Shown here one piece after another: positions 1-33,489 of a DNA stretch of 33,489 bases. Origin of the DNA: Pirellulales bacterium (GTDB lineage Bacteria > Planctomycetota > Planctomycetia > Pirellulales > Thermoguttaceae); contig JAFGIR010000250.1 in NCBI GenBank assembly GCA_016929515.1, positions 1-33,489 on the forward strand, read 5' to 3'. Under the pieces are notes generated by a model. That model saw nothing but the letters and a program-made list of their open reading frames with translations. It was not told where the DNA came from and ran no database searches. The first letter of the stretch is position 1; every line of letters begins with the position of its first letter. A program made the translations under genes and the position numbers.

Positions 1-2151
1 CACGAAATAGGCCAACAGATAAGCCAGCAAGGCCACGGCCGCGCCGGTCAGAAGAAACGGTTTTCGACCGACCGACCGCTCGATCGGTTCGGCCAGCCGC
101 TGGCGCCACAAGATGCACACGGCCTTGGGGGCAAGCACGGCGCCAATCGACAGGGTGAGGACCGCGCGGGGAAGGAACCACAACAGCCAGACCAACACGC
201 TCAACCCCACCAGCCAGATCGTGATCGCGCCGAGCACGTCGCCGATCGCCCCGGAAGCGAACGTCGGCAGCAAGGGAAAGATGGGGGCGTCTTCGCTTGG
301 GTTGTTAGGTGCGACTGCCAGCACGTAGACGAACGCTACCGTGAGTATCACCCTGAGCACCGGCATGGCTCGCCAGTACCAGCGAGCCAGATCACCCGAC
401 AGCCCGGCGCTGGCTGCCGCCTGGGGTGTCGGGGCAATGGCCGTCACGCGCCAAGCCGCACCAAGCACCGGCCAGACGAACGGCAACAGAGCGAACCACA
501 GCCCAAACAACGCGACCGTGAGACCCACGAACAGGACCGTCTCATACATGTTCGTGATCGGCACCATGCCCGTAATCGATGCCCTGAGACACAATCCGGC
601 GATCGTGAACACCTGACCAACGGTGAGAACCGCCGCGCCGACAAAAAACATCGGCTTGCCGAGCCGGCCAAAACCCAGGGCGAGACACGCCACGGAGCCG
701 AGCGTGAGAACCCAAGACCACAGAAACGGATCGAGCCGATTGTAGAAGACTTCTTTGTCGAGGGAGCCGGCCGGCGGATAGGCCGTGGCGACCAGCACGC
801 TCACCGCCTGATCGTCGGTAAGCAATTCGCGACGACCCGGTTCGACCGCTTCACCCAGAGCACGCAGCGCGGCCGAAAACTGCCGCAAGGCCTTGGCAAA
901 CCGCTCAGCCCGGTCGGGTGCCTGACGGTCGAGATAAACCGACTTCGCCTCGTCGAACGACTGGCGGACTTCAGTAACCAGGTCGTCCGGATAACCGTCC
1001 AAAACGGACTCCGATCCAACCAACAACGTCTGCAACGCGATCCAAGGCTGGGCCGCCCGGTTCGTCGTGCCGTCATCCTGCAAAGCAAACGGGCTCAGCG
1101 ACGGAACGACTCGCAAACCGTTTCCATTATCGTAGATTGCCTCGCAAAGCGCATGGGCCCGGCGAGCCAATTCGTTCGTGCGACTGACCAGAATGCTCAT
1201 CAATCGGCGGCGGCGCTCGGCCAACTTCGCGTCGTCCGACGAAAACTGCCGGTCGCGATGCTGGGCCACCAGCGCCGACAACGCCTGCGTCGAACGACAC
1301 AGCCGCGAAGCATCCTCTTCCGCCGCCGAAAGCGAGAACGACTCCTCGTCGACCAACTTCAATAGTCCTTTCAGCGCCTTGTTGATCTCGTCGGCCAACT
1401 TCTGCTGGCTTGGCTCGTCGTCGAGCGATTGCCACAGGGCCAGCCGTTGAGCCACCTCCCGCCGCCACGTGCGGAAAACGCCCATGAGCTGATTGCCAAA
1501 AGCAACGCGGCGCATCCGCGGTTGCGCCGGATCGAACGTGAGCACTCGATAGGCATGATAGGCCTCGTTGAGCTGCTCCAACCGACGATCCGTTTCGGAC
1601 GGTTCGAAGGGCCGGCCGTCGGTCCGGGCCGATCGCTGGAGCAAGGCCAACTCGGCGAGTCGCTCGCCGGCGCGCGACGCCTGCTCGAATTGTCGCGGCG
1701 AAACGTACTGCAGCCGTGCTCCACCGCGATCTCTCAGCGGAAGCTGAAGCAGGTCCTGGCGCAGTGTCTCGTGCCGGGCAGCGAGCAACGGAACGTTTTC
1801 CCAACGCTCTGGCTCGACGAGCCAACTGAAGACGAGTTCGGCGGCGGTGAACCGGCGCGATCGCCCGTCGGGAAAAACGACGTTCCCCTGCCCTGCCCCG
1901 CCCTCGCCCGATGGATCGACCGAATCGGCGTCGGCCGGAGCGAGCCGGGGACGGGCCCGGCCGCAAATCTCCTCGACTAGCGAACGAGCCAACGTGTCCA
2001 ACGGCATCACGCGGCCCGACGCGTGGACCGGTAGGCTGCGCCAAGCGCTCCAGTCAAGCTCCGCCGGAGGGGACGGGTCGGCCGCGACCGCCGCCGGCGC
2101 GACGACGGCCGCGACCGCCAGGAACGTCATCGATCGCACGAACAACAACAT
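1..2151 (-). CDS. ResC/CcsA-like cytochrome c biogenesis protein, 3' end missing
   Basis: The frame runs open from an ATG at 2151 to the window edge, giving 717 residues with the C-terminus missing. Residues 1 to about 22 form a signal peptide. A soluble domain of about 450 residues follows, rich in Glu, Arg and Leu and probably extracytoplasmic. From about residue 475 the protein is polytopic, with at least six membrane spans in view. The span starting at residue 533 reads TNMYETVLFVG, close to the (S/T)NxYE(S/T)xxF signature of CcsA/ResC haem-handling proteins. The tryptophan-rich WWD motif expected in this family would lie beyond the window. The known role is to hand haem to apocytochrome c together with ResB, and the upstream neighbour is ResB-like. 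The long N-terminal soluble domain is unusual compared with the roughly 300-400-residue classical CcsA. Its function is not evident. A CcmF/NrfE-type relative is the main alternative. Confidence 0.8.
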   Translation of the reverse strand, partial: MLLFVRSMTFLAVAAVVAPAAVAADPSPPAELDWSAWRSLPVHASGRVMPLDTLARSLVEEICGRARPRLAPADADSVDPSGEGGAGQGNVVFPDGRSRRFTAAELVFSWLVEPERWENVPLLAARHETLRQDLLQLPLRDRGGARLQYVSPRQFEQASRAGERLAELALLQRSARTDGRPFEPSETDRRLEQLNEAYHAYRVLTFDPAQPRMRRVAFGNQLMGVFRTWRREVAQRLALWQSLDDEPSQQKLADEINKALKGLLKLVDEESFSLSAAEEDASRLCRSTQALSALVAQHRDRQFSSDDAKLAERRRRLMSILVSRTNELARRAHALCEAIYDNGNGLRVVPSLSPFALQDDGTTNRAAQPWIALQTLLVGSESVLDGYPDDLVTEVRQSFDEAKSVYLDRQAPDRAERFAKALRQFSAALRALGEAVEPGRRELLTDDQAVSVLVATAYPPAGSLDKEVFYNRLDPFLWSWVLTLGSVACLALGFGRLGKPMFFVGAAVLTVGQVFTIAGLCLRASITGMVPITNMYETVLFVGLTVALFGLWFALLPFVWPVLGAAWRVTAIAPTPQAAASAGLSGDLARWYWRAMPVLRVILTVAFVYVLAVAPNNPSEDAPIFPLLPTFASGAIGDVLGAITIWLVGLSVLVWLLWFLPRAVLTLSIGAVLAPKAVCILWRQRLAEPIERSVGRKPFLLTGAAVALLAYLLAYFV

Positions 2152-2229
2152 TGGATTTCCTTGATTGGTTCCATCGCCGGCGCAAACACTACGCCGGGCG
2201 TTGCACATCTTGTCGGGACGGCTCGACGG

Positions 2230-4275
2230 CTAAGAGGGCTCCACGATTTCAGCGTCCAGGGGTTTTGTTTCCGGCTTCCGCCGTGGCTCGAAGAAGTACG
2301 CCTTCATGCAGTACATCACCACGATGCCGGCGATGATCATCAGACAACCGGCGTATTTCAATTGACGGCCCGGATCGTAGGCCACCGTCAGTTCCGAACG
2401 ATAGAGTTTCTCGCGCCGGCTGTCGCTGGGGACCCTTGCATCGAACACGGGGTCGCCGGGCTTGTAGGGTCCACCGAAACTCGTTTGGAACAGCCGATAG
2501 ACACGTCCCGAGGTCGGATCCACGAAGCGAGCCGGCCGGTTGAGCGAAATAACCACGCCCTTTTCCAGCACGCGGGGTTTCTTGTCCCTGCTGAGAAAGT
2601 CAACGCGGCTGGAATATTCCGCGGCTCGCGAAGTGCCCGGATCGAGCTTCCGCTCGAACTCGCCGAGATGCACTTGAAAGCCCAGGTCCACCAACCGCCG
2701 TCCCATGCGGAGCGTGGCGGCCCGACGACCACTTTCGACCTTTGCCGAGGATTCGTCCGCATCGCGTGTCGACGGAGCCAGGTCGTCGGCCAGCCAGCAT
2801 TCGCGCTGGCTGCCGTCCAACGTCAGACGAACCTTGACCCGTTGCTGTTTCCAGGGCTTGTCCTTGTCGAACGGGAGTGGAATCACCTGATGGCCCGGCT
2901 TGACCGCCGGCAAAAATTCCTCGACAGCCAGGGTGACGGGCTCCTCCGTGTCGTCAAAAACAACCACGGTCGATCCGTCGTCAGGCAGTCGGTCGACGGC
3001 TCCCGCGCGACCGTCGCACCACGTTCGATAGTAGAGCCGCGGGTCGTGACCCTGGAGGATGTCCACGCGCGCTTCGGTCGCTGCCTGGGCCATCGCCTGC
3101 GGGACGATTTCGGAAACGTCGGCAATGTCTTCCTCGCTTTTTGGCGCCGTGTCCTTGGTTGCTTCGGCCGATTTCTTCGATGGGGCGAACCAATAGCTGC
3201 CGAACACACCGTTGCCGTAGTCTTGCTGATCTAGGTCGACCTGAAATCCATTCAACAGCAGCACGCCGCTCGACTCGTCGGCGTCTTTGGCGTAAACCTT
3301 CAGAAGCACTCGAAGCGCCGCGGGATCGAATCGAGCCAACTCGACGCGCAACCCCGATGGGCCCACGGGCACGAGCCCCTTGTCTCGGAGATCCTCGACC
3401 AGGAAGGAATACTTCTCGCCACCGACATGCAAGACGATCTGGCCCAACCGTCCCAAGGAGCCCTCGGGCCGGCTGTCGAGAAAGGCGGCCGTTTCGGCTT
3501 GGCTCTTGGCCAGGCGAAACACGGTCCTCGCGGCGAACTGCGATTGCGATCCCAACATCAGCGGCCGGTGCGGCATCTGCGAAAGGCGAAGTTCGCGAAC
3601 CCCCAACATCATGTCCTTCGCAAAGCGCAATCGAAGCCGGGGCACGGACACCCGACGCGAATCGCTGTCGTAGTCGAGCACTTCGACCCGGACCCCGTCG
3701 TTGTCATAAACGATTCCTTGATTGCGACGCACCCAATGCCAAGGAAACCAGGACAGCGAGTGGTAATCGCTCCAGTTGAACGGTCCCGGTCGAAACGGAA
3801 TCACGACGGTCTCGGTCGAAACGTCTCCGCCTGGGCGATGCTTCGTCACGGTCAACTCGAACTGCTGCTCTTCGCCCAACGCCTGCGACGAGCGGTTTTC
3901 TTCGTAGAGAATCAGTCGGGCATTCAGGGCCTTCTCGCGACTAATCCAGCAGCCGACCAACAAAATGAGAATCCCGGCGTGCACGATCAGAAAGCCGATC
4001 TGATGGCGCCGCCAGGGAAAGCGAATCAAGGCGGCAGCCAAAACGTTCACGCCCAAGAAGGCAAGCAACACGGCAAACCAAATCGACTGATAGACGCCAA
4101 ACTGAACGGCCGCCAGGCCGTAGCGGCTTTCGACCCAAGTGGCCCAGGCCAACACCACCGCCAAGAGCGAAATGACGATCGTCGCCACGGCAGAAGACGC
4201 CAGAAATTCAAAGAGTCCCAACAGCACGCGCAGCGGCAACGGTTGACCGGAGGAAACAAATCGGTGTCGAGCCAT
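2230..4275 (-). CDS. resB: ResB-like cytochrome c biogenesis protein
   Basis: This 681-residue protein has three membrane spans near the N-terminus (about 25-48, 62-84 and 92-110), a soluble domain of about 500 residues, and a last span at about 641-661. That is the ResB/Ccs1 layout. The third span begins RRHQIGFLIVHAGILILL, with His91 and His99, which resembles the His-containing span of ResB. In the family, ResB and ResC/CcsA together export haem and ligate it to CxxCH motifs outside the cytoplasm. The downstream gene, 78 bases away, is the ResC-like partner, which supports an operon. A GAGG ribosome-binding site lies five bases before the ATG. The soluble domain is larger than in classical ResB and has acidic inserts. 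The symbol is given by family and gene order; planctomycete copies are divergent. Confidence 0.8.
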   Translation of the reverse strand: MARHRFVSSGQPLPLRVLLGLFEFLASSAVATIVISLLAVVLAWATWVESRYGLAAVQFGVYQSIWFAVLLAFLGVNVLAAALIRFPWRRHQIGFLIVHAGILILLVGCWISREKALNARLILYEENRSSQALGEEQQFELTVTKHRPGGDVSTETVVIPFRPGPFNWSDYHSLSWFPWHWVRRNQGIVYDNDGVRVEVLDYDSDSRRVSVPRLRLRFAKDMMLGVRELRLSQMPHRPLMLGSQSQFAARTVFRLAKSQAETAAFLDSRPEGSLGRLGQIVLHVGGEKYSFLVEDLRDKGLVPVGPSGLRVELARFDPAALRVLLKVYAKDADESSGVLLLNGFQVDLDQQDYGNGVFGSYWFAPSKKSAEATKDTAPKSEEDIADVSEIVPQAMAQAATEARVDILQGHDPRLYYRTWCDGRAGAVDRLPDDGSTVVVFDDTEEPVTLAVEEFLPAVKPGHQVIPLPFDKDKPWKQQRVKVRLTLDGSQRECWLADDLAPSTRDADESSAKVESGRRAATLRMGRRLVDLGFQVHLGEFERKLDPGTSRAAEYSSRVDFLSRDKKPRVLEKGVVISLNRPARFVDPTSGRVYRLFQTSFGGPYKPGDPVFDARVPSDSRREKLYRSELTVAYDPGRQLKYAGCLMIIAGIVVMYCMKAYFFEPRRKPETKPLDAEIVEPS

Positions 4276-4509
4276 GAGCGCCTCGCGAGGAATTCAGACA
4301 GGCCCCTCATTCCAGACGATGGGCCAAATCGGCGTCGAGTTGAATTATAGAGTCAACTCCGCGCGAGAGGAAGTCTTGCCGGCGGACGGAGTCTCCGGAA
4401 CCAAGACGCGCGGCACCCCGCGTGGCCGAGCCGGTTCTCCAATCATGCGCGGCCGGCAGTGGGCCCCCGGCGCGATGACTCACCCCTTCGATCACCGGCA
4501 AAAGCGACG

Positions 4510-5334
4510 TCAATAGTAGACCGTCGGCGTGGTTTCGGACCAGCCCACCATGGGAATGTCCGGGGCCATGAGGAAGATCTCGACACGGCGGTTCTTATAG
4601 CGGTCTCTCGCCGACGAATTCGAAACCACGGGCTGATGGGCCCCGAAACCGGCCACGCCGATCCGGTCGGCCTTGAGTCCCAGACCACACAACCGGTTCG
4701 CCACCGTCACCGCCCGAGCCGTGCTCAAATCAAAGTTGCTCATGTAGACTTCCCGGCCCGGCAGCTTGGCAATGCGGCGATCGTCCGTGTGGCCCACCAC
4801 CATGACTCGCATGTCGCGTGCCTCGGGCTGCTTGAGCAACGACGACATCTCGCGAAGCAACTTCTCCGCGCCGGGCTTGAGTTCCTCCTTGCCGCTGTCG
4901 AACAGAATGTCGCTGTCCAGCTTGGCGATGCCCGTGCGGCGATCGAATTTCAATTCGGGATGTCGCTTGGAAAACTCCGCCAAGCGGCCGTGCAACTCGG
5001 GCGAGATCCACGAACCTCCGTTGACGGCGTCGACGCATTGCCGATGCAAGGCGTCGCGTTCGGCTCGAAAGCTGGCAAGCTGTTCGTCATCCAGACCCAG
5101 CCGTTTCTCCAAAATCGCCAACTCCTCTTCACTTTGCCGAAGCTGGTCTTCCGTGTTGCGACAGTGGGTTCTGAGGTTTTCGATTTCGGCCAGTTGCACG
5201 CGATTCTGCTCGGCCAGATTCTGGTTTTGAACGCGGAGTTCGGCCACCTGGCTTCGAGGCACGACGCAACCGCCCAAGAGAACGCACAACGCGGCGGCAG
5301 TAATTCCCGGGAATCGCCGAGAGAATGCCAACAT
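4510..5334 (-). CDS. OmpA-family peptidoglycan-associated lipoprotein
   Basis: A 274-residue lipoprotein. The start at 5334 is chosen over an upstream in-frame start at 5454 because it has an AAAGGAG ribosome-binding site six bases away and begins directly with a signal peptide ending in lipobox LLGGC (Cys23). Residues about 30-100 are heptad-rich and Glu/Gln-rich, a likely coiled coil. The C-terminal half is an OmpA-like domain: KLDSDILFDSG marks its first strand and helix, then VVGHTDD, followed by LSTARAVTVANRL and GFGAHQPV, with NRRVEIFL at the end. In the family this domain binds the diaminopimelate of peptidoglycan, so the protein probably links the outer membrane to the wall. It is the last gene of a three-gene minus-strand unit, 89 bases after the HTH protein. 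The domain order (lipoprotein, coiled coil, OmpA) resembles MotB/TolR-associated and Pal-like proteins. Confidence 0.88.
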   Translation of the reverse strand: MLAFSRRFPGITAAALCVLLGGCVVPRSQVAELRVQNQNLAEQNRVQLAEIENLRTHCRNTEDQLRQSEEELAILEKRLGLDDEQLASFRAERDALHRQCVDAVNGGSWISPELHGRLAEFSKRHPELKFDRRTGIAKLDSDILFDSGKEELKPGAEKLLREMSSLLKQPEARDMRVMVVGHTDDRRIAKLPGREVYMSNFDLSTARAVTVANRLCGLGLKADRIGVAGFGAHQPVVSNSSARDRYKNRRVEIFLMAPDIPMVGWSETTPTVYY

Positions 5335-5423
5335 GATTCGACTCCTTTCGAACCGCAGGCTCTGAAGGAACGCCAAGACGCCAGGGTCTTTCCAAGACCG
5401 GAGCTCGCCTTCCGTCCGTTGAT

Positions 5424-6563
5424 TTATCTTCCTAGGATAAGATCCATCAGCCAACTATTGACCGGGGTCGGCTGATTCCAACTCCACATATTGCGCATCA
5501 GGTCGTACATCATCATCCCGACGATGAAAAGAACAACCGTGCAAAAAACAAGACCTGCAATGTTCAAAGCCGAGTACGGGGCTTCCGACAAGCCGGAGGC
5601 CGAGACGCCGGCCGCCTCGGGTTGTGCCACGCTGTAATCGGGCATGATGCCGGCTGGCGCCGCCGCGGCCTTCGACGCCGCGACTTCAAGCGGCATGGGC
5701 TCGGCGAACGACATGGCTTGGGCCACTGGCTCGCCCACGTCACCATCCAACATCGGGGTGACCTCCGCCAACTCGCCCGAGTCACCTTCCTCATCCAGCG
5801 CGATGACCTGGGAACTGCTCTCTTCCTCTCCGTCCGTCAATTCGTCCATCGGAGTCAACAAGAAATCGCTGTCCCCCGCCAACTCCGTGGGGGCTTCCGT
5901 GTCGGCGCGTTTGTCAAGGGCCAACACCTCGTCTTCACCCAACGTGAGCGATTCCTGACTGCCACTGATCAAATCGAGCGGCTCTTCGAGCGACAGGCCG
6001 CTGTCGGTCGGGTCGAGCAGCGAGATGCCGCTGTCGCCGCCGATCGTCAAATCGCTGCCACTGCCCGTGCCACTCGCGCCGAGCACCAGATCGTCATCGT
6101 CCAGCCCACTCCCGGCCAAGTCGAGTTCTGAAACCCCGCTCAGATCGGAGACGCCACCCAAATCGGAAACCGCGCCCAAATCGGAGAGGCCACTCAAACT
6201 CGAAGCGTCGGACACGTCCAATCCACTGTCGGCTCCCTCCAAGTTGAGATCGTCGAAGCCGGACAGCGACGATCCGAGCGCGTCGGCCGGCGGCGGACCG
6301 ATCACCGTGCCCGAGGTGCTCGGGTCCGACTCGCCAAGTTCTACCTCGCTGAGTATCACGTCTTCGTCATCGGCATCGCTGTCGGGTGCGTCGCCGGCCG
6401 CTTTCTTCGCGGCAAGCTGATCGACTTCGTCGGCTTTGAACTTCCAGTCAGCCCCGTCGCGATAGCCGTGCAACTCCTGCTTCTCCCGCATCGCATTGAC
6501 TTCGGACGGCGCGACGCCCAGGATCTCAGCCACTTTCTCAACATTGTAGAACTTCGTCGCCAT
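5424..6563 (-). CDS. Membrane-anchored helix-turn-helix protein with acidic low-complexity middle
   Basis: A 379-residue protein. Residues 1-55 look like an excisionase/MerR-type helix-turn-helix: KVAEILGVAPSEVNAMR is the helix-turn-helix and WKFKADEVDQLAAKK the following wing and helix. Residues 60-300 are strongly acidic and repetitive, with recurring SDLG and SDLSG units around 120-150 and many Asp/Glu/Ser/Gly. A single hydrophobic span at about 332-355 (IAGLVFCTVVLFIVGMMM) and a short Trp-rich tail end the protein. It sits five bases downstream of the small anchored protein; its AGAGG ribosome-binding site overlaps that gene's stop region, so the two are co-transcribed. Related proteins with this layout are, from memory, common in planctomycetes, but no function is established to my knowledge. 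It may bind DNA at the membrane, or the HTH-like domain may bind something else. Confidence 0.75.
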   Translation of the reverse strand: MATKFYNVEKVAEILGVAPSEVNAMREKQELHGYRDGADWKFKADEVDQLAAKKAAGDAPDSDADDEDVILSEVELGESDPSTSGTVIGPPPADALGSSLSGFDDLNLEGADSGLDVSDASSLSGLSDLGAVSDLGGVSDLSGVSELDLAGSGLDDDDLVLGASGTGSGSDLTIGGDSGISLLDPTDSGLSLEEPLDLISGSQESLTLGEDEVLALDKRADTEAPTELAGDSDFLLTPMDELTDGEEESSSQVIALDEEGDSGELAEVTPMLDGDVGEPVAQAMSFAEPMPLEVAASKAAAAPAGIMPDYSVAQPEAAGVSASGLSEAPYSALNIAGLVFCTVVLFIVGMMMYDLMRNMWSWNQPTPVNSWLMDLILGR

Positions 6564-6568
6564 GTAGA

Positions 6569-6916
6569 TTACCTCTGTTCCGATAACGCCTGAATCTCTT
6601 GTGCCAAGGGCTTCTGGCCGTTGTAGTCCGACATTTGTAGGTCCCAGTGTATGTTGCGAACGCTCCGAAGAGCAATCGTTCCACTGGCAAGCTCGATGTG
6701 ATAGACGCTGATGACCTCGCGTTTCGGATCGATGACTATCAACTGCTGGTACCGCTGTTCCACGATTTCGGACAAGACGGTCAATCCTCCGTCCGAAGAA
6801 GTGGCTTGGGGAGACGACGGTTGCTGCCCGAAGGCGGTCCGGCCGTTAGGCAGCATCAACGAGACCACCGCGACCAACACAACCAACGCCACACACCCCA
6901 GCACAGCTACTCTCAT
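6569..6916 (-). CDS. Small membrane-anchored or secreted hypothetical protein
   Basis: A 115-residue protein with an N-terminal hydrophobic segment (residues 3-22, VAVLGCVALVVLVAVVSLML) that could be a signal anchor or an uncleaved signal peptide. A Ser/Gln-rich linker and a short domain follow, containing QQLIVIDPKREVISVYHI and ending in a helix. I do not recognise the family. It is the first gene of the minus-strand unit leading to the HTH protein and the OmpA-type lipoprotein. A GAGGTG ribosome-binding site lies five bases before the ATG, and a sigma70-like promoter is visible about 45 bases upstream. The clear promoter and ribosome-binding site, plus the tight spacing to the next gene, are the main support that it is real. 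Confidence 0.7.
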   Translation of the reverse strand: MRVAVLGCVALVVLVAVVSLMLPNGRTAFGQQPSSPQATSSDGGLTVLSEIVEQRYQQLIVIDPKREVISVYHIELASGTIALRSVRNIHWDLQMSDYNGQKPLAQEIQALSEQR

Positions 6917-6966
6917 GGTTCACCTCAAAGAGAAAATGAAAGCCGGGCTGGGACCCATAAAGTCCA

Positions 6967-6995
6967 TTCTAAACGCCCTAACTTCTTATTGCAAG
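6967..6995 (-). promoter_or_regulatory. Probable sigma70-type promoter for the 6916-4510 unit
   Basis: Read on the minus strand, TTGCAA (6995-6990) is followed by a 17-base spacer and TAGAAT (6972-6967). The -10 box matches the consensus at five of six positions and the -35 box at four of six. The expected transcript start is near 6960, about 45 bases before the first ATG at 6916. No other promoter of this quality is seen in the unit, so it probably drives all three genes. Confidence 0.5.
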
Positions 6996-7262
6996 GAAAA
7001 ACGGCCCTACTGAGGGGGTCCCGACTCGGGATCAACTCAGCAGGTAATGGCACGGGCCAACGTCTGAAATCACCCTCTTCAGAACCTGGCAGACAAGGCG
7101 ACAGTCAAGGTCTTTTGTGGAAAAGATTTACATCGGCGAATCGATGATAATGCCGGGTTTGGGGGTGGGAGTTTAACGCCGGCATGTGCTCCGTGCAAGA
7201 TCAGCTTCGCACCGGCCGACTTTCCTCGCACGTAGCTTCCCTCTAGAATTGGTCCGGTCCAA

Positions 7263-7297
7263 TGGACGACCCACCCTTGAACGGGTGCCTTCGTCCA
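7263..7297 (+). promoter_or_regulatory. Candidate leader stem-loop upstream of queC
   Basis: A two-tier hairpin: TGGACGA (7263-7269) pairs with TCGTCCA (7291-7297), and inside it CACCC (7272-7276) pairs with GGGTG (7283-7287) around a six-base loop. The two stems are separated by a small internal loop (2 bases against 3). It lies about 105 bases before the queC ATG. Queuosine genes are often controlled by preQ1 riboswitches, but the sequence does not match the preQ1-I, -II or -III patterns I know. It could also be an attenuator or protein-binding site. Confidence 0.35.
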
Positions 7298-7401
7298 CGT
7301 CTGGCTGACTCGGCTACCACGCGACAGAAGGCCATTCAAGTCCGATTTGGACGCAAAAAAGACCCGGCGCTTCGTGACACCCCCCTGAGGCAGTGAGGTC
7401 C

Positions 7402-8088
7402 ATGGCAACCATTGCTCCTCCGACAACGACGGGAGTCCTCTTCAGCGGAGGGCTGGATAGTGGAATTCTGATCGGTCAGTTTGTGCGCCAGAAGCGAAAC
7501 GTCGTGCCTTTTTTCATTCGATCGGGCCTTGTGTGGCAATGGGAGGAACTCGAAGCCGCCCGGCGATTCACTCAAGCGGTGGCATCCCCCTATCTGGCTG
7601 CTCCTGTCGTCTTGGAACTGCCTCTGGACGATGTTTACGGGGAACACTGGAGCGTGACGGGCACCACGATCCCCGACGGTTCCAGCCCCGACGAGGCGGT
7701 CTATCTTCCAGGACGCAACGCCATGTTGGTGATCAAGGCCGCCACTTGGTGCCAGTTGCATGGAATCGGTGAACTCGCTCTGGGTGTGCTGGGCACCAGC
7801 CCCTTCGACGATGCGCGAACCCCCTTCTTCGAGAATCTCGAAGCCGCGATGAACTGTCCGCCGGCCAAGCCGATTCGACTGACTCGACCTTTTTCCAAGA
7901 TGGACAAGCGCCAGGTCATGCTGCTGGGCCGTGGTTTGCCGCTGGAACATACGTTTTCATGCCTGTCGCCGGTGGGGCGATTGCATTGTGGAGTCTGCAA
8001 CAAGTGTGCGGAACGTCGGAAAGCGTTTCGCCTGGCCGACCTTGAAGATCCAACAAACTACGCCGCGGCCTTGGCACCCAGCGGCTGA
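7402..8088 (+). CDS. queC: 7-cyano-7-deazaguanine (preQ0) synthase QueC
   Basis: A 228-residue PP-loop ATPase. SGGLDS (residues 15-20) is the ATP pyrophosphatase loop. Near the C-terminus Cys187, Cys196, Cys199 and Cys202 (CxxxxxxxxCGxCxxC) form the QueC zinc site. QueC converts 7-carboxy-7-deazaguanine to preQ0 with ammonia and ATP, in the cytoplasm. The middle is divergent: the usual YPDCR stretch is here FDDAR followed by PFFENLEAA, keeping the Asp-x-Arg and downstream Phe but not the Cys. I chose ATG 7402; an in-frame GTG at 7393 would add three residues. The gene is 46 bases before queD, which supports the assignment. QueC-like proteins also occur in defence systems such as Qat and some CBASS, but the queD neighbour argues for the modification pathway. 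Confidence 0.85.
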   Translation: MATIAPPTTTGVLFSGGLDSGILIGQFVRQKRNVVPFFIRSGLVWQWEELEAARRFTQAVASPYLAAPVVLELPLDDVYGEHWSVTGTTIPDGSSPDEAVYLPGRNAMLVIKAATWCQLHGIGELALGVLGTSPFDDARTPFFENLEAAMNCPPAKPIRLTRPFSKMDKRQVMLLGRGLPLEHTFSCLSPVGRLHCGVCNKCAERRKAFRLADLEDPTNYAAALAPSG

Positions 8089-8134
8089 CGGCCGTTGGCC
8101 TTTCGGGTGTCCGTCAAGGAGTTGAATTACCAAA

Positions 8135-8545
8135 ATGTTCCGAGTAACTCGCGAAATCAATTTCTGCTATGGGCATCGTTTGCTGAATTATGAAGGCAAG
8201 TGTGCCCATCTGCATGGACACAACGGTCGAGTGCTGATCACGGCGCAGGCCTCGGGCCTCGACTCGCAGGGGATGGTCGTCGATTTTACGGAAATCAAGC
8301 GGGTCGTTCAGGGCTGGGTCGACGAGCACCTGGATCATCGCATGGTGCTTCGGCGCGACGATCCGGCCGTGGCGCCGCTCGAGAAGTTGGGCGAACCGCT
8401 TTTCCTGATCGACGTGAACCCGACCGCCGAAAATCTTGCCCGACTAGTCTACGACTATGCCACGTCCCAGGGTTTTCCGGTTGTCGAAGTCCAACTCTGG
8501 GAGACCCCCCATTGCCACGCTGTTTACTGTCCCGACAGACCGTAA
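8135..8545 (+). CDS. queD: 6-carboxy-5,6,7,8-tetrahydropterin synthase QueD
   Basis: A 136-residue protein, a normal length for QueD. His14, His27 and His29 are the zinc ligands, in GHRLL and LHGHN. Cys23 in GKCAHLHGH is at the position of the catalytic cysteine of QueD. DHRMVL and NPTAENLARLVY are the other conserved stretches, and the Glu in LWETP anchors the pterin. It converts 7,8-dihydroneopterin triphosphate to 6-carboxytetrahydropterin, the second step towards preQ0 and queuosine. A distant AAGGAG ribosome-binding site lies 13 bases before the ATG. queE is not in the window, so the pathway must be completed elsewhere. A 6-pyruvoyl-tetrahydropterin synthase role is possible but less likely beside queC. 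Confidence 0.9.
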   Translation: MFRVTREINFCYGHRLLNYEGKCAHLHGHNGRVLITAQASGLDSQGMVVDFTEIKRVVQGWVDEHLDHRMVLRRDDPAVAPLEKLGEPLFLIDVNPTAENLARLVYDYATSQGFPVVEVQLWETPHCHAVYCPDRP

Positions 8546-9180
8546 TCCCAAGAGTTCATCCCGATGAGAGTCGGGCAGTCCGGTGGCCAGCGGATCGTCG
8601 CCGCGAGCCATGCGGTGGTTGAAACGCATGCCGCTTTGGCAAGGGACGCTTGAACCTCGATCGTCTTCGTGCCGGCGCAGCGCGTTCAAGAAAAACATAC
8701 AGCCCGGGCGGCCCTTGTCGAAAACAAGGTCCGCGCCGGACTGTTCCCCCCCTGGGTGTATGTCTGCATATGGGCACACGGCCCGCGAATTTACCCTATC
8801 CCTGTCGGCCAATTTCTCCGAAGGTCCGGGAGCCGGGTTGATTGTCGTTCTTGTCTTGCCGTGCAAGACTCCCTCTACGTGCCCTTCTCATCGGTCTACC
8901 TAGCCAGTCCACTTTGGCAAACTTTGTGGGTTATTTCCATTCTTTCGCTTAGCTTGGCGTTTTCTGCTCATCTGACTTTGCCGGTTAGGTCGACTTTCAT
9001 ACCGCTGTGTCGTCCCTAGGATACCTGTGCGCGCCGTCTCCGAACCGAGGCCGTGCTTGACCAGGGGCTCCACGGAATCCAGGAAGGAAACGTCACGAGC
9101 GTCAGCCCAAGTTGATCGTTTCGGCCGTGGCCAAATATTACCAGCACTCAGACCATCAAAATCCACTGAGGTCAAGAAAC
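8546..9180 (+). other. Intergenic region with two small hairpins, no gene supported
   Basis: This 635-base stretch has no coding region I can support. Two short perfect hairpins are visible: CCTTGT-cgaaa-ACAAGG at 8713-8729 and GTCTTG-ccgtg-CAAGAC at 8853-8869. An open minus-strand frame (8866-8444) and a plus-strand frame (8669-9019) lack ribosome-binding sites and recognisable domains. The promoter of the channel operon must lie here, but no convincing sigma70 boxes were found. The region could be a decayed gene or insertion remnant. Confidence 0.4.
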
Positions 9181-10557
9181 GTGAGAAACAAGAACCGCTT
9201 TTTCGCCAGCCTTGGCAGATCACCCATCCTATGGGGTGGGCTCATCTCCGCCGGATTCTACGTCCTGCTCGAGATTGGTGTTCTGGCTTGCCCTCGCACT
9301 CCCCAGAACTTGGAGGGCCATCATGTTGGAGAAGCAATCGTTGCCGCGATCACGTTGCTCCAACAGTACTTTGCGGGGCATCCGGTAGAATATGTGACCA
9401 CGGTGTTCTTCTTCATCGGCTTGGCCGCGCTGGGCATCAAGGCATTCGAACTGGCTTGTCAACCGTGGCAGCACTCAGAATCCGAACTGCTCCTGGGTCC
9501 CATCGCCCGAGGCGGTCAACCGGTCAGTGCGACGGAACGCCTCCTGGCTCGCCTCGACGCTCCGTCAGGCCGCCGCCCGAATCGCCATCTCGTCGAGCGA
9601 CTCCGAGAGGTGCTCGATCGGATTCGTTGCCGCAACTCGGCCGAAGGGCTTGAGGAAGAACTGAAGTATTTGGCGGATCGCGACGCGGATCGGGTTTACG
9701 ATAGCTACGCGCTGTTTCGCGTCGTGATTTGGGCCATTCCCGTTCTGGGGTTCCTGGGCACCGTGATCGGCATCACGTTGGCCCTTGCCAATTTGTCGCC
9801 CACCGCCATCGAGGACTCGATGCCGGCAACGATCGCGGCGTTGAGCGTTGCGTTTGCCACGACAACTCAAGCACTCTCGTTGACCATCATTCTGATGTTC
9901 GCCAAATACCTCATCGGACAAGTGGAAAACCGCCTCCTGGCCAAGGTCGATCAATGGACCGACGAGGAACTCCTGGGCCGCTTCCAACAGGTCGCCTCCG
10001 GCGTCGAAGGCCAACTGTCCGCCGTTCGCCGCATGAGTGAGACCATGATCGACGCCAGCGAGGATCTGGTGCGTCGCCAGACCGAACTCTGGCAGAAGTC
10101 GATCGACGCAACCCACCAGCGTTGGGCCGAATTGACCGGCCAGGCGGAAGAACAACTCGGAAGGACGCTGGCCCGGGCCTTGCAAGAGAGCCTGCAATCG
10201 CACGCCGCGACGCTGGCCGCCGCCGAGCAAGAGATGGCCGATCGCAACCGGAATCAGTGGCAACAGGTGCAGATGTCGCTGGCTCAGAGCGCCGAATCGA
10301 CCGTCGCGCTGCAAGAGGGAGTCAACCGGCAAGCCGAAGTGCTCACCCGCACGGTCGAGGCCACCGGTCAAGTGGCCAAACTCGAAGAAACCCTCAATCG
10401 CAACCTGGCCACCTTGGCCGGCGCGAAACATTTTGAACAGACCATCTTGAGTCTGGCAGCCACGATTCATTTGCTCAATGCCCGACTCGAGGGAGTGCCC
10501 GGCGAACATTCCGACGTGGAACTCGATCCGAAGAGGACTTCAGGACAGGCGGCATGA
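9181..10557 (+). CDS. MotA/TolQ/ExbB-like proton channel protein with coiled-coil tail
   Basis: A 458-residue protein from GTG 9181, chosen because a GAGG ribosome-binding site lies about ten bases upstream; an in-frame TTG at 9112 would add 23 residues. Four membrane spans are visible at about 16-37, 72-91, 181-202 and 221-241. The last two carry the MotA/TolQ/ExbB signature: WAIPVLGFLGTVIGITLAL and ALSVAFATTTQALSLTI. A cytoplasmic loop of about 90 residues separates spans 2 and 3. The C-terminal 215 residues are Gln/Glu/Ala-rich and predicted to be coiled coil, longer than in TolQ or ExbB. Family members form pentamers that carry protons or sodium around a dimer of ExbD/TolR/MotB. The next gene, overlapping by four bases, encodes an ExbD-like N-terminal span. 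The protein it energises is unknown. Confidence 0.85.
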   Translation: MRNKNRFFASLGRSPILWGGLISAGFYVLLEIGVLACPRTPQNLEGHHVGEAIVAAITLLQQYFAGHPVEYVTTVFFFIGLAALGIKAFELACQPWQHSESELLLGPIARGGQPVSATERLLARLDAPSGRRPNRHLVERLREVLDRIRCRNSAEGLEEELKYLADRDADRVYDSYALFRVVIWAIPVLGFLGTVIGITLALANLSPTAIEDSMPATIAALSVAFATTTQALSLTIILMFAKYLIGQVENRLLAKVDQWTDEELLGRFQQVASGVEGQLSAVRRMSETMIDASEDLVRRQTELWQKSIDATHQRWAELTGQAEEQLGRTLARALQESLQSHAATLAAAEQEMADRNRNQWQQVQMSLAQSAESTVALQEGVNRQAEVLTRTVEATGQVAKLEETLNRNLATLAGAKHFEQTILSLAATIHLLNARLEGVPGEHSDVELDPKRTSGQAA

Positions 10558-12737
10558 GACGCATCACGAAGACTCGCGGCGCCCGACGATCCGATGACGC
10601 CACGAGCGTTTCGCTCTTTCCGTTCTTGGCGGTCTTGATCTGCACGGTCGGAGCGCTGATCCTTCTTCTGATCTTCGTCGGACGCCACGCCCGCGTGGAA
10701 GCCACCCAGATGGCCGAAGCGAAAAAGGTTCAAACGAAGGAAAATCTCAAGGAGCAACTCGAAGACGCCCACTGGCGCATCGGGCATTTGCGGCAGTCGC
10801 TCAAGGCCACGCAGCAACATCTGGCCGACTCGCGTCTGGAATTGGGCCATCTCGAAGACCATGCCCGCCGATTGCGGCAACAGTTGAGCGAACTGGACAG
10901 TGCCTGGAAACAGATAAAGCAAGCCGGGGCCGACTCGCGGCAGCAAGCCGTGCTCGATGAACAGTTGCTCCAACTGACATCCCAGATCGATCAGATGAAG
11001 CTCCGCGTGGACAAGGCCCGACATGAGGCTCTGGAGAAAGGCCAATCCTACGCCGTGGTCCCCTACGAGGGACCGCACGGAACACGACGATATCCCATCT
11101 ATCTCGAATGCCGCTCGGACGCGATCATTTTGCAGCCCGAGGGAATCGTCTTCAAGGCCGCCGATTTCGAAGGCACCTTGGGACCCGATAATCCCCTGGC
11201 CACCGCCTTGCGAGCCACCCGGGAATATCTGCTCGACCAGGGACGATTCAATCAGGAGAAATCGGGCGAGCCGTATCCTTTGCTGCTCGTTCGCCCGCTG
11301 GGTATCCACTCCTATTACGCCGCTCGCGAAGCGATGAGTTCGTGGGAGTCGGATTTCGGTTATGAACTGATCGACGAGGACTGGAAACTCGATTTCGGTT
11401 CGCCCGATCCGAAGCTCGTCCAACTGCTGCGGCAAGAGATCAAGGCGGCGCGATTGCGTCAATTGCGACTTGCCAAGGCCGCGCCTCGACACTATCAACG
11501 CTACGGCCACCTGGTCGGAGGCGAACGCCCCCAATACACCGTCTCGTCAAGTTCAGGCGTGGTCGTTCCCTATGGACACATGGGCGAGCCGACGTCACCG
11601 CGTTGGAATCGCGGCCGTGGCGACTCCTCAACACCGTCCGGGCCGTTCGGCGGGGGGAATTTCCGAGGATCTGCTTCCGGCGAGATTGCTTCCAACGGAG
11701 CCGCTTCTGGCGAATTGGGCTCCGGTGGAAACGCCCCCGGTGGAGTTGGTTCCGGTGGGGTTGGCTCCGGCGGCAATCGCCCAGGCAATCTGGGTTCGCC
11801 CACTGCTTCGGGCAATGGGGGTTCGACGGATCTTGTCGGCCCCGAGTTGGGAGGCTCTGGCTCGCCCGGCCCCGGCGGCCCCGGCGGCCCCGACGGAAAC
11901 TTGGCTCTGGATCGTGGCACCGGCGGCACGGGAGATTCCGCCTTGCCGTCGTGGAACGACAACGTCTCGGGCGGTTCACTCGGGGGTTCATCGGGCAGCC
12001 CCGGCGGCCCCTCGCTTCACGATTCAGCCGGCAACCCACCTCTCGGCAAATCCGAAAATTCGATCTTCTCGCCGTCTGGCGGTTCGCCCGGCGACGCAAC
12101 GGCCAATTCGTCGGGCGGTTCCTCTGCCGACGGAGCTTCTTCAACGGCCGTTGGTTCGCCCGACAATTCCCGCATGTTGACGATGGGTGCCCCAGGCCAA
12201 GCGGCACCGGATGAAGACTTCTCGCCGTTTTCGGTCGCTCGGGGTGGCGATGACGCGCAAGCGGCAACATCGGAGGCCGGTGGGCGTCCTCGACGGCTTG
12301 GCGAGTGGCACCCACCCAGTGAAAGTGCCCAGGGCGCGTCGCCTGGAGCAAGACCGTCCGGACATCAATCTCGCCAGGCACCGAAGAAACTGGCCGAGCA
12401 ACGTGGCAGAGACTGGGCCGTGCCGGACGCCTCGCCCGGCGCGACTCCCTTGACCCAGCCGATCCGCATCGAGTGCCATGCCGACCGATTGGTGTTGGTT
12501 CCCCAGCGCGGCCTGGCCGGCGGCCGAACCATTGCCCTGGGACCGCGGACCGAGGACTCCATGGACGACTTCGTTTCGGCCGTATGGGACTACACGGAAG
12601 GTTGGGGAATGGCCGGAAACGGGATGTATTGGCGGCCCTTGCTTTGTGTCTACACGTCGCCCGGCGCGGAGCGCCGCTGCAGCGATCTGCAGGCCCTTCT
12701 CGAAGGCAGTGGCCTATTGATCGAAAAGAAGAAATGA
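10554..12737 (+). CDS. ExbD-like single-pass protein with duplicated domain and Gly/Ser-rich linker
   Basis: A 727-residue protein overlapping the previous gene by ATGA. A Ser/Asp-containing N-terminus leads into one membrane span (about 21-43, LFPFLAVLICTVGALILLLI), like the start of ExbD/TolR. Residues 48-165 are a long coiled coil. A domain at about 176-285 starts RRYPIYLECRSDAIILQPEG. Residues 355-545 are a Gly/Ser/Pro-rich spacer with GSGG and GGPGG runs. A second domain at about 635-727 starts QPIRIECHADRLVLVPQRG and resembles the first. Both have the pattern PIxxECxxDxxxLxP followed by (A/T)LGP and a later LL(L/C)V. The topology implied is cytoplasmic N-terminus and periplasmic remainder. 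I know no named family. By position it is the stator-rod partner of the ExbB-like channel. There is no OmpA-type wall-binding domain. Confidence 0.8.
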   Translation: MRRITKTRGARRSDDATSVSLFPFLAVLICTVGALILLLIFVGRHARVEATQMAEAKKVQTKENLKEQLEDAHWRIGHLRQSLKATQQHLADSRLELGHLEDHARRLRQQLSELDSAWKQIKQAGADSRQQAVLDEQLLQLTSQIDQMKLRVDKARHEALEKGQSYAVVPYEGPHGTRRYPIYLECRSDAIILQPEGIVFKAADFEGTLGPDNPLATALRATREYLLDQGRFNQEKSGEPYPLLLVRPLGIHSYYAAREAMSSWESDFGYELIDEDWKLDFGSPDPKLVQLLRQEIKAARLRQLRLAKAAPRHYQRYGHLVGGERPQYTVSSSSGVVVPYGHMGEPTSPRWNRGRGDSSTPSGPFGGGNFRGSASGEIASNGAASGELGSGGNAPGGVGSGGVGSGGNRPGNLGSPTASGNGGSTDLVGPELGGSGSPGPGGPGGPDGNLALDRGTGGTGDSALPSWNDNVSGGSLGGSSGSPGGPSLHDSAGNPPLGKSENSIFSPSGGSPGDATANSSGGSSADGASSTAVGSPDNSRMLTMGAPGQAAPDEDFSPFSVARGGDDAQAATSEAGGRPRRLGEWHPPSESAQGASPGARPSGHQSRQAPKKLAEQRGRDWAVPDASPGATPLTQPIRIECHADRLVLVPQRGLAGGRTIALGPRTEDSMDDFVSAVWDYTEGWGMAGNGMYWRPLLCVYTSPGAERRCSDLQALLEGSGLLIEKKK

Positions 12738-13762
12738 ACATGGGAAGTCGAGTACGTAGCCGTCGCGATATCAACGATGCGGGCCAGGATTCCTTCTTGG
12801 ATATCGTGGCCAACATCGTGGGCATTCTGATCATCCTGGTGATGGTCATGGGAGTCCGCGCGAAAAACGCGCCGGTTCGGCTCTCGATTCCGAGTCCCGA
12901 CCAGCAGGCGGCCGAACGGGACCTCCAGGAAAAACTCGCCGCCGAACAATCGCTACGTCGGACCGTGTTCGAGACGGCCGCGACGATCAAGGAGGTAGAG
13001 GAAGCCAAGCGAGCTCGTTATGCCGAGCGGTCCAAGTTGGCCCTGATGAGTTCGGCGGCGGAGAAAATGATCGAACAGCATCGCCAGCAGTTCGGCGCCG
13101 AAGCCCGAGCCGATTTCGACCGTCGACGTCGGCTGGCCGAGCTTCAATCGCAGCTTGCGGGGCTGCAAGACGAGTACGACCTGGCCCGTCGCGTCAAGCC
13201 CGAGGCTGTTCGCGTCGAAAGCTATCCGACGCCGCTGAGCCGCACGGTCCACGGCCACGAGTTGCATCTCCAGTTCCGCGGCGGACGAATCACGGTTCTG
13301 CCGTGGGACGAAATCATCGAAACACTCAAGACGGAATTCAGGCACAGCGTGAACCACATGCGGACTCAGACCGAACTGACCGGCAAGACCCCGCCGATCG
13401 GCGGCTTCCGCATTCGCTACACCATCGAACGGCACGACGTATCGATGCGCGCCTACGAACAAACCGGCGCCGGAGGGAGCTTCATCCGGCTGAAACAATT
13501 CTCACTTTTGCCTGTCAGCAATCGATTGGGAGAACCCTTGGAAGTCGCCCTCGCTCCCGGATCGGAACTCCGCGAGGTGCTCGCGCGAGAACCCCCGGGC
13601 CGAACCACCGTGACCGCCTGGGTCTATCCCGACAGTTTCGACGAATATCGCCGGCTCAAGAAGGAACTCTATCAACTCGGCTATGCCGTGGCCGGCCGGC
13701 CCTTGCCCAAGGGCGAACTGATCGGCGGCTCTCCCAACGGTTCACGTTCGTCGGCCGAATAG
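12734..13762 (+). CDS. Second ExbD-like single-pass membrane protein
   Basis: A 342-residue protein. The ATG at 12734 overlaps the previous stop (ATGA), so the three genes are translationally coupled; ATG 12740 is a possible alternative. After a basic N-terminus the segment DSFLDIVANIVGILIILVMV (about 15-36) is a single span preceded by an Asp-containing stretch, as in ExbD/TolR. Residues 55-150 form a coiled coil rich in Glu, Arg and Ala. The C-terminal 190 residues contain HELHLQFRGGRITVLPWDEI, a strand pattern similar to the domains of the preceding protein, then more mixed strands and helices. It is probably the second rod subunit of the ExbB-like channel, perhaps pairing with the larger one as a heterodimer. 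No function is established to my knowledge. Confidence 0.8.
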   Translation: MNMGSRVRSRRDINDAGQDSFLDIVANIVGILIILVMVMGVRAKNAPVRLSIPSPDQQAAERDLQEKLAAEQSLRRTVFETAATIKEVEEAKRARYAERSKLALMSSAAEKMIEQHRQQFGAEARADFDRRRRLAELQSQLAGLQDEYDLARRVKPEAVRVESYPTPLSRTVHGHELHLQFRGGRITVLPWDEIIETLKTEFRHSVNHMRTQTELTGKTPPIGGFRIRYTIERHDVSMRAYEQTGAGGSFIRLKQFSLLPVSNRLGEPLEVALAPGSELREVLAREPPGRTTVTAWVYPDSFDEYRRLKKELYQLGYAVAGRPLPKGELIGGSPNGSRSSAE

Positions 13763-13793
13763 TCTGGGCATGGCCCGGCCGCGCGCGTCGTAG

Positions 13794-13810
13794 GGTGGGC
13801 ATCGCCCACC
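13794..13810. terminator. Hairpin between convergent genes
   Basis: GGTGGGC-atc-GCCCACC is a perfect seven-base-pair stem with a three-base loop, between the convergent genes ending at 13762 and 13846. A TTTT follows on the plus strand six bases later. It may act as a terminator in either direction. The same GGTGGGC/GCCCACC palindrome is, from memory, a frequent intergenic motif in bacterial genomes, so a REP-like repeat is an alternative. Confidence 0.45.
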
Positions 13811-13845
13811 GGTGGTTTTCGCCGGATTCCATCCGCGCCACGTTC

Positions 13846-15912
13846 TCAGCGGAAGTCCAACGGTTGGGCATTCGGGCGCGTGGCCTGCTGGACCGAAGCC
13901 GCATGGCCCGGCAGCTCGCGAAGCGCGGCGATGTGGTCGAGCAATATCCGCCGGACCTCAAGAACGGTCAAGGGATGCGCGTGAACCATGCTGTGGTCGG
14001 CCTCAACCGTCAACTCCGAAGCGACGTCGTCCATGTGGGCGCTCTCGCGCGATACGACTCCGTCCGTGCCGGCGGCAATCCGGCCGAAGATCCCTTGCTT
14101 CGGGACCAATCCGATGATGTTGTGATAACGCACCCAAGGAGCGCGGCGCCCGGCGATCATCGCCGGAAACATGGGCGAACTGGGCGAGAGCGACTCAATG
14201 CTTGTGCTAATCTCGAATAGCCGCGTGTCGCGGAACAACTTTCGGTTCTCTCGGAGCAGCCGCTGCTGACTGCCGACGAATTTGTCCGGCAACTTCGTCA
14301 GTTGGCCGATAAGCCACTGCGTTGCATCGTTCGAGTACTGACTGCCCCGGTGGGGCGTGCCGATGGTGATCACGCGCTGGACGGACGGGTTGGGCTGAAA
14401 GAACAGAACGTCCTGGAGTCTCTTCCGCGTTTCCGGCTCCGCTTTGAGTTCCGCAAACGACCGGTCACTGACCGTTCGCCAGAAATCGTCGCCACTGTCG
14501 AGGGTCTGAAGCTGGGCGAGCAATCCGCCCATGCTGTGTCCGACCAGCACCATCTGGTCCAGCGCGGGATGCTCGTGATTCCGATCCAGGACGGCCCGCG
14601 CCTCGGCCAGATCGTGCCGCAGCCGGGTCGCCGAGAACCAGAACGGCTCGCCCGTCGGATAGAGATAGAACCAAAACTGGTAGTGACGGCGAATCTCGGG
14701 CGAATTCCGCAGGTCGTTGAACATCTGGATCCAGGTGACCGGGCTGGACCACAAACCGTGGACGAACAGGACCGGTATCTTGTCCGGCTCGTACGGCTGC
14801 ATCATGTAGAGTCCCATGACCGAGTCTTCCCGGCCGGGACGCAGTTGTTCGAGGAGTTTTTGCGGCTGCAGCAGCCCCACCGTCGCCCCCACCAGAGCCA
14901 ACTGCTCCAACTCGGGCTTCGAGAGAAAATAGGCCAGCGGCGTGCTCAAATCGCTTTCCAGCGGTACCCGCTGATCGTTCACCACAATGTTCGCGATGGT
15001 CAACGGGTCGTAGATTTCGAGGACGGCCCGGAAGTGGGCGTCCCCGGTCCGATGATTCCAATTCAACCCGTTCTCGGGACGAAGGAGTGCCGTGACCGGA
15101 AAGCTCAATTCGCTGGGATAATACTTCGCCTCGTCGGGCTCGCCCTCGTAGCCGCTGCGACGCACCGCGATCAACGGGACCCCGAGTCCGTAGCTCCGAT
15201 AGTGATTTCGCAGCCCCTGCATTTTGTAGTCGGAGACGAACTTGAAATGGTCGAAGTCCTCGTTTTTCCATCGTCCCCCGCGAACCTTGACTTCGATGTC
15301 CCAGGACCCACTGGCCGTTTCGATGGTCTTCATCTGGCCCGGCTTGAAATCGCCGTTCGCGCAGATCAGGCGCAGCCCGGCCTCCAGCGCACCATTGTAA
15401 AGATCGCAAGCACCTCGGAAATGAGGATCATAGGGGTTCCATTGGTTTTGGAACCTCGCGTCGAAAAGATACTGATAGGCGTGGAGCACCGAAGCCCCGT
15501 AGAGGTCGAGTGCCTCCTTTCGATGACTGTGTTCGACCCGTCGAGCCGCTTGGTAACTGAGTTCGGCCAGCGCGTAGAGCTTCTCGTGCGAAGGCTCTCG
15601 CTGGTTCAACGACTGGAGCTTTTCAAGCAGTTCGTTCGGATCGCCCTCGACGGCTCGCTCAAGACCGTAAAACCGAAGCAACTGAAGCGTCCGCTGACTC
15701 GGCTTCAAAGGACCGTCGGGCTTCAGATCGAATTGTTCGGCCAACGGGTTCTTGGGCACGCCGCGCAGCGTGGCCCACTTCTGGCTTGCGCAACCGCCAA
15801 GCCCCAACGCCGTCAAGGCAAGCAGCACGGCAAGCCAAAGGGCGCGGTACTCCTCCGGTCGCGATACACTCGCGCGACGCGGCCTCACGATCGCGTGGTC
15901 GGCTCCCATCAT
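13846..15912 (-). CDS. Lipoprotein alpha/beta hydrolase (lipase/esterase-like)
   Basis: A 688-residue lipoprotein from ATG 15912; a TTG two codons earlier is in frame. The N-terminus is basic, then a hydrophobic stretch ends in lipobox LGLGGC (Cys41). Residues 50-380 are an unrecognised alpha/beta or helical region. The hydrolase domain starts at about 385: IPVLFVHGLWSSPVTW gives the oxyanion-hole strand, and VLVGHSMGG has the nucleophile Ser460. Asp617 in GTDGVVS and one of His640, His644 or His646 (DHSMVHAHP) are the likely rest of the triad. VITIGTPHRGS at the following strand is typical of PGAP1-like and lipase-like enzymes. The substrate is unknown, presumably a lipid or ester in the cell envelope. 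No partner genes are adjacent. Confidence 0.82.
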   Translation of the reverse strand: MMGADHAIVRPRRASVSRPEEYRALWLAVLLALTALGLGGCASQKWATLRGVPKNPLAEQFDLKPDGPLKPSQRTLQLLRFYGLERAVEGDPNELLEKLQSLNQREPSHEKLYALAELSYQAARRVEHSHRKEALDLYGASVLHAYQYLFDARFQNQWNPYDPHFRGACDLYNGALEAGLRLICANGDFKPGQMKTIETASGSWDIEVKVRGGRWKNEDFDHFKFVSDYKMQGLRNHYRSYGLGVPLIAVRRSGYEGEPDEAKYYPSELSFPVTALLRPENGLNWNHRTGDAHFRAVLEIYDPLTIANIVVNDQRVPLESDLSTPLAYFLSKPELEQLALVGATVGLLQPQKLLEQLRPGREDSVMGLYMMQPYEPDKIPVLFVHGLWSSPVTWIQMFNDLRNSPEIRRHYQFWFYLYPTGEPFWFSATRLRHDLAEARAVLDRNHEHPALDQMVLVGHSMGGLLAQLQTLDSGDDFWRTVSDRSFAELKAEPETRKRLQDVLFFQPNPSVQRVITIGTPHRGSQYSNDATQWLIGQLTKLPDKFVGSQQRLLRENRKLFRDTRLFEISTSIESLSPSSPMFPAMIAGRRAPWVRYHNIIGLVPKQGIFGRIAAGTDGVVSRESAHMDDVASELTVEADHSMVHAHPLTVLEVRRILLDHIAALRELPGHAASVQQATRPNAQPLDFR

Positions 15913-16081
15913 GAGCAAATAGACGATCCGGCTTGAACCAGGCAGAGCATCCCAAAATAGGCGGGTACCATAGAGCCATCGGCGTCATGACGTCAATGGC
16001 GATTTGGGTGAGAATGTGCCCCGGATAGAGAAGATACGCAGCCTGTCCGTGCTGGTCTGGTGCCCGTGAATCGAACGTCTA

Positions 16082-16651
16082 TTAACGCGAGAACTGCCGC
16101 TGGTTGCGGACCGCTTCCGTCTGCTGCTCGATCCAGCCAGCCACGCCGGACCGCGTGGGAAATTGAAGAAGGATGCCCACGGCCACCGCCAGCGCCGCCA
16201 CGAGCGCGATAATACTACCTTCAACCATATAAGCTATAAGAAGGAAGAAGGCCGTCCCCTCGAAAAGGGCCGCACCGATGATCAGCCGCGTTTGAAATAC
16301 GGGCACGAGCATCGATACAATCTTGGTCGATTCGAGCCACTGCGTCGGGCGGAGGTCGGACGACTCGCCTGATGCCTCGTCAACCGCTTTTATAACCAAG
16401 CGCCGGGCTTGGCTGTTCCAAATACTCCGGAGCACAAAAAAGGCAATCAGCATGGGAACGATGGCAGCCAAGGCAGCATAAGTAATCACCAACAAGTCCG
16501 GCTGAGCCGCCTCGGGCCCCTCTTGGCCACCCAGATTCAACACAATCACGATAACCGCAAACGTCGCGCAACCGGATGCCAGAGCAAGAACGATAATCTG
16601 CATGACGCGAACCGGGACGGTCAACTGGTCTTGCCAAGTGTTTTTTGACAT
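16082..16651 (-). CDS. Four-span membrane protein of unknown function
   Basis: A 189-residue protein with four hydrophobic segments at about 13-40, 52-73, 117-137 and 142-163, arranged as two hairpins with a soluble stretch of about 40 residues between the pairs. A TAGGAG ribosome-binding site is six bases before the ATG. I do not recognise the family; there are no conserved charged or histidine residues within the spans that would suggest a transporter or enzyme. It is divergent from the Nudix gene, with starts 80 bases apart, and not obviously linked to the hydrolase downstream, which begins about 170 bases further on in the same direction. Confidence 0.7.
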   Translation of the reverse strand: MSKNTWQDQLTVPVRVMQIIVLALASGCATFAVIVIVLNLGGQEGPEAAQPDLLVITYAALAAIVPMLIAFFVLRSIWNSQARRLVIKAVDEASGESSDLRPTQWLESTKIVSMLVPVFQTRLIIGAALFEGTAFFLLIAYMVEGSIIALVAALAVAVGILLQFPTRSGVAGWIEQQTEAVRNQRQFSR

Positions 16652-16731
16652 GAGATGCTCCTATTCGATCGTGAACGCGCCCCCTTTGTCCACTTGAAAA
16701 AATCCGTTCTGTCGCTGCGGCAGCGCCGATC

Positions 16732-17154
16732 ATGATAGACGAAACCCCGTCGATTCAGCAAGCCTGTGCCGTTCCCTATCGGCCGACCGCGTCCGGCAAG
16801 CCTGAGTTCTGCCTGATTACGTCCGCCGGCCGGGGCGACTGGATTTTCCCCAAGGGGATCGTCGACCCGGGCGAAACGCTCGAAACGACCGTGCTCAAGG
16901 AAGCCGAGGAAGAGGCCGGCCTGCACGGCAAGGTCGAGGGCGAACCCTTGGGAGACTACGTCTACCATAAATGGGGCACGACGCTGCAGGTCACCGCGTT
17001 CTTAATGCGCGTGACCACCGAGGACGACGATTGGGACGAAGCCGAGTTTCGTCAGCGGTGCTGGTGCGGCCCGAGCGAAGCGCGCGAACTCCTCCAGCGA
17101 CCCAAGCTTCAGCGACTGCTCGACGCGGCCCTTTCGCGACTGGCCGCCGACTGA
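16732..17154 (+). CDS. Nudix hydrolase
   Basis: A 140-residue protein. The Nudix box spans residues 42-64: Gly42, Glu48, Lys56, Glu57, Glu60, Glu61, Gly63 and Leu64 fit Gx5Ex7REUxEExGU with Lys in place of the Arg. WIFPKG just before the box is the pattern of the diphosphoinositol/diadenosine polyphosphate type (FPKG). Such enzymes hydrolyse nucleoside diphosphate derivatives using magnesium. The substrate cannot be told from the sequence. No good ribosome-binding site precedes the ATG. The 3' end overlaps the convergent ArnT-like gene by 46 bases. Confidence 0.88.
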   Translation: MIDETPSIQQACAVPYRPTASGKPEFCLITSAGRGDWIFPKGIVDPGETLETTVLKEAEEEAGLHGKVEGEPLGDYVYHKWGTTLQVTAFLMRVTTEDDDWDEAEFRQRCWCGPSEARELLQRPKLQRLLDAALSRLAAD

Positions 17155-18842
17155 CGGCAGACGACCACCCACTCACTCGGTTCGGGCTTCTTGAAGCGAT
17201 CACACGGAATGACGGCCAGCGTTTCGAACGAAAACGTCAGGTCGTCCTCGTTCAACGCGCAATTGTAGTAGCAAAAATACTCGCAATCCGGCGGCAGCGA
17301 CTGGCCCGGTTTCGGCACGGGCAGCACTTCGATCGGTTTGCCGTAGTGATAGGCGAACAGGTGATGCACCGGGCCCAAGCTGACCAAACGAACATCCGCG
17401 GGCAACGCTTGTTTCAACGCGGCGACCATGCCGGACTGATCCACGCTGCGACGGGCCAAGGAATTGCCGAGCACGCCGGCAACCGTCATTCCCATGAACG
17501 CGGCCACGCCGATCATGCCGACGACCCGTCCGAGTTGGCTCGCGCGGCGAGCGGACCAGGCAACGGCCACCGCCAGCACGCCAACCGCAAGAGCATAGAC
17601 CACGGCAAATCCGGCCGGCTGGGCAAAAGGAGACTGCCACCGGTCGACAAACGTCACGGCCAACACGACCAACCCGGCGCCGACCATGACCACGGCCATT
17701 CCACCCAGGTATTGCGGCCAGATCCGCCGCCAACGCGCCGAGGAGTCGGCTTGCCAACATCGCTCGACCGCCAGTCCAACAAACAAGGCAAAACACGGGT
17801 AAAGCGGCATGAAATATCGACTCCGGGCGGTGGGCACGAACCAAACCGAAGGAAACGTAACCAAAATCGCCACCAGGAAGAACTTAACGTGGTCCCGAGC
17901 CGTACCGATGTGTCGGCGAAAGTCGCGATTCGAATAGGCCAGCAAAAGATAGGACCAGGGCAAAAGGCACCCAAGAAGGATCTCCAGCGGATAGGTGAAG
18001 AAGTGGCTCACATAATCCGTCCAGTCCGTATCGGTGAATCGCACGGCCACGTTGCGGCCATAGATGCGAAGCGTGCCGTCAAAACCCACGGCCAGATAGT
18101 AGGGCACTTGCCACGTACCCCAAACGAGCAGGAACACGCCAATCCCGACAACGTGCCCCCAGCTCAATGCGTCGCGCCATTGCCGGGTGATCAAAAGATA
18201 AACGGCCACGGTCGCGACGAAATAGACGGGCGCTTGCGGCCCTTTGGTGAGCGTCCCCAACGCAACCATGAAGTAGGCAACACTCCAGGTGCAAGCCGCC
18301 GGCCAACGCCGGGTACGACCATAGTGCCACAGCAATAGCGAACCGGTCACGAAGAACGTGAACATCATGTCCGTTTCGCCAAGCCGTCCCAATTCGAGCA
18401 CTTGGGCTGTTGAAGCAAACGTCACGCCCGCAGCCAACGAAGCCGTCCGCGAAAGGAACAACCGGGCGTAGGCATAGACCAACAGAACCACCCCAAGGAC
18501 GGCCAAGACACTGGGCAGACGGATAGCCCAACGATCGACCTTCTCGCGCAACAGCCCAAGCAGCCCAATGGCCCAGTTTTGCAGAGGCGGACGGCTGAAA
18601 TAAAGTTGCCCTTGTTGATGGGGAACAATCCAGTCGCCGTCGCCGATCATCTCGACAGCCACCTGGGCCCGGCGCGATTCCTCACCGCGCACGTTCAGAA
18701 AACCGAGTCGCGGCAAAAAGAGACATGCAACCAAGACAACTAGCCCGGCGGCCTCCCACTCCAGCCACCAGCGGCCCGAGGAAACTGAAGGCAAGTTAAT
18801 GTCTAACCCCGTGGATGTAGCGTCCGTCTTACCCGCCGTCAT
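17109..18842 (-). CDS. ArnT-like (GT83/PMT_2) membrane glycosyltransferase
   Basis: A 577-residue protein with about a dozen membrane spans. The start at 18842 has an AGGG ribosome-binding site six bases upstream and leads straight into the family; a longer in-frame start at 19043 adds 67 residues of non-family sequence. After the first span the loop reads NVRGEESRRAQVAVEMI, matching the acidic (D/E)ExRxAxxAxEM loop of ArnT and other PMT_2-type enzymes. YFSRPPLQNW follows, as in the family. These enzymes transfer sugars from polyprenyl-phosphate carriers to lipid A, glycans or proteins at the outer face of the inner membrane. A C-terminal soluble domain of about 120 residues follows the spans. 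The sugar and acceptor are unknown. The nearby polysaccharide genes fit a role in surface glycan modification. Confidence 0.8.
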   Translation of the reverse strand: MTAGKTDATSTGLDINLPSVSSGRWWLEWEAAGLVVLVACLFLPRLGFLNVRGEESRRAQVAVEMIGDGDWIVPHQQGQLYFSRPPLQNWAIGLLGLLREKVDRWAIRLPSVLAVLGVVLLVYAYARLFLSRTASLAAGVTFASTAQVLELGRLGETDMMFTFFVTGSLLLWHYGRTRRWPAACTWSVAYFMVALGTLTKGPQAPVYFVATVAVYLLITRQWRDALSWGHVVGIGVFLLVWGTWQVPYYLAVGFDGTLRIYGRNVAVRFTDTDWTDYVSHFFTYPLEILLGCLLPWSYLLLAYSNRDFRRHIGTARDHVKFFLVAILVTFPSVWFVPTARSRYFMPLYPCFALFVGLAVERCWQADSSARWRRIWPQYLGGMAVVMVGAGLVVLAVTFVDRWQSPFAQPAGFAVVYALAVGVLAVAVAWSARRASQLGRVVGMIGVAAFMGMTVAGVLGNSLARRSVDQSGMVAALKQALPADVRLVSLGPVHHLFAYHYGKPIEVLPVPKPGQSLPPDCEYFCYYNCALNEDDLTFSFETLAVIPCDRFKKPEPSEWVVVCRQSAASRERAASSSR

Positions 18843-19407
18843 TACTACCCTGCCTGAGAGTGCCTCTCCGTGTGAATCTACACAAGCGGCGCATTTGAGT
18901 GGGAATCTGTCACAGGATGGCAGAGCCGCCAACCAATGGGTGCTTCCGCACCACGAAAAAACCCGCTCCCGTCGGTCGCTGGACTCTGCGAAAAAGCACA
19001 CGATCTTCGAGATTAGTAGTACAGAAACCTTGGACCGAATCAAGGGCAGTTTGTCCGGCGTCGCAGAGGCTACCGCAGGGCGACTTTTTCGCTTTTCACG
19101 TCCTTTTCTCGATGGAACGAAGATGTGCTAGGACCGCCAAACCAATCGGCGCCAACGACTACTGTTGACACCCGGATCTCTCGGATTATTGCGTACTGAC
19201 CTTGACGTTGAGGGTCGACCTTGTCTACTGTACGCCCTTCCGGGACATTTGGAACTGACACAACCGCCAAGGAGCTTTGCTCGATCCTCGGCCATGCCCC
19301 ACTCAAGTCGGACCAGCACTACGATAGGCGTTGACCAGAAGCCTACCCCTAGCGCGGTCTCCTGATGGGCAGTCACCGTGGAGAACTACACCGAAGAGGT
19401 AGCTCGA
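18843..19407. other. Intergenic region between divergent genes
   Basis: This 565-base stretch has no gene I can support. A consensus -35 box TTGACA lies at 19165-19170 on the plus strand, but the -10 position 17 bases on (ATTGCG) is poor. Another TTGACG at 19202 also lacks a good -10. One of these may start the plus-strand polysaccharide region. The N-terminal extension of the glycosyltransferase frame (18843-19043) is not family sequence and is not included in that gene. Confidence 0.35.
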
Positions 19408-19707
19408 ATGAAATGCCCCGTATGTTGGTCCGAGAAAGCCTTTCGCCGGCCGGCAAAAGGCCTGAAGGACTCGCTGCTTCGGTGTCTGTTGATGGTACCG
19501 TTCAAGTGTCAGCACTGTTTTCACAAGTTCTACGTTCCTTGGTTCTTCACGCTTGGCAAGGACACGGAACCGCCGGCGTCGGATAAGTCCCGCATTCGGC
19601 CAACTCGGATTCCCGCATCGCGGAGACACTCTGCCACGGCGGGGCAATCCACGAGGTCGGGCACCGCGGCTCGTCGCCATCGATCGTCCACGCAACGAAG
19701 AGGATAG
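19408..19707 (+). CDS. Small zinc-ribbon protein with basic tail
   Basis: A 99-residue protein. The ATG at 19408 has an AGAGG ribosome-binding site seven bases upstream and begins directly with MKCPVC; an in-frame GTG at 19378 is less likely. Cys3, Cys6, Cys34 and Cys37 form two CxxC knuckles of a zinc ribbon. Hydrophobic residues between and after them (LLRCLLMVPF and FYVPWFF) may be a hairpin. The C-terminal half is Arg/Ser/Thr-rich and probably disordered. I recall similar short zinc-ribbon proteins in planctomycetes but no assigned function. It begins a plus-strand gene run and is 59 bases before the CpsB-like phosphatase. Confidence 0.6.
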   Translation: MKCPVCWSEKAFRRPAKGLKDSLLRCLLMVPFKCQHCFHKFYVPWFFTLGKDTEPPASDKSRIRPTRIPASRRHSATAGQSTRSGTAARRHRSSTQRRG

Positions 19708-19766
19708 ACCCAAGGCAAAATCCTGTCTCCTGGGGCTGGTCAACTCGCGTTGAGCAAGGAAGCGCC

Positions 19767-20576
19767 GTGTCACGCCGCGAGACCTTTATCGATACGCACT
19801 GCCACCTCTTGCCAGGCGTGGACGACGGTGCCATCACGTGGGAAGACGCCTTGGCCATGGCGAGGGCAGCGGCCGCCGACGGCATCTCGGTGGCCATCGT
19901 GACGCCTCATCAATTGGGCACGAACCGACAACTCAACGGCCCAACGATTCGGGCGAAGACGGCTCATCTGCAACAATTCCTGAACCAGAACCATGTCTCG
20001 CTCCACGTGTTGCCGGGCGCCGAAGTCCGCGTCGAGCCCGACCTGGTCGAGAAAATCCGCGAGGGCGAAGTCCTCACCCTGGCCGATCGAGGCCGCTATG
20101 TGTTGCTTGAACTCCCGCACGAAGTCTACTTGCCGTTGGACGAAATGCTCCAGAACCTGCGTCGCGCCGGCCTGATTGGCATTCTGGCCCACATCGAACG
20201 CAACCAGGGCGTACTCGCTCAGCCGTCCGTCATCCAACCGCTCCTCGACTCGGGTTGCCTGCTTCAGGTGACGGCCGCCAGCATCACCGGAAGCTTCGGC
20301 CCGCATGTCCAGAAGTTGGCTGAGCGGTTGATCCAACAAGGTCAGGTACAGTTTATCGCGACCGACGCCCACGGAGTCAACGTGCGGCGGCCCCAGATGC
20401 AGCGTGCCTTTCAGAGAACCGTCGAGTTGGCCGGCTATCGCACGGCCTGCGACCTGTTCTGCAACCATCCGGCCGCCGTTGTCAACGACCAACCACTGGC
20501 TCTCTGGACGAAAAAGACGTCTCACTCGAAACGGCCGGGCCTCGGTCGTTGGTTCCCCTGGAGCAAGGCCGGGTGA
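19767..20576 (+). CDS. CpsB/YwqE-type PHP tyrosine-protein phosphatase
   Basis: A 269-residue PHP-domain protein starting at GTG 19767 with AAGGA seven bases upstream. Family motifs in order: DTHCHLLPGVDDG (9-21), IVTPHQ, PGAEVRV, LLELPHE, LAHIERN, LQVTAASITGSFG and FIATDAHG. These His and Asp residues bind three manganese ions in CpsB/CapC/YwqE enzymes, which dephosphorylate the tyrosine kinases that control capsule and exopolysaccharide length. The partner BY-kinase is not in the window. The stop TGA shares its last base with the next ATG (TGATG), so the downstream metalloprotease is translationally coupled. The polysaccharide genes downstream support a role in surface-glycan control. Confidence 0.87.
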   Translation: MSRRETFIDTHCHLLPGVDDGAITWEDALAMARAAAADGISVAIVTPHQLGTNRQLNGPTIRAKTAHLQQFLNQNHVSLHVLPGAEVRVEPDLVEKIREGEVLTLADRGRYVLLELPHEVYLPLDEMLQNLRRAGLIGILAHIERNQGVLAQPSVIQPLLDSGCLLQVTAASITGSFGPHVQKLAERLIQQGQVQFIATDAHGVNVRRPQMQRAFQRTVELAGYRTACDLFCNHPAAVVNDQPLALWTKKTSHSKRPGLGRWFPWSKAG

Positions 20577-21376
20577 TGCTGTCGCATGAGTCTCATCCGC
20601 GGGCGAAAACCCGTTGCGTTCTGCTGCTGATCCTGCTTCTGCTTGCCGGCTTCAAGCCGTGCCAAGCCCAAAGTTGGGTCGACACGCGCGTTGCCGGACC
20701 CTTTGTCGTTCGGGCCGACTTTCCCCTCGTCGGTCTAGAACGATTGCTCGGCGAATTGGCTCGACTGCAGACCGATCTGGGCCGCTCGTTGAATCTCCAA
20801 CCTCCAGGAGAATCGGTCGAACTCTATCTGTTCCAAGACGAGAAGACGTATCGCGCCTATTTGCGGCAGCACTTTCCCAAAATACCCTACCGCCGCGCGC
20901 TTTTTATCAAGGACAAGGGGCCGGGCAAGGTTTTGGTGCATCGGAGTCCGGAATTCGCCGTCGATATCCGGCATGAGTGTACCCACGCACTGCTGCATTC
21001 GACTCTGCCCATGGTTCCGCTCTGGCTCGACGAAGGGCTTGCCGAGTACTTTGAACGAGCCCCCGAAGAAAGAGCGTACGACAACCCGTACTTCGAGAGC
21101 GTGAAATGGGCAGCCCGTTTCGGTCTGGTCCCAAGTCTCGAACAATTGGAGAGCAAAGGCGATTTCTCGAAATTACGTCACAATGACTATCGAAATAGTT
21201 GGGCATGGGTCCATTTCATGCTGCACGGCCCGACCGAAGCACGCCACGAACTGATTCGTTTTCTGGCCGATATTCAAGCAAGTACACCGCCCGGCACGTT
21301 GAGTCAAAGGCTCGCCCACCGCCTTCCCAAGACGAAATCCCAGTTCGCCAAACACTTCAAGACGTGGGAACGCTAG
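20576..21376 (+). CDS. Secreted zinc metalloprotease-like protein (DUF1570 type)
   Basis: A 266-residue exported protein; ATG 20576 shares one base with the previous stop. Residues 1 to about 31 form a signal peptide ending near CQAQ. HECTHALLH carries the zinc-binding HExxH (His133, Glu134, His137). LWLDEGLAEYFE follows, with Glu153 as the probable third zinc ligand, the gluzincin pattern of the peptidase MA/DUF1570 group. KVLVHRSP and a C-terminal helical region complete the domain. Substrate unknown. Coupling to the CpsB-like gene suggests a linked function in the envelope, but that is inference. The members I know of this group in planctomycetes are uncharacterised. Confidence 0.78.
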   Translation: MLSHESHPRAKTRCVLLLILLLLAGFKPCQAQSWVDTRVAGPFVVRADFPLVGLERLLGELARLQTDLGRSLNLQPPGESVELYLFQDEKTYRAYLRQHFPKIPYRRALFIKDKGPGKVLVHRSPEFAVDIRHECTHALLHSTLPMVPLWLDEGLAEYFERAPEERAYDNPYFESVKWAARFGLVPSLEQLESKGDFSKLRHNDYRNSWAWVHFMLHGPTEARHELIRFLADIQASTPPGTLSQRLAHRLPKTKSQFAKHFKTWER

Positions 21377-21377
21377 G

Positions 21378-21430
21378 AAGACGTCCAGGATCCGGTGCGA
21401 AGAACCAGCTTCTGACCGGTCCATCGTCTT
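21378..21430 (+). terminator. Three-part stem-loop just after the metalloprotease gene
   Basis: Starting two bases after the stop, AAGACG (21378-21383) pairs with CGTCTT (21425-21430), CCGGT (21392-21396) with ACCGG (21415-21419), and GAAG (21399-21402) with CTTC (21409-21412) around a six-base loop. Only a weak T-rich stretch follows, so it may be a terminator or an mRNA-stabilising 3' structure. Confidence 0.4.
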
Positions 21431-21721
21431 TGCGTTCTGCCTAATTCCCGCCCACGCACAAGCCTTCCAATTGACCCTAACTTGCCAAGTCAGCCTTGTC
21501 GCCGACGAGTCATCCGGCCAAGTTGGAATGTTCTTGCCCGGTGTGTCTCTTGCCCCAAAAAGCCTCTTGGGGTCGCGAAGTTGCTCTTTCCCAAGAAACC
21601 CGTTTCCTGTAGCATCCCGCCTCGCCCTGATTGCCTTGCCGATCGCACTCGGGGTCGGCAACGGGACGGGCTGTCTTCGAAAGGGCGTCTCGGTTCAATG
21701 GATATAGAAAGGACGAGTCTC
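21431..21721 (+). other. Spacer before the small secreted protein
   Basis: A 291-base stretch with one short hairpin, CCCCAA-aaagcctc-TTGGGG at 21551-21570. An in-frame extension of the next gene reaches back to 21482 but reads as non-coding and has no ribosome-binding site. No convincing promoter was found. Confidence 0.35.
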
Positions 21722-22276
21722 ATGAAATTGACGGCGTGGTTACGAACACTGATGCTAGTGCTGGCATGTCTAGGTCTGCTAATTCCCGCACCGGCCATGG
21801 CAGCGGTCGCGGCGCCGGACAAAGTCACTCCGGGGCCCCACCCACAACAAATAAAGGCCATTGACGTCGAACTGCATAAGGACGGCATGCTTGTCGGCCA
21901 GGTGGTCAATGCCCAAGGCATACCTCAGAACAAAGTACCTCTCTCCTTGATTCAGGGAGACAAGACGCTCGTCAAAACCGCCACGAACCGAGGCGGCTTC
22001 TTCGCCGTCAAGGAGGTCCCGTCGGGAACCTACCGAGTCGTGGCCGACAAGACACAAGGCGTCTATCGCCTTTGGGCAAACAAGACGGCTCCTCCCAACG
22101 CGCAGCCGGGCGCTCTGTTGGTCGTCGGGCAAGGCCCGGCCCGAGGACAGACCGGACCGTTGGCCTACTGGCTCGGCAATCCATGGATCATCGGTGGTCT
22201 AGTGGCCGCGGCGGTCGCGATTCCGGTCGCCATCCACAATCATCAAGTTGACAACGACACGCCCGCAAGCCCCTAA
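21722..22276 (+). CDS. Small exported protein with regulatory-like beta-sandwich domain
   Basis: A 184-residue protein. ATG 21722 has an AGGA ribosome-binding site eight bases away and starts a signal peptide cleaved near AMA-AVAA (about residue 27). The middle resembles a carboxypeptidase regulatory-like domain: GQVVNAQGIPQNKVPLSLIQ, then TATNRGGFFAVKEVPSGTYRV. This is a beta-sandwich often found in planctomycete exported proteins. A hydrophobic span at about 155-172 (IIGGLVAAAVAIPVAI) near the C-terminus probably anchors it. No catalytic residues are seen; a binding or scaffolding role is likely. It lies in the polysaccharide region but is separated from both neighbours by long spacers. Confidence 0.7.
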   Translation: MKLTAWLRTLMLVLACLGLLIPAPAMAAVAAPDKVTPGPHPQQIKAIDVELHKDGMLVGQVVNAQGIPQNKVPLSLIQGDKTLVKTATNRGGFFAVKEVPSGTYRVVADKTQGVYRLWANKTAPPNAQPGALLVVGQGPARGQTGPLAYWLGNPWIIGGLVAAAVAIPVAIHNHQVDNDTPASP

Positions 22277-22388
22277 AGCTCTGTCACAAAGAGATTTCAG
22301 GGATTGATCCTCCTCCGGGGCACCGCTGTGCCATGCCCCCAACGGCCCAGCACCCCCAAGATGACGACCCACGAGGGCTTGTCTCGGG

Positions 22389-22478
22389 CCACGAATCCAT
22401 GTCGTTTCGTAGGGCGAAATTCCCCTTGAGCCGCACATGCTTTGCGTCTCGGCTCGAGTTTCGCCCTCCGTCTCGTGG
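22389..22478. ncRNA. Candidate structured RNA or complex inverted repeat
   Basis: Three nested arms: CCACGA (22389-22394) with TCGTGG (22473-22478); AGGGCGAAA (22411-22419) with TTTCGCCCT (22459-22467); CTTGAGCCG (22425-22433) with CGGCTCGAG (22450-22458), the last with one G-U pair. The terminal loop is 16 bases. The two inner right-hand arms are contiguous, giving a nearly continuous 18-pair helix with a one-sided bulge. Strand cannot be told from the sequence. It lies upstream of the promoter of the following gene, so a leader role there is unlikely unless a second promoter exists. It could be a small RNA or a palindromic repeat element. Confidence 0.3.
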
Positions 22479-22633
22479 TAGCTCGTCTCGCTCCGGTTGC
22501 CTCGGCCCACCCCCGGCTTGCGATTCGGACGACCCTCTTTCGGCTCACCGTCGACTTGTTCACTTCGCGTCCGCGACAGTCGGTCTGCCTAACGGAACTT
22601 ACTTGCATATCAAGATTTGCGGCCGAAATGGTG

Positions 22634-22663
22634 TTGACTGCGGACGGGTTTTCTTGCTATTAA
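22634..22663 (+). promoter_or_regulatory. Probable sigma70-type promoter for the dehydratase gene
   Basis: TTGACT (22634-22639), an 18-base spacer and TATTAA (22658-22663). The -35 box matches at five of six positions. Transcription would start near 22670, about 48 bases before the ATG and just ahead of the 22676-22696 hairpin. Confidence 0.45.
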
Positions 22664-22675
22664 CTCCCCTTCATT

Positions 22676-22696
22676 TTCGAGAGACCTACTCTCGAA
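22676..22696 (+). promoter_or_regulatory. Hairpin at the predicted 5' end of the dehydratase transcript
   Basis: TTCGAGAG-accta-CTCTCGAA is a perfect eight-base-pair stem with a five-base loop. It ends eight bases before the AAGGAGG ribosome-binding site (22705-22711). At this place it could stabilise the mRNA end, tune translation, or be a DNA operator. Confidence 0.45.
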
Positions 22697-22717
22697 GGTT
22701 GCTGAAGGAGGCATGCC

Positions 22718-24649
22718 ATGGCATGGATGCGTGGTTTACTCTGCTCGTCGGGTTTGATGGATCGAGGACGAGCCATCCGGCAGACACTGAACCATCCAGA
22801 TCGATGGGGGCGGCACGCGGTGGCGCTGATCCTCCTGGCGCCCGTTTTGGTGGCCATTTATTACACGAGCTATTGGCTTCGGTTTGAAGGCTATTTTGGG
22901 CGCGACGCCCTCAACTACTTCTCGTCGACGGTCGCCTGGTTCGTGGCCATTCAACTGGCCGTTTTCGCCTTCTTCGGCGTCCATCGTGGTTGGCGAAACT
23001 TTGTCACGTTCTACGATCTGGTGACGCTCGTCCAAGCCGCCACCTGCGCTTTGCTGCTCACGGCCATGGTGAACCAATTCGTGTTGCCGCGCCACGTGAT
23101 TCCTCGTAGCGTGTTTCTGCTCGATTGGGGTGTGGCAATCGTCGTGCTCGGAGGCACCCGCGCGGCGCTTCGCGTCCTCGAAGAGCGGAGCTGGCGGCTC
23201 CTGACCGAGGCCGACAAGGTGCCCACGCTCATTGTGGGCGCCAATCATACGGGCGAGTTGCTCTGGCGTTCGATCAAGCGGAACGACCTGCCCTATCAGG
23301 TTATCGGATTCGTCGATGAAGACCCGGCCCAGGTTGGAAGCCGCGTGGCGGGCGTGCCGGTCATCGGCACCATCGAACAGACTTGCCAATTAGCCAACCG
23401 GCGCGGCGTCAGCGAAGTCTTGATCGCCACCGGCGAACTCTCCGGCCGGCAGGTGCGCGCTTTGATGGACGACGCCCGAGAACATGAAATCAACGTCAAG
23501 GTGCTTCCCGGTTACGATCAGTTGATCACCGGCAGCGTTTCGCTGCAACCCCGCGCCGTCGAAATCGACGATCTGTTGCGCCGCGAACCGGTCCAACTCG
23601 AACTGGAAAACATCCGCCAGTGGATCGACCATCGGGTGTTGCTCGTGACCGGAAGCGCCGGCAGCATCGGCTCGGAAATCTGCCGCCAATTGCTGCGCTT
23701 CTCGCCCAAACGAATCGTCCTGGTCGACCGGACCGAAACGGGGCAGTTTTTCCTCGAACGCGAACTCCGCAAGATGGCTCGCGGCATTGAGCTCGAAGTC
23801 TGCATGGCCGATATTCTCGATACCGACCGCATGCGTACGATTCTCGAACAACACCAGCCCGACATTATCTTCCACGCCGCCGCCTACAAGCATGTCCCGA
23901 TGATGGAAGCCCATCCGGGCGAGGCCGTCAAAAACATCGTCCTGGCCACCCATTGCCTGGCCGATTTGGCCATGCATCATGGCGTCGAGTCGTTCGTCAT
24001 GATCTCCACCGACAAGGCCGTCCATCCAACCAGCGTGATGGGCGCCTGTAAACGGGCGGCCGAAATCTACGTCCAGTCGCTGGCCGAATTGTCTTCGTGC
24101 CGGTTCGTGACCGTCCGTTTCGGCAACGTGCTCGACTCGGCCGGAAGCGTCGTGCCTGTCTTCCGCGAACAGATTCGCCGCGGTGGGCCCGTCACCGTCA
24201 CCGATCCTTGCATGCAACGCTATTTCATGACCATCCCCGAGGCGGCCGGACTGGTCATTCAAGCCGGCACCATCGGCCGCGCCGGCGAAATCCTCGTCTT
24301 GAACATGGGTGAACCGGTCCGAATCGTCGACCTGGCCGCCGACATGATTCGGCTTTCCGGGTTGCGCGTCGGCGACGACATCGAAATCAAGTTCTCGGGT
24401 ATTCGTCCGGGCGAGAAACTCTATGAGGAACTGCACATCACCGGCGAAACCGAGCTTCCCACGCGACACCCCAAGATTTCCATTGCCGACAGCCGGCGCC
24501 GCGAGCCGGCCACCGTGCTCGAACAAATCCAGCGGCTCGAAGCCGTCGCCGACAGCACCGACTCCAAAGTGATTGAACGACTCCACGAAGTCGTGCCCAC
24601 CTATCAGGGCCGCCTTTCGGAAGAGAAGAAGACGCCGGTCGCCGCGTGA
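22718..24649 (+). CDS. FlaA1/CapD-type nucleotide-sugar dehydratase/epimerase
   Basis: A 643-residue membrane protein with AAGGAGG six bases before the ATG. Four membrane spans at about 33-53, 70-88, 104-124 and 132-150 are followed by a first nucleotide-binding fold (168-240, PTLIVGANHTGELLW) and the catalytic short-chain dehydrogenase domain from about 300. VTGSAGSIGSE (310-320) is the glycine-rich NAD loop. FHAAAYKHVPMME and MISTDKAVHPTSVMG (428-442) followed by CKR carry the active-site Ser/Thr, Asp, Lys and the Met-x3-Lys that replaces the usual Tyr-x3-Lys in FlaA1-type 4,6-dehydratases. Members such as WbpM, PglF and CapD convert UDP-GlcNAc to 4-keto-6-deoxy sugars for surface polysaccharide or glycoprotein synthesis. 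It probably provides the first modified sugar for a glycan made with the glycosyltransferases nearby. Confidence 0.9.
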   Translation: MAWMRGLLCSSGLMDRGRAIRQTLNHPDRWGRHAVALILLAPVLVAIYYTSYWLRFEGYFGRDALNYFSSTVAWFVAIQLAVFAFFGVHRGWRNFVTFYDLVTLVQAATCALLLTAMVNQFVLPRHVIPRSVFLLDWGVAIVVLGGTRAALRVLEERSWRLLTEADKVPTLIVGANHTGELLWRSIKRNDLPYQVIGFVDEDPAQVGSRVAGVPVIGTIEQTCQLANRRGVSEVLIATGELSGRQVRALMDDAREHEINVKVLPGYDQLITGSVSLQPRAVEIDDLLRREPVQLELENIRQWIDHRVLLVTGSAGSIGSEICRQLLRFSPKRIVLVDRTETGQFFLERELRKMARGIELEVCMADILDTDRMRTILEQHQPDIIFHAAAYKHVPMMEAHPGEAVKNIVLATHCLADLAMHHGVESFVMISTDKAVHPTSVMGACKRAAEIYVQSLAELSSCRFVTVRFGNVLDSAGSVVPVFREQIRRGGPVTVTDPCMQRYFMTIPEAAGLVIQAGTIGRAGEILVLNMGEPVRIVDLAADMIRLSGLRVGDDIEIKFSGIRPGEKLYEELHITGETELPTRHPKISIADSRRREPATVLEQIQRLEAVADSTDSKVIERLHEVVPTYQGRLSEEKKTPVAA

Positions 24650-24698
24650 CGTGTTGTCGCCGACCGCGCATTGCCGAGCCGGGATTCTCTTTCTGCGA

Positions 24699-25679
24699 TC
24701 AAGCGGCCTTGCCTCGCGCTCGGTCGAGCCATGCGGAAAAACTCAGAATCGTTGGTGATTCGCCGCCGGTTTCCGGCGCATCGCAATCCTCTTCAAGGAT
24801 CTGATTCAGCAGCGAGGGCAGCTTCCGAGGAATCTGAGCGACGGCCCATTGCCTTTCGCGGACGCGCTGAAGCAGGGCGTCAATCCGTTCTTGGTAGAGA
24901 TCGCACTGTCCGCGACGCAGGGCCTCGGTGACGATTCGGATCTGTTGAGGATCGCGGCCGAGGCAATAGACCACGCCCGGATGCCGATAGATGGCCTCGC
25001 CGAAACAGAGCACGGGCACACCCCTTGCGAGGCTCTCCAATGCGCTCGAAGAATTGATGCAAGCCACGGCGCGCGCATTCGCCAACGCCTCGGACAGAGA
25101 ACTCGATCGATCCCACCGCCCACCGAGCTTCTCGATGAGCTGGGTCAATTTCCGACTCGCCGGATGGTGCGGATGGGCGCGAATGCGAACCGGCAAACGC
25201 GAGTAGGCACAAAGATCTCGTACGAATTCGACCATCGAGGGATACCACGGCGAATAATGAGAAAGCTGCGTGTCCCGCTCGAACTGCAGAATCACGAGCA
25301 GATCTTCCGCGTCGGGAACCCGCAGAGGCGTTCGTTCGCGGCAATCGATGGGTTCGAGACACCAGCTTACGCCGGCATTGACCCCTTGGGGATCGATCTG
25401 AAACGTGTCGCGTTGAGGATACCAACCCAATTCAGCAAAGAGGATCTTGGCTCCTCTCCGACGCAGTTTCGCGAGCGGTCGCCCGTACTTGGCAATCATG
25501 CCGTTCCAGACGATGGCCACGTCGCACCGGGGTAACGACCGGCTGCAGGTCGTTCGTCCGGAAACGGGTCCTCGCCAGCGGTACACTTCGTGACCAAGCC
25601 GCTCGCAACCCTCCGCCAGGGCATCCAACGGTCCGACACAACGGGGTCCACGACGGGCTTCAATAACAATGTGACTCAC
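24699..25679 (-). CDS. KpsS/KpsC-like capsule biosynthesis transferase
   Basis: A 326-residue protein from GTG 25679, preferred over an ATG at 25730 because an AGAGGGGG ribosome-binding site lies about nine bases upstream and because the ATG would overlap the preceding gene. VILQFERDTQLSHYSPW and RIRAHPHHP, then INSSSALESLARGVPVL and FGEAIYRHPGV, match the second half of the Capsule_synth family (KpsS/KpsC), including the NS(S/T)xxLExL and G-x-AIY stretches. In the characterised enzymes these transfer Kdo from CMP-Kdo to the lipid anchor of group 2 capsules. The N-terminal third is less alike. It lies 17 bases downstream of the GT29-like gene, so both are probably made together. A related glycosyltransferase of another specificity is possible. 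Confidence 0.72.
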   Translation of the reverse strand: MSHIVIEARRGPRCVGPLDALAEGCERLGHEVYRWRGPVSGRTTCSRSLPRCDVAIVWNGMIAKYGRPLAKLRRRGAKILFAELGWYPQRDTFQIDPQGVNAGVSWCLEPIDCRERTPLRVPDAEDLLVILQFERDTQLSHYSPWYPSMVEFVRDLCAYSRLPVRIRAHPHHPASRKLTQLIEKLGGRWDRSSSLSEALANARAVACINSSSALESLARGVPVLCFGEAIYRHPGVVYCLGRDPQQIRIVTEALRRGQCDLYQERIDALLQRVRERQWAVAQIPRKLPSLLNQILEEDCDAPETGGESPTILSFSAWLDRARGKAA

Positions 25680-25696
25680 GGTGAAACGCCCCCTCT

Positions 25697-26455
25697 TCAG
25701 GCAACTCTGTTTGATTCGGCGTTCGGCCACAGGTACCGCGACATGACCGCGTCCAGCGTGACCTTGCCGCTTCGCACGGGCGCGGCCAACAGACGCTGCA
25801 ACAGGTGCTTCTCGGCCGCGGGATCATGCAGCGTCGCGGCGTCGATGCCGGTGTGGCAAAAGTAGTGGCTTGGACCCTCGAAGAACGAAAACCCGGTGAT
25901 GAAGATTGGTCCGCTCAGCGGCGCCAGCACTTCCAGTGCCCAGAGAATGGCCATCATCCCGGTCGTGGGATACTTGCCGATCCGCGAGGTCCACTCGGAG
26001 AACGTGGCGATCGACGGCACATAGACGACGCGTCGGCCGAGTTTCCCCATTCCCAAGGTGATGTGCTGGCCCATGCGGTTGACGATTCGCCGCCGCCGCG
26101 ATTTTCGAAAAACGTTGGGCCGTGAAGAAACGATGTGGTCGGCCAAAGCAATTTCCGGATTGTCGAAGCAAATCGTCTTCGGAGAGAAGTTGGTCATCCA
26201 AATGTCCAGACGGCGACCCACCGCGTGCTCGAAACCAGCAAGCTGAAAGTTGTTCATCCGCACGACCAGATCGTGTTGGTCGATGTAGGACCCGGCCGAC
26301 AAATCGCGCAAATAGCCGGCATTTCCCACAATCGCGATCGAGCGGCCGCGCATGGGCCAGTCCAAAACAAAATCATCCCATGGGCAGACGCGCATCGCCC
26401 GCTGCTTCCATAAATAGGGCAGATTGCCGACGAAACCCGAAACACGCAGCCTCAT
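25697..26455 (-). CDS. GT29 family (sialyltransferase-like) glycosyltransferase
   Basis: A 252-residue protein with GGAG six bases before the ATG. All four sialylmotifs can be placed. Motif L at about 38-90: RSIAIVGNAGYLRD, then IDQHDLVVRMNNF and AGFEHAVG. Motif S at 163-190: PTTGMMAILWALEVL, then GPIFITGFSFF. Motif III: SHYFCH (His197). Motif VS: HxxxxE at His210 and Glu215. His210 is at the place of the catalytic base of ST3Gal1. The two cysteines that form the L-S disulfide in animal enzymes are absent (Ala41 and Leu178 region), and there is no membrane anchor, which fits a cytoplasmic enzyme. Family members transfer sialic acid from CMP-sialic acid. Donor and acceptor here are unknown. 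The KpsS-like gene follows directly. Confidence 0.85.
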   Translation of the reverse strand: MRLRVSGFVGNLPYLWKQRAMRVCPWDDFVLDWPMRGRSIAIVGNAGYLRDLSAGSYIDQHDLVVRMNNFQLAGFEHAVGRRLDIWMTNFSPKTICFDNPEIALADHIVSSRPNVFRKSRRRRIVNRMGQHITLGMGKLGRRVVYVPSIATFSEWTSRIGKYPTTGMMAILWALEVLAPLSGPIFITGFSFFEGPSHYFCHTGIDAATLHDPAAEKHLLQRLLAAPVRSGKVTLDAVMSRYLWPNAESNRVA

Positions 26456-26776
26456 CCGTTACTCCATTCGCCGAGGCGAATTAAGACTCCTCCATTAGCT
26501 ACGGAATGCCTACTATCTCATCGACGGTAGGGATATTGCGGATTAGGCAAATTCCAAGGCGCGTCCGCGATGAAACCCGGTTCGCGCGAACCTCCTCGCC
26601 TATGAAGACCAGTGGGCGTCAATTTGGGTAATCTGCGGTTGCAGGGAAGCAGAGAATGAAGAACCAAGTGAGGTGGCGAGAAAAGACCGCTTCCCTACGC
26701 AGCGCGGCTCGGTCTTGAGGACGCGCGGCTCGGTCTTTTGAATTGCCGGACGGCCTGGCCCTCGGCTATTCGTTCC
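26456..26776. other. Intergenic region with tandem repeat and terminator-like arms
   Basis: A 321-base stretch between two minus-strand genes. It holds the repeat and inverted arms at 26682-26739. The promoter of the GT29 unit should lie in the right part of the interval up to the terminator, but no clear boxes were seen. No gene is supported. Confidence 0.35.
26682..26739 (-). terminator. Terminator-like inverted repeat with tandem 15-mer
   Basis: GCGCGGCTCGGTCTT occurs twice (26702-26716 and 26723-26737), 21 bases apart. AAAAGACCG (26682-26690) is complementary to the CGGTCTTTT at 26731-26739, and in part to the first copy. Read on the minus strand, the right-hand arm comes first and the structure ends in CGGTCTTTT, about 40-95 bases after the stop of the upstream gene at 26777. 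Two alternative hairpins are possible. It probably terminates that gene. Confidence 0.4.
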
Positions 26777-28579
26777 TTATTCAAACCGCACGTCGTCGCC
26801 CGACGGGTTTGAGCCGTAGGTCGCCCCACCGTTGTCCTGCCCGTCGGGGCCCACGCTGTAAAGCAAGTAGCCGTTGGCCGTCCGCCCATATTTCGGCGGC
26901 CCGCCGCTGAACGGGTCGGCCGGTATCGTGCGAAGCTCCTCGATCCGCTCGGGATACTGCCCATGCGTTTCGCGGTAGTCTTCCAGGGCCAATTCGATCA
27001 GCAGCAGCCGAAATCTGGCCCGGCTGCGTTCGCCCGCCCGCCCGCAAGCCTCCATCGTTGGCGCGTTCTGGCCCGTCAGTCTATCGATGTAATAATACAG
27101 CCGGCCGGGCCACCCAAAGGCGTTTTGCGTCCAGAGATCGTCACGGAGTTGACAGGCGTCAAACGACTCGCCCACTTCGCCCAACTCATGCAGCGTCGCG
27201 AGCAATTCTTGTCGCAAAGCGGCCCGCATGGCCGCGACGTTCGCGTCGAGGTCCTGGGTTCCGATGCCCTCGATCGCAATGCCGACAAGCCAGTCGACGA
27301 TCAGCCCGCCGCGCGCGAACGCGCGGCCCAGCCGGATCGTGTCGACGTGCCACTGAGTTGCCTGGTCGAGATCGCCGTTGATTCGCGCCGCCTCGCCCGC
27401 CGCACGCATGGCCCGCGCGAGTTGCCTTGCATGTTGAATATCGTCATGCCTGGCAGTGAACCCCGACTGCTCATACGTCAGCGGCACCAACGACGGCAGA
27501 TCGAGCGCTCTGTGGGCCGCGACGAGCAATTCGTGGTGCTGCCGCTCGAAGTCGATGAACTCTCGTGGTTTGGCACGTTGTGCCTGGGGAAGCGATGGGT
27601 CATCGTCGGGTACGGTGACTTTTTCCAGTTTCTTTCCCAACACAACGAGTTGCGTGTAGCCGTTCGGCTCGGGCAAGACGGTCTCGGGCACCGTCGGCGC
27701 CGTCATCAGGACGCCATACGTCCAACCAAGTGGAACGAACAAGATGAGGCTCAACAACACCAGCCCTGCCCGCGCCGGCCAGCGAAGCCACGGCCGGCGT
27801 CGGCCGACGGCGTCACCTTGCGGCGCGGCCATCTCCCGAAATTCCCGGCCGAAACGTGATGCACGCAGCAGCGCCAACCACGCGACCATCAACACGAGCG
27901 CGAGCATCGAACACATGAAGAGCGTTTCGTCAAAAGTCATGCTCGGCGCGACAGGCCCCGTCGCCGGCCAAGGCGCCGCGCTTCGTTGGTGCGGCCAGAG
28001 CGAACCCGACTTGAAAATCCATCCCAAAACGGCCATCACCGCCGGAAAGACAACAAACAACACGATTAGACGAATCCACAGCCGGCGCCGGCCAAGGACG
28101 ATCCAGGCCGCCAGCAACGTCACGACTGCGCCCACGCCGCCAAGAATCAGAAAAAACCCCCACGGAACCATCGTCGGACGGGCGGGCCACATTCCCAGGC
28201 ATTCGAGCAAGAAGTCCCACGATTGCCAAACCTTGCCCGGCACGCTCGCGCCGGCGGCCGCAATCGCGGCGACGACTACCGTTAGAATCAGCAGATCGCG
28301 CAGGCCGAATTGCCACACCGGCCGGCCTTCGGCCCGGGCACGCCATCGCCGGGCAATCGCCAACCCGGGCACGGCCACGAGCAGTTCAACAACGCCAATC
28401 ACCAGCGGCTCGTAGGCGGGCACGAAGAGCAGCAGCGACAAGGTCGCGCCGACGGCGACGACACGCACGAACCAATGCCCTCGGCCCAACGCGATCCAAA
28501 CGGCCGACAGACCGACCGACGTGATCAGCAGCAGGCTCAGCAATGCAAAGACAAATAGGTGCGTTCCGTAGTCAGACAT
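26777..28579 (-). CDS. Eight-span membrane protein with prepilin-like C-terminus
   Basis: A 600-residue protein. The ATG at 28579 has AGAGGAA six bases upstream; a longer in-frame start at 28810 adds 77 low-complexity residues that overlap the dtd gene and is rejected. Eight hydrophobic spans lie at about 8-31, 36-54, 58-76, 93-112, 139-162, 168-188, 219-239 and 270-290. FGLRDLLILTVV before the fourth is a planctomycete-type motif, from memory. The last 310 residues are soluble and helical, ending YPERIEELRTIPADPFSGG, then PKYGRTANGYLLYSVGPDG. This end resembles the C-terminal part of type II secretion pseudopilins. Function unknown; the planctomycete proteins I recall with this ending are unassigned. 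Confidence 0.75.
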   Translation of the reverse strand: MSDYGTHLFVFALLSLLLITSVGLSAVWIALGRGHWFVRVVAVGATLSLLLFVPAYEPLVIGVVELLVAVPGLAIARRWRARAEGRPVWQFGLRDLLILTVVVAAIAAAGASVPGKVWQSWDFLLECLGMWPARPTMVPWGFFLILGGVGAVVTLLAAWIVLGRRRLWIRLIVLFVVFPAVMAVLGWIFKSGSLWPHQRSAAPWPATGPVAPSMTFDETLFMCSMLALVLMVAWLALLRASRFGREFREMAAPQGDAVGRRRPWLRWPARAGLVLLSLILFVPLGWTYGVLMTAPTVPETVLPEPNGYTQLVVLGKKLEKVTVPDDDPSLPQAQRAKPREFIDFERQHHELLVAAHRALDLPSLVPLTYEQSGFTARHDDIQHARQLARAMRAAGEAARINGDLDQATQWHVDTIRLGRAFARGGLIVDWLVGIAIEGIGTQDLDANVAAMRAALRQELLATLHELGEVGESFDACQLRDDLWTQNAFGWPGRLYYYIDRLTGQNAPTMEACGRAGERSRARFRLLLIELALEDYRETHGQYPERIEELRTIPADPFSGGPPKYGRTANGYLLYSVGPDGQDNGGATYGSNPSGDDVRFE

Positions 28580-28667
28580 GAGGGTTCCTCTTCTATGTTG
28601 AAACGTGGTGCGTGCAAGCACACACCCTACCTCTTTGTCAGATCGCGGTGCGTGCTTTTCACGCATC

Positions 28668-29135
28668 CTACTTCTGCCGCCGGGGGCGGTTGAGTTCCTC
28701 GGTGTCCAGCAGGATCGTGACCGGGCCGTCGTTGACCAGTTCGACTTCCATGTGTTGCTGGAATTGGCCCGTGGCGACCGTGACGCCTTGGCTGCGGACG
28801 TGTTCGGCAAACGCTTCGTAGAGCGACTCGGCCCGGTCGGGCGGCGCGGCGGCCGTGAAGCTGGGGCGGCGGCCCTTGCGGCAGTCGGCCAAAAGCGTGA
28901 ACTGACTGACGACCAACATCTGGCCCGCGATCTCGCTCAGATCCAGGTTCATCTTCTCCTCGGCATCCTCGAAAACCCGCAAGCCGATGATTTTTTCGGC
29001 CAATTGGCGGGCTTCGTTCTCGGTGTCTTGCTGGCCGACACCCAAGAGCACGACCAGTCCCCGGCCGGCCTGGCCCACGAGCCGGCCGCCGACGGTGACC
29101 TTCGCCCGACTGACGCGTTGAACGCACGCTCGCAT
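28668..29135 (-). CDS. dtd: D-aminoacyl-tRNA deacylase
   Basis: A 155-residue protein; ATG 29135 has GAGG nine bases upstream and matches the family start [11 protein letters not shown]. The 33 residues of an upstream in-frame extension are not part of the family. SQFTLLAD (77-84) and NDGPVTI (135-141) are the two signature stretches; the latter holds the Gly-cisPro that enforces chirality across the dimer interface. The enzyme removes D-amino acids, and in some bacteria Gly-tRNA(Ala), from mischarged tRNA in the cytoplasm. The length is exactly typical. It is divergent from the histidine phosphatase, 91 bases apart, and precedes the eight-span membrane protein on the same strand. Confidence 0.93.
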
Positions 29136-29226
29136 GCCGATTTTCCTCGCCTGCGGATTTCCAGACCTTTTCGAAACGCTACAATAGCGACCAGAATACC
29201 ACAACCGGCCGCCAGGGAACAGGAAC

Positions 29227-29877
29227 ATGCCCACGCACGACTCGACGCTTTGCTACTTGGTTCGCCACGGCGCGACGGACAACAACGAGCAGAAGCCGCC
29301 CGTCCTCCAGGGCCAGCGGCTCGACGTCGGGCTGTCGGACGCCGGGCGGGACGAAGCCGACCGGGCGGCCGGGTGCCTGGCCTCACGGCGCGTCGACGCG
29401 GTCTATTCGAGCCCGCTGCGTCGCGCCGTCGAAACGGCCCAGGCAATCGCCGACCGCCACGACTTGCCGGTCGAGGTGATCGATGGGCTGATCGAGGTCG
29501 ACGTCGGCGAATGGGAAGGCTTGGATTGGAATGCAATCATGCGCGCCGATCCCGACGCCTACGAGGCATTCATGACCGACGCCGGGGCTAACCCTTATCT
29601 GGGCGGAGAGTGTCTTCGCGAGGTCTTGGATCGGACCACGCCGGTGCTCGACGGACTATTGAGGGACAACCTGGGTCGCCACGTCGTCGTCGTGGCCCAC
29701 AACGTGGTCAACCGTGCCTATCTCACGCGCTTGCTCGGCATTCCGCTGGCCCAATATCGTTCGATTCCGCAAGACAACTGCGGGCTCAACGTCATCCGGT
29801 TTCGGGCGGGCAAGGCGTCGGTGATGACGATCAACAGCGTCTTTCACCTGGCAGGCCGTGGAGCGTTGGGCGGGTAA
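29227..29877 (+). CDS. Histidine phosphatase (phosphoglycerate mutase-like)
   Basis: A 216-residue protein. [10 protein letters not shown] carries the RHG signature with His14 as the phospho-acceptor. [12 protein letters not shown] (61-72) has the second Arg, and EVDVGEWEG the acidic residue that acts as proton donor. The second histidine is His158 in VVAHNVVNR, where Asn replaces the usual Gly after His. Such enzymes dephosphorylate small metabolites or phosphoglycerate; cobalamin and ribose phosphates are other known substrates. The exact reaction cannot be read from the sequence. A weak AGGA precedes the ATG, and a TACAAT at 29180-29185 may be its -10 box. Confidence 0.87.
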
Positions 29878-29936
29878 CTCGCTGCCCCCGAAGCACGTAG
29901 ATCGCTCCCTCGCGGCCCCGGCTCGGTTGAAAATGG

Positions 29937-30923
29937 TCACGGCTTGGTTTTCGGCGTGGCTGCGGCCCGGGCCTTGAGACGTGCGATGTAGCTTTCGGTC
30001 ACGTCGGAGAAGTCGACCGCGTTGTAGTCGAATTCCGCAGGCCTGATCGAGCTGTTCACCGCGACTCTCAAAAACTGTATGACCATGCCCGATCGCCTAG
30101 CCTCCGGTGAATCGCGTGGGCCGTCGGGTCCTTCCTGAATTTCGGATCGGCGATACTCGACGCGATAGGGGAATAGATCTTCCTGGCCCAACGTGAGCAT
30201 CACGTGACTCGGAAGATGGGGTGGGAGTTTCGAGTAGTCGATCTCTTTGCCACTGTCGATCGCCTTCTTCTGGTCGGGCAAGATGGCCACGAGCCGGTCG
30301 GGCAACCAGCGGCCACGCAACTGCCAGACAGGTTCGTCCAGCAGACGTGTCTCGCCGAGCACCTCGAAGTGGAAATTGCGTCTCAACTCCCGCAACGTTC
30401 CGGCCAAACCGCCCATGCCGATCGTGCTCGTTAACGGCGAGACCAACGGCAAATCGTTGCCCGAGCCGAGTTCCTGCGCAAGCCGTTGCATGTCGACTCG
30501 GGTGAGTTTCTCTTCGTTCAACAACCGGCGATAGGACCAGAGATAGCGGCCGTCGCAGACTTGCACCAGTACGCCCATTTTCTCACCCAGCGGCATTCTC
30601 AATTCCACGCGGACCTTGGGAAAAGGACCGGAGCGTTCCTCGCGATAATTCCCCGTACCCCCCAATTGCTTGCCGAAGAGGTCAACCCGGCAACCAAGCT
30701 CGGCAGCAATCGAATGATAGCCTTCGAGCGTCGCGATCGAGTCGGCGAGCATTGCGTCGGTCTGCGGTTTCGCGCCGGAGTTGAAGGCGTTTGCCGGACT
30801 TCTTCTGTTGTGAGACAGACGCGTTGAGGACTCCACGTTGGCATCCCGCGCGAGAATCTGGGAAGTGCATGCAACCAGGAGAACAAAGGCTAGGTAGGGT
30901 ATTTCGGGCAGTTTGGTCTTCAT
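29937..30923 (-). CDS. Exported protein of unknown function
   Basis: A 328-residue protein. ATG 30923 begins a signal peptide (MKTKLPEIPYLAFVLLVACT, cut near ILA-RDA). A much longer in-frame reading reaching 32552 runs antisense to the lipoprotein gene and is rejected; ATG 30959, adding 12 residues, is a possible start. No ribosome-binding site is clear for either. After a short linker, repeated beta-strand stretches (YHSIAAELGCRVDLFG, KVRVELRMPLG, VLVQVCDGRYLWSYR) recall the LolA/LolB-like fold of lipid-binding periplasmic proteins, but the match is loose. Residues 250-300 are strand-rich (FPYRVEYRR). Function unknown. It is divergent from the lipoprotein gene, with 336 bases between the starts. 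Confidence 0.6.
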   Translation of the reverse strand: MKTKLPEIPYLAFVLLVACTSQILARDANVESSTRLSHNRRSPANAFNSGAKPQTDAMLADSIATLEGYHSIAAELGCRVDLFGKQLGGTGNYREERSGPFPKVRVELRMPLGEKMGVLVQVCDGRYLWSYRRLLNEEKLTRVDMQRLAQELGSGNDLPLVSPLTSTIGMGGLAGTLRELRRNFHFEVLGETRLLDEPVWQLRGRWLPDRLVAILPDQKKAIDSGKEIDYSKLPPHLPSHVMLTLGQEDLFPYRVEYRRSEIQEGPDGPRDSPEARRSGMVIQFLRVAVNSSIRPAEFDYNAVDFSDVTESYIARLKARAAATPKTKP

Positions 30924-31259
30924 TCTAGGGGTTGTGCCGGTTTTACCAAAGAATCGCATTGTATTAGGCCGACCAATAGACCTCAGGGAAAGCATTGCGC
31001 AACCGTGGCAAGGGAACCGACTCCCGCGAAGTCTGCCAGGGCAGTCTGCGTGAGGAATCCCTGACGGCCGCATTGTACGGCGTGCCTTGACGAGGGTCCA
31101 CGTCAATCGAGAGTCGATGCGGATGTGGTTTTTCAAATCAGTCCAGGATGAAACCCGGTTTTTCGATGGGGGCGTATCCAGTTGATCAAAATCTGGCCCG
31201 AACGCGACCGGCCGGTTGTTCCGGCGCGCAACTCGGGCAGCCAGGGAGGGGGAATACCC
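30924..31259. other. Divergent promoter region with an inverted repeat
   Basis: This 336-base stretch separates two divergent exported-protein genes. TTGACG-N8-CGTCAA at 31087-31106 is a dyad of operator size. A TTGACG within it could be a -35 box, but the expected -10 (AGAGTC) is poor. No gene is supported. Confidence 0.4.
31087..31106. promoter_or_regulatory. Operator-like inverted repeat
   Basis: TTGACG (31087-31092) and CGTCAA (31101-31106) are exact complements eight bases apart, which would place the half-sites about 1.4 helical turns apart. It sits midway between the divergent starts at 30923 and 31260 and could be a regulator site for either gene. No regulator gene is adjacent. Confidence 0.25.
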
Positions 31260-32456
31260 ATGAAATACGCTGTAGTCCTTTTGATGGTTGTGGTGGCTTT
31301 GGTCGGTTGCCGAGGGCCAAACAGCAACAGCTTGCCGCCAGCCCAATCGTTGCTTGGCCAGAACACGTTGCCCCCGGCCGACATGCTGATGCATCCGGGT
31401 CCGGGCGTGGACGGGCCAGGTCCCGGCGTCATGGTTCATCAACCATGCGCGCCGACGCCCAACTCCTCGTCCCAGGTCGGTTTTCTCGGCCCGGACGGAA
31501 TGGCCGTGAGCTGGGACGTGTCGATGGCGGGCCAGTTCGATTCGGAACCGCTGATTTGCCCGGGGCGTTATAACTTCCCGCAAGGCGCCATCTATCGGCT
31601 CAAGCTGACGAACATCCCAAGCCGCCCCGGCGTCGAACTCTATCCGACGCTCGAAGTGGGTCCGGTGATGCCGCGGACGGCGGCCTTCCTCGCCCACAAC
31701 CACATTCCCGTACAATTCACCGAAGAGGACTTCGATCAGGTTCTCAACGGCAACTTTGTCACGAAAGTCATCTACCTGCCCGATCCCGACTTCCAAGAAA
31801 TGGCCCTGGCCGGCGTCGAGACACTCGTGAGCACGCGTCTCGATCCGGGCGTCGATCCGATCATCGAAGCGGATCGCCGCGGATCGATCATGGCGATCGT
31901 CCGGTTGGGCAACAAGGACTTGGAGATGCCCGGCGAAGCCACCGACGCGGGCGGCGTTGTCCCGGCCTCGTACAGCACGTCGTGCGACTGCAACGGCGTG
32001 CCCGGTGCCCCGCAACCGATGGGCATGGGCAGCGCCGGCACGATGCCGATGAATTACATCTCGGGCGTCACCGGACCTCAATATGGAATGCCGATGAGCG
32101 CGACGCCGATCGGACTGCCCGGCCCGCCGCACGTTCCGTTGGGAATTCCCGCAGGCCTCCAGAAACACGTGATCAAGAATCACACGTGCGTCAAGATGCC
32201 GAAACCGGTTCGTAAGATGACGATCGACGTGAAACAGACGCCGGGCATGAGCTATCCGAAACCGGTCAACCACATCAAGATTCGCGAGCACACGTCCGGA
32301 GGCTTGGGCCTGTTCCGTCAACCGTTGACCGACAAGGTCGAGTGCATCGGACCGGACTGCGAGGGCGTCCCCTGCGAGGAAACGCCTTGCGAGGAAGTCC
32401 CCTGCGAAGAAGACCCCGGTTGCGGCTGCTACGCTCCGACCACGGAGTGCCAATAA
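31260..32456 (+). CDS. Lipoprotein with Cys-rich tail, paralogue of the next gene
   Basis: A 398-residue lipoprotein; ATG 31260 has GGGAGGGGG about eight bases upstream and a signal peptide ending in LVGC (Cys17). A Pro/Gly-rich linker leads to a domain (about 70-240) with GFLGPDGMAVSWD, then IYRLKLTNIPSRPGVELYPTL and FTEEDFDQVLNGNFVTKVIY. This domain is shared with the next gene. Residues 250-330 are Met/Pro/Gly-rich. The tail has about nine Cys, in PCEE repeats. These could bind metal or form disulfides with other envelope proteins. I know of no function. It probably sits in the envelope facing the periplasm or the outside. Confidence 0.75.
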   Translation: MKYAVVLLMVVVALVGCRGPNSNSLPPAQSLLGQNTLPPADMLMHPGPGVDGPGPGVMVHQPCAPTPNSSSQVGFLGPDGMAVSWDVSMAGQFDSEPLICPGRYNFPQGAIYRLKLTNIPSRPGVELYPTLEVGPVMPRTAAFLAHNHIPVQFTEEDFDQVLNGNFVTKVIYLPDPDFQEMALAGVETLVSTRLDPGVDPIIEADRRGSIMAIVRLGNKDLEMPGEATDAGGVVPASYSTSCDCNGVPGAPQPMGMGSAGTMPMNYISGVTGPQYGMPMSATPIGLPGPPHVPLGIPAGLQKHVIKNHTCVKMPKPVRKMTIDVKQTPGMSYPKPVNHIKIREHTSGGLGLFRQPLTDKVECIGPDCEGVPCEETPCEEVPCEEDPGCGCYAPTTECQ

Positions 32457-32585
32457 CGACGGCGGCGGCCGAATGAACAACCACAAAATCAGCCCAGGGG
32501 TGGGCCTGCCGACGGGCCCGCCCCGACTTTTCACGAAAACGTCACTCGTCACCTCTCATCTCCAACAACTACGCGATCCGTGACA

Positions 32586-33389
32586 ATGGTCAATAAGCTC
32601 CGCTGCCAGGCAACCGTTCGTCTGCTTGCCTGGGTCCGAGTTGCCGACAGGACCGCAATAGTGGTACTTCTCCTCTTGAGTTGCGCCGGCCGCCTGGCGG
32701 CCGCGCAGGATGAGGTCCACTATCTGCATCAGGGTGTGATGCCGCCGGGAGCGATTGGCAATACGCAACTCCAGCGGGGCGGACCATTGCCGGGTTATTT
32801 CCAGCCAGTCGAGATCAAGGCTCCGCGCGGCGTGGCCGTCTCGCTGGCTGTCGGAAACACGTTCGATCAGCCCGCCAGCGCGCCGCTGCGGGTCGGAATG
32901 CTCATCGGCCAGGTGTATCGCGTCCGCGTGACGCAAATTCCCTTGGCCGAAGGTCGCGAGATCTTTCCGACCATCGAAATCATCGACCGTCTCTACACGC
33001 CCCAGGGCCAAGCGAAACGGTTCGCCATCCCGATCGAGCTGACCGAAGAAGATCTCCGCCTGGCCGCCCAGGGCAAGTTTGTCACCCGAGTCATCTACGT
33101 CGAAAACCCGTTTCGGGCACTGCCCGCCACCGAGAGTCCGTCGGGCCACAACTGGTTCGACGTCGGACCGGGCCGCGATCCGTTGGCGGCGGCCGATGCG
33201 TTGGGGCGCCCCGTGGCCATTCTCCGCCTGGGAGGCCGACTGCCCAGCGCCGACGGCGCGCCGGACGCCGATTTCTTCTTCGGCTCTCCGCCGGTCGTGC
33301 AACTGCCGGAGAGAACCAAGCGGCCGGTTCCCCCGGCGCGATCGAAATCGAAACCCACGTCGGCGAGCAAGCCGCGGGAGTCCTCATGA
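32586..33389 (+). CDS. Exported protein, paralogue of the preceding lipoprotein
   Basis: A 267-residue protein from ATG 32586 (a GTG two codons earlier is possible; neither has a good ribosome-binding site). A signal peptide of about 40 residues ends near LAAAQDE. The core shares with the preceding protein VYRVRVTQIPLAEGREIFPT and ELTEEDLRLAAQGKFVTRVI followed by YVENP, in the same order and spacing. It lacks the Cys-rich tail and ends in a Lys/Pro/Ser-rich stretch. A tandem duplication is the simplest reading. Its stop overlaps the next ATG (ATGA), so at least the last two genes of this run are translationally coupled. Function unknown. Confidence 0.75.
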   Translation: MVNKLRCQATVRLLAWVRVADRTAIVVLLLLSCAGRLAAAQDEVHYLHQGVMPPGAIGNTQLQRGGPLPGYFQPVEIKAPRGVAVSLAVGNTFDQPASAPLRVGMLIGQVYRVRVTQIPLAEGREIFPTIEIIDRLYTPQGQAKRFAIPIELTEEDLRLAAQGKFVTRVIYVENPFRALPATESPSGHNWFDVGPGRDPLAAADALGRPVAILRLGGRLPSADGAPDADFFFGSPPVVQLPERTKRPVPPARSKSKPTSASKPRESS

Positions 33390-33489
33390 CGGCCGATCAT
33401 TTGCCCGCCGCACACGATGAGTCGATGCCTCGCTACTGGCGATTCGCGCTGGTCGCCTTGTGCACGTTGATCCTTTGCTCGTGCCGAGC
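33386..33489 (+). CDS. Lipoprotein, N-terminal part only
   Basis: ATG 33386 overlaps the preceding stop and opens a frame that runs off the window; 34 residues are visible. A basic stretch and hydrophobic segment lead to LILCSC, a probable lipobox with Cys33 as the lipidated residue. GGGAG before the ATG serves as ribosome-binding site. The rest lies outside the window, so the family cannot be told; a third member of the tandem set or a partner is likely. Confidence 0.6.
   Translation, partial: MTADHLPAAHDESMPRYWRFALVALCTLILCSCR

Follow-up and report, generated by a model that had tools for sequence, protein, structure and literature searches.

Enzymes of family GT29 transfer with inversion, with the histidine of sialylmotif VS as base. 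Bacterial members, reported in 2018 from alpha-, gamma- and epsilon-proteobacteria and one archaeon, have neither transmembrane segments nor disulfide cysteines (PMC5811610); planctomycetes and viruses go unmentioned in the main text of that report, in the available part of which we also found no gene partner and no linkage to KdsB. In plants, Arabidopsis RCKT1/MGP2 is a GT29 needed for Kdo on RG-II and has been proposed to be an inverting CMP-beta-Kdo transferase (PMC11288761). No assayed bacterial GT29 was found in the literature that we searched.

The protein described here is encoded in a stretch of 33,489 nucleotides of DNA from a Pirellulales bacterium, which was analysed as a whole and is called the window below. 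With the bacterial GT29s of 2018 it has in common the sialylmotifs and the lack of both a transmembrane anchor and conserved disulfide cysteines (PMC5811610), and it adds a sound new member to a bacterial family that is known but biochemically unexplored. It resembles RCKT1/MGP2 in its GT29 fold, proposed CMP-Kdo donor and inverting transfer, but the plant protein is a Golgi enzyme whereas ours is a short bacterial protein without an anchor. The likeness to animal ST3Gal, ST6Gal and ST8Sia extends to the motifs, the fold and the predicted catalytic histidine, and the differences lie in the disulfide pair and the anchor, which the window protein lacks, and in a host without NeuB. Campylobacter CstII and its relatives (GT42) are also matched by a profile of bacterial and phage GT29s (CstII at E 3e-10), which links the two CAZy families at the level of sequence, but the window protein itself matches GT29 and not GT42 in Pfam. 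Bacterial GT29s (PMC5811610) and an Arabidopsis GT29 as proposed Kdo transferase (PMC11288761) are already published; new are the spread of GT29 in planctomycetes and phages, a KdsB operon, a synthetase fusion and a KpsC-like pairing seen once, the operon and the fusion being the freshest points.

The GT29 protein and its sialylmotifs

The GT29 gene starts with an ATG that has GGAG upstream, and its features are as follows.

25697..26455, minus strand: GT29 (sialyltransferase family) glycosyltransferase, 252 aa; from PF00777, ST3Gal1, AlphaFold2 and Foldseek
26198..26344, minus strand, aa 38-86: sialylmotif L, RSIAIVGNAGYL...IDQHDLVVRMN...VGRRLDIW; from alignments, with PF00777 at aa 39-90
25886..25972, minus strand, aa 162-190: sialylmotif S, YPTTGMMAILWALEVLAPLSGPIFITGFS, YPTTG...ITGF; from the phmmer match and alignments
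25856..25867, minus strand, aa 197-200: sialylmotif III, HYFC (H197-Y-F); from sequence and alignment
25811..25828, minus strand, aa 210-215: sialylmotif VS, HDPAAE, that is HX4E, with His210 as the expected catalytic base; from the homologue alignment

In Pfam, the protein matched PF00777 (Glyco_transf_29) at E 1.9e-18 and scored 67.3 bits, where the cut-off is 23. Searched as a single sequence with phmmer it reached porcine ST3Gal1 at E 3.8e-9, a value that fell to 8.9e-20 with a profile of five planctomycete GT29s, and a profile of 74 bacterial and phage sequences recovered all solved GT29s in the PDB (best E 3.4e-26); 65 of these 74 homologues passed PF00777 at E<=0.001. The AlphaFold2 model (pLDDT 81.4, pTM 0.81) returned GT29 sialyltransferases as all of its top 30 PDB matches in Foldseek, at E 4e-8 to 1e-5 and TM scores, by query length, of 0.48-0.59. 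The fold predicted for the window protein by the two programs is the GT-A-variant GT29 fold, the one on which the initial annotation had staked its reading.

That annotation had also read all four GT29 sialylmotifs in a bacterial protein, and rightly so, for none of L, S, III and VS is missing and their columns are conserved across the 74 homologues, with the H of the VS motif kept in 65 and the E in 64. It was equally right about the missing disulfide cysteines and anchor. Cysteines occur only at positions 24, 96 and 200, and the classical disulfide pair is absent because Ile40 takes the place of the L-motif Cys (C in RCAVVGN) and no Cys occurs in the S motif; no N-terminal hydrophobic segment or anchor was apparent when the sequence was read by eye. 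Disulfide and N-terminal anchor are traits of animal GT29 enzymes only, and the window protein shows neither. These absences are typical rather than special, and not defining for the bacterial branch, because they are the same in the 2018 bacterial GT29s (PMC5811610); with that report in print, the annotation's view of GT29 as mostly eukaryotic understated what was known.

The GC content and codon usage of the GT29 gene and its partner are typical of the window, and a foreign composition of the pair was rejected on these measures. A recent transfer from a eukaryote was considered as well; in a tree from which plant and protist sequences were left out and whose deep forks are poorly supported, the window GT29 stood on its own branch outside three animal sequences. 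PHROGs gave no match for the window GT29 nor for the four phage GT29s tested.

A KpsC-like partner gene

KpsC (GT107) and WbbB (GT99) retain configuration through a covalent Asp adduct, and the donor of these enzymes and of a GT29 that transfers Kdo would alike be CMP-beta-Kdo. The QXXXD motif was defined in PMC10148158, and in retaining beta-Kdo transferases its Asp has been proven to be the nucleophile (PMC10148158, PMC12887879). The gene next to the window GT29 carries the following features.

24699..25679, minus strand: putative retaining beta-Kdo transferase of KpsC/KpsS/WbbB type (Capsule_synth), 326 aa; from PF05159 and the family profile
25272..25286, minus strand, aa 132-136: QXXXD motif, QFERD; from alignment with the motif that holds the nucleophile in beta-Kdo transferases

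The open reading frame in full spans 24699-25730 on the minus strand, and the likely start is a GTG at 25679 preceded by AGGGGG as Shine-Dalgarno sequence. This start lies 17 bases beyond the GT29 stop, so that the gap of 17 bases first given between the GT29 and a Capsule_synth-type gene is correct. The partner is the sole PF05159 match in the host genome (E 6e-8), and the match covers profile positions 148-275 of 310 only. As a single sequence it was matched to KpsC at E 0.18 only, while a profile of the partner and four relatives from the phylum reached KpsC at E 1.1e-10 and WbbB GT99 at E 3.5e-6. Its QFERD aligns with QVESD of KpsC, and Q and D are invariant in the partner-family alignment; the N-terminal half, where beta-Kdo transferases of this type have a general base Glu and a general acid His, is too divergent to be aligned confidently. 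The structural model, which was compared with the modified GT-B fold of these transferases, is poor (pLDDT 51) and cannot stand by itself; KpsC entries head its Foldseek list (E 2.1e-5, TM 0.37), which lends support at most. Against the KpsS equivalog NF050054 (NCBIfam) the partner scored 20 bits, far under the cut-off of 600, which makes it beta-Kdo-transferase-like rather than KpsS. From these alignments and profiles, we regard the second gene as a putative remote relative of the KpsC/WbbB-type beta-Kdo transferases, with which it has in common the QXXXD motif and the profile match, and from which it differs in being remote and in adjoining a GT29.

Relatives of the partner within the phylum are themselves remote and occur in 10 of 392 genomes, its own included, and none was found in a scan of the viral collection. 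No KpsC-like gene was found near any other GT29 gene among the GT29 loci searched; candidates in three of them (L104, L111 and L115) were rejected as weak matches to an unassigned protein, which in L104 has no match in Pfam. Both the GT29 and the KpsC-like partner are lacking in two genomes of the same family. The pairing is not a conserved module, because it was found in the host genome only; it is an accessory feature of the host lineage, seen once.

GT29 relatives and synthetase genes in bacteria and phages

A scan of genome contigs with the single window sequence gave nothing, and the five-sequence profile was needed to find relatives. Few genomes of the phylum carry a GT29 (5 of 392). In the genome and viral collections relatives were found in Planctomycetota, Pseudomonadota, Desulfobacterota, Spirochaetota, Bacteroidota and Bacillota, and on many phage-type contigs. 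A CMP-ulosonate synthetase gene was present in the fetched stretch at 35 of 102 GT29 loci and lay less than 300 bases away at 20, near-duplicate viral contigs included. For the 21 viral records that carry PF02348, this domain lay at most 500 bp from GT29 in 11, with 1.3 expected, and at most 5 kb away in 19, with 5.9 expected; the observed proximity was reached by 0 of 20,000 position shuffles at either distance, a significance that is nominal, given some dependence among the viral contigs.

In a Planctomycetia MAG the GT29 gene (L030:1269-2036) overlaps a kdsB gene by 4 bases, and in Rhodoblastus (L040) kdsB adjoins GT29; both synthetases score above NCBIfam KdsB subfamily cut-offs. Two other planctomycetes encode a fusion with CTP_transf_3, a domain like that of CMP-ulosonate synthetases, as the N-terminal and GT29 as the C-terminal part (L020:9474-10691 and L021:9414-10646, both minus strand), an enzyme that may produce and consume its own donor. 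Most of the tested phage synthetase neighbours score as PseF/NeuA-like and not as KdsB-type, so the donor varies within the GT29 family. KdsA, NeuB or both were found in 19 of 22 GT29-bearing genomes (KdsA only in 7, NeuB only in 4, both in 8), and CTP_transf_3 is found even in the three that have neither, which are two MAGs and the host. Most simply read, these data would make CMP-ulosonates the donors of bacterial GT29s, with Kdo used by some and nonulosonates by others.

Several arrangements were noted in passing. On viral contigs including L043, L045, L099 and L118, GT29 abuts synthetase genes of PseF/NeuA-like type, and some of these contigs also carry NeuB. Genes for a HAD phosphatase, an HMGL-like aldolase, a KdsB-type synthetase and a GT29 stand in a row in Rhodoblastus sphagnicola (L040:4332-8591, plus strand), and the cluster may serve to make an ulosonic acid of an unusual kind. 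A bacterial MAG has three tandem GT29 genes (L029:6238-8651, plus strand), followed after 1.1 kb by a CTP_transf_3 gene, and tandem short GT29 reading frames of about 172 and 189 aa form putative pairs at L046:4474-5549, L104:4477-5549, L114:4477-5549 and similar viral loci.

Donor supply and proposed function

The host draft, 92.3% complete, comprises 4.6 Mb in 503 contigs, of which C386 is the window, and gene absences in this genome are based on family searches. The host KdsB, next to pyrG, is split over two contig ends (C167:8466-8824 and C465:1-347), which places a gap of the assembly right in the Kdo pathway; WaaA/KdtA is present. Family searches found no KdsA in the draft, which leaves the pathway incomplete as assembled, but KdsA occurs, along with a strong match of KdsB type, in both of two near-complete genomes of the same family, and its absence here would therefore most simply be an assembly gap. 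The same searches found no NeuB in the host, and NeuB is absent from both same-family genomes. Host matches of NeuB or DAHP-synthase type were rejected as NeuB or KdsA, being one AroF-type protein, and a third CTP_transf_3 protein (on contig C306) was rejected as NeuA, since it looks MobA/SpsF-like; no NeuA-type protein was found in the host, the strong PF02348 matches being the KdsB halves and the MobA/SpsF-like protein.

CMP-Kdo is thus likely to be available in the host. Because KdsB and WaaA are present, NeuB is not and KdsA occurs in same-family genomes, CMP-Kdo is more likely than CMP-sialic acid to be the GT29 donor, and CMP-sialic acid is unlikely in a host without NeuB. KdsB and WaaA are no proof that the GT29 uses Kdo, because both are needed for lipid A anyway. 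The initial annotation had suggested a surface glycan containing an ulosonic acid and had proposed a search for NeuB/NeuA or KdsA/KdsB; genes of CMP-ulosonate metabolism do exist (KdsB, WaaA), which upholds the general idea while making Kdo, rather than sialic acid, the likelier acid.

We consider it probable that the window gene encodes a cytoplasmic inverting GT29 that uses a CMP-ulosonate, most likely CMP-beta-Kdo, to place alpha-Kdo on a surface glycan, and that the partner adds beta-Kdo. His210 would serve as the catalytic base, and the alpha-linked Kdo would be left on a glycan built inside the cell. The partner would draw on the same donor, probably through a retaining double displacement via Asp136 of its QXXXD motif, and would add beta-Kdo to the same glycan; one donor would then yield both anomers, because an inverting GT29 and a retaining partner would share CMP-Kdo. 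We infer that a surface glycan of this planctomycete would contain an ulosonic acid.

Other donors have to be weighed against this proposal. To our knowledge, CMP-Neu5Ac is the donor of all characterised animal GT29s; NeuB, a synthetase and GT29 lie close together or on one contig in four phage contigs (L043, L045, L099 and L118), and four GT29-bearing genomes (G395, G400, G402 and G407) have NeuB without KdsA. The window GT29 could on this basis be a true sialyltransferase or a transferase of another nonulosonate (Pse/Leg/Neu-type), the NeuB/NeuA pair being missing from the draft or the donor environmental, but the lack of NeuB in the 92.3%-complete host and both near-complete same-family genomes, and of a NeuA-type protein in the host, makes this unlikely in our judgement. 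We also think it very improbable that a different CMP-ulosonic acid is transferred, be it a Dha-like one or a heptulosonic acid formed by way of an aldolase. Substrates can vary among KdsB-like enzymes and the Rhodoblastus cluster hints at such chemistry, but neither the window nor those parts of the host genome that were searched point to a pathway of this kind, and the KdsB of the host lies beside pyrG, a common setting for the lipid A pathway.

The protein retains all four motifs with their catalytic His and Glu, and GT29 and synthetase genes are strongly linked over bacteria and phages; both observations argue against a GT29 fold that was retained for a non-CMP donor or has lost its activity, which we think very improbable. 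A precedent for such a donor would be the plant GT29 GALT29A, reported to be a galactosyltransferase. It is listed within the plant GT29 family and named as a galactosyltransferase (PMC11288761).

With Kdo transfer as the preferred reading, a broader proposal can be made tentatively, although we lean slightly against it: a bacterial GT29 would transfer Kdo, not sialic acid, from CMP-Kdo by inversion and would share its operon with a beta-Kdo transferase that retains configuration, the single donor giving alpha- and beta-Kdo on one glycan, and the bacterial branch, made up of Kdo and nonulosonate transferases, would be the source of both the Kdo function in plants and the sialic acid function in animals. 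A compact GT29 without anchor or disulfides, in a host with CMP-Kdo genes but no NeuB, would test Kdo against sialic acid as the origin of GT29. The KdsB-GT29 operon and the synthetase-GT29 fusions are good assay targets, and a bacterial Kdo-type GT29 would be useful because RCKT1 is reported to be hard to express and assay (PMC11288761). It has been proposed that eukaryotic GT29s arrived with the alphaproteobacterial mitochondrial ancestor (PMC5811610), and the occurrence of GT29 in Planctomycetota, in several further phyla and on phage contigs bears on this idea.

No CMP-ulosonate synthetase gene lies within the window, in which two further genes bear on polysaccharide synthesis.

22718..24649, plus strand: Polysacc_synt_2 (CapD/PseB-like nucleotide-sugar dehydratase), a convergent neighbour outside the pair; PF02719, E 3.4e-109
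19767..20576, plus strand: CpsB/CapC capsular polysaccharide phosphatase family, a neighbour; PF19567, E 5.8e-55

The best NCBIfam match of the dehydratase was PseB, at 163.8 bits and below the cut-off of 407.75. With CpsB/CapC-type and CapD-type genes nearby, an exported polysaccharide is plausible. Elsewhere in the window, at 7393-8545 on the plus strand, QueC-like and QueD/PTPS-like genes adjoin each other and belong to ordinary 7-deazaguanine metabolism.
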